Positions 1 to 64,000 of a stretch of 64,000 bases of DNA are shown here, one piece after another. This stretch comes from Paraniabella ginsengisoli (lineage in GTDB: Bacteria; Bacteroidota; Bacteroidia; Chitinophagales; Chitinophagaceae): contig NZ_JAKWBL010000004.1 of assembly GCF_022513635.1 (NCBI RefSeq), positions 248,001 to 312,000 of the forward strand, read 5' to 3'. The notes under the pieces are model-generated. The model was given only the letters and a program-made list of their open reading frames with translations, had not been told where the DNA came from and did not search any database. Numbering within the stretch: position 1 is the stretch's first letter; each line of letters starts with the position of its first letter. The position numbers and the translations under genes are program-made.

Positions 1-30
1 AAACAACGTCTCATAGACTGAGCATCATTT

Positions 31-1201
31 TCATTTCAACACTTCTTCCAACTTGCTTTCCAGGAACCGCCGCGCAGCCCTTCTGCGATTATCTTTCCTT
101 GTGGATCAATAAGTACATTAAAAGGAATGCCTTCAAAACCATACAAACTTACAACCGGTGATTCCCAGAATTGAAGATCGCTTAATTGCGGCCAGTTCAA
201 CTGGTCGTCTTTAATGGCTTTCAGCCACGGCTCTTTCGCCTGATCTAAAGAAACGCCTACAACAGTGAAGTTTTTATTTTTAAATTTATTATATGCTTCA
301 ACAACATTCGGATTTTCTATGCGGCAGGGTTTACACCAGCTTGCCCAAAAATCGAGCAGTACATATTTGCCTTTAAAAGAACTTAAGGCAACAGGGTGTC
401 CGTTTACATCTGGAAGTGTAAATTCAGGAGCTGGCTTACCAACTAATCCGCCTTTACCAACATCATCTATTTGTGACTGAATATCTTTCTGTAAAGCGAC
501 CATTCCCGCATGTCCCGGATTTTTTTGATCACATCAGAAATAGTTGCGCTCACCTGCTCATTGCTTAAAGGCTCCAAACCCAATCCAGGATTGCTAGCTG
601 AAGACTGATAATAACCTAAAACGAACATTGTTAACGCCGGGTTGTCTGATTTTTTAATCTCGTCTAAAGTATATTTCTTTAAGGAACCAGAGCTTGCTGT
701 GTTTGCCTGTATCAATGGAGCAATTACCGAATCAGGCTTATTCAGTTTATGTAGGCTGTCAATTTTTGAGGCATCGACAAAAATTTGTTGAAGTTTTTCA
801 TTGAAAGCAAACAAAAAGTCCTTCATTTTTTGGCTGGCGGGCGACCCTTTCACTTCATATTTTTCAGGAAACTGGTTGTTTTCTTTATTCAACACCACAT
901 CTATTTCTACAGAAGACTTATCGTTGATGACAGAAGCTACCGGAGACATTTCTTGATCTATGCGAATACTATAAATAGCTGATTCTCCGGTTTCTGTTTC
1001 GATAGAAAAAGTACCGTCGCTATTCAATGCAGCAGAATCAACAATTACAGGACGCATTGTGCCAATTGGTACTTCTTCCAGGTAAACCATTTTACCTGTG
1101 GCATTGGCTATTTTTCCCGAAACTTTAAAAGCGTTTTCTTCACTGGTTTTACAGGAAAGAAGAAACAAGGTTGTTGCGGCTATGATGAATATTTGTTTCA
1201 T
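31..1201 (-). CDS. TlpA-family thiol:disulfide oxidoreductase lipoprotein (frameshifted)
   Basis: Periplasmic membrane-anchored thioredoxin-like protein. The start at 1201 gives a lipoprotein signal (MKQIFIIAATTLFLLSC, lipobox Cys). The first ~230 residues resemble the DUF4369-type N-terminal domain common in Bacteroidota TlpA proteins. The C-terminal part carries the thioredoxin fold with the redox motif WCKPC and a cis-Pro loop (GIPFNVLID). Two frame breaks are inferred. One is at a 7-T run near 519-525, where an eighth T would join ...DVIKK to NPGHAGMVAL. The other is near 67-72, after which the alternative frame ends FLESKLEEVLK at a stop at 31-33, the expected family ending. Members reduce disulfides in exported proteins, often supporting cytochrome c maturation. 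The substrate here is unknown. Confidence 0.85.
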
Positions 1202-1254
1202 ATTGTTGTAGTTCATTATCCATGGTCGATGGACCATTGTCTATTTTAGTTTTT

Positions 1255-2782
1255 CTAAAATAATTTCATTTGTTTTTTCGGATCGGCTTTACCCTTTGTA
1301 CGTTTCATTACCTCGCCTACGAATAAAGCCAATAACCCTTTTTACCTTTTTTATACGCAACAACTTTATCTGCTAATTGTTCCAAAACCGCATCTATCAC
1401 CGGCTCCAGCGCTGAGGAATCTGACTGTTGGATTAGGTTATTTTGCTCCGCAATTACGATCGGGTCTGCATCGGGATTTTGAAGAAGCAATGAAAAAGTT
1501 TAGTCGATGCTGCGGAAAAACTAAGCTTACCATCGTCCACACATTTTACCAGCGCCGCTATTTGCGATGGCTGCAAAGCAAAATCTGAAATAGGCTTAGC
1601 CTGGTCGTTCAGCCAGTTTTTTACTGGTCCTAACATCCAGTTGGCGACGGCTTTAGGCCGCCCCCGACCTTGGCCTCATCCGTCCGCTTAAGGCGGACAC
1701 CTTCTCCTGAAGGAGAAGGTGATTGGAAATCTATTTTATTTGGAAGAGGGGAGACGGAAACATCTCTTTTATTACCGCTTCAAAGTAATCAGCAGTTTCT
1801 TTTTCTTCTGTCAAAACCTGCGCATCGTATTCGGGTAACTGGTATTGCTCCTTATATATTTTGATGCGCTCCTCTGGTAACGCTGGTATGGATGATCGAA
1901 TTTCGTTGATAAATTCGTCTTTCAAATCAAAAGGTGTCAGATCAGGATCAGGAAAGTAACGATAGTCTTCTGCATCTTCCTTATCCCTTATTGCAAAAGT
2001 AGTTCCGTTGTTCGCGTCGAAACTGCGCGTTTGCTGGCGGATGGTTTCGCCGCTTTCAAGTATATTGATGAGGCGGTTTGCTTCAAAATCTATGGCTCGT
2101 TTTACATTGCGGATAGAGTTGAGGTTTTTAACTTCTACTCTTGTTCCCAGTTTTTCATCGCCTTTTTTCTTACAGAAATATTGGCGTCGCAACGCATGCT
2201 ACCTTCTTCCATATTACCATCGCAAACGCCTATATACCTAACTAATTTTCGCAGCTCGCTTACATAAGCAAATGCTTCATCGCTGCTGCGCAGATCGGGC
2301 TCAGTAACAATTTCGATAAGCGGCGTACCAGCGCGGTTATAATCTACAGCGGTGTTACTATCATTTACATCATGCAGGCTTTTGCCGGCATCTTCTTCCA
2401 TGTGAATACGATTCAGCCTTACATTTTTTTCACCTGCTTCTGTTTTTATAGCAACATATCCGTTTTTGCAAATCGGTGTTGTATGTTGAGAGATCTGATA
2501 TCCTTTTGGAAGATCGGGATAAAAATAGTTTTTGCGAGCGAAATAGTTTTTCTTTTCGATTTCGCAGTTGCAAGCCAATCCCATTTTGATGGCATGCCCA
2601 ATAGCTTGCCTGTTCATTTTGGGTAAACTGCCTGGGTGGGCCAAGGTAATTGGACTAACATGCGTGTTCGCATCAGCACCAAAAGCAATGCTGTCTCCAC
2701 AAAACAATTTGCTTTGTGTAAGTAATTGGGCATGTACTTCAAGCCCGATCACTATTTCGTATTGGTCGTTAACTGTACTCAT
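1255..2782 (-). CDS. gatB: Aspartyl/glutamyl-tRNA(Asn/Gln) amidotransferase subunit B (frameshifted)
   Basis: GatB is the kinase/transamidase subunit of GatCAB, which converts Glu-tRNA(Gln) and Asp-tRNA(Asn) to their amides in the cytoplasm. The start at 2782 opens with the diagnostic [13 protein letters not shown]. Further family blocks follow: [49 protein letters not shown], then the tail domain [15 protein letters not shown] and a YqeY-like C-terminus ending [16 protein letters not shown] at 1255. The gene is read in at least four pieces, with breaks near 2165, 1660-1735 and between 1255 and 1480. Corrected length is about 505 residues, slightly long because a palindromic element lies inside it (see 1657-1745). 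As an essential single-copy gene it is more likely mis-sequenced than dead. Confidence 0.9.
1657..1745. repeat. Palindromic repeat element inside gatB
   Basis: Two nested inverted repeats are visible on the plus strand: TCCGCTTAAGGCGGA around 1683-1697, and CACCTTCTCCTGAAGGAGAAGGTG with the tetraloop-like TGAA centre near 1699-1722. GC content is higher than in the flanks. Read on the gatB strand in the open frame it encodes [17 protein letters not shown] between the family blocks [10 protein letters not shown] and KAVANWML, where ordinary GatB has only a short linker. It resembles the elements in actE and alaS. Confidence 0.75.
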
Positions 2783-2815
2783 TTAAAGGTTGTAAAAATA
2801 AGCATCAAATTATGG

Positions 2816-2902
2816 TTTCTCACAGAAAGCACAGATTTACACAGAATTTTTCTGAATAAGTTTATAAATGTCTGTGCCTTTCTGTGTTTTCTGTGAGCAA
2901 AA
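2816..2902. repeat. Imperfect inverted repeat between gatB and the PDZ gene
   Basis: CTCACAGAAAGCACAGA (2820-2836) is matched on the other strand by CTGTGCCTTTCTGTG...CTGTGAG (2870-2898), giving long imperfect arms of about 30 nt. The element lies in the gatB promoter-side spacer and is followed directly by the terminator of the PDZ gene. I see no coding potential. It is probably a dispersed repeat. Confidence 0.6.
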
Positions 2903-2905
2903 ATT

Positions 2906-2936
2906 AAAAGCCGGCAGCAAATATGCCACCGGCTTT
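2906..2936 (-). terminator. Rho-independent terminator of the PDZ gene
   Basis: On the minus strand AAAGCCGG pairs with CCGGCTTT, with inner GCA/TGC pairs, and is followed by TTTTAATTTTT. It lies about 100 nt past the stop of the PDZ-protein gene and upstream of gatB. Confidence 0.8.
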
Positions 2937-3040
2937 CGAAATCCTAATCACAAACTTTTTAAAGAACACCTGAACAAACAGGCGCTTTACAACCTACAAA
3001 AACTATAATTAAACAATCAGAAAACTAATTTTGTTCACGC

Positions 3041-4042
3041 TTACAAATCTGCCGTTTTTATTTTTTTGCTGAAAAGAACGTTGATATCGTGAGATTTACC
3101 ATTGCGATCTACTTTCAGCTTTAAAGTTGAGCCTGCTTCTACAGTTCCTTTTTCTTCCAAAAGATCATCCGCGTTCTTTACTGCATTTCCATTTGCTTCT
3201 TTAATAATATCGCCTTCTTTCAAACCGGCCTTGTCTGCATCCGAGCCTTTTTCAAGCTCGATCACTTTTACACCAGTTCCGCTTTCAACATCCTGAATTT
3301 TGATGCCGAGTTTTGGACCATTTTCCATTGGATTTCCGTAACGGAAGTTGAAATTATTCCCCTATTTTCAAAATTTCTGGGGATGCGTGACATTAAATCT
3401 TCAAAATCAATATTGGGTGCAGCAAAATTCTCATTTCCATTGCCTCTGAAAGTGAAGGTATGCGGCGCACTCCATTTAGTAAGCTCCGCAGTTGTTGTTT
3501 GACTTTTCCCATCCCGTAAATAAACAATTGTAATTTTATCGCCAGGTTTTTTGTCTTTTAATGCCTGAGACAGCTCGTCTGGATTTTCTATCTTTTTGAA
3601 TCTACTTCAGTAATAATATCTCCTTCCTGCAAACCTGCTTTTTTGCGGCAGTTTCCTCATTTACATTCACCACTTTTGCTCCCTGCTCATTTTTTTCAGT
3701 AACTACACCCAACATTGCTTTATTGGGAGCCTGCATGATTCGAAAGTTACGGTTCAAAACATTTTCGTTATCCCCAAATCCTGCATCGGGAGACCAATTG
3801 AAAGTATTCAGGTCTTTAATTTTTAAACGCTTTACGGTAACATCACCGGCTTCGCCTTCCTGAACTGGTTTGCCATTTACAGTAATGTCATCGCCATCAA
3901 CTATTATATTCAGCTTTTCTGTGTCTGCACCTTTTTTAGTTATGATGATACGCTCTGCTTCTTGTTTATTTTTGTTTTCATCTTGTTGTGCCCATAATAA
4001 GCCAGGCAACACAACAGCAGTTAATAATAAAACCTTCTTCAT
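3041..4042 (-). CDS. Exported protein with two PDZ domains (frameshifted)
   Basis: The start at 4042 gives a Sec signal peptide (MKKVLLLTAVVLPGLLWAQ). After a low-complexity, charged stretch two PDZ-like modules are readable. The first begins around AMLGVVTEKNEQGAKVV, continues AGLQEGDIITEVDSKKI in a second frame, and includes a KPGDKITIVYLRDGK strand. The second is KLGIKIQDVESGTGVKV...AGLKEGDIIKEANG, ending at 3041. Three breaks each fit one missing base in a homopolymer (six T near 3640, five T near 3595, AA near 3350). No protease domain is present, so it is not a complete HtrA-type enzyme. It is probably a periplasmic peptide-binding or adaptor protein. A terminator lies just downstream. 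Confidence 0.75.
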
Positions 4043-4386
4043 TTTGTATTTTTTCTGTTAACGGATAAATTCAAATGAGCATCCATCTCATTTTTAAATA
4101 ATCAAACTACGTTGATTTTCGTATTTCAAAGATAGGACAAATCCAGAAATACGAAATGTTTCGGAAGTGTTAATCTTTGTCTGAACCATGCTTTATGGGA
4201 TTACAGATTATGAGGAAATCTGCTGAGTTTGAAAAATATTTGAAAAATGTAAAGGTGGGGAATATGCTTACAAATTTTTTGCGAATATATAGGTTGATCT
4301 ATGTTCTGCTGTTGAAGAGTGCGACGCAATTTCGATGCCATCTGTTGATTGCCGGGCTCATAAATATTTCAAAGGCGAAAAGTTTA
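4043..4386. other. Intergenic spacer with one dispersed repeat
   Basis: This non-coding spacer lies between the GH16 stop and the PDZ-gene start. It holds one reverse-oriented copy of the 18-base repeat core (TTGAAGAGTGCGACGCAA at 4312-4329) also found near 13.4, 17.8 and 31.4 kb. A CAAAGATA (minus-strand TATCTTTG) at 4127-4134 could be the -7 box for the PDZ gene. Nothing else is evident. Confidence 0.5.
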
Positions 4387-5163
4387 TTATTGATACACCC
4401 GCACATAATCGACTTCCATTGTTGCAGGAAAAATTTTGTCATCAACACCTTTTTGTCCGCCCCAGTTACCGCCCACGGCAATATTTAAAATAAGATACAT
4501 TTTGTTATCAAACGGCCAGCTATTATAATCAGCGTGTTCGTTAGCAAATGAGAAGTAGATCTTATTGTCAACCGAAATTTTAATAGAATCTTTTGTCCAA
4601 TCCAACCCATATACATGAAAAGCTGATGCGGCATCTGCGAGCAGCGTTTTGGCTGTTTTTTGAGTTCCAATTACATGGTTATACTGTTTGCAATGAATGG
4701 AGCCATGCACCCAACCAGGATCATACCCAACATATTCCATAATGTCAATTTCACCATCATCAGGCCATTGCTTCATATTTTCAGCAAGCATCCAAATGGC
4801 AGGCCAGGAGCCGGTTCCCGAGGGAAGTTTTGCCCGAACTTCAATTTTACCATACTGCCAGGTTGCTTTGCCTTTTGTTATAAGCTTTGTTGATGTGTAA
4901 CGATATCCAGACTTCTCTTCTTGCCTGGCGTGGATAAATAATTTTCCATTTTTTACCAGTACATTTTTTTCATTGCTGGTGTAATACTGCAATTCATTAT
5001 TGCCCCATCCGTTGTTATTGCCTATGTCATAAGCCCATTTAGAGCTATCCGGCTGCCCGGAATAGTTAAACTCATCGCTCCAAACCAACTTTCGATTTTG
5101 ACTTTGCGATGTGGCTGAAAAGGTGAGTAAAACAGCGGCTGTTAATGATAAGAATCGTTGCAT
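4387..5163 (-). CDS. Glycoside hydrolase family 16 beta-glucanase
   Basis: Exported endo-beta-glucanase (laminarinase or lichenase type), 258 residues and intact. It has an N-terminal signal peptide (MQRFLSLTAAVLLTFSATSQS), then the GH16 jelly-roll: LVWSDEFNYSGQPD near residue 25 and the catalytic signature DGEIDIMEYVG, where the first Glu is the nucleophile and the last Glu the acid/base. The WPAIWML and FHVYGLDWT strands are also typical. It ends MEVDYVRVYQ, the usual GH16 C-terminus, so there is no appended carbohydrate-binding module or sorting domain. It stands alone without susC/susD neighbours, so glucan specificity cannot be read from context. Confidence 0.92.
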   Translation of the reverse strand: MQRFLSLTAAVLLTFSATSQSQNRKLVWSDEFNYSGQPDSSKWAYDIGNNNGWGNNELQYYTSNEKNVLVKNGKLFIHARQEEKSGYRYTSTKLITKGKATWQYGKIEVRAKLPSGTGSWPAIWMLAENMKQWPDDGEIDIMEYVGYDPGWVHGSIHCKQYNHVIGTQKTAKTLLADAASAFHVYGLDWTKDSIKISVDNKIYFSFANEHADYNSWPFDNKMYLILNIAVGGNWGGQKGVDDKIFPATMEVDYVRVYQ

Positions 5164-5247
5164 ATAACATTCAATTTATAACAAGTTTTTAAATAATAAA
5201 GTTACAACACTTGTTTTTTGTGCATAGTACCACATTGCTAATTATTT

Positions 5248-5255
5248 TATCTTCG
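5248..5255 (+). promoter_or_regulatory. Candidate -7 box for the HAD gene, very close to ATG
   Basis: TATCTTCG differs by one base from the Bacteroidota -7 consensus TAnnTTTG and ends five bases before the ATG at 5261. A TTTG lies at 5217-5220, but the spacing is longer than usual. If real, the transcript would start at or next to the ATG. Confidence 0.4.
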
Positions 5256-5260
5256 CTGCC

Positions 5261-5881
5261 ATGATAAAAAATATACTTTTTGACTTTGGCGGTGTGTTTT
5301 ATAATCTTGACTTCAAAAAAACCTTTGAAGCATTTGAAAAGATGGGATTTTCTGATTTTGAAAATATGTTTTCACAGTATAATGCTGATTCCTTGTTTCA
5401 GGATCTGGAAACAGGTAAAATTACTCCCGCTGCATTTTATACGCGTATAAAAGAAATAGCACCAAAGGATGTTACAGATGAACAAATAAGAGATGCTTGG
5501 AATGCTTTATTACTGGGCTTCCGGGAATCGAGCCTCGATTATCTTTTGGAGCTTAAAAAAGAATACAACCTTTATTTATTGAGTAATACAAACCAGATAC
5601 ATTACGAATATTTTGCCAATCAATTATCGGAGCAAACAAAACATAAATTGCTGGAGTCATTTTTCATTAAAGCTTATTATTCACAAAACGTAGGATTAAG
5701 AAAGCCGGATATTGAAGTTTTTGAGTTTATACTGAAAGATGCAGGCATTAAACCTGAAGAAACTTTGTTTGTTGATGATTCATACACCAATTTTCCTAAT
5801 GCTGAAAAACTTGGCATGAAAATTCATTTACTTAAACCTGATGAACTAATTGAAAATATAGATTACAAAAGTTTTAATTAA
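5261..5881 (+). CDS. HAD-superfamily hydrolase (YihX-like subfamily IA)
   Basis: Cytoplasmic 206-residue phosphatase-type protein. Motif I is FDFGGVFYNLD, with the nucleophile Asp and Gly at the position of the second Asp, as in YihX/epoxide-hydrolase-like HADs. Motif II is LLSNTN, the Lys of motif III is in VGLRKPD, and motif IV is FVDDSYTN. A helical cap lies between residues ~15 and 90. Members dephosphorylate sugar phosphates or nucleotides, and the substrate cannot be told from sequence. It is followed 33 bases later by a TerC gene on the same strand, so the two may be co-transcribed. Confidence 0.85.
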   Translation: MIKNILFDFGGVFYNLDFKKTFEAFEKMGFSDFENMFSQYNADSLFQDLETGKITPAAFYTRIKEIAPKDVTDEQIRDAWNALLLGFRESSLDYLLELKKEYNLYLLSNTNQIHYEYFANQLSEQTKHKLLESFFIKAYYSQNVGLRKPDIEVFEFILKDAGIKPEETLFVDDSYTNFPNAEKLGMKIHLLKPDELIENIDYKSFN

Positions 5882-5914
5882 CGCTCTTTTAAAAAATATT
5901 AAACCCGACTAGCC

Positions 5915-6613
5915 ATGGCTGATGCTATAATACCCTTGTTAACTCTTATTGCACTTGAAGTTGTTTTAGGTATTGACAATATTATTTTTATTTCCATTTT
6001 AGCTGATAAATTGCCTGAAAACCAACGCAACAAACTCAGAATATGGGGAATTGGATTAGCAATGGTGATGCGTCTTGTTCTTTTAGCGATTATTTCATGG
6101 ATATTGAAATTAGACCAGGAATTATTTACGCTATTTGGCATGTCGTTTACAGGCAAGGAGCTGATTCTTATTGCAGGTGGTTTGTTCCTGCTATACAAAA
6201 GCACCAAAGAGATTTATCATAAAACAGAAGAGCCTGATCCTAATTCGCCAAAGAATGTAAAAGCCAGCAGTTTTCGTAAGTTATTGTCGGAAATAATTGT
6301 ACTTGACCTTGTGTTTTCCATCGACTCCATCATTACTGCTGTTGGCATGGTAAATGAACTGTGGATCATGTACACCGCTGTAGTCGTAACTGTAATTATT
6401 ATGCTGATTGCATCTAAACCAATCAGTAGTTTTATAAGCCGCCACCCCTCATTTAAAGTACTTGCTTTATGCTTTTTAATGTTAATAGGTTTTGCCTTAT
6501 TGGCCGAAGGTTTTGAAGTGAAGATACCTAAAGGCTATATTTACTTTGCGATGGGCTTTTCTTTCCTTGTGGATTTTATACAAATGAAAACAGTTGGAAA
6601 GACAAAAACATAA
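5915..6613 (+). CDS. TerC-family integral membrane protein
   Basis: A 232-residue membrane protein with about seven hydrophobic segments. It carries the two TerC signatures with conserved acidic residues in the membrane: LEVVLGIDNIIFISIL near the N-terminus and LDLVFSIDSIITAVG in the second half. The family is linked to tellurite resistance and, in studied members, to manganese export during metallation of exported proteins. The close spacing after the HAD gene suggests a two-gene unit. The sequence is intact. Assignment to TerC is firm, but the transported ion here is inference. Confidence 0.9.
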   Translation: MADAIIPLLTLIALEVVLGIDNIIFISILADKLPENQRNKLRIWGIGLAMVMRLVLLAIISWILKLDQELFTLFGMSFTGKELILIAGGLFLLYKSTKEIYHKTEEPDPNSPKNVKASSFRKLLSEIIVLDLVFSIDSIITAVGMVNELWIMYTAVVVTVIIMLIASKPISSFISRHPSFKVLALCFLMLIGFALLAEGFEVKIPKGYIYFAMGFSFLVDFIQMKTVGKTKT

Positions 6614-6725
6614 TTAATATACGTGATAAGTGAGTATTGATATTCTTGTCGCTAAATGGCTTGATTATTATTCTCAAAACGCTACGGCACATATCATATA
6701 AACACCGATATTGTTATAACTCCCG

Positions 6726-6983
6726 TTAAACTACAGGCAATAATAATTTTACTGTCCCTCGACTTTTTAAAAAAATTGCATAAAGTGTGTATAAAAAAAT
6801 GAGCGGCGTTGTTAACAATACCGGAATCGTTATCAACTCCCAAATAGCTCCGCCAACTATGCCAATATCAATGTAGTAATGAGCGCTCAGTAGCATAAAT
6901 GCAATCCACACCGTGCAAAATACTGCAGCAATTAATATTAATTTTTCGCTAATAGGTAGTTTTGTATTCATTGGCTTTTTCAT
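6726..6983 (-). CDS. Small hypothetical membrane protein
   Basis: An 85-residue protein of no recognised family with two to three hydrophobic segments (about residues 12-32, 37-48 and 52-72) and a basic N-terminus. The start may be 6983, or 6968 (MNTKLPISEK). The first choice leaves only four bases after the -7 box at 6988-6995, the second about 19. It lies between the convergent TerC gene and the oxidase operon terminator. It is real mainly because of the good promoter and amino-acid composition. No function can be assigned. Confidence 0.55.
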   Translation of the reverse strand: MKKPMNTKLPISEKLILIAAVFCTVWIAFMLLSAHYYIDIGIVGGAIWELITIPVLLTTPLIFLYTLYAIFLKSRGTVKLLLPVV

Positions 6984-6987
6984 ACCT

Positions 6988-7025
6988 CAAAGATATACAG
7001 AGCATAAACAGGCACTTTTGACAAA
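6988..7025 (-). promoter_or_regulatory. Candidate Bacteroidota promoter
   Basis: On the minus strand TATCTTTG (6995-6988) is a perfect TAnnTTTG -7 box four bases before the ATG at 6983. A TTTG lies at 7025-7022, with a spacer of 26, a little longer than usual. Confidence 0.45.
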
Positions 7026-7030
7026 TGTCA

Positions 7031-7068
7031 AAAAAACAAAACAGCCCCGAAAAATTTTAGGGGCTGTT
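7031..7068 (-). terminator. Terminator of the ACIII/oxidase operon
   Basis: On the minus strand AACAGCCCC and GGGGCTGTT form a perfect nine-base stem with an AT loop, followed by TTGTTTTTTTG. It lies 22 bases past the stop of the subunit IV gene and closes the long operon. Confidence 0.88.
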
Positions 7069-7089
7069 TAAAATAGTTTGTAATAAAAA

Positions 7090-7572
7090 TTAATGTCCTT
7101 CTCCCTTCGCAGGTTCTGCTGAAGGTGTGGCATGTGGAGCGGGCATTGTTGTTTCCTCGAAATGCTTGTCGTATTTATTACGTAAATCTTTGTAAGATTG
7201 TCCGTCAGCTAAGAACGCTATAATGAACCAGATGAATAAAGCTAATGGTACAACAATCGTCATCATAAAGTTGCGTATTTCATCACCCAAGTGCATAAAT
7301 ACAGAAACAATATAGTAAGCCTTGGCCAATGTAAGTATACAAACAATACCTTTCAAAAACAGCACTAAAAAGTAAGGAGGTTCTCCTTTGTGAAGAAAGT
7401 AAATGCCAAAGCCAATAGCCAACTCAATTATTGTAATAACTGACAATAATATAGTTGTCTTTTTCACGCGCTTTTTGAAAGTGGCATCGTCAGAATGATG
7501 ATGGTGAACCGTTACTTCCGGGTAAGCCGCAGAAGGAGAAATATCTTTTGTAGGATCGTAATGACTACTCAT
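7090..7572 (-). CDS. coxD: Cytochrome c oxidase subunit IV (caa3-type small subunit)
   Basis: A 160-residue small membrane subunit of the heme-copper oxidase. Its cytoplasmic His-rich N-terminus (VTVHHHHSDDATFKKR) is followed by three hydrophobic helices (about residues 38-60, 66-92 and 98-120), with the family stretch YYIVSVFMHLGDE in the second. It matches the COX4_pro/CtaF-like family used by Bacteroidota terminal oxidases. Last gene of the operon, followed directly by a terminator. It probably stabilises the CuB site or assembly and has no redox centre of its own. Gene symbols for this subunit vary between genomes. Confidence 0.85.
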   Translation of the reverse strand: MSSHYDPTKDISPSAAYPEVTVHHHHSDDATFKKRVKKTTILLSVITIIELAIGFGIYFLHKGEPPYFLVLFLKGIVCILTLAKAYYIVSVFMHLGDEIRNFMMTIVVPLALFIWFIIAFLADGQSYKDLRNKYDKHFEETTMPAPHATPSAEPAKGEGH

Positions 7573-7635
7573 AACCTTTATAAAATTCTAAATTCTAAAT
7601 ATTAAATTCTAAATGTTGCACTTTAGGCAACTTAC

Positions 7636-7666
7636 TCCCCTCTCCTTCGGAGAGGGTTGGTGAGGT
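7636..7666. repeat. Palindromic repeat abutting the coxC stop codon
   Basis: CCCCTCTCCTTCGGAGAGGG is a near-perfect palindrome. The element TTGGTGAGGT touches the TAG stop (complement of 7667-7669). It belongs to the family also seen at 10337, 15340 and 21135. Confidence 0.7.
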
Positions 7667-8548
7667 CTATATAAGATAAAAACACAAGAATACAAATACC
7701 CAAACCAAATCCACAAAGTGCCAGTATAAACCTGCTTTTTCGATCATCAGATAATGGCCTTTATTTTCAAACACGTTATTATTTGTCATCAATAACATCA
7801 CAATATTAATAATAACACCGCTGAATACGTGGAAACCGTGGAAGCCAGTAATTCCGTAGAAAAATCCACCAAAGGCAACAGGACCTGTTTCGCGCACATG
7901 TATTTCAGAATTACTTACTAACTGTACCAACTGATCTTTCGGCATTTGTAATAATTCTCCATGAGATGCCGCAGACAAATGATTCTCTGCAACCAAAGTT
8001 GCTAAAGTCTGGCTTGAAGAATGCTGCAATGCCGTTGTCAGTTCCGGCCCATGAATCAACTGTCCCCATGGGTTATGTCTGGTCGTCTGACTGATCAGTT
8101 CAATTTTTCCATCAATTAAAGTTGCATGTTCTGCTGTAAGAAGATGATGCCACTCTAAAGCCTGGCAACCCAGGAAAGCCAAACCTCCTACAATAGTCCA
8201 GATCAACCATTTCTGTACATCCGCTTTATTTCTGTTATGTCCCGCGTGTACAGCCAGCACCATTGTTACAGAACTGATGATCAGAATGAATGTCATGATA
8301 CTTACAAACACCAATGGCAGGTTCGCATGTCCCGCTCCTGGCAAAGCATTAAATACTACGTTTGGATCAGGCCAAAAATTTTGACTAAACCTTGTAGTAC
8401 CGTAAGAAATAAGGAACGCGCCAAAAGTGAAAGCATCGCTCATTAAAAAATACCACATCATCACTTTTCCGTACTCAATATTAAACGGACTTTTGCCCCC
8501 GCTCCACCATTTGGTACGATGTGTGTTTACTGTTGCTTCGTGTGCCAT
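7667..8548 (-). CDS. coxC: Cytochrome c oxidase subunit III
   Basis: Integral membrane subunit III of the terminal oxidase. The start is chosen at 8548 (MAHEATVN), three codons after another ATG. It shows the family blocks FLMSDAFTFGAFLISYG, GVIINIVMLL and a final HFVDLVWVFVFLCFYL helix. A hydrophilic insertion of about 70 residues (roughly residues 135-205) separates helices, making this copy longer than the shorter subunit III just upstream. Subunit III has no metal and supports proton uptake and stability of subunit I. The gene starts 15 bases after the preceding gene, so it is translationally linked. A palindromic element begins directly after its stop. Confidence 0.9.
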   Translation of the reverse strand: MAHEATVNTHRTKWWSGGKSPFNIEYGKVMMWYFLMSDAFTFGAFLISYGTTRFSQNFWPDPNVVFNALPGAGHANLPLVFVSIMTFILIISSVTMVLAVHAGHNRNKADVQKWLIWTIVGGLAFLGCQALEWHHLLTAEHATLIDGKIELISQTTRHNPWGQLIHGPELTTALQHSSSQTLATLVAENHLSAASHGELLQMPKDQLVQLVSNSEIHVRETGPVAFGGFFYGITGFHGFHVFSGVIINIVMLLMTNNNVFENKGHYLMIEKAGLYWHFVDLVWVFVFLCFYLI

Positions 8549-8563
8549 TCCTTTCAAAAAATT

Positions 8564-9133
8564 TTATCCAACAATTATAAAAAATATTAATAAATACAAC
8601 CACAAAAGGTCTACAAAATGCCAGTACATTCCCATTACTTCAACAGGAATGGCGCTGTATAATTTTATTTTCCCGGTCAATGATCGTATCACCATTACCG
8701 TAAGCGCCACCACGCCACCAATTACGTGCAACGCATGTAAACCAGCTATCGCGTAAAAAAACTGACCCGCTCCAGATGATCCTTTAAACCTAACATTCTG
8801 CTCCCATAGTTCACCAAATCCAAAAACCTGGCATATTACAAATGCAATACCTAATACAAACGTAACACCCATCAATGTTCTGTAGCGTTGCATTTCGCGG
8901 CTTTTAAAAGCTTTAATCGCCATTTGCATCGTCAGGCTGCTCGCTAATATAACTACTGTAGAAACCCAGAAAATCTGAGGTAACACAATCGTTCTCCAAC
9001 CGGTTAAATTGCTTTTTACAATAAACGCACTTGTAAGCCCGGCAAACATCATGATCATGCTGGCCATCGCCACCCACAAAGTAAATTTGTGCGGGTGCAA
9101 TCTTTTATGTTGCTCGTTACTCACTATGTCCAT
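8564..9133 (-). CDS. coxC: Cytochrome c oxidase subunit III (short paralogue)
   Basis: A 189-residue, five-helix subunit III-like protein. The ATG at 9133 (MDIVSNEQHKRLHPHKF) is preferred over an upstream one that would add 53 residues translated through a palindromic repeat. The signature GLHALHVIGGVVAL and the closing MYWHFVDLLWLYLLIFFIIV match heme-copper oxidase subunit III. Two adjacent subunit III genes between ctaB and subunit IV are common in Bacteroidota oxidase operons. One copy may correspond to the fused form of other phyla. Confidence 0.88.
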   Translation of the reverse strand: MDIVSNEQHKRLHPHKFTLWVAMASMIMMFAGLTSAFIVKSNLTGWRTIVLPQIFWVSTVVILASSLTMQMAIKAFKSREMQRYRTLMGVTFVLGIAFVICQVFGFGELWEQNVRFKGSSGAGQFFYAIAGLHALHVIGGVVALTVMVIRSLTGKIKLYSAIPVEVMGMYWHFVDLLWLYLLIFFIIVG

Positions 9134-9156
9134 CTTAATTTTATTTAGCCATCTGT

Positions 9157-9218
9157 GTGCTACTATCAGCGGTCTTCCGCCAGTTGGCGGACACTTCAAC
9201 TTTTGTACTTCTATCATC
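9157..9218. repeat. Dispersed repeat, family 2 (variant core)
   Basis: Starts GTGCTACTATCAGC and ends TTGTACTTCTATCATC like the copy at 17793-17847, but the middle is replaced by GGTCTTCCGCCAGTTGGCGG, itself an inverted repeat. It lies in the spacer between ctaB and coxC. Confidence 0.6.
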
Positions 9219-9319
9219 ATCCGGAAGCTTCGCATCCGGTTATTCATGTTTAGCTCCTTCGGAGCGCCCCTTCCTCCAAAACCATCTGTCAACCGTCATC
9301 TTTCATCTATCAACTCCAA

Positions 9320-10195
9320 CTACACCTTCGCCAGCAACAACGCCAGCAATACCACCGGCAAATACATATAACTTCCAAACATCACATTCCTTGCGCTTTT
9401 TACATCCATTTTATTATACAAAGTTGCACAACGCAAAATCATAAAAATATTGGCCACTATTACTAATCCAAGTGCAACAATTCCTTTTGTTCCGTTCGTA
9501 GTGCTTATTCCTGTAAAGAACGGCGCTACAGTAATCGGCACCAGCAAAAGCGAATAAACCAAAGTTTGCAATGCCGTAAATTTTGTCGGCCCCTTATCAC
9601 TCGGTAATAATTTAAAACCCGCTTCGCTGTAATCTTTATGCGCCACCCAGGCTATCGCCCAAAAATGAGGAAACTGCCATAAAAACTGAATACCAAACAT
9701 CACTGCACCGCCCAACCAATCAATATCCTGCCCCGGAACAAACCCGGCCACCCAGCCGATCAAACAAGGTAAAGCTCCGGGAACTGCACCAACCAACACC
9801 GCTATTGAATTGACCTTTTTCAACGGCGTATAAACGAAGGCGTATAAAAACAAACTAAATGCAGCAAGCAAGGCCGCCGTCCAGTTAAAATAATAGCCTA
9901 AAATAAATACACCAATTGCTCCGGTCAATATCGCAAATCCCCATCCCTGCTCCGGCGTAATACGCCCGCTGGCAATAGGCCTTTTTGCGGTACGTTTCAT
10001 CAACGCATCTGTATCCTTCTCCACAACCATATTGATGGTATTGGCGCTTCCTGTTACCAACATCCCACCTGCAAAGAGCAAAACGATCCGCCACCAGTCC
10101 ATCGACACATTGGGTACCAGCAGGTAACTAATTACGCTACTGAAAACCACCATTATACTTAAAGAGGGCTTTGTAAGTTGAATATAATCTTTCAT
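9320..10195 (-). CDS. ctaB: Protoheme IX farnesyltransferase (heme O synthase)
   Basis: A 291-residue UbiA-superfamily prenyltransferase that farnesylates heme b to heme O for the oxidase. Motif 1 is NTINMVVEKDTDALMKRT (Asp-rich Mg/pyrophosphate site), followed by RPIASGRI. A second Asp/aromatic region, FPHFWAIAWVAHKDYSEAGFKLLP, is typical of CyoE/CtaB. About nine hydrophobic helices are visible. The sequence is intact. Position between the subunit I and subunit III genes fits co-production with the oxidase. No ctaA (heme A synthase) is seen in this window. Confidence 0.95.
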   Translation of the reverse strand: MKDYIQLTKPSLSIMVVFSSVISYLLVPNVSMDWWRIVLLFAGGMLVTGSANTINMVVEKDTDALMKRTAKRPIASGRITPEQGWGFAILTGAIGVFILGYYFNWTAALLAAFSLFLYAFVYTPLKKVNSIAVLVGAVPGALPCLIGWVAGFVPGQDIDWLGGAVMFGIQFLWQFPHFWAIAWVAHKDYSEAGFKLLPSDKGPTKFTALQTLVYSLLLVPITVAPFFTGISTTNGTKGIVALGLVIVANIFMILRCATLYNKMDVKSARNVMFGSYMYLPVVLLALLLAKV

Positions 10196-10203
10196 ACCCG
10201 ATC

Positions 10204-10232
10204 CAGCCCCCTCTGGCTCCCCCGGAGGGGGA
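10204..10232. repeat. GC-rich palindromic repeat (family 1)
   Basis: CCCCCTCTGGCTCCCCCGGA followed by GGGGGAG forms a GC-rich inverted repeat in the ctaB/coxA spacer, close to the ctaB start codon. Confidence 0.55.
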
Positions 10233-10336
10233 GAGCAGCCGACGCACAGGCCTCACTTAAGTAAAATTTATTTCTATTTCTCAACATCACTTCTGTGCCA
10301 TAATAATTTTCCACACCTTTAAACGACCATCCTAAA

Positions 10337-10363
10337 GCCCCTCCTCTGGAGGGTTGGGGAGGC
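10337..10363. repeat. Palindromic repeat abutting the coxA stop codon
   Basis: On the minus strand the stop TAG (10366-10364) is followed at once by GCCTCCCCAACCCTCC AGA GGAGGGG. The palindrome CCCTCC/GGAGGG would form a stem-loop directly after the coding end. Confidence 0.7.
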
Positions 10364-12176
10364 CTAATGCGAACTTTCTTTTTCGCCTATCGGTTCAGTT
10401 TGAGGAATGAAATCCCTTCCATCTTTACCATAGTCGTAAGCCCAGCGATGAACTTCAGGAATTTCACCATCCCAGTTGCCATGTCCCGGATGAATAGGTG
10501 TAGTCCATTCCAGTGTTGTTGCACCCCATGGATTTAGTGTTCTTACCTTTCTTCCTTTATACATTGAATAAAAATAGTTGAACACAAACATCAGCTGCAC
10601 AGCAAATACCATCACAGTAACTACAGTGATCATTGCATCTAACCCGTGAAACTGGCCAAAACTTACCCAACTGCTTTTATCTAAATACCTTCTTGGCATA
10701 CCGGCAAATCCCTGGTAGTGCATAGGCCAGAATATAAGATAGGCACCAATAAGCGTCACCCAAAAGTGGATATAGCCTAAAGTGTTGTTCATATATCTTC
10801 CATACATTTTAGGGAACCAATGATAAATGCCACAGAACATACCAAAGAACGCAGAAACACCCATTACAATATGGAAGTGAGCGATCACAAACATGGTATC
10901 GTGCAAGTGAATATCAATAGTAGTTACCCAGGAAAATACCTGTTAAACCGCCAGAAATAAATAAACTTACAAAGCCAATGGCAAAAAGCATAGCTGGCGT
11001 AAACCTGATATTACCGCGCCACAAAGTAGTTATCCAGTTAAAAACTTTAATGGCTGAAGGTACCGCGATCAGTAACGTCAATAATACGAAAACGGATCCG
11101 AGGAATGGGTTAAGCCCTGTTACAAACATGTGGTGCGCCCAAACCAGGAAAGCCAGCACGCAAATGGCAAACAGAGAGAATACCATCGCCATATAACCAA
11201 ATATTGGCTTTCTTGAGTTTATTGACATTACTTCGGAAACGATACCCATTGTTGGCAGGATAATAATATATACCTCAGGGTGGCCAAGGAACCAGAATAA
11301 ATGCTGGAATAAGATGGCGCTACCGCCTTCATTCGATAATGCTTGTCCGGCAACATAGATATCGCTCAGATAGAAGCTTGTTCCCAAATGGCGATCGAAT
11401 AATAATAATATCAATCCTGAAAGTAAAACAGGGAAAGATAATACACCCAAGATCGCTGTAAATAATAACGCCCAGATAGTAAGCGGTACACGAGTCATCG
11501 ACATACCTTTTGTGCGCATATTAAGAATGGTAGCGATATAGTTCAAACCACCCAATAAAGAAGATACAACGAATAATGCCATTGCAATGATCCAGTAATC
11601 CATACCCGCTTTAGAACCTTCTGAAGCCTGGCCTAAAGCACTCAACGGCGGATAAATTGTCCAACCGCCTGAAGCAGGGCCGGTCTGAATAAATAAAGAA
11701 GAAACCATTACTATACTTGCTGCAAAGAAGAACCAGTAAGAAAGCATGTTCATCATTGGCGAGGCCATATCTCTTGCACCAATTTGCAATGGAATAAGTA
11801 AGTTAGCGAACGTACCGCTCAAACCTGCAGTTAAAACGAAGAATACTAACACGGTTCCGTGCATAGTTGTTAATGCGTAATAAAAGTCAGGCCTGATTCG
11901 TCCACCTTCCGCCCATCTTCCGAAAAACGTTTCCAGGATCGGAAAGCTTTCATCAGGAAAACCCAGTTGTAATCTGAAAAGAACCGAGAACAACCCTCCG
12001 ATGATCGCCCAAACAATACCTGTAATAAGGAATTGCTTCGCGATCATTTTGTGATCCATGCTGAAAATATACTTCGAAATAAAAGTTTCTTTGTGATGAG
12101 CATGCACATGATGGTGATCATCTGCATGATGGCCATGGCTTGCTGTTTCCTGGTGGGTATGTAAAGTATCGCTCAT
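10364..12176 (-). CDS. coxA: Cytochrome c oxidase subunit I (frameshifted)
   Basis: Catalytic subunit with the heme a and heme a3-CuB centre. A His-rich cytoplasmic N-terminus (HHADDHHHVHAHH) precedes twelve helices. Ligand blocks are visible: HGTVLVFFVL (low-spin heme His), WFLGHPEVYIIILP (CuB His and the His-Tyr cross-link Tyr), VWAHHMFVTG (CuB His pair) and HDTMFVIAHFHIVMG (heme His residues). The frame breaks near 10908-10916 between FLGNYY and DIHLHDT, inside a highly conserved helix, so a sequencing error is likely. Corrected length is about 601 residues. It is preceded by subunit II with a 35-base gap. Confidence 0.93.
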
Positions 12177-12211
12177 AAAAAATTTCCTCTTAATATATAA
12201 CTAAAGGTATA

Positions 12212-13291
12212 CTAATTATTATTTTGCTGTTGAATCGGGTGTTGCGGCGCTGTGCTGTCTACAGGCTTTGCTACAGAAGAATCGGCTGCGGCCGGTGCAT
12301 TTTGCTTTTCAACAACCGCTGTCTGGTACTGTGCTTTTTGACTGTAGAACCATTGATCATACTCTTCCTGCGTTTCAACAATAATTTCTCCACGCATGCC
12401 GGTATGGCCGGCGCCACACATCTGGTCGCAGGCAATTTCAAAAACGAAATTTTCTTTGCCTGTTTCCTTAATCATTTCTTTTGTTGTCTTAATTGGTGTA
12501 AACCACAAGGTCGTAGGCGTTCCCGGCACAGCATCCATTTTTAAACGGAAGTGAGGAAGACCTACACTATGAATCACATCTTTTGCGCCAATAACCAATT
12601 TCACCGGTTTGTTTACAACTAAATGTAACGGACCGCCCGAAACAATATCATCATGCGTAGCAACATCATCCCATATTAAACCCAATGTGTTGTCATTGCT
12701 TTCATCAATAAATTTATAATTCTTCTTTCCTAAAACTCCGTCTTTGCCCGGGTAGCGAAACTCCCATTTAAATTGGCTTCCTGTAATTTCAACTGTTGCT
12801 GCATTTTCCGGAGCCGCACCAGTAATCTGATACCAATATACCAATCCGAAAGAAATAAGAACGGTCAACACAATTGCCGGAACAACGGTCCAGATCATCT
12901 CCAGCTTATTGTTGTGTGGAAAATAATACGCTTTTCTATCTTCTTTTTCCTGATACTTAAATGAATACCAGAACAACAATACCTGCGTAACAACAAAAAC
13001 AACACCGGTAGCGATCAATGTGTATTTGATCATCCTGTCGATCTTGATACCATGATCAGATGCAGAACCACTCAAACCCAAGGTTTTGTCCGCAAGTGTA
13101 TGATGCGCCCAATACACACCAAAAAGGCCTACAATTAGGAATGCTAATAACAGAAATGCATTGATCCTGTTAGACTGCTTTCTTGTTCTTTCCTCCCCTT
13201 GTATTATTGATACAAATTCAGTAGCCCTTGCAATCTGAAAGGTGATAATGAACCCCAATAATAAAATCGCTATTAATAAAAAAGTATGCAT
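12212..13291 (-). CDS. coxB: Cytochrome c oxidase subunit II
   Basis: A 359-residue CuA subunit that receives electrons from cytochrome c or directly from ACIII. An N-terminal region with several hydrophobic helices (two extra ones before the usual hairpin at about residues 90-160) anchors the cupredoxin domain. CuA ligands are visible in HSVGLPHF, FEIACDQMCGAGHTGMRG (Cys-x3-Cys, His) and the closing Met. The C-terminus is an Ala/Pro/Gln-rich tail with no CxxCH, so it is not a fused caa3-type subunit and must rely on a separate cytochrome such as ActE or ActA. Intact. Confidence 0.92.
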   Translation of the reverse strand: MHTFLLIAILLLGFIITFQIARATEFVSIIQGEERTRKQSNRINAFLLLAFLIVGLFGVYWAHHTLADKTLGLSGSASDHGIKIDRMIKYTLIATGVVFVVTQVLLFWYSFKYQEKEDRKAYYFPHNNKLEMIWTVVPAIVLTVLISFGLVYWYQITGAAPENAATVEITGSQFKWEFRYPGKDGVLGKKNYKFIDESNDNTLGLIWDDVATHDDIVSGGPLHLVVNKPVKLVIGAKDVIHSVGLPHFRLKMDAVPGTPTTLWFTPIKTTKEMIKETGKENFVFEIACDQMCGAGHTGMRGEIIVETQEEYDQWFYSQKAQYQTAVVEKQNAPAAADSSVAKPVDSTAPQHPIQQQNNN

Positions 13292-13344
13292 ACGATGTAT
13301 TGTTCTGTTATTGTTTTATCTAAATCTTTTTGTTACCAGCTTAG

Positions 13345-13399
13345 GTGCTACTATCTTCTTTCTTGCGTCGCACTCTTGTACTGAAGAATATCTATCATC
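13345..13399. repeat. Dispersed repeat, family 2
   Basis: GTGCTACTATC followed by TTGCGTCGCACTCTTGTACT and CTATCATC, in the spacer between coxB and actF. The core matches the copies at 4312, 17793 and 31366. Confidence 0.65.
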
Positions 13400-13438
13400 T
13401 ATTATTACTCTTTCAAACACTTTTCAACTTGTCAACCA

Positions 13439-14697
13439 TTAAGTATGATGTATCACACTTTCTTTTGCAAATGGGTGATTTTCTACTGTTAACGGATATT
13501 TGCTTAAAGTGCGAGCCACCAATAACATAATCAATCCCACAAAGAATAAGGCGATTCCCATGTCAAAAGCAATAGACGGCACTTTATCAGGCGAAATTGC
13601 GGGGAAAACCATTTGGTAAAAATCCAACCAATGACCAAATAAAATCAGTATTGATACAAATGTTACAATAGTATAATTACGTTTAGAATCACGGCTCATA
13701 AAAATCAGGATCGGCCCTACAAAGTTGATGACCAACATGAACCAGAATATTCCTGAATACGGGCTTTGCCTGGCCGAGTTGCCAATTCTGTTCACAAAAT
13801 AGATCGTTTCCTCTGGTTGGTTACTATACCATATCAACATAAATTGAGAGAACCACAAGTACGTCCAAAAAATAGAAAATGCAAACATGAACTTACCAAG
13901 ATCATGCAAGTGTTCTTTATTTACAGCGGGTAATAATCCGTTGTTTTTCAGGAATACAACATAAAGCGTTATTAAAGCAATTCCGGCAACAAACGTACTG
14001 GCAAATGTGTACCAGCTATACATAGTGCTAAACCAGTGCGCATCTATGCTCATCAACCATAACCATGGTAGCGAAGACATAATAGTTAAAGCGAATACTA
14101 CAATATATAATGCTGCCATTACAGTATTATCCCAGGAAAATTTCTTTTTCTCTTCTACAGTCACCGGAGGTTGGTATCCAGACTGCGCGAACGCTGGCGC
14201 ATTTTCCAGCCTAAGAAAGACCAAAGTATTACAGTACCTAAAGTAACTGCTGTATAAAACCCTTTATTTAAAAATCCTTTTTTAAAGTTTAAGATTTTAT
14301 CATGAGCAACATGTTCAGTGTCTGTCCAGTGATAAATGGTATGATTGTCTCCAAATACGATTGACAAAAGGATAACAGCGGTAATGGTACCAACTACAGG
14401 CACTGCTGCTGAAACAGCTTCAGTAACCCGGGAGAAACCAATTTGAAATCCACCCCATGCTAAAGTAGTCGCACACATGAAGAACATAGCGGCATTTACC
14501 ACTAACAGAAAGTAAACGCTATTTTGTAACAGGCTTGCCCAAAAACGCGCATCGCTTTTGTGTAGTTCTTCTTCACTGCCTGCAGCACCATGCGTTGAAA
14601 TATATAATGCTATAGCTGCTATCAACCCAACACCCATTAACACATACGCAATCGTGTTGTATTTTTTGGTAGGTATAAATTTTTCTACTGTTGACAT
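13439..14697 (-). CDS. actF: Alternative complex III subunit ActF (frameshifted)
   Basis: Polytopic quinone-site-like subunit of the alternative complex III menaquinol:cytochrome c oxidoreductase, related to NrfD/ActC. The start at 14697 reads MSTVEKFIPTKKYNTIAYVLMG. About ten hydrophobic helices follow, with blocks typical of ActF (WASLLQNSVYFLLVVNAAMFF, SSLPWLWLMSIDAHWFSTMYSWY, YWSQFMLIWYSNQPEE-like). A frame break lies in the overlap at 14165-14224. Corrected length is about 419 residues. It sits between actE and subunit II, the usual order in Bacteroidota. Confidence 0.88.
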
Positions 14698-14727
14698 TCC
14701 TGATCTTTATTAAATAAGTTCAAATAA

Positions 14728-15427
14728 TTAATTCTTAGCCGTTGCTGTGCTATCTACTGCCGGAGCCGCTTCAGCCGGCGCCGCTTTCTTTGTTGTTTTG
14801 ACTTGATGTAAGCCACCACTTCCCAACGTTGCTTTGGTGTAAGCTGAGATGCATAGCTTCCCATTTGCCCTTTACCATAAGTAACAGAATAAAACATTGT
14901 TCCCGACGCCATTGCTATCATTTCGGCATCCATAAAGTTTTTAGGAGCAGCGGTAAATGGACCGTCGCCGCCTTTAAACAGTGGACCGTTACCATCTAAA
15001 GCAGCACCGTGGCAAACACCGCAATTGATCAAATAAAGTCTCTCGGCTTCTTTCATATTGATAGTAGCACCGCTATCCAAAGGATTTTTAAGGCTTGCAG
15101 ACTGAGCATAACCTAACGAATCATGCTTCAGGTCGAAATGAAAATCAAGGTCTTCTTCCCTGGAAACTGTGCCTTCAACCGGTAATCTGTTATAATATAT
15201 ATCTGAATCTTTCAGCTCCTGTGTAGGTGCGTAGGTTTCATATGCTTTACTATAATACATATCAGGCATATATGCTATACCAGGGTCTTTACCAGCGCCA
15301 CAACCCGCGGCCATCAAGCTTAGCATCACAACTGCTAAAGCCTCACCCCCAACCCCTCTCCTGAAGGAGAGGGAGATTTCAAGCCTCCCAAATTTGCTTT
15401 CTTCAAAAATTTTTTACATTTATTCAT
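14728..15427 (-). CDS. actE: Alternative complex III monoheme cytochrome c lipoprotein ActE (frameshifted)
   Basis: Periplasmic lipoprotein cytochrome that takes electrons from ActA. It contains one heme site, NCGVCHG, and a lipobox AVVMLSLMAAGC. The C-terminus is read in a second frame (one A missing near 14800), giving TTKKAAPAEAAPAVDSTATAKN and a stop at 14728. The start is uncertain. The uninterrupted frame begins inside the signal peptide, whereas the ATG at 15427 gives MNKCKKFLKKANLGGLK, then a palindromic repeat read as [10 protein letters not shown], then the hydrophobic core once one G is restored. That would place a repeat in the n-region of the signal peptide. Alternatively translation starts at the internal ATG near 15329. 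Confidence 0.82.
15340..15373. repeat. Palindromic repeat in the 5' end of actE
   Basis: GCCTCACCCCCAACCCCTCTCC, then TGAA, then GGAGAGGG. It has the same layout as the elements at 7636 and 10337 but is oriented oppositely to transcription. It overlaps the predicted signal-peptide coding region of actE. Confidence 0.75.
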
Positions 15428-15508
15428 AAAATAATGTCTGTTCATGTTTGTTCTTCTTCATTCTTGGTCGAGCATACTGTCAACCGTCATCTATCAACTG
15501 TCAACTTT

Positions 15509-16096
15509 TTAAACCTGTGGTACTTTTTTACCAAATCTTACCGTTTCTCTATCGTAGCGGCCAATCCACCAGTCTGCCTCACGATGCTGTATTTCTACAC
15601 CTTGTGCACCTACACTTTCCAAAAATGCAATAGCTTCTGCTTCGTTTGTTTTATCAGTGCACTCAATTGCCATTGTAAAAGTATCATCGGTACTGCGCAG
15701 GTTAAAGTGGTCTTTCTTTACGAAAGGAGCCAACTGGCATAACCAGCAAAAAGTAAGTACCATGCCTACGGCAGAAAATAATACTGTAAGCTCAAACATA
15801 ATAGGTATCCAGGCAGGTAGCGAAAAGAATGGCTTACCACCAAAGTTGATCTGCCAGTCAAATGCCAGCATCCAGGTAATAAACCCGATCGCGGTAGAAG
15901 TACCCGTTATACCATAAATAAAACCGGCAATATGAAGATCAGTATCCTTTAAGCCCATCACCTTATCCAAACCATGAATAGGAAAGGGCGTATACACATC
16001 GTGTATTTTGTATCCCGCACGGCGAACCTTTGTTACCGCCGGAAACAACACCTCTTCTTCGTAAAAATTACCTACAACAAATTTTTTAACGTTCAT
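15509..16096 (-). CDS. actD: Alternative complex III subunit ActD (DUF3341)
   Basis: A 195-residue membrane-anchored ACIII subunit of the DUF3341 family. The N-terminal soluble part contains KVRRAGYKIHDVYTPFPIHGLD, a hallmark of the family. Two hydrophobic helices follow (about residues 60-82 and 95-125), and a C-terminal domain carries the ferredoxin-like FTMAIECTDKTNEAEAIAFLESVGA. No redox cofactor is expected. Intact, and in canonical position between actC and actE. Confidence 0.92.
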   Translation of the reverse strand: MNVKKFVVGNFYEEEVLFPAVTKVRRAGYKIHDVYTPFPIHGLDKVMGLKDTDLHIAGFIYGITGTSTAIGFITWMLAFDWQINFGGKPFFSLPAWIPIMFELTVLFSAVGMVLTFCWLCQLAPFVKKDHFNLRSTDDTFTMAIECTDKTNEAEAIAFLESVGAQGVEIQHREADWWIGRYDRETVRFGKKVPQV

Positions 16097-16249
16097 ATAT
16101 TTTTTGTTACTGGTTTCAGGTTGCCAGTTACAGGTTTATGTAAAACTGTAATCTTCAACTTTTCAACCTTTTAACTATTTTCAACTTCTCAACTATCTTT
16201 CGGTTACAACTCATTAACAGCAACTTGCAACCGGTAACTTGCAACCTTA
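16097..16249. repeat. Short degenerate repeats in the actC-actD spacer
   Basis: The spacer is filled with short imperfect repeats of the form TTTTCAACTTCTCAACT and GTTACTGG/TTGCAACC, including an imperfect inverted pair at its two ends (GGTTGCCAGTTAC and GGTAACTTGCAACC). No coding potential is seen. Confidence 0.5.
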
Positions 16250-17699
16250 TTAATGATGATGGCTTTGTTCATGCTCAAAGGCATCGTAAGACTGCGTTTC
16301 TACTTTCGTCATATTCTCTTTGTATATATCGCCATTCTTTTTAAGGATATGTTTAATTTCCGCGATAGCAATAACAGGGAAGAATTTAGAGAACAGGAAA
16401 TAACATGTAAAAAACAAACCAAACGTACCCATGTAGAAACCGATCTCCCAAATTGTTGGCGTGTAATAAGTACTCCACGAACTTGGCAGGTAATCGCGAT
16501 AAATAGAAGTAACGATGATCACAAACCTTTCAAACCACATACCGATATTTACCAGAATACTCATAAAGAAGGTAACCAGAATATTACGCCTCATTTTGCG
16601 GAACCAGAATATCTGAGGAGAAAGTACGTTACAACCCATCATCAACCAATAGCTCCATCCGTAAGGGCTGTTCAGGTTTACACGGTTTTCTTTAAATGCG
16701 AACCACTCGTAAGGAGATGCACTATACCATGCAATGAACAACTCTGTCAGATAAGCAATACCCACAATAGAACCAGTCAGTACAATTACCTTATTCATCA
16801 CATCAATATGCTCCATGGTAATATATTCTTTCAGTCCTAACACTTTACGCGTGATCAATAATAGCGTCTGCACCATTGCAAAACCACTGAATACCGCACC
16901 CGCAACGAAGTAAGGAGGAAAGATCGTAGTGTGCCAACCGGAATTACCGATGTAGCAAAGTCAAAAGATACGATCGTGTGTACCGAAAGTACCAACGGTG
17001 TAGAAAGACCCGCCAACACCAGCGACAAAGCCTCATGCCTTTGCCAATGCTTTGTACTACCTGTCCATCCGAAAGAAGCCAGACCGTAGAAAAATTTGCT
17101 CCATTTCAATTTTGCGCGGTCACGAAGTGTAGCCAGATCCGGTAATAAACCCGAATACCAGAACAACAGCGAAACAGTAAAATAGGTAGAGATCGCAAAT
17201 ACATCCCAAAGCAAGGGTGAGTTAAAGTTCACCCACAATGGTCCACGTGTATTGGGGTAAGGCATTACAAAGAATGCGTTCCACACACGACCCATGTGCC
17301 ATATCGGAAACTGGCCCGCACACATTACCGCAAAAATCGTCATCGCCTCTGCCGCACGGTTTACACCAGTACGCCAGCCCTGGCGAAATAATAATAAGAT
17401 AGCAGAGATCAGCGTTCCCGCGTGCGACCAATACCCACCCACCATACGAAGTTGGTAATGTCCCAACCCCAGCCTATGGTTTTATTCAGGTTCCACTGGC
17501 CGGTACCATAAACCACATCCATATAAATGGACACAACACCAAAGCCCAATAAGCCCAGCGAGATGATAAAACCAACCCACCATAATTTGCCCGGTTTGGC
17601 TTCCACCGGACGACAAATGTCTTCCGTTACATCGTGGTAGGTTTTATTTCCTTCAACCAATGGCGCCCTGGCCTGCGATTCGTATCTGAGTAATGACAT
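16250..17699 (-). CDS. actC: Alternative complex III quinone-binding subunit ActC (NrfD family, frameshifted)
   Basis: Polytopic NrfD/PsrC-family subunit carrying the menaquinol site of ACIII. The start at 17699 ([21 protein letters not shown]) is followed by about ten helices. Family blocks include [46 protein letters not shown] and [21 protein letters not shown], with a His-rich tail at 16250. The gene is split in three, with breaks near 17420-17460 and 16860-16960. Corrected length is about 483 residues. It follows actB with a spacer holding two repeat elements. Confidence 0.9.
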
Positions 17700-17792
17700 A
17701 ATTATTTATAAAATCTAATAATTAAACTCTAATATCTAAATTCTAATATCTAAGTTCTAATCTTTGTTTGTTCATTTATTGTCCCAGCGTTG

Positions 17793-17847
17793 GTGCTACT
17801 ATCAGCAATCTTGCGTCGCACTCTTCAGCTTTTGTACTTCTATCATC
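17793..17847. repeat. Dispersed repeat, family 2
   Basis: GTGCTACTATCAGCAATC then TTGCGTCGCACTCTTCAGC then TTTGTACTTCTATCATC. This is the fullest copy of the family, located between actC and actB. Confidence 0.65.
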
Positions 17848-17851
17848 AGAT

Positions 17852-17888
17852 TCCCCAAAAGCCTTCCCTTTGGGAAGATTTAGATGGG
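17852..17888. repeat. Palindromic repeat abutting the actB stop codon
   Basis: On the minus strand the actB stop TAA is followed directly by CCCATCTAAATCTTCCC AAA GGGAAGG. The CTTCCC/GGGAAG stem would form right after the stop codon. Confidence 0.6.
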
Positions 17889-20800
17889 TTAATGATGCGC
17901 ACCTGCTGCCGCTTTTTCCTCGTGTTTTTCAGCACCGTGACCTGCTGCCCCGTGTCCACCTTCTGCTTCATGATGCTCATCTCCCTCAATAATTTCATCT
18001 GTGTTTCTAACTTTAGCCAGGTAGCTTACGCTAGGTAATACATGCAATTGCTCAAGCGAGTAAAACAAACGTTGAGGATTATTCAACCTGTCCTGGCTTA
18101 CACGTGTGGTTTTATCATTCACATTACCAAACACGATAGCATCTGCGTTACAAGCCTGCATACAAGCAGTTTTTGCTTCACCATCGCGCAATGGCCTGTT
18201 TTCTTTCTTCGCTTCCAACTTAGCATGCTGTGTACGCTGAATACAGAAAGAACATTTTTCCATCACACCTCTTGAACGTACTGTAACATCAGGGTTCAAC
18301 ACCATTCTTGATAATGGATCGTTCATTTGGAATACAACAGGATCCAGTTTACCAACAACTGTCTGATCCTGGTTATCAGGGAAGCTATCTGCACCAGTAT
18401 AATCCAGCCAGTTAAAGCGACGCACTTTAAACGGACAGTTATTAGCACAATATCTTGTACCGATACAACGGTTATAGGCCATTTGGTTAATACCTTCTTC
18501 ACTGTGGTTGGTTGCTGCTACCGGACAAACATTCTCGCAAGGAGCATTATCACAATGCTGACACATCATTGGCTGAAACACTACGCCTTTCAAATCATCA
18601 GGATTTTCTTCGTCGCTGATGAAATAACGATCGATGCGCAACCAATGCATATCGTGGTAACGAAGTACTTCGCTCTTACCAACAACAGGCACGTTATTTT
18701 CAATGTGACAAGCCACTACACATGCACCGCAACCAAAGCATGCGTTCATGTCCACGTTCATTCCCCACTTAAGTCCCGGCGCTTCATGCACGCCATATAA
18801 AGTAGCTTCTTTTCTAAAATCTCCGCTTGTTGCAGCAAAAGTTTCTACAAGATGCTCTCTCCATTCTTTAATTTCATTAGGCCTTTTCTTAAAAGTACCC
18901 AATGTTGTTTCTCTCAATACTTCAACACGTCCTTCGTAAGAATTATGTATTTGTGTTTGAGCGATCTTTTCTTTTCTTCCAGCATCAGTAACTGTAACAT
19001 TTGCATTTACAAAGTTTACAGTGTTACCATTAAATGAAGCGAAAGGAAAAGCATTGGCACCTACTCCACCGGCTGTGCGGCCCGTAAAGTCTGCACGACC
19101 ATAACCCATTGCCACCGCAATAGTGTTCGCATTCATGCCTGGCATAACCAAAATAGGTAATTCAATGCTGGCTTTGCCACTTTGTATTTTAATTACCGGT
19201 TTTTCAGGATAGTATTCATAATCAACATCCAATTCTATTCCTAATTCTTTGGCTTTTGCCATAGAAATAAGTGCGTAGTTGCCCCATGTTGCTCTTGTTA
19301 CCGGATCGGGTAATTCCTGTAACCAGGGATTTGTAGCGCCAATACCAGTTCCAACTCCTACATTTCTATAAATAACTAATTCATCTTTACCTCCTGCAGT
19401 TGTAGCCGCTAACGCAACTGCTGCAGTACCTGTTGCAGCACCCGAATAAGATCCACCAGCAGCACCTGCATTTTCTATAATGCCCGCCTGCAGCGCTTTA
19501 AGAAATTCAGTTTCGCCACCCAATTTTGCAGTCCAGAATTCTTTATGATAATCATGGTATTCTGTTGCATTGCCACTCCATTTTAACAATGTATCCTGGT
19601 AAGCTCTTGTTTTAAACAACGGATTAATAGTCGGCTGAATAAAACTTACGATACCGCTTTTTGGTTCAGCATCTCCCCAGCTTTCCAGGTAATGGTGTGT
19701 AGGTAAAATATATTTACACAACTGTGTAGTTTCGTCCATTCTGTCGGTGAACGATACAGATGTTTTAACTTTTTAAGTGCATTTGCAAACCTTGCTCCGT
19801 CAAAATAATCATAAGCAGGGTTTGCTCCGTGAATCAGGATCGCTGAAACCTGGCCACTTTCCATTTGCGCAAGCAAATCAGCAAAATCTTTATCAATTGC
19901 TTTTGAAGTATTGGAAGTTCTTGAAAAATCGATGGTTGACCCATAAGCTCCGATAGCTCCGTTAATTGCGTTTACAACAGTTTGCACATTTGCATCGTTG
20001 CTGCCACAAACAACCAGCCCGCGAGCGCCCGCTGCTTTAAGATCTGCAGCCGCTTTTGAAATACCGGCGCTCAATTTTGCATCCAATGCAGGAGCTGTAG
20101 CGCCTCCGCCAATTGCTGCTAATAAAGCTAAAGCAACAGCACCGGTTTGAGAAGGTCTATGCGAAAAACGCTCATCTGCATTAGAACCCGTCATACTTAA
20201 ATGACCTTCAAAATGATAATGCTTGTTCATTTTGGGGTTCTTCTCATCTATTTTACGGCCTTTGGCATAACCAGAAGCCTGCTCGATCGGGTTTAACCAG
20301 GTTCCCAGAAAATCGGCACCCAGACTGATGATTACATCAGCATTTTCAAACTTATAAGTTGGTAAACTTCTTCCAAATCCTGATGCTTCGTTAGCCAGTA
20401 ACATACCGCTATAACTAACAGTATCATACTGAACAAGGCGGATTTTTGGAAATTTTGAAATAATATCTAAAGTAGAAGGCGAAGTAATAGTATTTGAAAG
20501 CAAAACAATTTGACCTGCTACAGCTAATTCAGCACCAATCGTTTTATCTAAATGTTCGTAAGTGCTTTCTTCAAATTTATCTCCAGCCTTTCTTTGAGGA
20601 AAACGAAGGCGGTGCGTATCGTATAAATCTAAAACCGAAGCCTGAACCGCTGCAGAAGTACCTCCGTTTGTGAAGCTTGCTTTATCGTTACCTTCAATTT
20701 TGATAGGACGGCCATCTCTCACTTTTGCTAAAACAGGCACCACGTCTCCACCCTGCACATATGTAGTTGCGTAATATTTCGCTTCTCCTGGAACAATACT

Positions 20801-21046
20801 TTCCGGGCGAAAAGCATAAGGAATAGCTTCGCGCACCTTTGTTTTACAGCTTGCAGCTAACGTTGCAGCGGCAGTGCTAAAACCAAGATATTTTAAAAAG
20901 TCCCTGCGCGGGGCTTTTGCGTCTAATAAACCTTTACTGTCAAAATCTTCAAAAGGAAGTTCATCGCGAAACTCATCGCGTACGTTCTTCTGAAAATTTT
21001 CAGGATCATTTATTTCTCCGAAACCTTGCCAGTACTTCTTACTCAT
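17889..21046 (-). CDS. actB: Alternative complex III iron-sulfur subunit ActB (frameshifted)
   Basis: Large periplasmic ACIII subunit fusing a molybdopterin-oxidoreductase-like region, without evident Mo ligation, to a C-terminal ferredoxin-type domain with four Fe-S sites. The start at 21046 has a twin-arginine signal (APRRDFLKYLGFSTAAATLAASC). Fe-S blocks lie near the C-terminus: NACFGCGACVVACHIENN, CQHCDNAPCENVCPVAATN, CIGTRYCANNCPF and CSFCIQRTQ. A frame break lies in the overlap 19646-19740. Corrected length is about 1,050 residues. ActB carries electrons from the quinol site to the ActA hemes. A palindrome touches its stop codon. Confidence 0.93.
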
Positions 21047-21134
21047 ATACCCTAAATCCCTAAAGGGACTTTATAAAATGCTTTTATGCATTTTTGGTTA
21101 AAAAATAAAATTCAATTTCATACCTGCCGAAACC

Positions 21135-21156
21135 ACTCCCCTTCAGGGGATGGGGG
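21135..21156. repeat. Palindromic repeat abutting the actA stop codon
   Basis: On the minus strand the stop TAA is followed at once by CCCCCATCCCC TGAA GGGGAG, with the same TGAA centre as the family-1 palindromes. Confidence 0.6.
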
Positions 21157-22443
21157 TTAATAATGACATTTCTGACACTCCAGCCCACCGATATCTTTCA
21201 CTGTTACGCTATCCATTTTGCCCGACTTAATGTCGCTATGAAACTTCTCATAAATGCTGTAGAACTGATTTCCTCCTGTAGAATCTGTATTAAAGTTCAC
21301 TTTAGTATTTCTGTGACAGTTAACGCACCAACCCATGCTCAGTTCTGCAAACTGGTGAACTTCGTCCATGCCGGTAATTTCTCCGTGACATGTTTGACAC
21401 TGAACATTACCTACTCTAATATGCTGACTATGATTAAAGTAAACGTGATCAGGTAGGTTGTGGATCTTAACCCATTCAATTGGTTTCGCTTTCGAAGCAT
21501 CCCATGCATCAGGATTTGCAGGATCAAAACCTGCGTATTCATATAATTTCTGAATTTCTTTTGTTCCGTCTACAACATTACCATGTTTGTCTTTCAATTC
21601 AGCACCGCCATATTTTTGAATGGTTTTGTGGCAGTTCATACACACATTCACTGAAGGAATGGTTGCTGTTTTGCTTTCCCAGGCATTACCATGGCAGTAT
21701 AAACAGTTGATCTGATTAATACCTGCGTGCACTTTGTGCGAATAGAATATAGGTTGTACTGGTTCGTAATTAACTTGCCTGTTCACATTAATCATTCCTT
21801 TGGTACTAAAATATCCTGCTACCATAAATAATACTATGGCGAAAATTGCCAGATAAGTTTTATTACGATAAATAGGCAGCGCAGGCGCAGATTTTACATT
21901 TTCCGCATCACGTGAAGCTTTGGAAAGATTGAAGTTTACATATATAAGCACTAAAGCAATCAGAGCCAGGATCAGCGACACAACGCCATACATAATATTA
22001 TTCTGGCTAGAAGCTTCAGCACCAGCAGCAGCGCCTTCTCCACCACCTTTCGGAGCGTCAAGCTTTCCTGAAAATTTTGCATCTACATATGCCAGGATTG
22101 AATTGATCTGCTCTTCGGTAAGGTCAGGAAATGTTTGCATTACTGTACCGCTTATTTTCGATACTTCTACTGCCTTAGGGTAACCTGAAGCAATTAGTTT
22201 AGCGTTGTTTTTTATCCACTCATGCAATTTTGCCGGATCTTCCCAACGGCCTTGTACACCTCCCAAAGCGGGTCCTGTGCTGTTAGACTTCATATCAGGA
22301 GCGTGACAACTTTGACACTTTCCAACGAATAAAGTCTTCCCTTCATTAACGTTGGCATCTTGCGCAAAAACGGGGGCAAAGGAAAAAAGCAGCGCTATTA
22401 TAAGTAAGGTTAGTTGGTTCAATAAATACTTATGATTGTTCAT
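21157..22443 (-). CDS. actA: Alternative complex III multiheme cytochrome c ActA with N-terminal cytochrome domain
   Basis: First gene of the operon and the electron outlet of ACIII. The start at 22443 (MNNHKYLLNQL) gives a signal sequence ending FAPVFAQ. An upstream ATG would add an unlikely Cys-rich leader. Six CxxCH heme sites are visible: CQSCH in an N-terminal class-I cytochrome domain (about residues 25-120), then a membrane helix near 155-180, a second helix near 195-215, and CLYCH, CMNCH, CQTCH, CVNCH and CQKCH in the C-terminal pentaheme part. The family is generally described as pentaheme, so the N-terminal domain is an addition. A promoter-like sequence precedes it. Confidence 0.93.
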   Translation of the reverse strand: MNNHKYLLNQLTLLIIALLFSFAPVFAQDANVNEGKTLFVGKCQSCHAPDMKSNSTGPALGGVQGRWEDPAKLHEWIKNNAKLIASGYPKAVEVSKISGTVMQTFPDLTEEQINSILAYVDAKFSGKLDAPKGGGEGAAAGAEASSQNNIMYGVVSLILALIALVLIYVNFNLSKASRDAENVKSAPALPIYRNKTYLAIFAIVLFMVAGYFSTKGMINVNRQVNYEPVQPIFYSHKVHAGINQINCLYCHGNAWESKTATIPSVNVCMNCHKTIQKYGGAELKDKHGNVVDGTKEIQKLYEYAGFDPANPDAWDASKAKPIEWVKIHNLPDHVYFNHSQHIRVGNVQCQTCHGEITGMDEVHQFAELSMGWCVNCHRNTKVNFNTDSTGGNQFYSIYEKFHSDIKSGKMDSVTVKDIGGLECQKCHY

Positions 22444-22489
22444 AAAACGCATAAAATCTAAAATGTGGATAAAAACCTCTGAACGACTG

Positions 22490-22525
22490 CAAAAATAAGG
22501 TGCGCCGTTAACATTACAGCAACAA
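22490..22525 (-). promoter_or_regulatory. Candidate promoter of the act-cox operon
   Basis: On the minus strand TATTTTTG (22497-22490) matches the -7 consensus TAnnTTTG, and TTG occurs at 22522-22520 and 22525-22523, giving a spacer of 22 or 25. It lies about 47 bases before the actA start at 22443 and is the only good candidate before the operon. Confidence 0.5.
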
Positions 22526-22722
22526 TTTATAAATTTTTTAAAGCCGCTGCCAGACTGCATTTCAGCCGATTTTTTGATCTTTTTTTGAACTTCAAATTTT
22601 GTTTGTCATTAAAAAGTCATCTAAAATACCCCTGAATTGATGTGAATATCTATGCTTAACACGATCAAATTAGCCCATTTTAGCTTATTCAGAAAATGTG
22701 TTTTATTTTGCAGCAATCAATC

Positions 22723-23043
22723 ATGTTAAACCGCTTAAAGCAAAAATGGGGCGTTGGCCCTTTCCAATTGTTTTTGATCCTCTGCACATTTGCTATTGGA
22801 GGTAGCCTGAGCGGTTATGCAGGCAGATTTCTTTTATCACAGGCGGCGATTGCAAACAGAGCATTATATATTATAGTATATATATTGGTAGTAACACTTA
22901 TTTGGCCGTTTATGGTTCTTGGAGTAAGTATCGTATTTGGTCAATTTCGTTTCTTTAAAAAATATTTGGGGCAACTGCTTAAAAAAATAACAGGTAGAAA
23001 CGGTAGTTTGATTTTACTTACATTTTTGTCTGTCTTAAGTTAA
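22723..23043 (+). CDS. Small integral membrane protein (possibly DUF6787)
   Basis: A 106-residue protein from the ATG at 22723 (MLNRLKQKWGVGPFQLFLILCTFAIGG). Two clear hydrophobic helices (about residues 13-35 and 45-72) flank a short loop with GYAGRFLL, and a basic C-terminus follows. I believe it belongs to a small Bacteroidota family of uncharacterised membrane proteins often near purN, tentatively DUF6787. No catalytic motif is visible. It is divergently oriented from actA and lies 82 bases before purN. Confidence 0.65.
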   Translation: MLNRLKQKWGVGPFQLFLILCTFAIGGSLSGYAGRFLLSQAAIANRALYIIVYILVVTLIWPFMVLGVSIVFGQFRFFKKYLGQLLKKITGRNGSLILLTFLSVLS

Positions 23044-23125
23044 GCTAATTATTAAACGAAGCATTTGTTTATCAAAGGGGCATATTTGCAGAATCTTTCC
23101 AAAAAGTTAAAATTAATATATAGGG

Positions 23126-23701
23126 ATGAAAACCAGATTAGCCATTTTTGCCAGCGGTGCGGGCAGTAATGCACAAAAAATTATCGATCATTTTAAAAAT
23201 AGCCCTTTAGCTGAAGTGGCACTTATTGGTTGTAACAAACCTAATGCGGGTGTGTTAAACATAGCAACAAAGGAAAATATAGATTCTTTTATAATTGAAA
23301 GAGAACAATATAAAAAAGATGGATATACTGATTTTTTACATGAAAAAAGGATAGATTTTATTATTCTTGCCGGTTTTTTATGGAAAATACCGCAACCTTT
23401 AATTGACGCTTACCCACGCAAAATCATCAATATACATCCGGCGCTTTTACCCAATTATGGGGGAAAAGGCATGTACGGCTCGTTTGTGCATGAAGCGGTT
23501 ATTACTAACAAGGAAAAACAGAGTGGCATTAGCATACATTATGTAGATGAACATTACGACCATGGAGATATTATTTTTCAGGCTACCTGCGATATTGTAA
23601 CCGGCGACACACCAGATAGTCTTGCTCAAAAGATACACCAACTGGAGCATGAACATTTTCCAAGAGTGATTGAAGAATGGCTAGTAGGAAATAGCAAGTA
23701 A
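23126..23701 (+). CDS. purN: Phosphoribosylglycinamide formyltransferase
   Basis: A 191-residue GART that transfers a formyl group from 10-formyl-THF to GAR in step three of purine synthesis. It shows the N-terminal phosphate-binding loop FASGAGSNAQKI, the catalytic Asn/His region INIHPALLPNYGGKGMYG, and the Asp block SGISIHYVDEHYDHGDIIFQ. Length and motifs are normal and the gene is intact. It is preceded by a small membrane-protein gene and followed by short imperfect repeats. Confidence 0.97.
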   Translation: MKTRLAIFASGAGSNAQKIIDHFKNSPLAEVALIGCNKPNAGVLNIATKENIDSFIIEREQYKKDGYTDFLHEKRIDFIILAGFLWKIPQPLIDAYPRKIINIHPALLPNYGGKGMYGSFVHEAVITNKEKQSGISIHYVDEHYDHGDIIFQATCDIVTGDTPDSLAQKIHQLEHEHFPRVIEEWLVGNSK

Positions 23702-23754
23702 TTAGTAGGAAAAATTAGCGAGTGGGGTAATACCTACTTGCCACTACCTATTTC

Positions 23755-23831
23755 CTACTCACTTTCTCCCAACTTTATCAAAGCATTTGCAATTTCTTTG
23801 GTTGTTTTGCCGTCCTGATAACTAATTTGAA
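23755..23831 (-). pseudogene. Possible 3' remnant of a lost gene
   Basis: The minus strand reads ISYQDGKTTKEIANALIKLG followed by two Glu-rich codons and a TAG at 23755. There is no start, and the frame runs into the beginning of the next plus-strand gene. The composition looks like a real protein C-terminus, faintly like those of nucleotide-sugar epimerases. It may be a decayed fragment or chance. Confidence 0.2.
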
Positions 23832-24612
23832 AAGAATTGTTTTAATATTATTTTTTGTTGCCGGCATTTTGCTGCAGGAGTCTCATGCTCAAATAACAGT
23901 GAAGGGAACCGTTTTTGACAGTTCGGGCACATATCCGGTGCAAGCCGTTTCCGTTCTGGCATCCAATGGTAGCGGAACTTTAACCGATGCCCGTGGGGAT
24001 TACAGCATACGCGTGGCAGAAACTGATTCGATTTGGTTCAGTTACCTTAACAAACCCACGCGGAAATTTCTGGTTAGTAGTATTAAAACTCCTTATGCTT
24101 TCAATATTTCTCTGCAAACTTTTGTTGAACTTTTGCCCGGAGTAAAAGCCAGGGTTAGAGATTACAAGCAGGATTCTATTCAAAACAGGCGCGATTATGC
24201 CAAGGTTTTTAATTATGAAAAACCAGGCTTAAAGGTGAGTTCGTTAAACGATGGTACTGTTGGTTTTGACCTTACTTCTATTATCGAATCTTTTCAGTTT
24301 AGAAAAAATAAACGAATGGCTGCTTTTCAAAACCGATTGATAACAGAGGAGCAGGATGCTTTTATCAGGCATCGTTTTAATAAAGCGCTTATACGTCGTA
24401 TAACGCAGGTAGATAACGATAGTACAATCAGCCAGTTTATAATTCTTTATCAACCTTCCTTTTTATTTGCTTCTACAGCAAATGATTATACTTTTCATAA
24501 ATATGTAAAGGATTCTTACGACCGCTTTAAAAGCGGATTAATGCCAAGCCCGATTTGGCTGCAAGGCGCTACCAGCGACGACTCTGTGATCTACAGAAGG
24601 TTCGACCAATAA
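23827..24612 (+). CDS. Exported protein with carboxypeptidase-regulatory-like domain
   Basis: A 261-residue protein beginning at a TTG codon (MKRIVLILFFVAGILLQESHAQ), a clear signal peptide cleaved before ITVKG. The next ~75 residues (ITVKGTVFDSSGTYPVQAVSV...GTLTDARGDYSIRV) match the CarboxypepD_reg-like beta-sandwich found on many Bacteroidota surface proteins. The remaining helical, basic C-terminal half (RKNKRMAAFQNRLITEEQDAF, FIRHRFNKALIRRIT) is the usual partner of this domain in uncharacterised proteins. No TonB-dependent receptor barrel follows. The TTG start may be a mis-sequenced ATG. Confidence 0.75.
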   Translation: MKRIVLILFFVAGILLQESHAQITVKGTVFDSSGTYPVQAVSVLASNGSGTLTDARGDYSIRVAETDSIWFSYLNKPTRKFLVSSIKTPYAFNISLQTFVELLPGVKARVRDYKQDSIQNRRDYAKVFNYEKPGLKVSSLNDGTVGFDLTSIIESFQFRKNKRMAAFQNRLITEEQDAFIRHRFNKALIRRITQVDNDSTISQFIILYQPSFLFASTANDYTFHKYVKDSYDRFKSGLMPSPIWLQGATSDDSVIYRRFDQ

Positions 24613-24643
24613 AAATTAAATAAGATAATGTGTAAATTGCGGT

Positions 24644-26224
24644 ATGCGCAATTTAAAATCAACTGCATTTTTGCTGCTCCTTATATCTTCCTTCTGCAGT
24701 GCCCAAAAAACCTGCGATATATTAATTCAAAATGGAAAAATCATCGATGGCAGTGGCAATAACTGGTATTATGGTGATGTGGCCATAAAAGATGGGAAAA
24801 TAGCAGCCTTAGGAAAGTTTCTTCGTTATACTTCTACAAATACTATAAACGCCAGCGGATTAATAGTAGCGCCTGGCTTTATCGATGTGCATACGCATAT
24901 TGAAGGAGATGAAGCAAAAAATCCTACTGCAGATAATTTTATTTATGACGGCGTTACAACTGTCGTGGCAGGTAATTGTGGTTCATCGAATGTGAACATA
25001 AGTAATTATTTAAAATGGATCGATTCCTTAAAATTATCAGTAAATGTTGCTTCGCTCATCGGGCATAATGATGTGCGCAGATCAGTGATGGGCCGGGCCA
25101 ACAGAGATGCTACATCTGCCGAACTTTTACAAATGCAGACACTGGTAGAAAATGCCATGAAAGGAGGCGCAGTAGGGCTTTCTACAGGATTGATATATAT
25201 TCCCGGTACTTATAGCAACACAACGGAAATTGTCGCCTTGGCAAAAACTGCGTCTAAATATAATGGCGTTTATGCATCGCACATGCGGGATGAAGGAGAT
25301 AAGGTTACTGACGCTATTAATGAAGCTATAACCATTGCGCGCGAAGCCAGCATACCCGTTGAAATATCACATTTTAAATTAAGCGGTCAGCAAAATTGGG
25401 GACGCAGCAGAGAGACTGTTGCCATGGTTGATAATGCGCGCCAACAAGGACTTGACATAACGATCGATCAATATCCCTATACTGCCAGCAGCACATCTAT
25501 AAGCACTTTGCTACCTGATGAAATATTGGCTGACGGGCAAGATAGTATCATCGCCCGACTAACAAATTCCGACATAAAAAAAGAGTAATAAAGGAGATGC
25601 TTGCTCGATTGAAAAAGAGAAAGTTAAAACATTTTAGTTATGCAGTTGTGGCGAGCTTTCGGCCAGACAGTTCTTTCAACGGAAAAAGTATTGAAGAAAT
25701 TAACCTGATGATGGGCCGCAGGCACAAGGCAAAAGAAGAAGCTCAAACCATTATTGATATTATGATGAAAGGTGGAGCGAGCGCGGTATTTCATGGCATG
25801 GGAGATGAAGATGTGAAATACATCATGCGCTATCCTTTTAATATGTTTGCCAGTGATGCTTCGATTCGCATTTTTAACCAGGGCGTGCCACATCCGCGTG
25901 GTTACGGCACTAATGCAAGGGTTTTGCAAATATGTGAGAGAAGAAAAGGTACTGTCACTTGAAGAGGCTATTCGCAGAATGACATCACTTCCTGCACAAA
26001 AATTTCAATTTAAAGACAGAGGTCTATTAAAAGAAAACATGGCTGCCGATATTGTAATATTTGATGAAAAGGAAGTGCAGGACCAGGCCACATATAAACA
26101 GCCACATGCTTATTCAAAAGGCTTCCACTACATAATAGTAAACGGAAAGTTAACTGTAGATCAAAGCAAACATAATGGAACCCGCGCCGGAATAGCATTA
26201 TACGGCCCTGGAGTTAACCTGTAA
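24644..26224 (+). CDS. N-acyl-D-amino-acid deacylase family amidohydrolase (frameshifted)
   Basis: Exported amidohydrolase (signal peptide ending ISSFCSAQ). The metal site begins with PGFIDVHTHIEGD (HxH). GNCGSSNVN, GLSTGLIYIPGTY, YASHMRDEGD, PVEISHFKLSG and FASDASI follow the D-aminoacylase order, and the C-terminal beta-domain ends DIVIFDEKEVQDQATY. Breaks occur near 25585 and 25925-25935. Corrected length is about 525 residues. The family hydrolyses N-acyl-D-amino acids or related dipeptides, often in cell-wall recycling. The stop overlaps by eleven bases with that of the convergent decarboxylase gene. Confidence 0.88.
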
Positions 26225-27391
26225 AATCAGGATGTTTGGACCTCATGTGTTTCAATAGCGCACACTTCTTTTTCATATCTGCAACAAAGTTTTCCAGCAT
26301 CATGCGGGTAACACCGGGCATACATATCACATGGGCTATGTCGCCGTCTGTAGCCAGGCTCCATTTGTTGCAAATTTTTTGAGAAGGTCGTGGTAATACA
26401 ACAGTTATCGCATGCTCATTTCGCCAGGCGCCAATGCTCATTTTATTCAATTCTTTTGTAAGATAGTCAGCATTCTCCAGGCTTTGCTGCGCGCGTTTCA
26501 ATAGTCCATTTTTCCCATATTTCTGGATAGCATACCAGATAAAAAGTGGCGTTATAGCATTACGTGAGCCGCTGATGGTGGTGTCGAAAGTTCCGATATA
26601 AGGAATAGATCGCCCTACCCTGTCCCGATAGTGTTTCTTCACCAGAATAACTCCGCATGGAATGGGGCTTCCAATAAATTTATGTCCGCTTATTGCAATA
26701 CTGTCACAACCATGACTAAAATCAAACTGCGATTCGCCAAGTAGGGAAAGATAGGTTCCGGCAAGTGCTGCATCACAATGCAGGTAAGCATTTTTTATAG
26801 CATAGCGTTTTAGTATTGCCTGTATTTGGGCAATATCATCCTTGGCCTCTGTCATCGTGGTACCAATATTAGCTAAGATAATGGCTGGCTGGTGGCGATG
26901 AAGCTGCAGCGTTTCTTTCAAGTCTTCATAATCCATTTCACCTTTATCGTTAGTGCGAATAACAATGCTTTGCATATTAAGCAGGCTTATGTTTTTCTGA
27001 ACACTATAATGTGTAGCTTCAGAATAATAAACCATTCCGTCAGGATATAATTCACGGGCAAGATAAAGCGCATATAAATTACCTTCTGATCCGCCATTGG
27101 TGACATAGCCCCACCAGTTATTTTCGGGAGCTTTAAAAAGATCCGCAAAAAAGAAAGCACTTCCCGCTCAAAATCATGTGAATTCATATCAGCACTGGAA
27201 GGAAGTGTTGGATCCCCGATATTGTTTATTGCAAATTGCAAAAAAGGGTAGAGTTCGCTGTAGTCATAATCGACCGAACAGGGATAACCAATGAAGGTTT
27301 TTGATTTTTCGCTAAGCTTTTTATAAAAGTCGTTGAGCTTTTTATTATTGATCACGTTTATAAAGTTTTTAATGCCTGTAACAAGAAACAT
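26214..27391 (-). CDS. PLP-dependent histidine-decarboxylase-like enzyme (frameshifted)
   Basis: Group II PLP decarboxylase. The N-terminal part (MFLVTGIKNFINVINNKKL) is joined to the rest after restoring one T in the run near 27137, giving FFADLFKAPENNWWGYVTNGGSEGNLYALYLAR. Key sites: NGGSEGN (PLP phosphate), ANIGTTMTEAKDD, LHCDAALAG (Asp to pyridine N) and SGHKFIGSPIPCG (Schiff-base Lys). The length of about 392 residues and NWWGYVTNGG are typical of bacterial histidine decarboxylases, but related serine or aromatic decarboxylases cannot be excluded. No amino-acid antiporter is adjacent. Confidence 0.82.
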
Positions 27392-27451
27392 TTCTCTTGC
27401 ATCAAGGTCAGAAAATAATATTAGAAATAAAAAGTGGAGAAATGATCCGGC

Positions 27452-27541
27452 TTAGCGGTGGATCATGGCAAGGCTTTCCATTAGCATCACGTAGTTGATG
27501 CGTTTGTCATTAAAAACTTTATAGGGATAATCAGGCCTCAT
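27452..27541 (-). CDS. Possible 29-residue small protein
   Basis: An ATG at 27541 opens a 29-codon frame (MRPDYPYKVFNDKRINYVML, then ESLAMIHR and a stop at 27452). It is preceded by TACCTTCG, one mismatch from the -7 consensus, eight bases before ATG. It lies 61 bases upstream of the decarboxylase start on the same strand. Composition is protein-like, but length alone cannot prove it. It could be a leader peptide or an independent microprotein. Confidence 0.35.
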   Translation of the reverse strand: MRPDYPYKVFNDKRINYVMLMESLAMIHR

Positions 27542-27573
27542 TTGAGATACGAAGGTACATGATTAAAATGGCA

Positions 27574-27600
27574 ATAGCCCATGGTTAAACCACGGGCTAT
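27574..27600 (-). terminator. Hairpin downstream of the pirin gene
   Basis: ATAGCCCATGG and CCACGGGCTAT pair over eleven bases with one mismatch and a TTAAA loop. It lies just past the pirin stop at 27622. The T-tract is weak on both strands, so termination efficiency is uncertain. Confidence 0.55.
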
Positions 27601-27621
27601 AATTATAACATAAAATGGATG

Positions 27622-28490
27622 CTAATTCAAAACCCCATACTTTCCATTTTGAAATTCTTCAATTGCTTCATAAATTTCTGCCTGGGTATTCATTACAAAG
27701 GGACCGTAGCTTGCAATGGGCTCGTTGATAGGCTCTCCGCTTAATAATAATACTACGCTATCAGCTGTTGCTTCAATTGAGATTTCTTCTCCTTCATTTT
27801 TAAACAACACAAAGCTGTGCTCATCAATGCTGGTACCATTTACATTTACACTACCTTCTATCACAAGTAAAGCAGTGTTGTGTGTAGCAGGAACTTTTGT
27901 GGAAACATTAGCTCCGCTTTTCAATTTTATATCGAAAAGGTTAACGGGGGTATAAGTTTCCGCGGCTCCTTTATTATCATTAAAATCTCCCGCTATCACA
28001 TTTACCACTCCTCCCTCATCAGGTAACAACACTTTAGTTATATCATCTTTTGTTAACGCCTGATAATGAGGTGCGACAGATTTATCTTTTTAGGAAGATT
28101 GACCCAAAGTTGCACCATTTCAAAAAAGCCACCTTTTGCGGCAAACTTTTCTTCGTGATATTCTTTATGCAAAACTCCGGCTCCTGCGGTCATCCATTGT
28201 ACATCGCCAGAATTGATAATGCCACTATTCCCTGCGCTATCGTTGTGTGCTACACTTCCTTTATAAGCAATAGTTACCGTTTCAAATCCTTTATGCGGAT
28301 GAACATCTACGCCGCGGGGCTTATCAGTAGGTGAAAAATTAAACGCTGCCGCAAAATCTAACATCAAAAATGGGCTGATACGGTGTTGCGTTATTCCACC
28401 TCGTGGTATGTAATTATACACCCTGAAACCATCACCAACCATTCCTGGTTGTACTGGTCTTTTTACTACTGTTTCAATTATCTTTTTCAT
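27622..28490 (-). CDS. Pirin-family protein (frameshifted)
   Basis: Bicupin protein of the pirin family. The N-terminal cupin carries the iron-binding motif VDVHPHKGFETVTIAYKG, followed by GDVQWMTAGAGVLHKE with the further His and Glu. The C-terminal cupin starts after a frame break near 28050 (SVAPHYQALTKDDI) and ends SYGPFVMNTQAEIYEAIEEFQNGKYG, the standard pirin ending. Corrected length is about 290 residues. Some pirins have quercetin dioxygenase activity, but the role here is unknown. TAGCTTTG at 28522-28515 (minus strand) and AAAGGAG before ATG suggest its own promoter and ribosome-binding site. Confidence 0.88.
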
Positions 28491-28633
28491 TTTATGATCT
28501 CCTTTAAAAGCAAAGCTATAACAAAGTGTTGCCGGATAAAATAAACAAGGTTAAGTGAAAAAGTTAAGATAGGTTAATTGATATTACTCCAAAGATCCTA
28601 TTAAGTTCTATTGATTTTTAGTCAAAAAAATAC

Positions 28634-29218
28634 TCATCCCTTCTTCATCGGCTGGCTCAGCATTTTACTCATAAACTCCGGAGTAATACCAATATACGAG
28701 GCTATGTATTTTTGGGGAAGTGTTTGTATCAGGGTGGGATATCTTTTACAAAAATTAGTATAGCGCTCAGCAGCTGTCAGGCTAAGTGCATCTATCAGGC
28801 GTTGTTGAAATGTGGCAAGCGATCTTTCCGCTAATATTCTAAAGTAGCGCTCCATCTTCGGAACTGCAATATACATTTGTTCCACATCTGTGTGATTTAA
28901 TAAAAACGCCTCGCTGTCTTCAATAGCATCTATGCTAATTCCCGAAGGTGTAACATTTAAAAAACTTTGCATGTCTGCAATCCACCAACCCGCCGGTGCA
29001 AACTGAAGTATATGTTCAGTTCCATTTTTATCAATAGAATAACTACGTAAACAACCACTTTTTACAAATGCCACATGTTGTTGTATATCTCCTTCCTGAT
29101 GCAAAAAATTCTTCTTTTTAAGCTTCCTGGTTTTAAGCAACGCAGTAATGAGTTTCTTTTCATTATCGTTAATAGGAACGCGATTTGAAATGCTTTGTAT
29201 TAAAAGTTCGTAGTCCAT
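28634..29218 (-). CDS. Crp/Fnr-family transcriptional regulator
   Basis: A 194-residue regulator with an N-terminal cyclic-nucleotide-binding-like beta-barrel (KKKNFLHQEGDIQQHVAFVKSG, LRSYSIDKNGTEHILQFAPAG) and a C-terminal helix-turn-helix (YIASYIGITPEFMSKMLSQ). The Cys residues needed for an FNR Fe-S cluster are absent. It belongs to the Bacteroidota group of Crp-like proteins of unknown effector. It lies 30 bases after the E1 dehydrogenase gene on the same strand. Whether it regulates that gene is not shown by the sequence. Confidence 0.88.
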   Translation of the reverse strand: MDYELLIQSISNRVPINDNEKKLITALLKTRKLKKKNFLHQEGDIQQHVAFVKSGCLRSYSIDKNGTEHILQFAPAGWWIADMQSFLNVTPSGISIDAIEDSEAFLLNHTDVEQMYIAVPKMERYFRILAERSLATFQQRLIDALSLTAAERYTNFCKRYPTLIQTLPQKYIASYIGITPEFMSKMLSQPMKKG

Positions 29219-29248
29219 AGTAAAAAATGTGAATGACGGTTTTTATTT

Positions 29249-31237
29249 TTAAAAGTTTAAAAGCTGCTGAATCGTCTCATGCAATCTACCTCTTGCCATA
29301 AAGTTAGCCTCTAGTTCTTTATTAAAAGGGATCGGTGTATCGAGCGACGCACAGCGCATAACCGGCGCATCCAGCATGTTAAAGCAATGCTCGTTGACCC
29401 ACGCTGCTATTTCAGCACCAACACCACCGGTTAAAGTATCTTCATGCAACACTAAAACGCGGCCCGTTTTTTCAACCATTTTTTCAATTGTCTCATAATC
29501 TAACGGCAACAAAGTTCTAAGATCAAGAATGGCTATAGAAATTTCCGGATGTTCAGATGCGTAATCGGCTGCCCAAATTACACCCATCCCGTAAGTAATA
29601 ATTAATAGGTCTTCTCCAGTCTGAACAATGCTTGCCTTGCCGATCTCTACTTCATACATATCGTTCGGAACAGGGCCCGATATACTTCTGTATAGCGCCT
29701 TATGTTCAAAAAATAAAACTGGGTTGGGATCATTGATCGCCGCAATCAATAAGCCTTTTGCATCGCGCGGTGTAGATGGGTACACAATTTTCAAACCCGG
29801 CACATGTGCAAACCAGGCTTCGTTGCTCTGGCTATGAAACGGGCCTGCGCCAACGCCACCGCCGGTTGGCATTCTTATTACAACCTGGGCGCTTTGTCCC
29901 CAGCGATAATGAATTTTAGCCAGGTTGTTTACAATTTGGTTGAATGCCATCGTTGCAAAATCGGCAAACTGCATTTCAACAACTGCTTTGTAACCTTCTA
30001 GTGAAAGGCCAAGCGCAGCGCCTATTACAGCGCTTTCGCATATAGGCGTGTTTCTGATTCTTTCTTTTCCAAACGCCTCAACAAAACCTTCCGTAACTTT
30101 AAAAGCGCCGCCATATGCTGCAATATCCTGGCCCATCAATATTACATTTTCATCTTCCTTTAAAGATTGATGCAGGCCTTCTTTTATCGCTTCGATGAAC
30201 CGCTTTTCAGATACATTGTTTTCATCAACATTCAGGAGTAACTCACTTTGTTCGTGCGCTGCATAAACATCAGCTATTTCCATTGAAGAGCTAATCGATA
30301 TGGGAGCCGCTTTTATGTCGGCCAAAGCAAGTTCTTCTTCTATATTCTTTTTTATGCTATCGCGAATAGCCCCAATACCTTCCTCGTCAATAACATTTTG
30401 ATCTTGCAGATATACTTCAAAGTTTTTTATCGGGTCTTTCCTTTCCCAAAGAGCAAACAATTCCTGAGGTACATACTTTGTTCCGCTTGCTTCCTCATGT
30501 CCGCGCATCCTAAATGTTGTACATTCAATCAAGTATGGTTTTTGATTTTTTATACAGTGCTCCCTCACACCTTTAACAGTTTCATATACCGACAAAATAT
30601 TATTCCCGTCTATAGTAACGGCGTCCATGCCATAACCTTTTGCTTTATCGGCAAGATTAATGCAACGATACTGTTGCTTTACAGGTGTACTAAGCGCGTA
30701 GCCATTATTTTCTATCAAAAAAATAACCGGCAAATCCCAAACGGCAGCGATGTTTAATGCCTCATGAAAATCTCCTTCACTGGTGCCGCCTTCGCCGGTA
30801 AAAGCAAGCGACACTTTATTTTTTTGTTGAAGTTTGTATGCAAGAGCCACCCCATCTGCAATGGCCAATTGAGGACCTAAATGAGATATCATTCCGCATA
30901 TATGATGCTCTTGGCTTCCAAAATGAAAACTACGTTCGCGCCCTTTGCTGTATCCATTTTTATTACCCTGCCACTGATTAAACAATTGATGTAAAGGCAT
31001 GTTGCGCGCAGTAAACACGCCTAAATTTCTATGCAAAGGCATGATCCATTCATCTTGCTGAAGCGCTAAAGTTGCTCCAACGGCAATCGCTTCCTGTCCA
31101 ATACCACTGAACCATTTGCTTATTTTGCCCTGCCTTAAAAGTACCAGCATTTTTTCTTCGATAAGCCTGGGGTAAATAAGGCTTCGGTACATTTGAAGCA
31201 ATTGCGTATTGGAAAGATTTTTTCTATCGAAAAGCAT
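29249..31237 (-). CDS. 2-oxoacid dehydrogenase E1, fused alpha and beta subunits
   Basis: A 662-residue thiamine-diphosphate enzyme, intact. The alpha half (residues 1-~320) has the ThDP motif GEGGTSEGDFHEALNIAAVWDLPVIFLIENN, RGHEEASG, and the family start YRSLIYPRLIEEKM. The beta half starts near SEKRFIEAIKEGLHQSLKEDENVILMGQDIAAYGGAF and includes AVIGAALGLSLEGYKAVVEMQFADF and MPTGGGVGAGPFHSQ. It acts as the decarboxylating E1 of a branched-chain 2-oxoacid or pyruvate dehydrogenase complex. The fused form is common in Bacteroidota. E2 and E3 genes are not in the window. Confidence 0.92.
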   Translation of the reverse strand: MLFDRKNLSNTQLLQMYRSLIYPRLIEEKMLVLLRQGKISKWFSGIGQEAIAVGATLALQQDEWIMPLHRNLGVFTARNMPLHQLFNQWQGNKNGYSKGRERSFHFGSQEHHICGMISHLGPQLAIADGVALAYKLQQKNKVSLAFTGEGGTSEGDFHEALNIAAVWDLPVIFLIENNGYALSTPVKQQYRCINLADKAKGYGMDAVTIDGNNILSVYETVKGVREHCIKNQKPYLIECTTFRMRGHEEASGTKYVPQELFALWERKDPIKNFEVYLQDQNVIDEEGIGAIRDSIKKNIEEELALADIKAAPISISSSMEIADVYAAHEQSELLLNVDENNVSEKRFIEAIKEGLHQSLKEDENVILMGQDIAAYGGAFKVTEGFVEAFGKERIRNTPICESAVIGAALGLSLEGYKAVVEMQFADFATMAFNQIVNNLAKIHYRWGQSAQVVIRMPTGGGVGAGPFHSQSNEAWFAHVPGLKIVYPSTPRDAKGLLIAAINDPNPVLFFEHKALYRSISGPVPNDMYEVEIGKASIVQTGEDLLIITYGMGVIWAADYASEHPEISIAILDLRTLLPLDYETIEKMVEKTGRVLVLHEDTLTGGVGAEIAAWVNEHCFNMLDAPVMRCASLDTPIPFNKELEANFMARGRLHETIQQLLNF

Positions 31238-31302
31238 ATTGCAATGTAGGATTTTTTGATGTACGATGTGTGATGTACAGTGTATGTCGAATGTACGTAC
31301 AT

Positions 31303-31425
31303 CAATGTTGCTTTAGTTAATCACCGATTTTTATTGGCCCGGCTGAAGAATATGTGGCAGCTTCGTTGCGTCGCACTCTTCAACTGTAGTAGCACAGATG
31401 GGCAATTTTAACTAAAGCAACATTG
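31303..31425. repeat. MITE-like element with 18-bp perfect terminal inverted repeats
   Basis: CAATGTTGCTTTAGTTAA (31303-31320) is the exact reverse complement of TTAACTAAAGCAACATTG (31408-31425). The 87-base interior contains the family-2 core TTGCGTCGCACTCTTCAA (31366-31383) and GTAGTAGCAC. Both sides carry GTACATCGTACAT-type short repeats. The element fills most of the 323-base spacer between the E1 gene and the DUF4421 gene. No coding potential. Confidence 0.75.
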
Positions 31426-31560
31426 GCTCGTACATCGTACATTGTTGAGATATATTCATCAGTACAAGGGAGTGACACAACACCGATGCCACATATTCTG
31501 CTGCTGTTATAAAAATTGGTATACACATGTTTATTTATTGTATTTTGTGAGTAATATTCG

Positions 31561-32619
31561 TATGAAAAAATTAATCGCGGCTTTATCCTTTTTTTATGGG
31601 TTCATGAGCTTAATGCCCAATACCAGGCAGAGCGGTATGATACCAGCTATTATATTTCTTACCGGGATAAGCTAACCCTCGGAACGCAGTTGGTAAAAAA
31701 GAATACTGCCTTTAAAATGAATGCGCCCGATGCTGCACATTCGTTCAGATACCAAAGCAACAGCCCCGGAAGATTTGGCTTTTCGGGCGGCCACGATTTT
31801 TTAACGCTGGCCGGAACCTTTGGCGTTGGCACTATTGACCCCCTTTATTCAAAAGAAAAAGGTAAAACCAAACAGCTGAATTTGCAATTGGCTATTACGG
31901 GTCGAAAAATTTTGGCGGATATTTATTTTCAAAAGTATAAAGGCTTGTACGCGGATGCGGATAATTTTTCTGTTTTTAATAATGGCAATTTTTATATACG
32001 GCCTGATATTGAAACAAGGCTGTACGGAACAACCGTAACGCTTATTGATAAGAGCCGAAAGTTTACAGCACAGGCCCCGTTTCTACTTGATGCGAGGCAG
32101 AAGAAGTCCGCAGGGTCAATACTATATGGCGGTGAGTTTTTTACGGATCGGCAAAAGCAGACAGCGCTTTTATACCATCATTGCTAGCAGACAGCTATCC
32201 TCATTCTGATGTTTCGAAAATAAACTTTATAACTTTCGGGCCCGGCATAGGCTATGGCTACACTTTCGTTGCTAAAGAACATTTTTTTATAACTGCGATG
32301 GCATCCTTTAATGCTGATGTAAGCTACATTAAAGAATGGAACACCAGTAATGACCTGGATATAAACTGGAGATTCAATCCTAACATAAAAGCGAAGGGTG
32401 CCATTGGCTATAATGCTGACAAATGGAATAGCTGCTTCATATATCTCTAACCGTCTGTTTTTTAAAGCAACTGAAACGGATGGCCGCTACCTCAATTATA
32501 ATGATAATTATAAGTTGATGTACGTACGGCGCATTAATGCAGGTAAAACCATTCCAAAAATTACCGGCTTCGCTAAGAAAATCATTAATAAAGTAGGGTT
32601 GGGATTTTTGGTGAATTAA
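31561..32619 (+). CDS. DUF4421 outer-membrane protein (frameshifted)
   Basis: Exported beta-rich protein (signal peptide MKKLIAALSFFYGFMS). After correcting a break near 31605 the mature part reads YYISYRDKLTLGTQLVKKN, then alternating strands such as FGFSGGHDFLTLAGTFGVGT and IRPDIETRLYGTTVTLI, and GPGIGYGYTFVAKEHFFITAMASFNAD. The C-terminus is RINAGKTIPKITGFAKKIIN. At least three breaks are inferred (about 31605, 32130-32185 and 32430). Corrected length is about 350 residues, matching DUF4421, an uncharacterised Bacteroidota family with a probable beta-barrel. Confidence 0.72.
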
Positions 32620-32672
32620 TCACCGCTTCTTCAATATTCAGCATTTTTTATTTTTCATTTTTTATTAACGCT

Positions 32673-32680
32673 TACCTTAG
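32673..32680 (+). promoter_or_regulatory. Candidate -7 box for polA, five bases before ATG
   Basis: TACCTTAG is one mismatch from TAnnTTTG and ends five bases before the ATG at 32686. No obvious -33 TTG lies at the usual distance. Confidence 0.3.
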
Positions 32681-32685
32681 CGTTT

Positions 32686-35534
32686 ATGGAAAAGAAGTTG
32701 TTTCTGTTAGATGCTTATGCGCTGGTGTTTCGCGCTTATTACGCCTTGATACGAAGTCCGCGTATTACCAGTAAAAATAAAAACACCAATGCCCAGTTTG
32801 GGTTTACCAATACATTAGTGGAGTTGCTGAATAAGCAAAAGCCCACTCACATGGCGGTTTGTTTTGATACGCATGCGCCTACTGAGCGTCATACAGATTA
32901 TGCAGCATATAAAGCCAATCGTCAGGAAACGCCCGAAGATATTCTAATTGCTGTTCCTGATATTAAACGAATTATTAAAGGTTTTAATATTCCATGTGTG
33001 GAAACCGATGGTTTTGAAGCCGATGATGTGATAGGAACTTTAGCTAAAAAAGCAGCAGCGGAAGGATATGATGTTTTTATGGTAACGCCAGATAAGGATT
33101 ATGGGCAGTTAGTCTCTGAAAAAATAAAAATATATAAACCCGGTTATCAGGGAGGCGATGTGGAAATAATGGGGCCGGAAGAAGTGTGCGCTAAATGGAA
33201 CATCAAAAATGTGTCGCAGGTAATTGATGTGCTTGGATTGATGGGTGACGCAGTGGATAATATTCCGGGCATTGCAGGTGTTGGCGAAAAGACGGCGGCC
33301 AAATTATTGGCCGAATATGAAACATTGGAAAATGTTGTTGCTAATGCCGAAAACATAAAAGGAGCCTTGGGTAAAAAAGTAGTGGAGGGAAAAGACCTGG
33401 CCATACTGTCTAAAAAGCTGGCTACAATTATTACTGATGTTCCTGTTGAGTTTCATGAAGAAGAATTTAAAGTGAAGGAATGGAATAAAGACGCCTTGAA
33501 AGAAATTTTTGGCGAGTTGGAATTCAGAACGCTTGGTAAAAGGTTACTGGGTGAAGAAGTGGAAGCCGCTGCTGGCGCTGCTTCTGCCACAGATAAGAAA
33601 GCAACAGGCAAAAGCCTTCAAATTGATTTGTTTGGCAACGTAATTGGCGGAGAAGAAGACAGCACAGCTGCTCCTGTAATTGAAAATGATGACACGCCAA
33701 CATTTTCAACATTAAAAAAATTGAGCGATGTGCCACACGAATATATAGCTGTTACTGACGCCGAAGCTGTGGCAAACCTGGTGCAACAACTTTCTACTTT
33801 TGATGAAATTTGTTTTGACACAGAAACAACAAATATTGATGCAAACCTTGCAGAGTTAGTGGGCATGAGCTTTTCGGTAAAACCAGGCGAAGCTTACTGG
33901 GTGCCTTGTTCGGCAGACAGAGCCGAAACGGACAATGTTCTTGCTGCATTTAAGCCTCTTTTTGAAGATGATACTAAAACATGGATCGGGCAAAACCTGA
34001 AATATGATTTGCTGGTGATGAAATGGTATGAGGTGGAATTTAAAGGAAAGTTATTCGATACTATGCTGGCGCATTACGTAATTGAACCTGACGGAAAACG
34101 CAGCATGGATCAGCTTAGCGCAAAATATTTAGGTTACGAGCCGATACCTATTGATGAACTGATTGGAAAGAAAGGGAAAACCCAGGGAACGATGCGCGAT
34201 GTGGAGTTGGAAAAGATAACCGATTACGCCGCGGAAGATGCTGATATAACCTTACAGTTGAAAGAAGTATTTACGCCCATGCTTGCTAAAAAAGAAGTGC
34301 AGCGTGTATTTGATGAAGTGGAAAATCCGCTGCTGCGCGTACTTACCGACATGGAATTTGAAGGAGTACGTGTGGATGAAGGTTTTTTAAACGCTTATTC
34401 TAAAGATTTAGAAAAAGATGCAATTGAAGCAGAGAAAAAGGTATTTGAAATTGCCGGTGTGCGTTTCAACCTTGCATCACCGAAACAGTTGGGAGAAGTA
34501 TTGTTTGATAAACTGAAGTTAGATCCATCAGCTAAAAAAACTAAAACCGGCCAATATCAAACGGGTGAAGATGTATTACAAAAGCTGGCTACCAAAGGAC
34601 ATGGTATTGCTGAGGAAATACTCACCTTTAGAGAATTGACTAAACTAAAATCTACTTATGTTGATTCACTGCCGCAGCTGATCAATCCAAAAACCGGGCG
34701 TGTGCATACTACTTATGGACAAGCGGTTGCTGTAACGGGAAGATTGGCGAGCAATAATCCCAACCTGCAAAATATTCCAGTTAGAACCGATCGTGGCAAA
34801 GAAATCCGTAAAGCATTTATTCCGCGTGACGCAGGCCACGTGCTACTTTCAGCCGATTACTCGCAAATAGAACTACGCATTGTTGCCGGCATAAGCGGAG
34901 ATGAAAATATGGTAAAAGCTTTTAAGAGCGGCATCGATATTCATACGGCAACGGCCGCACAGGTGTTCAATGTATCACCTGAGGAAGTAACTAAAGAGAT
35001 GCGTTATAAAGCCAAGAGTGTCAACTTCGGTATTATTTACGGACAAGGAGCTTTCGGCCTTGCCGATAATTTAGGTATTTCAAGAACTGAAGCCAAAGCT
35101 ATCATTGATAGTTATAAAAAAGAATTTAGCGGCATTCAGCGTTATATGGATGACACGATCAATTTTGCACGCGAAAATGGTTATGTGCAAACGCTGATGG
35201 GCCGTAAGCGCTGGTTGAAAGATATCAATTCCGGCAACTTTACGGTGCGCGGTTTTGCCGAGCGAAATGCTATCAACTCCCTATACAGGGCACTGCCGCA
35301 GATATGATCAAACTGGCAATGCAAAAAGTACATAGTGCTATGAAGAAAGCTGGCATGAAAAGTAAAATGATATTGCAGGTGCATGATGAATTGATATTTG
35401 ACACGGTGCGTGAAGAAGTAAAAGAATTAAAGCCCTTGATATTAGAAAACATGGAAGCCGCGCTGCCGCTTCCTTTTGGCGTGCCCGTTATTGCTGAGTG
35501 CGGCGAGGGGGAGAATTGGCTGGAAGCGCATTAG
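32686..35534 (+). CDS. polA: DNA polymerase I (frameshifted)
   Basis: Three-domain replication and repair polymerase of about 949 residues. The 5'-3' exonuclease (1-~290) has DAYALVFRAYYALI, FEADDVIGTLA and VTPDKDYGQLV. The 3'-5' exonuclease (~360-540) retains FDTETTNID and a DAE-type YAAEDADITLQ. The polymerase domain has LLSADYSQIELRIVAGISGD (motif A), RYKAKSVNFGIIYGQGAFGLA (motif B) and VHDELIFD (motif C). One break near 35290 (CCC for CCCC) separates NAINS from PIQGTAADMIKLAM inside a conserved block, so an assembly error is likely. Confidence 0.96.
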
Positions 35535-35558
35535 TGCATATTCAAAACCGCCTCATAA

Positions 35559-36455
35559 ATGAATGTCTTTAAAGAGAAGTTTGAAATTGCAGGTAAGCCT
35601 TTTTTATTTATTGCCATATCCTATATTTTGGGATATAGCTTTTTACACTGGCTGCTTTATCTTAAATATTACTTGATTCCTGTAAAAGAAATTATTTTCG
35701 GTTATTGGATTCCTTTTTTGCTTGTATGGATACCAATATATATATGGTTAAAGCCGAAACTTAAAAAACTTTCTTTCAAAAAGAAGGATACCGTATTTAG
35801 GCTGATGGGTTTAGCGGCCTTCATGATTGCAATATCAACAATAGTAGTGCAATATTATATTGAAACTGCTACTGGAGTACTAACAGAGCTGACCTCCATT
35901 AAAGAATATCCTAATAAACCTGTTACAAAATATTATAGCACGAAGAATTATTTTATAGGCAGAGAATTTAAAGGTGTAAACTATTATACCAAAGTTTCAG
36001 GGAAACGAAATCGAACATACACAATGTATGCAGTAATAGCCGTACCTATATTTGAAGCAGTCGGTGACACAATGGTTCAACGTAGTTGTAGTTATTGGTT
36101 AGTACATAAATATCAAAAGAATATTAGTAACAGAAAAAGCTTTGAAGAAAAGCAGCAAATATTTGAGGATTTTAAAAAGGGAAGTATTTCAAATTTTGAT
36201 ACACTTCAACTAAATAATATTAACTATTTGGAACGCATAGGAAATGTAGATTTATTCGATGTTTATGAAAGAGCGATATACGCATCAAGTATAGAAGTAC
36301 CATATCGACCAGTATTTTTTTCAATGAAAACAACCTCATTTAGTAATAGAAATGGTAATAAGTTGTTGTGGTCTTTAGTAACATTTTTTATGCTGTGCAG
36401 CATTTGGATGCTTGCTCTATACTTAGCAAAATTGAAAAATGAGAACGAAAAATAA
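35559..36455 (+). CDS. Hypothetical membrane protein
   Basis: A 298-residue protein of no family I recognise. Three hydrophobic segments near the N-terminus (about residues 14-38, 43-63 and 85-105) and one at the C-terminus (about 270-292) flank a roughly 160-residue hydrophilic region, Tyr- and Lys-rich (YYSTKNYFIGREFKGVNYY), probably periplasmic. Base composition is more AT-rich than polA just upstream. It overlaps the next coding region if that gene starts at 36439. No motif suggests catalysis. Confidence 0.65.
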   Translation: MNVFKEKFEIAGKPFLFIAISYILGYSFLHWLLYLKYYLIPVKEIIFGYWIPFLLVWIPIYIWLKPKLKKLSFKKKDTVFRLMGLAAFMIAISTIVVQYYIETATGVLTELTSIKEYPNKPVTKYYSTKNYFIGREFKGVNYYTKVSGKRNRTYTMYAVIAVPIFEAVGDTMVQRSCSYWLVHKYQKNISNRKSFEEKQQIFEDFKKGSISNFDTLQLNNINYLERIGNVDLFDVYERAIYASSIEVPYRPVFFSMKTTSFSNRNGNKLLWSLVTFFMLCSIWMLALYLAKLKNENEK

Positions 36456-36459
36456 ATAT

Positions 36460-37095
36460 ATGCGAATAATTTTTTGTCTGATACTAATGCTAGTAATGAT
36501 AAATATAAACGCTCAAAGTTTTACTGACGCAGAAAAGAAAATCATTCTTGGTGGCGACACAAATACTATGTTACGTGTGATACCACTTACGGAACCGGCG
36601 GGAGCGAAAGCGCTTAAAGCCGTGTCAAAAGACATTTCGTTTAATGATGCCTTACTTCCAATTTTAAAAAGGCGAATGTTGAAATCGGTACTGGATAGTA
36701 GCCGCAGAGGCGTGGGTATTGCGGCGCCGCAGGTGGGCATTAACCGTAATCTTATTTGGGTGCAACGCTTCGATAAACCTGGTCAGCCATTTGAATTTTA
36801 TATTAATCCTAAAATTGTTTGGAGGTCTTCCATTTTATGCCAGGGACCAGAAGGAGATCTTTCGTTTGAAGGCAGCGGAGATGTGATCCGAAATTTTTCA
36901 ATAATGATTTCCTATACTGATATACAGGGAACACAACATTTGGAAATGCTGGAAGATTTTTCAGCTATTATCTTTCAGCATGAAACCGATCATTTGTTTG
37001 GCACTTTATTTACCGACAGATTAGAAGAGCAAAAAAACAAGAAGTACACGCCTTTCAGGCCGGTAAGAGCAAAAGCTTTGTTGATTGAAAACTGA
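36460..37095 (+). CDS. Exported peptide-deformylase-like protein with altered metal motif
   Basis: Peptide deformylase fold: motif 1 GVGIAAPQVGINR and motif 3 QHETDHLFG (HExxH) are intact. Motif 2, normally EGCLS with the third metal ligand Cys, reads EGDLS. The start at 36460 (MRIIFCLILMLVMININAQ) gives a convincing signal peptide, unlike the cytoplasmic housekeeping enzyme, which removes formyl groups from nascent Met. A ~40-residue segment precedes the catalytic domain. It probably acts on the cell surface or in the periplasm, on an unknown substrate, or has lost deformylase activity. An alternative start at 36439 overlaps the preceding gene. A separate cytoplasmic def gene is expected elsewhere. 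Confidence 0.8.
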   Translation: MRIIFCLILMLVMININAQSFTDAEKKIILGGDTNTMLRVIPLTEPAGAKALKAVSKDISFNDALLPILKRRMLKSVLDSSRRGVGIAAPQVGINRNLIWVQRFDKPGQPFEFYINPKIVWRSSILCQGPEGDLSFEGSGDVIRNFSIMISYTDIQGTQHLEMLEDFSAIIFQHETDHLFGTLFTDRLEEQKNKKYTPFRPVRAKALLIEN

Positions 37096-37216
37096 TATTG
37101 CCTATCTATAACGGATGTGCAATTGCGTAGAATATATAGGATGCCATTTGCAGTATAGCACAAGCGAGCGTGGCAAGGAAGATGAATAGTATTCAACTGC
37201 TGGCAAAAAAATAAAT

Positions 37217-38074
37217 TTACTTTTTTGCAGGTTTTGTATCAAGCGCTTCGCCACAATTTTTACAAAACAACGCATCTTCTGCATGGTTTTTATTATCGCA
37301 GTTTTCACAAACTCTGTCATCATTATCCATATCCTTATATTGCCTTACCAGCGATGCAGACATAATACCGGTTGGTACTGCAATGATGGCGTAACCAAGA
37401 ATCATAATAAACGATGCGATGATTTTGCCCAGTGCTGTCATTGGAGCCACATCGCCGTAACCAACTGTAGTAATGGTTACAATGGCCCAGTAAATACTTT
37501 GCGGTATGCTATGAAAACCCGGATTATGCTCATACTCTAACACATACATTACCGAGCCTAAAAAAACGGTAAGCAATATAATAAAAAACAGAAACACCAA
37601 TATTTTGTTAAAGCTGCGCAACAACGACAATAACATATAGCGGCTTTCGTCTAAGAAGCGCACCATTCGGAATATTCTGAACACACGTAGCAAGCGGAAA
37701 GAGCGTATAACCATGAGCATGTGCCAGTTGGGCAGGAAAAATTCTGCGTAAGAAGGTATAATAGCCAACAGATCGATTACTCCGTAAAAACTTTTAGCAT
37801 ACCGCTTTGCTTCGCGCACACAGTAAAGTCGCAACAAGTATTCGATAGTGAACACCACCATGAAGAAATAATCAAGTATGTTGAATATTTTATCAAAAGC
37901 GATGGCAATGGGTTCAACGCTTTCAAGGATCAACAATATGATATTAAGCAGAATAATGATGATAAGGCTTATATCAAATGCTCTTCCTGCGCCGGTATTG
38001 CTTTGAAAAATAATAATATAGATCTTTCTTCGCAATGTGTATTGTTCTTCAGGAATATTATGATCCTGCAGCAC
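37217..38074 (-). CDS. Voltage-gated potassium-channel-type ion transporter with C-terminal zinc ribbon
   Basis: Six-helix Kv-like channel subunit. S4 carries regularly spaced Arg (IRSFRLLRVFRIFRMVRF) and the selectivity filter is TITTVGYGDVAP between S5 and S6. After the pore a short tail ends in a zinc-ribbon-like CENCDNKNHAEDALFCKNCG. The in-frame start is GTG at 38074. Adding one T to a six-T run would connect an ATG at 38109 (MSFFRIIPDKHD) in frame, which looks more natural. Probably forms tetrameric cation channels in the inner membrane. The ribbon may be an assembly or sensing module. Confidence 0.87.
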   Translation of the reverse strand: MLQDHNIPEEQYTLRRKIYIIIFQSNTGAGRAFDISLIIIILLNIILLILESVEPIAIAFDKIFNILDYFFMVVFTIEYLLRLYCVREAKRYAKSFYGVIDLLAIIPSYAEFFLPNWHMLMVIRSFRLLRVFRIFRMVRFLDESRYMLLSLLRSFNKILVFLFFIILLTVFLGSVMYVLEYEHNPGFHSIPQSIYWAIVTITTVGYGDVAPMTALGKIIASFIMILGYAIIAVPTGIMSASLVRQYKDMDNDDRVCENCDNKNHAEDALFCKNCGEALDTKPAKK

Positions 38075-38135
38075 ATCGTGTTTATCTGGTATTATTCGAA
38101 AAAAGACATAGGTTAAGATACTAAACTATTAGTAT

Positions 38136-38862
38136 TTAATAATAACGCTTTTGCTTACGTTCGCTAAAATATATCTTACGTTTTGTTTTAGAAAGATATT
38201 TTGTAGTTATTTCATTGCCGTCATCATCGTGATCTTTTTGATAAGCTTTAAAATCATTATTGTGTCCGGTTTTTTCAAGATTTTTATAAAACTTTTTGCA
38301 TATCTACGAACAGCGGTAATCAATTTGGCTAAAGCTGTCGGAGGAATTTTTGCTACCTTACTGAATGGATGTACGCCTGCCCTGTATAAAGCTTCCACCC
38401 GAATTTTATTACCAACACCAGCGAATATTTGCTGATCCATGAGCAAATCTCCGATGTCCTTATCTGGCTTATTTTTCAAAAGCTTTTTTACATACGCGGC
38501 GCTAAAGTCAGGACTTAAAATATCCGTACGTGGATCGAAAAGCGGTTCATCGGTTTTGTCTATTTTTTTACGCTGACAACATAACCGTTGATCTCGCCTT
38601 TTGCAAATTCCAGGAAAAACTTTCGATTTACCTTCTTACGTTCATTTACCAGTACATCTCCAAAAAGGCCGAGGTGCAATTGCACAAAGCCATTTAAAAA
38701 GATCAAATACAAATGCTTTCCATGTGTCTGAATATCCTTGAGCTTTTTGCCTTCCATCCATTTTGCAGGCATCTTGCCATAGCCACCCGCCTTTTTCACA
38801 ACTTTGCCTATAAAAGGTTGGAGTTCTTTTTTAAGTAATAGTATGGAAGGACCTTCGGGCAT
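38136..38862 (-). CDS. Fpg/Nei-family DNA glycosylase (frameshifted)
   Basis: Base-excision repair glycosylase/AP lyase. The N-terminus MPEGPSILLLKKEL supplies the catalytic Pro2 and Glu3. The middle has THGKHLYLIFLNGFVQLHLGLFG and, after a break near 38550, DQQIFAGVGNKIRVEALYRAGVHP, the helix-two-turn-helix. A second break near 38290 leads to the tail FYKNLEKTGHNNDFKAYQKD ending at 38136. That tail contains no Cys, so the usual CxxC..CxxC zinc finger is absent or zincless. Corrected length is about 242 residues. It removes oxidised bases; substrate choice is uncertain. Confidence 0.85.
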
Positions 38863-38956
38863 AATATTGCTTTTTATCTTATTTACAATTTTTAAGCCTA
38901 AAAAATCCTTACAGTATAATTACCGCAAGGATTTTAAATATTTAAGTATTGAATTC

Positions 38957-41716
38957 TTACAGCATCGCTCTTACTGCATCGATCACTTTTTGTAAATTGC
39001 TGGCATCCTGTCCGCCAGCAGTTGCAAGGGTTTTTTGCCCGCCGCCGCCGCCTTTGATCAACGGAGCTATATGTTGTTTGATGATCTGGGCTGCATCCAG
39101 GTTTTTTGCGGCCACAACATTTTCTGCCAGGCTAACAGCCACGAAAGGCTTGCCTCCAATATTAGCACAAAGCACAACAACGAAATCGGCCCCCTCCCGG
39201 CCTCCCCCGGCGGGTGAGGAGAAGTGATTCTTTAGATCCGCACAAAGTTTTTTTAACGCATCAGCATTGCTGACTTCTACCACATCTCCAATGAAATTGA
39301 CTTGATTAATGATCTCATCTTTTTCAATAATTCATTGCGGATACCCGCCAGTTCTTTAGCCTCCAGCCTTTCTACACGTTTTTCCAAAGTAGCTTTTTCA
39401 GTCGAAAGCTTTTCTATGGCTTTAAGTGGCTCTTTAGTTTTTAATAATTCATTTACCTGTTTGTACTCATTTAATTTTCCGGTAACAAAATCAAATGCAG
39501 AAGGGCCTGTCAACGCTTCTATACGACGAACACCTGCAGCAACCGCACTTTCAGAAGTTATAATAAATAAACCAATATTGCCTGTTTGCTCAACATGCGT
39601 ACCACCACACAGTTCTACAGAAAATTCAGGGTCGGCAGTAACCACACGAACAGAGTCACCGTATTTTTCGCCGAACAACGCCATCGCGCCTAACTTTAAC
39701 GCTTCCTCTTTTGGCATTTCTTTGATATGTACAGGAATATTCTCTCGAATTTTTTCGTTCACAATTCTTTCTACCTGCTTCATTTCCTCATCAGTAATTT
39801 TTGCAAAATGTGATACGTCAAACCTTAATACATCCGGAGAAACAAGCGAACCTTTTTGATTGACATGTTCGCCCAACACCTGTTTTAAAGCAGCATGTAA
39901 CAAATGCGTAGCGGTGTGGTTGTAAGTGATATTTTTTCGATCCGCCGTATTTACTGAAGCCAATACTTCTACATCTGGATTTTTTGGTAGTTTGTCTGTA
40001 AAATGAATGATCAGGTCATTCTCTTTTTTGTATCAGTAACTATGATCTTTTCTTCTCCAAACTGAAGCGTTCCTTTATCACCAACCTGACCGCCGCTTTC
40101 CGCATAAAAAGGTGTGGTTTGTAACACCAGCTGGTATTGTTCCTTTCCTTTAGCTTTTACTTTGCGGTATTTTACTACATGGGTAATAGATTGCAATTGT
40201 TCATACCCAATAAAAGTTGTCGGCGCTTCTTCTGTAACAAGTATCCAGTCTTCCGTATCAACAGCAGTTGCTGCTCGAGAACGATTTTTTTGTTGCTGCA
40301 TTTCTGCTTCAAAACCGGCTTCGTCTATCCTCAAGTCGATTTCTCTAGCCATCAATTCAGTAAGATCTGGGGGAACCCGTAAGTATCATATAAAAGAAAA
40401 ACGAAACTTCCGGGTATTACATTTTTTGAATTGGTTCGTAAAAATCTTTTTCGGCAAATTGCAACTTGCCATTTTCGGCTGGCTCAATTGGAATATCAGA
40501 TTCACCTCCTGCAACCCAAACCTTTTCCACATTTTTATCTCTTTGCTTTTGAGAAACGTTTATATACTCGCTAAAGCGATCTATGCCCTTTCCTAATGTT
40601 CTTAAAAAAGAATCCTCTTCTTCTTTGATGACTTTAGTAACAAAGGCTTCCTGTTGTTTCAGTTCGGGAAAAACTTTTTCAAATTGCGTTGCAATAACTG
40701 CTACCAATTGATGCAATAATGGTTGCTTATAATCTAAATAAGAATAATAATAACGAACAGCGCGGCGCAGAATTCGGCGAATGACGTAACCTGCGCCAGT
40801 ATTAGACGGTAGCTGCCCATCGGCGATGGTAAAGCTGATAGCGCGAATATGATCTGACAACACTCTAAAAGCCACAGCCTGCTTGCTGTCACTAAAATCG
40901 TATTTCCTTCCAGCAATCTTTTCTATTTCCGCAATGGTTCCGGTAAAAACATCTGTATCATAGTTGCTGGTCTTGTTTTGTAATACCCGAACCAGTCTTT
41001 CAAAACCCATTCCTGTATCCACATGCTTTGCAGGCAAGGGTTCCAGGCTGCCATCTTTTTTCTATTGAACTGAATAAATACATTATTCCATATTTCAATC
41101 ACCTGCGGATGATCCGCATTTACCAATGTTTTACCATCAACATTCTTCCTTTCTTCATCGGCGCGACAATCCACATGTATCTCGCTGCAAGGCCCGCACG
41201 GCCCTGTGTCGCCCATTTCCCAAAAATTATCTTTTTTATTACCTTTTAAGATGCGTTCCGGTGTGATCCATTTTGACCATTCATCATAAGCTTCCTGATC
41301 AAAAGGCAAGCCTTCTTTTTCATCACCTTCAAAAACGGTTACATAAATTTTGTCTTTATCAATTTTGTAAACAGCAGTCAGCAGTTCCCAACTCCACGCT
41401 ATTGCTTCAGGTTTAAAATAATCTCCAAAACTCCAGTTGCCCAGCATTTCGAACATGGTATGATGATAAGTGTCTACGCCCACTTCTTCCAAATCGTTGT
41501 GTTTACCGCTAACACGAAGACATTTTTGCGTATCTGTAACACGCGGGTTTTCACTTTTTTATTACCAAGAAAAAAGTCTTTAAACTGATTCATGCCTGCA
41601 TTGGTAAACATCAGGGTCGGATCATTTTTCACTACGATAGGCGCAGATGGTACGATTTGGTGCTTTTTGCTTTTAAAAAAATCAAGAAATGTTTGTCGTA
41701 TTTCGCTACTGGTCAT
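38957..41716 (-). CDS. alaS: Alanyl-tRNA synthetase (heavily frameshifted)
   Basis: Class II synthetase that charges tRNA(Ala). The start at 41716 ([26 protein letters not shown]) is canonical. Landmarks: [57 protein letters not shown], the editing-domain [11 protein letters not shown]-type [13 protein letters not shown] with VELCGGTHV, and the DHHA1 tail [14 protein letters not shown] ending at 38957. It lies in six pieces, so at least five single-base errors are inferred. Corrected length of about 919 residues exceeds the usual ~875, partly through an in-frame palindrome at 39186-39226. Confidence 0.93.
39186..39226. repeat. Palindromic repeat inside alaS
   Basis: A GC-rich block (CGGCCCCCTCCCGGCCTCCC then CCGGCGGGTGAGGAGAAG) is read in frame on the alaS strand as [12 protein letters not shown], between LKNH and FVVVLC. 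Other AlaRS proteins have only about five residues there. It is a GC-rich member of the family in gatB and actE. Confidence 0.7.
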
Positions 41717-41735
41717 CTTACTGTTTTAAGGGTGG

Positions 41736-41743
41736 CAAAGATA
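41736..41743 (-). promoter_or_regulatory. Candidate -7 box for alaS
   Basis: TATCTTTG on the minus strand is a perfect TAnnTTTG, ending 19 bases before the ATG at 41716. No good -33 element is seen because the upstream DNA is a short repeat array. Confidence 0.45.
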
Positions 41744-41744
41744 A

Positions 41745-41825
41745 TGTATGATGTGAGATATACGATGTACGATATACGATCGCACTTCACAATTCGTACA
41801 TCGTACAGTCGAGCAACACCGTTCA
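41745..41825. repeat. Degenerate ACGATGTACGATATACGAT repeat tract
   Basis: Tandem and inverted copies of short units such as TACGATGTACGATATACGAT and TCGTACATCGTACA lie in the spacer between the divergent alaS and metalloprotease genes. The same kind of tract flanks the element at 31.3-31.45 kb. Confidence 0.55.
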
Positions 41826-41902
41826 TCCAAAAATATTTACAATAACGGCCGCTGATCAGTAAATTCGTTTCTTTTCAACTTACAATCTTACCAATTTAAC
41901 TT

Positions 41903-44438
41903 ATGCAAAGAATTCTGACTATTTCTTTTGCAGCACTATTGAGCCTGCAAATTGTGGGGTGTGCTGCGCTTAAAAAGAATAAAAAAACCAGTCGCCACCA
42001 ACTACAGCCAAGGCGGATACTGCTAAGAAGGCGGCGATAGGACCTCCGGGACAGCCTAAGCCTTACAACGAAATCATCACCAGTAAAGCTATTACTACCA
42101 AGGGAATGTTTGCTGTACATAATGTCGACAACAAATATTATTTTGAAATTCCTAATGAAATGTTTGAGCGTGATATATTAGTAGTCGCGCGTCTTTCAAA
42201 GGCCGCCGCAGGTTTTAGAACCGGTGCAAGCTATGCCGGAGACCAAATCAATTCTAATACGATCCGCTTTGAAAAAGGCCCCAATAACCGGGTGTATTTT
42301 AAACGTATGTCTTTCCAGGAAGTGGGTCGCGACAGCACGGAAGGAATGTATCGAAATGTGATGAACAGTAATATACAGCCTATCGGCGCATCGTTTGAAG
42401 TAAAAGCCTGGGCGCCTAATAATAGCGGTGCTGTAATTGAGGTTACTGATTATATTAATGGTGATAATGATTATTTTTTCTTTTCTCCCGTTGTTAAAAA
42501 AATTCTAGGAATTGGAGCTCTTCAGTCAGATAAGTCTTATATACAAACTGCCAGAACTTATCCTACTAATCTTGAAATAAAAACAGTTAAAACCTATACC
42601 TATACACCGGTAACGCAGCCCGGAACTCCACCAAACCCCTATGCAGTAAGCACGCCATTAACATTTGAGCTGAATACGTCTTTGGTATTGCTTCCAAAAG
42701 TACCTATGCAGCCTCGGTTTTTCGATGATAGAGTGGGTTATTTTACAACGCAGAACATAACAGATTTTGATGTTAATCCCCAAGGTATTGACCGCTATCG
42801 CTACATTGCGCGGTACAGGTTAGAACCTAAAGATGAAGATGTCGAAAAATATAAAAGAGGAGAACTGGTTGAACCTAAAAAACAAATAGTTTATTATATT
42901 GATCCAACCACTCTAAAAAATGGATCCCATACTTAATAGACGGAGTAAACGATTGGCAGGTAGCATTTGAAAAAGCTGGATTTAAAAATGCCATCATCGC
43001 AAAAATTGCTCCTACTGATACCGAGGACAGTACATTCAGCCTTGAAGATGCCCGGCACAGCGCCATCATCTACAAGCCTTCAGATATACCAAATGCGAGC
43101 GGACCGAATGTTCATGATCCGCGTAGCGGGGAAATTATGGAAAGCCATATCAACTGGTACCATAATGTAATGAGCCTGGTGCGTAACTGGTATATGATAC
43201 AGACAGCAGCAGTAGATCCGAAAGCAAGGAAAATGGAGTTTGATGATGAGTTGATGGGGCAATTGATCCGATTTGTAAGCAGCCATGAAGTGGGGCATAC
43301 TTTAGGATTAAGGCACAACTTTGGCTCCTCATCAACTGTTCCAACCGAAAAGTTAAGAGATAAAGCATGGGTGGAAGCCAACGGCCACACTCCTTCTATC
43401 ATGGATTATGCGCGCTTCAACTATGTAGCACAGCCAGAAGACAATATTTCAGAAAAGGGGCTTTTCCCAAGAATTGGCGACTATGATATTTGGGCTATAG
43501 AATGGGGCTATCGCTGGTATCCGGAAGCAAAATCAGCCGATGGAGAAGTAGCGATGTTGAATAAAATAACGATGGATAAACTAAAGGATCAACGCCTTTG
43601 GTGGGGAGATGGTGAAGGCAATCGGGATGACCCAAGAAGCCAGACCGAAGACCTGACAGATAATACGATGAAGGCAAGTTCGTATGGTATCAAAAACCTA
43701 CAACGTATTATTATTAACCTGCAGCAATATACTTACCAGGCCAACAAAGATTATACAAACCTTGGAACTATTTATAACGAAGTTGTTGGACAGTTTGGGC
43801 GTTATGTAGGCCACGTTGCCAGAAATATCGGCGGCATTGAGCGTACACCCAAACGAGTGGAACAGAGCGGCGCCGTTTACGAGTTTACATCAAAACAAAC
43901 CCAGCTTGATGCAATGAACTGGTTAAAGGCCAATGTTTTTGCAACGCCTACCTGGATCATTCAGAAAGATTACGCGGCATTGACAGGACAGGAGCCATTA
44001 TCAGTAATGGCCAAAGTTCAGGATCGAGCTTTAAACGAATTGGTTAGCGCATCAACCATTAGTAAGCTGATCAGGTTTGAAGCTGAAGCAGGTGCTAAAG
44101 CTTATTCCTCTTTAGAAATGCTTTCTTCAGTTAGAAAGTCAATATTTTCAGAACTTTTGGGCAGAAAAGCCATTGATGTTTACCGCCGACAATTGCAAAA
44201 ATCTTTGGTTGAGAAATTGATTGCGTTGGCGAATCCTTCTAAACAGGAGCAGGCTTCGATGTCGAGAGGTTTGGAAATTAACCTTACTAATAGTGATATA
44301 ATGTCAACCATTAAAGGCCAGCTGCGTATACTGTCTTCTGAAATACGGACAGCTGCAAATAGTTACAGAGATACAGCATCGAAAAACCATCTGCTGGATC
44401 TTCAAGACAGGATTAAACAAGCTTTGGATCCGAAATAG
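41903..44438 (+). CDS. Zinc-dependent metalloprotease lipoprotein (frameshifted)
   Basis: Large exported metalloprotease of the Bacteroidota DUF5117/DUF5118-type group. The ATG at 41903 gives a lipoprotein signal (LLSLQIVGCAALKK). Near residue 465 lies SSHEVGHTLGLRHNFG, the extended HExxHxxGxxH metzincin zinc site, followed by a Met-turn-like SIMDYARFNY. Two breaks are homopolymer losses (AAAAAA near 41985, and six A for seven near 42917). Corrected length is about 845 residues. Probably a surface or periplasmic protease. The substrate is unknown. It ends just before a strong terminator. Confidence 0.88.
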
Positions 44439-44467
44439 GAGCAAGGATTATTCAAACCTTACTGCAC

Positions 44468-44515
44468 AGCCTCCGAAATTTGAGTTCAAATTTCGGAGGC
44501 TGTTTTATTTTCGAT
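44468..44515 (+). terminator. Rho-independent terminator of the metalloprotease gene
   Basis: AGCCTCCGAAATTT and AAATTTCGGAGGCT are exact reverse complements (14 bases) around GAGTTC, followed by GTTTTATTTT. Confidence 0.92.
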
Positions 44516-44570
44516 TTTCTTTATCTAATAAAACAGAACTTGAAATATTTTTTACTGTGGATTTGCATAG

Positions 44571-44578
44571 TATTTTTG
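44571..44578 (+). promoter_or_regulatory. Candidate -7 box
   Basis: TATTTTTG matches TAnnTTTG. It precedes the small frame at 44604-44736 and the DUF5053 gene. No -33 TTG at the expected spacing. Confidence 0.35.
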
Positions 44579-44603
44579 TAAACTAACCAACCTGGCGCTA
44601 CTT

Positions 44604-44736
44604 ATGAAATTCTGGAAAAGAAGAGGAATTAATTGAAGCCATTAGAAACTTCAAAAATTCAAAACATAACTCGTCTTTAGAACTTGAATGGTATATCAGG
44701 GAGCTTTTTAAAAGATTACTTTATGATGAAGATTAA
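44604..44736 (+). CDS. Possible small protein (~44 residues), start out of frame
   Basis: A frame ending at 44736 reads EELIEAIRNFKNSKHNSSLE then LEWYIRELFKRLLYDED, helical and charged. The only suitable ATG (44604, MKFWK) is out of phase with it, which fits the indel pattern elsewhere. It lies 44 bases before the DUF5053 gene, so the two may form a unit. Family unknown. Confidence 0.4.
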
Positions 44737-44780
44737 ATTAGGAAACCGTTTAACACGGTTCATTTTTAAATAAACTTATT

Positions 44781-45023
44781 ATGCCAACAATTAAACAGAT
44801 TTCTACAAAAAAACAACTTAGCGATATTGCCTTGGATGTATCCTGGGCAAAAGTATCTCAACGGTATTTTGGAAAATCGGCGTCATGGATTTACAATAAA
44901 CTAAATGAAGTTGATGGAAACGGAGGTAAAGGTGGATTTACCGATGAAGAAAAAACAACACTCAAAAATGCACTTTACGATTTCGCCGAAAGAATCCGTA
45001 ATACAGCTGATAAAATTCATTAA
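44781..45023 (+). CDS. Small DUF5053-type protein
   Basis: An intact 80-residue protein that I assign tentatively to DUF5053 from the blocks VSWAKVSQRYFGKSASWIYNKLNEVDGNG and FTDEEKTTLKNALYDFAERI. The middle part (SWAKVSQRYFGKSASWIYNKL) looks like a helix-turn-helix of the kind that recognises DNA, so a small regulator is possible. No partner domain is present. It sits between a terminator and a long AT-rich spacer and is probably monocistronic or paired with the small frame upstream. Confidence 0.65.
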   Translation: MPTIKQISTKKQLSDIALDVSWAKVSQRYFGKSASWIYNKLNEVDGNGGKGGFTDEEKTTLKNALYDFAERIRNTADKIH

Positions 45024-45298
45024 GCAGATTTCTTAAAAAAGTCGCTGCATAAAAAGGTCCTTCCGTAGAAACGGACTGACCTCTAACGATTGCTTGCCAT
45101 ATGAAAATCTTAATAAAAATCTAACTTGAATCACTTTTCCTCATTTCCTACTTCACAAACCAAAAATAATATATACTATTTCAATTGTATATACTAGTTA
45201 ATGTTATATATGGCATGCCAAATGCGTGCCAAAATCATAAAAATCCTTATTTTACAGGGATTTAATCGTTATTTTTTAGTTATCTCTAACATTATTTA
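45024..45298. other. AT-rich spacer
   Basis: The spacer between the DUF5053 gene and the helical-repeat gene is strongly AT-rich with TATATAC-type inverted pieces. A small CCGT/ACGG hairpin lies near 45063-45080 without a T-tract. I see no gene. Confidence 0.4.
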
Positions 45299-45328
45299 TT
45301 GTTTTTTTTGTTATTAGATTTATTTTTG
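45299..45328 (+). promoter_or_regulatory. Canonical Bacteroidota promoter with leaderless spacing
   Basis: TTG (45299-45301), 19-base spacer, TATTTTTG (45321-45328), then five bases to the ATG at 45334. Both boxes and the spacing match the TTG-N17-23-TAnnTTTG consensus, so transcription would begin at or within one or two bases of the start codon. Confidence 0.6.
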
Positions 45329-45333
45329 TTTGA

Positions 45334-46903
45334 ATGCCGAAAAAACCAAGCGACATATTGTTCCAACTAATTCTATCCCTGGAAAAAGCTGAGAAAAGGC
45401 ATTTCAAACTATATATAACCCAGTTCGGGTAACGAGGACCTTAAGATCATTAAACTATTCGATGTTTTAGATAAGATGGACAGTTACGACGAAAGGGTTC
45501 TTTTAAAAAAGATGAAAGGGGTTACCAAACCTCAGTTATCTAATTTAAAATCACATTTATACAAGGAATTGCTGGCCAGTTTAAGATTACTGAAAAGTAA
45601 TGACAGTCTTGACCTACAGTTGAATGAGCTTTTCGATTCAGCACACATTTTATATAAAAGGGGTTGTTTTTCCAAAGCCTCAGGGCTATTGAAAAAGCAA
45701 AAGAGGTGGCAAAGCTCAACCAAAAGTTTTCTTTTTGCCCTTGCTTCTTTCCCTTGAAAAAGAATTGAAGCGTTAAACGTAACAGATACTTTTAAAACAC
45801 GTATCGACGAGTTATCGGAAGAAGCCAATGAAGCCAACCTAAAACTTGACATGATCACGCGGCTTTCGAACCTTTCCTTGCAGATGTATGGTTTCTTCAT
45901 TGCTAATGGCCACGCTCGAAATGAAGATGAAGAAGATAAGGTTAAGAAGTTTTTCCGGCAGTCGTTACCATCCGGATCGGCACAGCAGGATGGGTTTTAT
46001 GAGCGTTTATATTATTATCAATCCTACACCTGGTATGCATTTATACGGCAGGATTTTTTAATGTATTATCGGTATGCACGCAAGTGGGTTGATCTTTTTA
46101 TAGAAAAACCGAACATGATGCGTGTAGAAACTGGGCACCTTATTAAAGGGTACCACAGTTTGTTAAACGCGCACTTCGATCTTAGAAACTATGCCGAACT
46201 GAAAAAAGAGCTGAAAGAATTTGAAGCCTTTTCTCAAACCAAGCGTATACAGGATAACGAAAATTTCACAGTTCAGTCTTTCGTGTACATAGCCGGGGCA
46301 AAGATCAACTTTTACAATATAACAGGTTTGTGCAACGAAGGCCTTAAAGAGATTCCGCAGATCGAAGAAAAGATGGCGGAATATGATCTCTTTTTAGATA
46401 AGCACCGTGTGATGGTGCTCACTTACAAAATTGCCTTGTTGTATTATCTGTCGGGCGATTACAGCACCTGTATCGACTACCTGCAAAAGATCGTTAATGA
46501 TTCATCTGAATTGAGAACCGATCTTCAGTGTTACTCAAGACTGATGCACCTGTTGGCGCATTATGAATTAGGTAACCTGGAGTTGATGGATTCTTTGACG
46601 CGTTCTGTATTTCGATATATGTCGCGTATGAAAAACCTCACAATTATTGAGCAGGAAATGTTCCGGTTTTTACGCAATTCATTTAAGTTTACCACAAGAC
46701 AGTTGAAACCTGAATTTGAACACTTCCTTGAAAAAGTAAAACACCTTGAAGGCAACCGTTTTGAAACACGTTCTTTGGCTTATCTCGATATTATTTCCTG
46801 GCTGGAAAGTAAAGTAGCTGGCAGGCCCATGCAAGAAATCGTTTATAACAAATACCTGAAAAGTAAACGCAGGCTTGAGGGAGATGGAAAAGCTGACTTA
46901 TAA
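45334..46903 (+). CDS. Conserved helical-repeat protein of unknown function (frameshifted)
   Basis: Begins MPKKPSDILFQLILSLEKAEKRHFKLY and runs, after breaks near 45425 and between 45700 and 45850, to 46903. Corrected length is about 520 residues. It is almost wholly alpha-helical, with TPR-like pairs such as KIALLYYLSGDYSTCIDYLQKIV and YSRLMHLLAHYELGNLELMDSL. No signal peptide, enzyme motif or DNA-binding motif is evident. The type is common in Bacteroidota as a cytoplasmic protein of unknown role. The promoter box directly before the ATG is unusually good. Confidence 0.7.
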
Positions 46904-46933
46904 TTTGAAGTACCTTTATCGCACCATTCGCAA

Positions 46934-46941
46934 TACCTTTG
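46934..46941 (+). promoter_or_regulatory. Candidate -7 box for the truncated haemoglobin gene
   Basis: TACCTTTG is a perfect TAnnTTTG ending 12 bases before the ATG at 46954. A TTTG lies at 46904-46907 (spacer 26). It implies a very short leader. Confidence 0.45.
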
Positions 46942-46953
46942 CATCTCATTGTT

Positions 46954-47352
46954 ATGAAGCCCAGTAATGATATTGAAAACATAAATGACATAAAGCTGCT
47001 GGTAAATAGCTTTTATGAAAAGATTCGCCGACATGAAACACTTGGACCAATTTTTAATACCGTTATTCAGGATCAGTGGCCTAAACATTTAGAAAAAATG
47101 TATCGCTTCTGGCAAACTGTACTTTTAGAGGTGCATAGTTATTTCGGAAGCCCGTTCCCACCACACGCAAAACTACCGGTCAACAAAAAGCATTTTGATG
47201 CGTGGCTACAACTTTGGCACGAAACACTCAACGAAAATTTTGTTGGAACGAAAGTGGAAGAAGCGAAATGGCGAAGCGAAAAAATGGCCATAATGTTTCT
47301 ATCTAAAATAGAATACTATCAAAATAACAAAAATGCTACACCGCTTATTTAG
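46954..47352 (+). CDS. Group III truncated haemoglobin
   Basis: A 132-residue 2/2 globin. The ATG at 46954 is preferred, because the longer version would start at TTG inside the promoter box. Family features: LVNSFYEKIRRHETLGPIFN, the B-helix Tyr/Phe in MYRFWQTVLL, FPPHAKLPVNKKHFDAWLQLW with the proximal His (HFDAW), and a C-terminal MAIMFLSKIEYYQ. Group III members bind O2 or NO and are linked to nitrosative or microaerobic life. The stop overlaps by four bases with the convergent desaturase gene. Intact. Confidence 0.88.
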   Translation: MKPSNDIENINDIKLLVNSFYEKIRRHETLGPIFNTVIQDQWPKHLEKMYRFWQTVLLEVHSYFGSPFPPHAKLPVNKKHFDAWLQLWHETLNENFVGTKVEEAKWRSEKMAIMFLSKIEYYQNNKNATPLI

Positions 47353-48401
47353 CCAGATATTACGCACCGTTTAGTACGTTCCCTCATAACAGCAATCGCT
47401 TGCTCACGGCTATCAAACATCCCGTTAATATTTACAAGATTATCTGCCAGCTTATTGTATTTTTTTGTCATTAGATAAATAAAGATGTGCAGGTAATGTA
47501 TGCCATCAAATACGATTGCTTTCTTTTGTGCAAACTCATCTTTCCTTTTCCAGAATTCGCCGGGCATTTCAGTATAATGCATTCCGGGGCGCAAATGATG
47601 AATGATGTGATAGCCATCATTCCAGCATACATGATTGTATTTTGTATTAATGCAGTTAATAGAATTAGTATAAAGATTATCCGGATTGGATCTATCAATA
47701 AAAGAGTGCTGCGTCCAGTTACCAAGCATCATCACAAACCTTGCAAAAACCAATGGTATTACAAATACCACCAATGTTGCCTTAAGGTTTACAAAGCACA
47801 TGCCTATACAAAATAAAATATAAAGCCATTCGCCTAATGTAAAATTGGTATATAATTTTTTCCTTTTTCTGCGATAGAGATACTCAAATGTTTCTTTAAA
47901 ACCCAACACAATAAAGTTCATGAAATACGTCAGGAAACTTTTAAAACTATCACGTTGATAAAACATGGTGCTGCTTGAATCCTCTTCAGTATTGTTTTCT
48001 ACATGATGCATACCCAAATGGTGGCTAAAATATCCTTCCGGTGCGTGGCCAAAAAGCGGACATACAATCCAGGTAATGTAAAAATGAACTTTCTTTTGAA
48101 GAGCAGGTTTAAATGTTTTACGATGACACAAGCAGTGAAACATTAATCCAAACCTTCCTTTAAAATAAAACTGCGCCATATAAAAATATAAAGCAGCAAC
48201 AACCCACCAGATCCAACCTTGCAAAACATTTGTAAAAAGTAATATCGCCAAAGGAAATATTAGTAAATGTATAATTGTTAAAAGATGAACAAATGGAAGA
48301 TCACGTTTATCGTTCATAAACTTTAGCCAAAAATTGTCATAGCTATTCGGTCGATAACTTGAATTATAAATTGGATCTGTAAGCTGTTTTAATGGCTTCA
48401 T
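47349..48401 (-). CDS. Membrane fatty-acid desaturase family protein
   Basis: A 350-residue integral membrane di-iron enzyme. The histidine boxes are HCLCHRKT, HHLGMHHVENN and YHIIHHLRPGMHYTEMP, in the order of the FA_desaturase superfamily, between hydrophobic helices near residues 35-75, 110-125, 185-205 and 210-230. It uses O2 and an electron donor to desaturate or hydroxylate acyl chains or lipid-like molecules. The exact reaction cannot be told. Intact, with a start at 48401 (MKPLKQLTDPIYNSSYRPN). A nearby electron-transfer partner is not obvious. Confidence 0.85.
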   Translation of the reverse strand: MKPLKQLTDPIYNSSYRPNSYDNFWLKFMNDKRDLPFVHLLTIIHLLIFPLAILLFTNVLQGWIWWVVAALYFYMAQFYFKGRFGLMFHCLCHRKTFKPALQKKVHFYITWIVCPLFGHAPEGYFSHHLGMHHVENNTEEDSSSTMFYQRDSFKSFLTYFMNFIVLGFKETFEYLYRRKRKKLYTNFTLGEWLYILFCIGMCFVNLKATLVVFVIPLVFARFVMMLGNWTQHSFIDRSNPDNLYTNSINCINTKYNHVCWNDGYHIIHHLRPGMHYTEMPGEFWKRKDEFAQKKAIVFDGIHYLHIFIYLMTKKYNKLADNLVNINGMFDSREQAIAVMRERTKRCVISG

Positions 48402-48545
48402 TATTGAGATGGATTTTTAAAAAAGAACAAAGCACGGTCAAAAAAGCCCACGCCGAAACAGCGTAATGTACAGCTAATTACCCGTACCACCTCGCATTAT
48501 ATGTTAAATAAATCATTTGTTTCACGCCATTTATAAATTAAAACG

Positions 48546-48553
48546 TACCTTTG
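48546..48553 (+). promoter_or_regulatory. Candidate -7 box for the RRM gene
   Basis: TACCTTTG, perfect to TAnnTTTG, with TTTG at 48516-48519. It lies 108 bases before the ATG at 48662, leaving a leader of about 100 nt, a length often seen for cold-inducible RNA-binding genes. Confidence 0.5.
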
Positions 48554-48661
48554 CGCTGTTAGTTTGAGTTACTGCTCAGTTGTAAACACCTTTCACATCT
48601 CGTCTTTTGTTTTACAAACTTGTCATTTCCTCGAATCTTTTTTCAAATTAAATTATTACAA

Positions 48662-48939
48662 ATGAACATTTACGTGTCCAACCTTGGGTACAGTTTTAGC
48701 ACAGAAGACCTTACTGAATTATTTTCATCTTACGGATCTGTAGACTCAGCCAGAATTATCTTAGACAAATTCACAAAACAAAGCCGCGGTTTTGGTTTCG
48801 TTGAAATGTCTGACGAAGATTCAGCAACAAAAGCTATTAAAGAATTAAATGGCACTATGCATGACGCCGCTCTATTAAAGTGGTAGAAGCCAGACCAAAA
48901 GAAGAAAAGTCAGGGTCAGGCTATTCGAATCGCTGGTAA
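48662..48939 (+). CDS. RNA-recognition-motif protein (frameshifted)
   Basis: Single-RRM protein of about 92 residues. RNP2 is IYVSNL at residues 2-7, RNP1 is RGFGFVEM near residue 47, and the fold runs from NIYVSNLGYSFSTEDLTELF to ATKAIKELNGT. One break near 48870 joins MHDGRSIKVVEARP to a tail EEKSGSGYSNRW ending at 48939. Such small RRM proteins are abundant in Bacteroidota and cyanobacteria and act on mRNA, often after cold shift. It opens a row of three small genes with RNA-binding character. Confidence 0.85.
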
Positions 48940-48986
48940 AAAATTAGCCGGTTATCAGATTTTAAAAGATTAAAAAAATATTTTGT

Positions 48987-49243
48987 ATGGATACAACATC
49001 AATAGAAAAGTTCCTCGATTTAAGCGCAACAAAGCAGAAAGTTGTTAATGTGCACTTCAAAGATAGATCTACAATAACCGGCATTTTTGTTGCCTTGCGC
49101 GATTTCGATGAGTTAAAAGCAAAGAATTTTTGGCGTGTTGTTAATGTGAAGAATATTAAACAATGGGAGCAAAAAAGGATATAGAATTATCACGTTTATT
49201 TAACGGCGCTTCTTTTACAAGATTAAGCGCTACCGCTAAATAG
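48987..49243 (+). CDS. Unknown small protein between two RNA-binding genes (frameshifted)
   Basis: The reading frame MDTTSIEKFLDLSATKQKVV continues with VHFKDRSTITGIFVALRDFD and ELKAKNFWRVVNVKNI. One missing A near 49170 would join it to DIELSRLFNGASFTRLSATAK and a stop at 49243, total 85 residues. The middle part alternates short strands with a DRSTITG turn, somewhat like an Sm-type barrel strand pair, but I do not recognise the family. Position 47 bases after the RRM gene and 55 before the cold-shock gene suggests a linked RNA-related role. This is inference. Confidence 0.6.
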
Positions 49244-49298
49244 CAATATAATAGCATTAAGAATTAATAATTATTTTTTAAACATCTAAATTTTTTAA

Positions 49299-49735
49299 AT
49301 GGGAGAAACCTGGAACAAAAGAGAAAGGGAACAAAAGAAAAGAAATGCAAAAAAACAAAAAGCAGAAAAAAATTAGAACGTAAAGAAAATACAGACAAGG
49401 GTAAAAGCCTTGATGAAATGCTGGCCTACGTAGATGAAAACGGTAATCTTACCGAAACGCCGCCAGATAAAAATGCGAGACCATCGCAAATCATACCTCC
49501 TGTAGTAGCCAACAGCAATGCGTTGAACGCTGTAGATAACACGCGTAAGGGAATTGTTACTTTTTTCGACCCTAATAAAGGTTACGGATTTATAAAAGAC
49601 AGCCAAACACAAGAAAGCATTTTTGTACACATCAATTCATCTTCTGTACAATTAAAGGAAAACTTAAAAGTTGCTTTCGAAATGCAAAAAGGCCCCAGAG
49701 GTTTTGCTGCTGCAAACGTACAATTAAGCGATTAA
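49299..49735 (+). CDS. Cold-shock-domain protein with basic N-terminal extension (frameshifted)
   Basis: Corrected length is about 145 residues. The first ~40 are strongly Lys/Arg/Glu-rich (MGETWNKREREQKKRNAKKQ), a linker follows (LDEMLAYVDENGNLTETPPD), then a cold-shock domain: GIVTFFDPNKGYGFIKD with RNP1 KGYGFI and SIFVHI as RNP2, ending at 49735. One missing A in the run near 49372 separates the extension from the rest. It binds single-stranded RNA or DNA. This CspA-like layout with a charged extension is common in Bacteroidota. Confidence 0.85.
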
Positions 49736-49770
49736 ACAGTTGATTACCGCCGCCAGGCATTTATAGCATT

Positions 49771-49834
49771 CTTAAAATTTTCTTACGCAAAATCTATCGC
49801 CCTTTAGCGATCGCGTATCGTAAGAAAATTTAAG
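49771..49834. repeat. Long structured inverted repeat downstream of the cold-shock gene
   Basis: CTTAAAATTTTCTTACG (49771-49787) and CGTAAGAAAATTTAAG (49819-49834) pair almost perfectly, and the interior holds a second small stem ATCGC/GCGAT. It is not followed by a T-tract. The rest of the spacer to 50190 shows no gene. Confidence 0.6.
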
Positions 49835-50190
49835 ATTCTATGTGATCAAATAATATCATCATATTTAGAACTCCACTTTTGCCAACTGAAGTTAGCGAGT
49901 GAAATTATTTTATTCCATCTAATCTGCACCTATTCATAATTGTGGCTAAGGTATCTCCTACTTTGCACACATACTGTTCTTCAGCAATCTACAATCCAAT
50001 CAGATATACAGATCCCTTGCCTCACCTAAGAAATGTAAGCGAACTATCGCCTTGATTTTTCATTTTTATCATTTTATATTTTTACTGGTACAGTTGTTGG
50101 ACACTTTCATTGAAAGTAATTGTGCATACACATAAAGCTAGCTCAATTACTGACTTTAAATATTTTATACACCCTCAAAAACACTTTGTT

Positions 50191-50652
50191 ATGAAAACAC
50201 ATGAAGCATGTATCAGTGCATTAAATGATCTTATTAAAATAAACAACGATCGTATTGAAGGCTACCAAAAAGCAGTAGATGAATTGAAAGATAGCGAGGA
50301 CTTCGATCTAAAAGCATTGTTTGTAAGAATGGGAATGGAAAGCGAGCAACATCGGGTAGAGCTTGCAGATATGGTTCTTTCCTATGGCGGTGAAGCTACA
50401 GATGGCTCGATGGTTACAGGCAAATTGTACCGTGCATGGATGGATGTAAAGGCGCTCTTTACAGGAAGTGACAGGGAAACAATTCTCAATAGTTGTGAAG
50501 GAGGAGAGGATGCCGCACAAAAGGCATATCAAATGGCGTTAGATGATGAAGATGTGATGCCAGAAACAAAACAATTAATAGCTAAGCAAAAAAGTTCATT
50601 AAAAGAATCGCATGATGAAATAAAAGCGCTTCGAGATGCTGTGGCAAATTAA
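50191..50652 (+). CDS. PA2169/DUF2383 four-helix-bundle protein
   Basis: A 153-residue helical protein from the ATG at 50191 (MKTHEACISALNDLIKINND). The family is recognised by LNDLIKINNDRIEGYQKAVD, LFVRMGMESEQHRVELADMV, GKLYRAWMDVKALFTG and ESHDEIKALRD. It resembles a ferritin-like bundle with conserved Glu/His that may bind metal, and is often induced by stress. The longer alternative start at 50110 lacks support. A terminator follows. Confidence 0.82.
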   Translation: MKTHEACISALNDLIKINNDRIEGYQKAVDELKDSEDFDLKALFVRMGMESEQHRVELADMVLSYGGEATDGSMVTGKLYRAWMDVKALFTGSDRETILNSCEGGEDAAQKAYQMALDDEDVMPETKQLIAKQKSSLKESHDEIKALRDAVAN

Positions 50653-50679
50653 TAATGTTTAAATTATGTTTTTACAGAA

Positions 50680-50708
50680 TAGCTGGTTATAACGCCAGCT
50701 ATTTTTTT
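50680..50708 (+). terminator. Rho-independent terminator after the DUF2383 gene
   Basis: TAGCTGG and CCAGCTA flank an eight-base loop and are followed by TTTTTTT. It lies 28 bases past the DUF2383 stop and just before the end of the convergent HD gene. Confidence 0.85.
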
Positions 50709-50711
50709 GTT

Positions 50712-51335
50712 TTACAGAACGTTCAATTCGGATACCAAATTCTTCCTTGCCTGTTGTTCAAATTTTTGAGAGAAATAATTTGTATTAAAAATGCTTTTCA
50801 TTTTCAATAATCGTTGCAAAATTGTTTTACGCCCCTGTTTATAAATAAAGTCAGGGTATATGGAATATTCTTTTCGAACGGCATCGCAATATTGTTCATA
50901 CCGATCAGGCGAGCTGCCCAATATAGAAAGGTCTGCGTCAATAAAATAATTTGTATCACTTTTTAGTGTTTGCTCATGCAATTTCGTTGCAATAATGTGT
51001 GCTTTACAATTTTCAATTACTGAAGCCGGCACTTGCAGTTGTTGCATTCTCTCCTCTGCTAATACTGCACTCTTTTCTTCATTATCCGATCTGCTAACAT
51101 TATATACAATGTCATGATAATATAGGGCAAATAAAACGCTGTCAGGATCTTTTATACTTTGTATAATTTCTTTTAATTGTAATAACAATTCGTTAAGATG
51201 ATCTAAATTATGATAATGCCGTTGAAAATTTGAATAACAGCCTTCGATTTCCTTCCATAGTTTCTCTGCGAGGTCAGTATCATCTTTATATTTTGAAACG
51301 AGTTTTATTAAACTATCTCTTAACAAAAAATTCAT
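50712..51335 (-). CDS. HD-superfamily metal-dependent phosphohydrolase (predicted)
   Basis: A 207-residue cytoplasmic protein. The block HYHNLDHLNELLLQL, then FALYYHDIVYNVSRSDNEEKSA with the HD pair, and a later ATKLHEQTLKSDTNYFIDADLSILG give the metal-binding His/Asp pattern of the predicted HD phosphohydrolase family. No output or sensor domain is fused. The substrate is unknown; nucleotides are common for the fold. Intact. Confidence 0.82.
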   Translation of the reverse strand: MNFLLRDSLIKLVSKYKDDTDLAEKLWKEIEGCYSNFQRHYHNLDHLNELLLQLKEIIQSIKDPDSVLFALYYHDIVYNVSRSDNEEKSAVLAEERMQQLQVPASVIENCKAHIIATKLHEQTLKSDTNYFIDADLSILGSSPDRYEQYCDAVRKEYSIYPDFIYKQGRKTILQRLLKMKSIFNTNYFSQKFEQQARKNLVSELNVL

Positions 51336-51670
51336 ACAATAAAACTATGCAATCATAGTTAAATGCGCTTGCCTGCAACATTCAACAAAAAATTTTTTAA
51401 AAAATCACTTGGCTGATGTGTAACATTTTAGAAGCTTTTGCGAATTATACATGAAGGCAATGTAACGGTAATGAATAACATGAGGTTTTGCGGTGAACAG
51501 AAATACATATCAATAAGGTTGCATCCCCTTTGATTTTCGCCGTAAGAAAATGTTTGTTCGCCGGTTATTTTAGTACCGTTTGCCCATATGCCTTTGACTT
51601 GTAGCATACACCGGATGTATGTTTGTGAAACAAATAAAAACAATAAAACAAAATATCTAAATCAATTCAC
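51336..51670. other. Intergenic spacer
   Basis: The 335-base gap between divergent genes has an AT-rich right end (AAAACAAAATATC) likely to hold the promoter of the next gene. A 71-codon minus-strand frame is present but looks like chance. No repeat or RNA gene is seen. Confidence 0.4.
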
Positions 51671-52119
51671 ATGAAAAACTTAATTCTTTCCGCAGCTTTA
51701 CTTTTAGTCCTAAGTGTTAGCGCGGTAGCAGCCCCTAAAGAGCCGGTTAACGAAAAAGTACAACAAACATTTAATCAGATTTTTAAAGAAGCTGATAATG
51801 TTAGCTGGATCAATACCGACAACCGTTTCGAAGCTTTTTTACGACCGATGGCATTAAAACCCGCGCCACGCTTGATGCAAAAGGAAACCTTATTCAAACC
51901 ATACGTTACTATGGTGAAGCAAATTTGCCTGCAAACGTATTGTACAGTGTTAAAAAAGAACATAAGTCTAAAGAAATATTTGGTGTAACAGAAGTAACCA
52001 ATCAGCTGGGTGTTAACTACAGGATCGTATTGAAAGATGATAAAAACTATACTCACATCAATGCTAATAACAAAGGTGAAACTGAGATAGTAGCAAAATA
52101 TAAAAGAGGCGATAAATAG
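51671..52119 (+). CDS. Exported PepSY-like (BLIP-like) small protein (frameshifted)
   Basis: Secreted protein of about 149 residues. The signal peptide MKNLILSAALLLVLSVSAVA is followed by a mature domain VQQTFNQIFKEADNVSW, then after a break in the T-run near 51838 by TRATLDAKGNLIQTIRYYGE, NLPANVLYSVKKEHKSKEIFG and VTNQLGVNYRIVLKDDKNY. This matches the Bacteroidota PepSY-like/DUF2874 periplasmic family. Function unknown. It is followed by a terminator. Confidence 0.75.
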
Positions 52120-52120
52120 G

Positions 52121-52146
52121 CTTCGGCAAGCCAGCCTGACAAGCTG
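52121..52146. repeat. Fragment of the GCTTCGGCAAGC repeat
   Basis: GGCTTCGGCAAGCCAGCCTG matches one arm of the repeat at 58447-58507 with a two-base gap. Confidence 0.4.
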
Positions 52147-52175
52147 TTGCTCAACTTTTTCTCATGTAAAACAAC

Positions 52176-52210
52176 GGAGGGGATATTCTTATCTTCTCCT
52201 TTTTATTTTT
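52176..52210 (+). terminator. Rho-independent terminator of the PepSY-like gene
   Basis: GGAGGGGATA pairs with TATCTTCTCC over ten bases (two G-U pairs) around TTCT, followed by TTTTTATTTTT. Confidence 0.8.
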
Positions 52211-52322
52211 AATACACTTCGCTTCATCTAAAGACGCTTATTATTCTTCATAATATTTACCTTTATCCATCGGCAATATTGTATGGTGCCGGCAAACTTT
52301 TTGTTTACTCAAAAAAGTATAT

Positions 52323-53930
52323 ATGAAGGTGATTATTAACAATGGCTTCTTTTCGATTATAACATTTCTTTTGTTGCAACCCTGCTTTGCGCAATCATCA
52401 AAACCTGCAAAACAAAGGCCTAACATTGTTTATATTATGAGTGACGATCATGGATACCAGGCCGTCAGCGCTTATGGATATGGATTGAACCGCACCCCCA
52501 ATATTGATCGCTTAGCAAAGGAAGGTATTCTATTTACAAGAGCGTCTGTTACCAATTCGCTTTGTGCACCAAGTCGTGCTGTTCTTTTAACAGGAAAACA
52601 CAGTTTCATCAATGGCAAAATAGATAATGAAGCACGCTTTGACTGGAGCCAGGATAATTTTGCCAAAGAGCTTCAGCAACATGGATATCAAACTGCGTTA
52701 ATTGGTAAAATACACATGGATGGACTTCCGCAAGGTTTTGACCACTCCGCTGTTTTGATCGATCAGGGAGAATATTATAATCCCAACTTCATCGTTAATG
52801 GTACCAAGCAACAGCTTGACGGATATGTAACAGACCTTACTACAGACATGGCAATTGACTGGATAAAAGATCGGGATACAAGCAAACCATTTTGTTTGCT
52901 CTTTCACCAAAAGGCTCCGCATCGCGAATGGCTGCCGGCGCTGAGACATATTGCTGAATATACAAAAATGAAATTTCCAGAACCCAAAAGCCTCTTTGAT
53001 GACTTTACTAACAGAGGTACTGCGGCGAAAACTGCTGAAATGAATATTTTGAAACATATGAATTGGGCCGGTGATAATAAAGTGCCTCCTGCTATGATGG
53101 ACGAGTTGGGATTGAAAGAAGGCATAAGCTGGGATAAAGCTGCATTTAATAATAACCTGGGAAGGATGAGCGCGGCAGAGCGCGAAGCGTGGGATAAAGT
53201 ATATGATCCGATCATGGAAGATTTTAAAAAGAAATACCCATCTATGAACGAACAGGATCTGATGCGCTGGCGCTATCAACGTTATTTGCAGGATTACCTG
53301 GGAACGGTTGCTGCCGTTGATGACGGCGTTGGACGTATGCTTGACTTTTTAAAAGAGAATGGACTTGATGAAAACACGATTGTTGTTTACACCTCTGATC
53401 AGGGATTTTATTTAGGCGAGCATGGATGGTTTGATAAGCGATTTATGTATGAAGAATCTTTAAGAACGCCTTTGCTGGTGCGCTATCCAGCCGAAATTGC
53501 TGCCGGGCAAAAGTCTGCAGCGCTTGTACAAAATCTCGACTTTGCACCAACCTTACTCGACTATGCCGGTGTATCTATTCCAAAAGATATGCAGGGAAAA
53601 TCTTTTAGAAAACTGGCCAGCGGTAAAAAAAAATGGCGAGACGCGATCTATTATACTTATTACGAATATCCTTCTATTCATGCAGTAAAGCGCCACTACG
53701 GCGTGCGCACCGATCGCTATAAACTCATCCATTTTTATTACGATGTGGATGAATGGGAACTTTACGATCTGGAAAAGGATCCGGAAGAAATGAATAATGT
53801 TTATAATGATCCTAAGTATAAAACAGTTCGAACCACAATGCATAAGAAACTGAATCAGCTTAGAAAACAGTATAAAGATTCGGATGAAAAGGACCAACGA
53901 TTTCTTCCAAAGAAGAAACAAAAAATCTAA
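52323..53930 (+). CDS. Exported family S1 sulfatase
   Basis: A 535-residue formylglycine-dependent sulfatase with a signal peptide ending LLQPCFAQ. It opens RPNIVYIMSDDHGYQAVSAYG, with the Asp pair binding calcium. The modification signature SLCAPSRAVLLTGKHS supplies the Cys that is converted to formylglycine. Later blocks are GLDENTIVVYTSDQGFYLGEHGW and YRLI-type RTDRYKLIHFYYDVDEWELY. Substrates are probably sulfated glycans. It converges on the GDPD gene with a 15-base gap. Activation needs an FGE not seen here. Confidence 0.93.
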   Translation: MKVIINNGFFSIITFLLLQPCFAQSSKPAKQRPNIVYIMSDDHGYQAVSAYGYGLNRTPNIDRLAKEGILFTRASVTNSLCAPSRAVLLTGKHSFINGKIDNEARFDWSQDNFAKELQQHGYQTALIGKIHMDGLPQGFDHSAVLIDQGEYYNPNFIVNGTKQQLDGYVTDLTTDMAIDWIKDRDTSKPFCLLFHQKAPHREWLPALRHIAEYTKMKFPEPKSLFDDFTNRGTAAKTAEMNILKHMNWAGDNKVPPAMMDELGLKEGISWDKAAFNNNLGRMSAAEREAWDKVYDPIMEDFKKKYPSMNEQDLMRWRYQRYLQDYLGTVAAVDDGVGRMLDFLKENGLDENTIVVYTSDQGFYLGEHGWFDKRFMYEESLRTPLLVRYPAEIAAGQKSAALVQNLDFAPTLLDYAGVSIPKDMQGKSFRKLASGKKKWRDAIYYTYYEYPSIHAVKRHYGVRTDRYKLIHFYYDVDEWELYDLEKDPEEMNNVYNDPKYKTVRTTMHKKLNQLRKQYKDSDEKDQRFLPKKKQKI

Positions 53931-53945
53931 GAACTTCTAAAGATA

Positions 53946-54869
53946 CTAATACTTAAAGAAAGGTGATTTAGGACTTCGGCGTGGTAATATAGATTTAATA
54001 GCTGCAGCTGCTTCAACAGGGAGATCAGATTCGAGAATATCTGCACCCATTGTAAATGTTTGGCGATAAGCAGCACCGCGCTCAACTGCAGATTCCAGCT
54101 TGTCGTATGTGGGAGCTGCCGATATCATACACATTACACCTCGCTTGTGTAATAAATGTAGCAACACATCATTTTCCTTTTTATTTTCCGGGCCGATATA
54201 AGCTATCATATTGGTCCAGGGTATTCCTGCATCTTCATATTCTTTAAGCGCTTTCTCTGTTTTTACAAAGGCCGACATCATTCTGTTCTTGTCTTTGTTG
54301 TAGTAAAACCGAGCTTGTTCAGCATCATGTACAGTAACCATTACAAAAGCTCCTGCATTGTTGTTTTCAATAATGCTTTCTGTCATTGCAAGCGGAAGAT
54401 CTTTTTTATCTAAGTTCAGAATTGTTTTTCCACGCACCCATTGAATGGCTTCTTCTAAGGTCGGTATACGGTAATCGGTTATCTTACCATTCTTATCTTT
54501 CAACTTTAACTTCTTTACTTCTTCCCAGGTATAATCAGATAGCTTGCCAGTTCCATTTGTCGTCCTGTCAAGTGTAGCATCATGCAACAACACTACAACG
54601 CTGTCCTTCGTCAATCTCGGGTCTACTTCAAAAAATGCGGGCGTATGTTGCAATACATATTCAAATGCCTCGATTGAATTTTCGGGATAGTCGGGTATAT
54701 GACAACCACGATGCCCGCTAATTAGTAGTATATCCTTACCCGTATATTTGAAATAGGTTTGTAACTCTTTTTCAGTTTTTATATTGAGCGTGTGCAGTTT
54801 TTTTTGCGCATAGCAATTAACAATGCCGAAGCACAAAATCAGAGTCAATAAACAATAACGCCTAATCAT
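53946..54869 (-). CDS. Exported glycerophosphodiester phosphodiesterase
   Basis: A 307-residue GDPD-fold enzyme with a signal peptide (MIRRYCLLTLILCFGIVNCYAQ). Catalytic blocks: ISGHRGCHIPDYPENSIEAFEYVL (HRG and ENS), FFEVDPRLTKDSVVVLLHDATLDRTTNGTG (ExD and the second His), and KTILNLDKK. It hydrolyses phosphodiesters such as glycerophosphoryl-alcohols to an alcohol and glycerol 3-phosphate. It is last of a tight four-gene unit, one base after the histidine phosphatase gene and downstream of two FGGY kinases. Confidence 0.92.
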   Translation of the reverse strand: MIRRYCLLTLILCFGIVNCYAQKKLHTLNIKTEKELQTYFKYTGKDILLISGHRGCHIPDYPENSIEAFEYVLQHTPAFFEVDPRLTKDSVVVLLHDATLDRTTNGTGKLSDYTWEEVKKLKLKDKNGKITDYRIPTLEEAIQWVRGKTILNLDKKDLPLAMTESIIENNNAGAFVMVTVHDAEQARFYYNKDKNRMMSAFVKTEKALKEYEDAGIPWTNMIAYIGPENKKENDVLLHLLHKRGVMCMISAAPTYDKLESAVERGAAYRQTFTMGADILESDLPVEAAAAIKSILPRRSPKSPFFKY

Positions 54870-54870
54870 T

Positions 54871-55481
54871 TTATTTAATTTTTGTATTTAAATATTCCAG
54901 GGTTAAAACACCGTCTTTATCCAAAGTAAAAAAAGTAATCGCAGAATTGTGTTGTACTAGCTGCCGATAATTGCGCAATGGCATTCCCAATTTATAGGCC
55001 ATATAAAGCCTGTTCACACCGTTGTGCGCGGTTACAAGAATGGTTTGTCCTTTATGCTGCTCAAACATTTCGTTAAAGAAACTATCCATTCTCGCTACAA
55101 TTTCTTTACCGCTTTCACCTGTTAAACCAGCCTTTGCCAGTTCCGGATTATTATTCCATGCCTCCCAGCTTTGAGGGTTTTCTTTTACAAATTCTTCACG
55201 CGTCTTTTTTCCCATAAACCAAAATCGGCTTCAATTAATCTTTCATCTGTTATAACTTTTTTGCCACAAGCAATCTCGGCTGTTGTGCGCGCTCTTATTA
55301 AAGGGGAAGCATATGCTGCGTCTATAGAAATGCCATCAAGCTGTGCTTTTACGGCTTCTGCTTGCTGTACACCCAATGAAGTAAGCGGTATATCTGTCCT
55401 TCCGCAATAGCGGTTATTATCTGCATTCCATGCTGTTTGGCCATGTCGCAACAAATACACTTTTAAAATTTCGTTACTCAT
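54871..55481 (-). CDS. Histidine phosphatase (phosphoglycerate-mutase-like, frameshifted)
   Basis: Cytoplasmic phosphatase of about 203 residues. The N-terminus has YLLRHGQTAWNADNNRYCGR (RHG nucleophile His), SPLIRARTTAEIA, and EADFGLWEG. The second His is in TILVTAHNGVNR. A break near 55200 joins the halves. No signal peptide is present, so it acts on intracellular phosphoesters, perhaps sugar or polyol phosphates made by the adjoining kinases. Start ATGAGTAA overlaps the stop of the upstream FGGY gene by eight bases, so translation is coupled. Confidence 0.88.
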
Positions 55482-56922
55482 TAATATAATCTTTGTCTTT
55501 AAGTAATTGAATGAATTGCCGATACCGTTCTTCGTATGGAGCTAACAAAGAAAAGTCTGGGTCTATAATTTTTTCAGCATGAATCATGTTTGTGCCAGCT
55601 TCTATAATATCTTCAAAATATGTTTTCGAAGCAGCTGTGATGGCAGCGCCTGCAGCGCCGGAAACATTTTGCATTTTGCAAACTGGTAAATTCAATACAG
55701 CGCTCCTGATCTTCATCCAAATATCACTATTACTTCCACCTCCGGCAGAAAATATTTGTGAAATGTTTTCTCCTGAAATTTTTCTGATTCTTTCAAATGC
55801 ATATCTTTCTATATATGCAACGCCTTCCATGCATGCGACAAACTTTTCGTCTTTGTTAATACCTTCAGGAAAAAAGCCTTTAGCGGAAGGTGCAACAAAA
55901 GGAAATCTTTCTCCATGCTGCAGTAAAGGCCAGGCGAAGTTTTTACCAGGAATAATTGTTCGAGCGGCATTTGCCAGTTCCGTCAAATCAGAATCTGCAA
56001 ACATGGTACTTACCCAATCTGCTCCGGTATTACTCGCTCCGCCAGGCATCCAATACCCTTCCGGATGTCGGTGACAATAAATCGCACCAGCCGGATCTTT
56101 TATTTCATTCCTGGAAACTCCTTTTACCACCAGCGTTGTGCCGATGGTCGTATTCCAATCACCAACATTTACCGCACCAGACGCCACCTGCGAAGCACAT
56201 CCATCAGTAATGCCTGCTGTAACAATAACATTCTCATGTAAGCCCAGTGGCTTTGCCCATTCTGACCTCAAATGTCCAATTGGCGCTCCCGAAGGCATTA
56301 CTTCCTGCAACCATTCCTTTCGAATATTTAGCTCCGAAGTAATATAATCCGGCCACTTCATTTGGTGTAAATCGTAACCGGATTTTAATGTGTTGGTATA
56401 ATCAGTTGTATCAAAATTACCACTCAAAGTACCGGTTATAAAATCTGCAGCATGAATAAACCGTCCTATGCGATCAATTTTTTGAGGATAGTTTTTTATA
56501 AACCAAAGCATTTTTGGTAAACCGCTGGAAGCGTTGAAAGCCGTGTAGCCCTGCGTACCGGAACGGATGGCAGCTTGCCGGCAATAGTCAGCTTCATCAG
56601 AAGATCTGTTATCGCTGTACATGATCGCAGGATGTACGGGTTTATAATTTTTATTAACAGGTATGATCGTTCCTGAAGTTGAAGTAACGCCAATTGCTTT
56701 TACGTGCGACAGGTTTATTAAGGAAGTTACTTCTTTGCACAAATTACCGAGCAGCTGATAACAACAACGCCACCACATCTCGGGGTCTTGCTCTTGCCTT
56801 GATGATATAGTTAATTCAAAGATGTTTTCTTTCGCCGCCAGCTGATGGCCCGACTCGTCCATCATGATTACGCGCGCACCTTGTGTGCCAATATCGATAC
56901 CAATGAAATAGGATAAACTCAT
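55474..56922 (-). CDS. FGGY-family carbohydrate kinase (pentulose-kinase-like)
   Basis: A 482-residue kinase with the actin-like ATPase fold. N-terminal GIDIGTQGARVIMMD (phosphate 1), VTSTSGTIIPV, GLPKMLWFIKNYP, then IVTAGITDGCASQVASGAV, IGTTLVVKG and the C-terminal FGGY signature SQIFSAGGGSNSDIWMKIRSAVLNLP. The TSGT and AGITDG blocks resemble D-ribulose or xylulose kinases rather than glycerol kinase. It overlaps the other FGGY kinase by four bases. Substrate unproven. Context with a polyol permease suggests a ketose derived from a polyol. Confidence 0.9.
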   Translation of the reverse strand: MSLSYFIGIDIGTQGARVIMMDESGHQLAAKENIFELTISSRQEQDPEMWWRCCYQLLGNLCKEVTSLINLSHVKAIGVTSTSGTIIPVNKNYKPVHPAIMYSDNRSSDEADYCRQAAIRSGTQGYTAFNASSGLPKMLWFIKNYPQKIDRIGRFIHAADFITGTLSGNFDTTDYTNTLKSGYDLHQMKWPDYITSELNIRKEWLQEVMPSGAPIGHLRSEWAKPLGLHENVIVTAGITDGCASQVASGAVNVGDWNTTIGTTLVVKGVSRNEIKDPAGAIYCHRHPEGYWMPGGASNTGADWVSTMFADSDLTELANAARTIIPGKNFAWPLLQHGERFPFVAPSAKGFFPEGINKDEKFVACMEGVAYIERYAFERIRKISGENISQIFSAGGGSNSDIWMKIRSAVLNLPVCKMQNVSGAAGAAITAASKTYFEDIIEAGTNMIHAEKIIDPDFSLLAPYEERYRQFIQLLKDKDYINE

Positions 56923-58385
56923 TTTTCTCCGGCGCTTAATTTTTTAAAATAGGCCCTTGTATTTTTCCATTTGTCAAATAGCTTTTCATATTCACTTTGC
57001 AAATTATCCTCTGGTGCGACTACATCAATATAAGTGTCGGCTTCGTTTATATCAATACCCAAAGCCTCATTACACACCATTGCACCGCCCACTGCTGAAG
57101 CTTGTTCAAAACCAGTGCGAACCTGTACTTTCTTGTTTATGATGTTGGCGATCAGTTGTCGTAAAGCGCGGCTTTGTAAGCCACCTCCGCAAGCCCAAAC
57201 ATAATCGCTGCTATGCCCTGAAACCTCTTTTAATACCTTATAATTTTCCGAAATAGAAAAAGCGATGTCAAGCAATGTTGCCCATACAAAAGAACTACGC
57301 GATAACTCATGAGATACTGGTACCGGAAATACAAATCCACCGCTAATAACCGGAAGATCTTCCGTTGCAATAAGTGAACCGAGCGATGCAACACAATGCC
57401 GATGCGGATTTTCGGCCAGTTCCTTCTCTATCACATCATATCCTTCATTTGGATAAAAAACTTCCTTCAATCTCTGATAGTTAAGTCCTGTTACTCCGGC
57501 ATTAGCTTCAAAAATAAAATGCTCGGGATGTATATCTCTGCTTGTCCAGGTTCTTTCCTCGGGATCTGTAATATAATGATCTACAATTTTGACAATTGGT
57601 GTAGTAGTTCCTGAAACAATTATAACGTCGTCAACAGCAGGTTGTGTGCTCCTTATAGCCAGTTGCGTATCCCCTCCTCCTGTTATTACAGAGGCTGAAC
57701 TATTAATAGCCCATGATTCTGCCAGTTCCGGCAATATAGCTCCGCTTACTTTTGCAGATTCAGTTACGGGCGTACAATAATCCGCATCGATATTGAACAT
57801 CTTAGTCAGCTCATCGCTCCATTTACCGGCAGCAACATCATACAATAAAGTTTCTGATGCCTGCGAATGTTCATATTTAGCAACACCAGACAATTTATAT
57901 TCGGCCCAGTCACTTATACTTAGAAAGAACCTGGTTTCTTTCCACATATCAGGGCGTCTTTGCCGTATGCCTCCCAGTTTATATGCAGAAAATAAAGAAG
58001 TTGGATAACGTCCTGTCAAATTGTAAACACGGCTTTTATCACTGATGTTATCTTCCCATTCCCTGCCCCGATGATCAATATTGGGCAATCCTATTAAAGA
58101 CATCCCATCTCGCCCAATTAATACAATTCCTTCGCGCTGGCTTGTAGTGGTCAACGCAGTTACCTTTACTGTACCGGCCTCCTGCAATGCTGATTTAGCA
58201 AGTTCAGCTATTTGTTGCCACAGCTGATCGGGTTCAAAATAAATGGACTCCGGATAAAGTTCGTCCCTTATATAATTAATATCGCCCCGGCCAACACCTA
58301 AAACATTACCGTTTGGGTTCACTACCGCCACTCTTACATTTCCGGTACCAATATCAATAACGATGTACGCATCTGTTATATTCAT
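56919..58385 (-). CDS. FGGY-family kinase resembling autoinducer-2 kinase
   Basis: A 488-residue FGGY kinase: VIDIGTGNVRVAVVNPNG, TTSQREGIVLIGRDG, FFLSISDWAEYKLSG, VITGGGDTQLAIRSTQPA, and the C-terminal VWACGGGLQSRALRQLIANI. The REGIVL, ISDWxxYxLSG and GGGDxQL blocks recall LsrK, which phosphorylates AI-2 derived from DPD. No lsr transporter or regulator is near, so a different small polyol or ketose may be the substrate. The start GGATGAATATA at 58385 has a good purine-rich site (AAAGGATG). It is the first gene of the tight four-gene unit. Confidence 0.82.
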   Translation of the reverse strand: MNITDAYIVIDIGTGNVRVAVVNPNGNVLGVGRGDINYIRDELYPESIYFEPDQLWQQIAELAKSALQEAGTVKVTALTTTSQREGIVLIGRDGMSLIGLPNIDHRGREWEDNISDKSRVYNLTGRYPTSLFSAYKLGGIRQRRPDMWKETRFFLSISDWAEYKLSGVAKYEHSQASETLLYDVAAGKWSDELTKMFNIDADYCTPVTESAKVSGAILPELAESWAINSSASVITGGGDTQLAIRSTQPAVDDVIIVSGTTTPIVKIVDHYITDPEERTWTSRDIHPEHFIFEANAGVTGLNYQRLKEVFYPNEGYDVIEKELAENPHRHCVASLGSLIATEDLPVISGGFVFPVPVSHELSRSSFVWATLLDIAFSISENYKVLKEVSGHSSDYVWACGGGLQSRALRQLIANIINKKVQVRTGFEQASAVGGAMVCNEALGIDINEADTYIDVVAPEDNLQSEYEKLFDKWKNTRAYFKKLSAGEK

Positions 58386-58446
58386 CCTTTATGTTTATTT
58401 AAATTTCTCTATTGCTTTATTAAGTAAAAACTGTGATGTCTCGGTT

Positions 58447-58507
58447 GTCATCCTGAGCTTGTCGAAGGATCGTCGGAATAAGGCTTCGGCAAGCTCAGCC
58501 GGACAGT
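58447..58507. repeat. Inverted CTGAGCTTGTCGAAG / CTTCGGCAAGCTCAG repeat
   Basis: TGTCATCCTGAGCTTGTCGA and the later GGCTTCGGCAAGCTCAGCCG form imperfect inverted arms of about 25 bases. This core is a widely dispersed bacterial repeat. It lies between the dehydrogenase stop and the first kinase. Confidence 0.7.
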
Positions 58508-58612
58508 CCTATTAGACGGAACAGAGCCTCTATCTAATGAAAGCTTATATGCTTCTTATCTTTTCTGTTTATCATGCCTATATTTCTATATGCTAAAAAA
58601 TAAGTTCAAAAA
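58508..58612. other. Spacer paralogous to the one at 59840-59936
   Basis: The tract GACGGAACAGAGCCTC, a GATTT-free AT-rich middle, and TAAAAAATAAGTTCAAA before the dehydrogenase stop recur as GACGGAACATAGCCTC and TAAAAAATAAGTTTAAA before the permease stop. The two spacers look like copies of one ancestral tract. Confidence 0.5.
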
Positions 58613-59623
58613 TTACATGTCGGTTGTAGAAGCAAGTACTTCTTTATTATAAATTTTGTCTGACGTTTTACGATCATGAATATACCAATCTATCAAAGCC
58701 TGATTCAATATTCTGACATGATGATCTTCCACTTCAAAGGTAGCGCCTGCAATATGAGGCGTTGCCATTACATTAGGCAGATCAATAATTTTATAATCAA
58801 GCTCGTCGGGAGGTTCATTATCAAATACGTCAAGGATCGCACCTTTTATTTTTTCTTCAGATAATACTTCATATAGATCTTCTCTATTTACTACTACCGC
58901 TCTTGCCGTGTTAACAAACAAAGCTTCGGGCTTCATTAATTTAAACAAAGATTTGTCAATGAGTTTTTTTGTTTCTTCTGTAACTGGCAAATGCACTGAT
59001 ACAATATCACTGGACGCAAATAATTCTTCAAGTGACAATTTTTTATAATCGGGAAACCTGCTGGCATCTACATAAGGATCGTAATACTGAATATTACAAG
59101 GATAATTTTCAACCAGCTTCGCTATCAATTGCCCTATTGCACCAAAACCTACCAGGCCAATGGTTTTGCCAGCCAGTTCGCCACCTTTAAATTGTAAATA
59201 GGAAGTATGCGCACCCGCTTCCCATTTCCGGCTTTTTAACCAATTCATACCTGGTATTATATGCCGTAGAAACGTAATGGTATTTGCAATAAACATTTCA
59301 ACTACCGCCTGTGCATTCCTCGCTGGCGTATAGAAAACCGGTATTTTATGAAGTGTTGCTATATCTAATGCTACGTTAGACGGAGTACCACGACACACGC
59401 CAATAAATTGTAAGTGTGCATTTTTATTAATTACTTTTTCGGTTACATGATCGTGTTCTGTTATCAACGCCTCCGCTTCTGTTTCATATAGGAGGTTTAA
59501 TAATTCCTGTTCGGTATAAGCACGGTCATTCTCTTTCCATGGTTTGTAAATAACTTCTCCAAAATTTAATTTCAGTTCTAACAATCCTTGTTCATGATAA
59601 GGTGCGGTTACTAATATTTTCAT
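58613..59623 (-). CDS. D-isomer-specific 2-hydroxyacid dehydrogenase family protein
   Basis: A 336-residue NAD(P)-dependent oxidoreductase. The nucleotide-binding loop is GKTIGLVGFGAIGQLIAK. The catalytic Arg is in NTARAVVVNREDL, the Glu in FDNEPPDELDY, and the His in PHIAGATFEVEDHH. Family members interconvert 2-oxo and D-2-hydroxy acids (phosphoglycerate, erythronate phosphate, glyoxylate). Here it is between a polyol permease and FGGY kinases, so a sugar-acid or polyol-derived acid is possible. The ATG sits within TTACGAATGAAA, and a leader hairpin lies 27 bases upstream. Confidence 0.9.
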   Translation of the reverse strand: MKILVTAPYHEQGLLELKLNFGEVIYKPWKENDRAYTEQELLNLLYETEAEALITEHDHVTEKVINKNAHLQFIGVCRGTPSNVALDIATLHKIPVFYTPARNAQAVVEMFIANTITFLRHIIPGMNWLKSRKWEAGAHTSYLQFKGGELAGKTIGLVGFGAIGQLIAKLVENYPCNIQYYDPYVDASRFPDYKKLSLEELFASSDIVSVHLPVTEETKKLIDKSLFKLMKPEALFVNTARAVVVNREDLYEVLSEEKIKGAILDVFDNEPPDELDYKIIDLPNVMATPHIAGATFEVEDHHVRILNQALIDWYIHDRKTSDKIYNKEVLASTTDM

Positions 59624-59626
59624 TCG
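59618..59626 (-). promoter_or_regulatory. CGAATGAAA motif at the dehydrogenase start codon
   Basis: The minus strand reads TTACGAATGAAA, with the ATG being the start codon. The same word covers the starts of the permease (61184-61176) and metallophosphoesterase (62472-62464) genes and forms the outer arm of the nearby leader hairpin. Confidence 0.5.
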
Positions 59627-59645
59627 TAAATGTTTATGTTTTTAT

Positions 59646-59735
59646 TGGTCGAATGGAATCTTTGATGATTATAATTTTCATTACACTGTGTGAGAAAAAT
59701 GAAAATTATAATCATGTCGGTTTCATTCGTTTATA
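59646..59735 (-). promoter_or_regulatory. Leader hairpin element upstream of the dehydrogenase gene
   Basis: A perfect 17-base inverted repeat, ATGATTATAATTTTCAT (59665-59681) and ATGAAAATTATAATCAT (59699-59715), encloses a 17-base loop containing CTGTGTGAGAAAAAT, and an outer imperfect pair CGAATGGAA/TTTCATTCG (59650, 59721) extends it. It lies 27 bases before the start codon. Confidence 0.65.
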
Positions 59736-59936
59736 CTTTTTATGCTTCAGTTCCTAATTCTATTTTTTTGTGTATCTTTTTTATTAAAACACATGGATAC
59801 ATAGCATCTGCTTCGTTAAAGGATATATAGCATCCGCCGAAGACGGAACATAGCCTCACCCGAATAGTGACTTATGTGTTTTTATGTTCTCTATCTTATC
59901 ATAAGACCGATGTTTCTAATGTGGTAAAAAATAAGT

Positions 59937-61181
59937 TTAAACATGTTCATCCTTCAACACTCCAACATCTGGTTTAATAAATACTGTTAATACAGCACTG
60001 AGAAAATACAGTCCGGCCAGGATCCAGATCACACCTTCGTTTCCCAGCGGTGCTATAAAAAGCCCTACAATAGCCGGCCCTACAAAAACGGCAAGCCCGG
60101 CACCCAGATTTAAGATGGCCATCGCAGCTCCTTTATCTTTAGAAACAAGTGAAGGCGTTAATGCTGATAGTGGCACATAACCTGCCAGGCATGCGCCCCA
60201 TAAAATGCCCGCCGTCATTACGATCCAATAAGTTCCGGGGGCTTGTTGTGGTATATAATAAAGTAATAAAGTAGTAATGCCGCAGCCAACGCCGCCAAAC
60301 CAAATAATGGTTTGACGCCAGCCAAGTTTATCTCCAACAAAACCAAATATTAAATTAAAGACAATGTTGCTGGTAAAAATGGTGCCCCAGATATATAACC
60401 ATTCAGTTGTATCAAAACCATGGCTGGCCATATACATGGGCAGGAAGACCGGAAAGGCAAATTGAGCTGTTGTATTGATTACTCTGACAATACCTGCCAA
60501 TAACACTTTTGGCTCATCTCTCATTATGGTTAAGCCCTTTCCAAGTTCCGCGAGTTTATCGGTTTGCTTATTTCTTGTTATTGGAAATTTTGCTTTATTG
60601 AAAACCAATGCAAAAAGTGCACCGAGCAATACCCAAAAAACAGCACTCCATAACGCAGGAATATGACCCAGTTTTTGAATTGCCCAGCTCGAATAAAATG
60701 CGCCAAGAACATTCAATCCTCCGGTAAAAACAAACCAGAACCAGCCTACTGCCCGACCTAACATGTCTTTCGGAGTGAGATAGGATATCCATACCAGAAA
60801 AGAATAAGCAAATAAAGGGTAGCCGAAGCCCCGTAAAGCATAAGTTATAAGCATGGTTGGAAAATTTAATTCCTTCAGCCCTATGCCTATAAACCCGGCA
60901 GTGCCTGCAAGGTATATGATCAGTCCGAGCAGCATTGTTTTTTTGGGTGTCAGCAATTCTGTTAAAACACCCGAAAACCAGGAAGCTACGGCAATGGTAA
61001 CGCCATACGCAGTGAACAATGAAGCTGTCTGCTGGATGTTCATGCCTCTTTCTATAAGATAGGGGCTCAACCATCCCTGTTCCATTCCATCGCCCATCAT
61101 AAATAACATAATTCCCAGGTAGCCGCTCAATAGAGAACGGGGTATGCCTAATTTTTCGGTGATTGTTGCATTCGGTTTCAT
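59937..61181 (-). CDS. MFS transporter of the polyol-permease type (RbtT/DalT/CsbX-like)
   Basis: A 414-residue twelve-helix permease. The start at 61181 (MKPNATITEKLGIPRSLLSGYLG) is chosen because the longer version would be translated through a repeat. FMMGDGMEQGWLSPYLIERG near residue 30, LRGFGYPLFAYSFLVWISY and the loop VGWFWFVFTGGLNVLG strongly resemble ribitol/arabinitol permeases (polyol permease group, TIGR00897-like). It probably brings pentitols or similar polyols into the cell by proton symport. It lies between a hydrolase pair and the dehydrogenase/kinase genes. Intact. Confidence 0.85.
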   Translation of the reverse strand: MKPNATITEKLGIPRSLLSGYLGIMLFMMGDGMEQGWLSPYLIERGMNIQQTASLFTAYGVTIAVASWFSGVLTELLTPKKTMLLGLIIYLAGTAGFIGIGLKELNFPTMLITYALRGFGYPLFAYSFLVWISYLTPKDMLGRAVGWFWFVFTGGLNVLGAFYSSWAIQKLGHIPALWSAVFWVLLGALFALVFNKAKFPITRNKQTDKLAELGKGLTIMRDEPKVLLAGIVRVINTTAQFAFPVFLPMYMASHGFDTTEWLYIWGTIFTSNIVFNLIFGFVGDKLGWRQTIIWFGGVGCGITTLLLYYIPQQAPGTYWIVMTAGILWGACLAGYVPLSALTPSLVSKDKGAAMAILNLGAGLAVFVGPAIVGLFIAPLGNEGVIWILAGLYFLSAVLTVFIKPDVGVLKDEHV

Positions 61182-61184
61182 TCG
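61176..61184 (-). promoter_or_regulatory. CGAATGAAA motif at the permease start codon
   Basis: The minus strand reads ATACGAATGAAACCGA over the start codon. ACGAATGAAACCGA recurs exactly in the outer arm of the leader element at 59718-59730. Confidence 0.5.
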
Positions 61185-61224
61185 TATATTTTTTTGTTTG
61201 TCCACCGCGGCGGACGATTTTTTT

Positions 61225-61292
61225 GGTCGAATGGAACTCCGCATGTACATCTACCTGTGTGAGAAAAATCTATCATGCTTCGTTTCATTGGC
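61225..61292 (-). promoter_or_regulatory. Leader hairpin element upstream of the permease gene
   Basis: It has the same layout as the element at 59646: CGAATGGAA (61228), a stem GCATG/CATGC (61241-61245, 61274-61278), the loop word CTGTGTGAGAAAAAT (61255-61269) and TTTCATT (61283). The outer words and loop are conserved while the stem sequence is different. Confidence 0.6.
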
Positions 61293-61363
61293 AATTGTCG
61301 TTGTTGCACTTCACTTGTAAAGAAGTGCCTTAAAAGATTTAGAGGGTTTAGAGGGCTTTGAGT

Positions 61364-62469
61364 TTAGTCAAATGTTATACGGTATTCATTCCTTTCATCC
61401 TTCTTCCATGCATGTGGTTGAGTAGTAGGAGAAATACCAAAAAGTATTGAAAATGTTTTGATTTTTACAGTCTTTCCATCAGGAAAAAATTCAAGAATAC
61501 GTAGCCAGCCATCGCCACCATTGCCATCCCGGTGGCCACCCCCATGGATTGCGCATCAAAAAGAATCTGATGAACAGATTTGTTACTGGAATTTTTATCC
61601 TTACGATATCCTTCGCCAGAGATATGTCCGCATAACACCATCTCTATATTGGAAGAAGGTTGAACCAGTTTTTCCCAAATCTGCTGACCGTTATTAGCCG
61701 CTGGCATTTCTATCTTAGGAGATTTCTGGATCATGTTGTCAACATTATAAGGTTCCCAATACAACCAGTTTATCTTTCCTCCTGTATGTTCGTCTTTCGT
61801 ATTTAAATAATTGTGTGTGATAAGTACCACCCTGTGATCCTTATATCGTTTCATCGCAGCTACATTCTTCGCCCATGTAAGCACAGAATCGCGAGGCCCA
61901 TATTCTACTGTAACAAAAAGGTAATCTTTGCCATTCATGTCTTTCATCTCATAAGCAGCATTTTCAATAGTAGGTTGCCCCGCCTCATTACGACTATTCT
62001 GCACCAACATTTTTTTATTAAGATGATTTTTATCTGCATTAAAAAAATCCGCATAATGTGATGTACGGTGGCCCTGCCTGTCAATACTATAATCATGATT
62101 GCCTGTTGCGGCAATGTAAGGTACTTTTCCATCCAGCATTGAAAAAGCTTTCGATGCCGATTCCCATTGTTGCTGTGTAGATTGGTTGCCGTCATAATCT
62201 GTTGTGATCTTCTCATTATTTTCTACCAGGTCGCCAACACCAACAACCATTTTAATATTGAGCGAATCGATATTATCCTCAATCCATGCCATCATCAGAT
62301 CAAGCAATGGTTTGTTTTTTGACCACTTCACATAATTTTGAATATCGGGCACCATAATCACAGACCAGGAATCTTTTTGTTCTAATCTTGGCTTCTTATA
62401 ATTGCTCTGCGCTACAACCGCATGTGATAAACAGAAACATATAAGAGTTGATAGTAAAAAACGTTTCAT
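61364..62469 (-). CDS. Exported metallophosphoesterase (frameshifted near C-terminus)
   Basis: Calcineurin-like phosphoesterase with a signal peptide (MKRFLLSTLICFCLSHAVVAQ). Metal-site blocks: VIMVPDIQNYV (Asp), KMVVGVGDLVEN (GDxxE-like), VPYIAATGNHDYS (GNHD), RVVLITHNYLN and EMVLCGHISGEGY (GH). One missing G in the run near 61545 cuts the frame. Restored, it continues MGGGHRDGNGGDGWLRILEF and ends at 61364, about 368 residues. It probably hydrolyses phosphomono- or diesters in the periplasm. The start lies in TTACGAATGAAACG. It follows the EEP gene by ten bases. Confidence 0.87.
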
Positions 62470-62479
62470 TCGTAATTTT

Positions 62480-63395
62480 TTATTGAATCATAAAATCTGA
62501 GCTGATAAAAAAATGATCACTTGAAACTTACCTCTAATCTCATCTTTGATGATATGGCTTTCTATAGGTTTTACGTTTCCTTTATACCAGATGTAATCGA
62601 TCCTGCCTTTTGAGGGGCCTTTTTCATAACGAGTTCCCTGAAATTCATGGCCTGTAAAACCAGCTTCTTTTTGTCCATGCAAGGTTTCATAACTCTCTTT
62701 CCAGCCACCGTCTCTTAGTGAATCAAATACGGGACTATCAAATCTGCTATTAAAATCACCAGCAATAATCTGCGGAAAATCTGGCTGGTATTGCGCACTT
62801 TCAGCTACTACCATTTTTGCCTGTTGCAATTTCGCTTCAGCAGATATATGATCGAGATGAAGCGCAACAACTCTTATCTCTTTACCAGTTTTATGTTCTC
62901 TAAGCCTTACCCAGTTAGCATGGCGGGCGCGAGCTGTTTCCCAGGATTTACTCCCAGCTACCAGCGGTGTTTCTGAAAGCCAGTAAACGCCCGCTGCCAG
63001 CAACTCGTATCGCTCCTTTGAAAAAGGATCGGGTTCTTTGCAATGCCATGATACCCTTCTTTATATGCATCCATTTCCGGGCCATCAAAGCCCAATAATT
63101 GAAAAGAAGGAAATGCTTTTCTAATATCTTCCGCCTGCACCTTTAGCACTTCCTGGAAACAAACGATATCAGGTTGTTGCTTTTTAATAACTTGAAGGCA
63201 TACTTCTTTTCGATGGCTCCATCCACGCCCTTTCGCTTCATCTTCTGGTAAAGCCACTCGTATATTGCTGGATAAAACCCGGTGGAATGTTCGTGGAGCC
63301 GCTGAAGGTTTTAACCACCCTAAGGTTGGCAGCATGGATGCTGCTGTTGCCGTTAACCCTACACTTTGTAAAAATTTTCTTCTTGACGTTGTCAT
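62480..63395 (-). CDS. Exported endonuclease/exonuclease/phosphatase-family protein (frameshifted)
   Basis: A Tat signal (TTSRRKFLQSVGLTATAASM) marks export of the folded protein. The EEP fold is seen in VLSSNIRVAL (Asn), DIVCFQEVLKVQ (catalytic Glu), RVVALHLDHIS, IAGDFNSRFDSPVF (DxN) and, after restoring one C near 62525, KFPSDHFFISSD with the catalytic SDH ending at 62480. A second break is near 62990. Corrected length is about 304 residues. Exported EEP proteins often act on phospholipid, inositol-phosphate or nucleotide substrates. It lies directly upstream of the metallophosphoesterase gene. Confidence 0.88.
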
Positions 63396-63407
63396 GATAT
63401 CAACTGT

Positions 63408-64000
63408 TTAGTTAGACGCTACTGGCTCAACTTGCGGCTCGCGCAGAAAAGCTCCTTTTTCCAATAATTCTTTTTGCAATTTTTTTACGTCAATGTCAGC
63501 TGGTTGCTGCACTTCTTTTATAGCCATTTTTGCAGCCCGGCCTGCTGCTTCACCCATAGCCATGCAAGGAGCCATCACTCTTATCGCAGACATAGCTTCA
63601 TGTGTAGTAGAAATAGCCCTGCCAGCTACCAGCAGGTTTTTTATTTTTTGAGGAACCAATGATCTGTAAGGAATATCATAACAGTCTCCGCACCATTCTA
63701 GTGTACAGCCTCCGCCAACCGGATGATGTATATCTAATGGATAACTGGCTACTGCAATGGCGTCATCAAAATGGCGGCAACCCATGATGTCATCCCGGTC
63801 CATTGTATATAAACCTTTAATTCTTCTCGTCTCCCGGATACCGAGGAACGGCGCGGTTTTAAGGAAATAGGCATTTTCAAAGCCCGGTACATATTCAATA
63901 AGATAACGTTGTATATCTTCTATTTGATTGCGTCCTTCTATTTCCCCCATGGTAAGGCTGCCGGGATCTGTTCCGTTTACACCGTTCACCCGGGTCATGT
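63408..64000 (-). CDS. FAD-dependent oxidoreductase, C-terminal part (runs off window)
   Basis: Partial: the frame continues beyond the right edge, so the start is unseen. The 196+ residues include GDCYDIPYRSLVPQKIKNLLVAGRAIS and IRVMAPCMAMGEAAGRAAKMA, the C-terminal FAD-binding signature of the FAD_oxidored family that is frequent in carbohydrate-degradation loci of Bacteroidota and Planctomycetota. The electron acceptor and substrate are unknown. It ends 13 bases before the EEP start and is probably co-transcribed with it. Confidence 0.85.
   Translation of the reverse strand, partial: MTRVNGVNGTDPGSLTMGEIEGRNQIEDIQRYLIEYVPGFENAYFLKTAPFLGIRETRRIKGLYTMDRDDIMGCRHFDDAIAVASYPLDIHHPVGGGCTLEWCGDCYDIPYRSLVPQKIKNLLVAGRAISTTHEAMSAIRVMAPCMAMGEAAGRAAKMAIKEVQQPADIDVKKLQKELLEKGAFLREPQVEPVASN

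Follow-up and report, generated by a model that had tools for sequence, protein, structure and literature searches.

The window, the 64 kb stretch of DNA analysed here, carries a gatB gene on its minus strand (1258..2782, approximate limits) which is broken into several frames in this assembly. Between the codons for EAVIK and KAVANW, this strand holds a segment of 112 nt (1655..1766) which amounts to 15 nt in most of the relatives that were read, a gain of 97 nt. The segment contains two hairpins and a tail, all on the minus strand. Hairpin 1 (CACCTTCTCCTTCAGGAGAAGGTG, 1698..1721), detected by pattern, folding and covariance models, is the core held in common with the ends of elements which carry a DUF559 gene. 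Hairpin 2 (GTCCGCCTTAAGCGGAC, 1682..1698) has the form GTCCGC-CTTAA-GCGGAC and occupies the spacer which separates hairpin 1 from the tail, whilst the tail (GGATGAGGC, 1673..1681) resembles the outer ends of DUF559 elements (GGGTGAGGT, GGGATGAGGC). The two inverted repeats were initially described as nested; they stand side by side instead, with base 1698 belonging to both. The gatB copy itself holds no DUF559.

The folding of the DNA between 1650 and 1745 has a z score of -3.4, with 0/200 shuffles folding as well, and the hairpin pattern (at most 3 mismatches) occurs twice in the window against a mean of 0.00 in 100 shuffles. A covariance model, R2, built from four two-hairpin (gatB-like) copies elsewhere in the genome and leaving gatB out, recovers the gatB copy at 67.9 bits (E 1.5e-17 in the window). 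A repeat search with default settings reported nothing at this site, where pattern, folding and covariance models did detect the palindrome. The palindrome is thus real, as the initial annotation held. It is highly improbable that it represents a chance hairpin or an assembly artefact, a reading for which the other frameshifts in gatB could be cited, given the score obtained with a model to which the gatB copy did not contribute and the presence of four other two-hairpin copies elsewhere in the genome.

The initial annotation also placed the element in frame, adding an SPSPSGEG peptide to GatB. As assembled, the SPSPSGEG reading shares its frame neither with GatB upstream of the insert nor with GatB downstream, and the two GatB parts also differ from each other in frame. 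A TAG lies immediately ahead of the hairpin, and the insertion measures +97 nt. The in-frame status of the gatB insert is therefore unproven. Additional frameshifts of 1 nt occur in gatB, away from the insert, and in leuS, which means that the assembly may contain indel errors, and sequencing indels may be the reason for the loss of register in gatB. The gene may also be subject to bypass or read-through. Several of the frameshifts in gatB and in leuS (locus L008) fall at or near homopolymers within these housekeeping genes.

Two further copies lie in the window. They were scored with a second covariance model, R1, made from 16 ends of DUF559 elements, all from other genomes. A simple copy near the start of actE (hairpin and GGTTGGGGGTGAGGC tail, 15340..15375, minus strand) matches R1 at 49.7 bits (E 2.1e-9). 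It does encode the SPSPSGEG peptide attributed to it, but the frame soon hits a stop and is out of register with ActE as assembled, which carries on in another frame. The third copy (7636..7666, plus strand; 27.1 bits, E 2.2e-4) is found between two minus-strand ORFs. Elsewhere in the window, a perfect 18-bp inverted repeat (44466-44503) comes right after the ORF at 43137-44438 and is possibly a terminator.

The palindrome family in relatives and in this genome

GatB was compared across 30 loci, one of them from this genome, with the fragmentary same-genus GatB of G196 left out. Among the 29 relatives, 20 were readable, 6 gave nothing and 3 were on the wrong strand. The palindrome is present in 0/20 of the readable sites, and no R1 match at E ≤ 0.1 was obtained in any of the 29 relatives' GatB loci. 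The 20 include 13 from the same genus; 12 of these have a spacer of five residues (e.g. HTKNY), and that of G195 is longer and different. The insert is thus lineage-specific as far as sampled, and the comparison answers the question of whether it is universally conserved in GatB: it is not.

Within this genome the palindrome is amplified, as had been supposed, with dozens of related copies in a genome of Bacteroidota type. BLAST identified four close two-hairpin relatives of the gatB copy (L002-L005), and a pattern search identified five simple copies, with CTCACC...CCTCTCC followed by GGAGAGG. R1 has at least 68 matches at E ≤ 0.1 and at least 45 at E ≤ 1e-3, the counts for R1 and R2 being lower bounds obtained from 150/822 and 150/849 first-look candidates, respectively. 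The top two R1 matches genome-wide are the ends of an element in leuS, and at least 43 copies sit elsewhere. The two-hairpin copies L002-L004 have longer common flanks, around AGGATAAACTGCC and TTAATTATAATCGG, and look like part of a larger composite repeat.

The gatB copy is absent from the genome-wide R1 list at E ≤ 0.1 (150/822 candidates scored), probably because its second hairpin occupies the spacer; in the 64 kb window R1 finds the hairpin part alone (20.9 bits, E 0.0055). R2, by contrast, detects genome-wide both gatB (E 1.1e-15) and the two leuS DUF559 ends (1e-4), thereby tying the two subfamilies together. A full-element precedent for the gatB anatomy is provided by L146, a DUF559 element of an AroC gene, in which an imperfect second hairpin occurs in each of the two end spacers.

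Most copies in this genome are not seen to be translated, since 27 of the 30 R1 copies read are not crossed by an open frame reaching 40 aa to either side; the remaining three are the two in leuS and one in purH. Compared with letter shuffles, the palindromes show no enrichment of open frames (4.83 against 4.66 of 6).

Full-length elements and their ends

Missing from the initial annotation were the full-length members of the family, in which DUF559 lies between inverted palindromes within the frames of housekeeping genes, mostly in Bacteroidota. In leuS of this genome, two inverted simple copies stand 430 bp apart, both in frame and with a DUF559 domain between them, and the domain and both ends fall within one open frame of 520 aa. 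DUF559 (PF04480) has two matches above the Pfam cut-off in this genome, the second likewise bounded by inverted but more decayed copies, and is matched in 95/195 genomes of the family. The existence of DUF559-bearing full members in open frames implies that the palindrome is more than a tolerated repeat.

The relation between the two ends can be expressed as an inverted-pair score, the best match in inverted orientation of the 250 bp to the left of a DUF559 domain with the 250 bp to its right. Of 75 scored domains, comprising the top of a Pfam-based list and some chosen rows rather than every row, 54 reach a score of at least 16, compared with 0/70 control window pairs taken 1 kb outside, and 38/369 mismatched left/right pairs reach 16. 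The score is attained by 36/47 domains whose open frame spans at least 300 aa and by 18/28 of the others. In a second sample, taken from genome contigs, 49/76 loci reach it against 0/59 controls. No scored inverted pair accompanies 21/75 of the DUF559 loci in the first sample and 27/76 in the second.

The second sample was collected with a six-sequence DUF559 profile, the best 80 named loci, mostly from Bacteroidota, being kept. It is biased to the in-frame type because all six queries came from in-frame copies; the Pfam-based search of the family, of which 150 of 194 matches were used, is less biased. Five of the 81 domains in the second sample had too little flank for scoring, and locus L023 was dropped because L053 already represents that stretch of the genome. 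Of the 156 domain rows, three duplicate others (by inspection L021/L147, L025/L195 and L038/L223, the same genomes twice), slightly raising the clustering on the DUF559 tree (a DEXH pair is among them) and the element-length counts. A few loci of the second sample are labelled as other phyla, mostly metagenome bins, and these labels may be misassigned. The bins of L199 (Thermoflexales), L210 (Anaerolineales) and L216 (Elusimicrobia) have a nearly identical hairpin and GGGGTGAGG tail beside DUF559; the inverted-pair score is 26 in L216 and 11 in L210, L199 being unscored.

A common anatomy emerges from these loci: (A/G)CCTCACCCC-NN-hairpin, about 60 nt, DUF559, about 20-80 nt, and hairpin-NN-GGGGTGAGG(T/C). 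Where variants occur both ends change together, as in GCCTCCCC.../...GGGGAGGC. The 78 distinct ends, which were selected by a GAGG-tail motif, are GGGG(T/A)GAGG-like. A supposed inner box beside the hairpin, TCGGAGTCT, was found as an exact pattern in just 1/254 loci and was not used further. No constant repeat indicative of a fixed target duplication is evident at the element junctions. Both ends are matched by the motif in 32/156 elements, over which length modulo 3 varies; for the 27 in-frame elements with both ends matched, the remainders 0, 1 and 2 are represented by 12, 6 and 9 elements.

The solo palindromes co-occur with DUF559. At least 3 R1 copies are present in 44/95 genomes with DUF559 and 6/100 without it, in statistics which, like those given below for resident types and for Y1, are not corrected for phylogeny, and after subtracting two ends per DUF559 the figures are 32/95 and 6/100. 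These family-wide counts are lower bounds, with 35 candidates scored per genome and one sequence type covered by R1, and on this footing 40/95 DUF559 genomes show no R1 copy. There are 16 genomes which have R1 copies yet no DUF559 match, among them G039 with 32, G045 with 18 and G189 with 12. Hairpins more than 450 nt from DUF559 match the resident type in 13 cases within the same genome (62 per Mb) and in 8 cases in other genomes (1.2 per Mb); the 40 stretches used are all DUF559 neighbourhoods, so that local clustering may add to this.

The palindromes could instead be REPs moved by a Y1 (HuH) transposase of the RAYT type, the DUF559 genes being hot spots for REP insertion. RAYT genes have a layout of repeat, gene and inverted repeat, which the DUF559 elements resemble, and Y1_Tnp is common, with matches in 144/195 genomes of the family. 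Genomes with at least 3 R1 copies are also somewhat commoner with a Y1 match (44/144) than without one (6/51). The association with DUF559 is stronger, however: among the 51 genomes without a Y1 match, at least 3 copies occur in 6/16 of those with DUF559 and 0/35 of those without. The ends on the two sides of DUF559 match each other, whereas the one Y1 locus found in this genome, which is frameshifted (L011, G000:C4:672914-676108, about 1340-2000), is flanked on both sides by a different palindrome pair, GATCCGGGAGTTTGACTCCCGG (CCGGGAG...) and GAAGTCCTTCGGACTTC. In view of the other palindromes at the genome's own Y1 locus and the weaker association, the Y1 transposase was set aside as the mobiliser and this explanation is considered unlikely.

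The nuclease and its host genes

A DUF559 profile matches PDB entries 3hrl (E 1.4e-32) and 3r3p (E 2.3e-5), the titles of the latter naming a 'Mobile intron protein' and the catalytic domain of I-Bth0305I. A model of one DUF559 domain (pLDDT 84.3) gave similar results in a Foldseek search, with 3hrl at E 4.4e-9, I-Bth0305I at 8.3e-5 and, weakly, Vsr at 0.04. Fifteen columns are invariant in 24 DUF559 sequences, including the candidate catalytic residues E17, D45, E56, H62 and D71. DUF559 has the PD-(D/E)XK / Vsr-like nuclease fold, together with its conserved acidic residues.

Residence of DUF559 within the frames of host proteins is widespread. Seventy of the 150 rows from the Pfam-based search lie within open frames of at least 300 aa, and the 100 domain rows in such frames from both samples (47/75 and 53/81) fall into 18 host clusters. 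By inspection, 8 of the 100 occupy the N-terminus of a protein (ArgB, IspF, SpoU-type, L045 and L163) and the remainder are embedded, some of the ORFs being cut by contig or locus ends. Sixteen host ORFs were named by NCBIfam, and include LeuRS, MetRS, IleRS, ValRS, MetH, chorismate synthase (AroC), RecG, IcmF, CinA, IspG, a RecB-like helicase, a ligase-associated helicase and HsdR. Other hosts we take, from sequence alone, to be ArgB, IspF, a SpoU-type protein and adenine deaminase. The NCBIfam matches of the 16 ORFs include no intein model at the thresholds used and among the best 25 families per protein.

The HVGH and KMSK columns are invariant across 13 aligned LeuRS fusions, and there is a single match to the LeuRS query in 58/59 relatives' genomes, this one included, the exception being G012 with two matches on two contigs. 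The fused LeuRS is thus probably the working enzyme, and the fusions would be made as such. In an AlphaFold2 model of one LeuRS fusion, DUF559 has a pLDDT of about 75 and is flanked on either side by a stretch under 50 which corresponds to a translated element end. The overall quality is medium (mean pLDDT 68.9, pTM 0.46, 13 sequences, with residues 1-129 mostly below 50), so the contrast between domain and linkers is the one feature taken from it, and that lightly.

LeuRS frames hold other insertions too. Locus L053 has two DUF559 domains in two different loops of one frame of 1315 aa, and the cut loci L020 and L189 encode a double-DUF559 LeuRS of at least 1084 and 840 aa. Short tandem repeats of the ATTCAGC, AATTCTC, ATTCAAA and AATTCAC types are translated in LeuRS, so that the palindromes are not the one kind of repeat to enter coding sequence. 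They are found at the DUF559 loop in the relatives L116-L118, L121, L129, L131 and L136; the LeuRS of this genome has a tandem repeat, NSQFTIHNSQFT, away from the DUF559 loop (L008, about 1140-1175).

The different forms of the element use common sites. In the LeuRS loop before TTRPDT, full elements are present in this genome, G013 and G012, and the same-genus G189 has a short two-ended form in frame (GCCTCACCCCCAACCCC...GGGGGATGAGGC) without DUF559; neither form is found in 26/30 loci. PurH of this genome contains an in-frame solo, QLIAD-LTPSPSPKERGEMS-DEAVFAI, and in the same loop PurH of G195 has an in-frame two-hairpin insert. The spacer is somewhat longer in G204 and G189 and is short in 17 of the 21 loci which were readable among the 30 examined. 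Together the LeuRS and PurH cases indicate that full, miniature and solo forms share sites. The suggestion that the palindrome is tolerated inside coding sequence accordingly holds for purH and leuS here and for leuS of G189, all in frame, but is not supported for gatB and actE as assembled.

It is conceivable that the DUF559 domains have been domesticated for a useful role, for example in repair or defence, the palindromes being ordinary repeats. A RecG site common to four loci, labelled Flavobacterium, Maribacter, Croceitalea and a Limnohabitans MAG, could reflect retention of this kind. The same domain is present, however, in unrelated enzymes, and in LeuRS it is absent from most relatives; moreover the palindrome-derived parts are predicted with low confidence in the model, as linkers would be. 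Domestication is therefore regarded as very unlikely.

The labels of the insertion sites cluster on a tree of DUF559, with 26 changes against a minimum of 16 and a shuffled mean of 55.6, and 0/200 shuffles as low. The RecG, IleRS, HsdR, ValRS and IcmF1 insertions are each on one side of a branch, and the LeuRS1 site requires 15 changes for 29 rows. The tree is based on 106 columns and leaves 63/150 of its inner branches open, and some of the clustering is due to near-copies. The clustering and the changes at LeuRS1 point to a site being inherited or homed into and, provided that the tree is right, to repeated entry into the same site. An account confined to site-specific homing would have DUF559 cut the uninterrupted host gene, with gene conversion following and the solos being decayed remnants. 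The relation to I-Bth0305I and the five insertions lying on one side of a branch suit this account, which is nevertheless unlikely in the face of the repeated changes at LeuRS1, the many hosts and sites used and the copies, at least 43 besides the leuS ends, that are dispersed elsewhere in the genome.

A proposed mobile element and its relation to known systems

The gatB palindrome is a lineage-specific insert belonging to a repeat family whose full-length form carries DUF559 and resides in the open frames of essential genes. The best explanation, to which we give a probability of about two in three, is that the family represents a mobile DUF559 element which is translatable and does not splice, and that gatB has received a non-autonomous copy of its terminal unit. 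This explanation draws on what the sequences show of the anatomy, the open-frame residence, the presence and absence at shared sites, the relation of the gatB palindrome to DUF559 ends, the co-occurrence of the two and the relation to homing endonucleases. Mobility and the role of the nuclease we infer from these, and both are well motivated.

A full element of about 440-650 bp would consist of a tail, a hairpin, a DUF559 gene of about 105 codons, a second hairpin and a second tail, the ends being inverted with respect to each other. The terminal unit, hairpin and CCTCACCCC / GGGGTGAGG tail, would be what was copied into gatB. Since an element can be open from end to end, insertion in phase at a loop of some housekeeping protein would yield a translated extra domain, the translated ends forming short linkers (PSPKGEG-like peptides), and the host protein would survive without splicing. 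The DUF559 nuclease, as the putative mover, may nick or break DNA at targets, at the hairpin ends or at both, and on repair the break would acquire a copy of the element or of an end unit. Miniatures with two ends, and solo ends, would be moved in trans, as is thought to be the case for REPs and RAYT transposases.

There is perhaps an even chance that this amounts to a class of selfish element, a palindrome-ended DUF559 cassette which spreads into essential genes, is translated without splicing and mobilises solos of the gatB type in trans. In that case the cassette would supply the mobiliser so far missing for palindromic repeats that lie in frame in Bacteroidota, and perhaps more widely. To the question of how palindromic repeats enter coding genes, and which enzyme moves those with no known transposase, the family brings a specific candidate partner, DUF559. 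The proposal would also account for odd inserts of PSPKGEG type in bacterial enzymes, and the insertions would provide natural maps of insertion-tolerant loops.

A number of parallels can be drawn with known systems. Rickettsia palindromic elements are palindromic repeats found in frame within unrelated protein genes (PMC10969869, in the part available), and the comparison made with them in the initial annotation is apt by effect, given the in-frame copies in conserved genes, here purH and leuS and in G189 leuS. That part of the source mentions no nuclease-bearing partner, whereas the full-length members of the present family carry DUF559.

In REP/RAYT systems a nuclease gene lies between inverted palindromes and many solos occur per genome, as described in parts of two sources (PMC6006769, PMC3733652). 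The many solos of this genome are comparable, two of its at least 45 R1 copies at E ≤ 1e-3 being DUF559 ends. The partner there is a Y1/HuH protein, in contrast to the Vsr-like DUF559 nuclease, and many full DUF559 copies reside in the open frames of housekeeping genes. The tags differ as well, being GTAG or CGTC in REPs as opposed to GGGGTGAGG, or GGATGAGGC in gatB, among ends selected by the GAGG motif. At the one Y1 locus found in this genome, the Y1 gene is not flanked by the present repeat. The CGTC repeats seem to lack a dedicated transposase, according to the available part of PMC3733652. Bacterial MITEs find a likeness in the two-ended miniatures of leuS (G189) and purH (G195), which lack DUF559, but may differ in that no constant target duplication was found for the present elements.

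Among DUF559 proteins, VsrA of Caulobacter has been linked by experiment to a DNA damage response in a methyltransferase mutant, for which it is responsible, and has been proposed to be a mismatch repair enzyme (PMC12907096, in part). It has the domain in common with the present elements; palindromes and in-frame residence are not mentioned in the portion of that source available. In the open-licence literature of PubMed Central, outside which most subscription journals fall, no description was found of DUF559 with flanking palindromes or residing in frame.

The closest counterpart of the nuclease is I-Bth0305I, a Vsr-like (EDxHD) homing endonuclease (background in the available part of PMC3943268), to which DUF559 is related in sequence and fold, and the present elements reuse host sites. 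Unlike this system, the DUF559 element, whose homing is only putative, needs no intron or other self-splicing part, its frame being open throughout. If this reading is right, being tolerated as a translated domain would join introns and inteins as a third means by which a nuclease gene can inhabit an essential gene.
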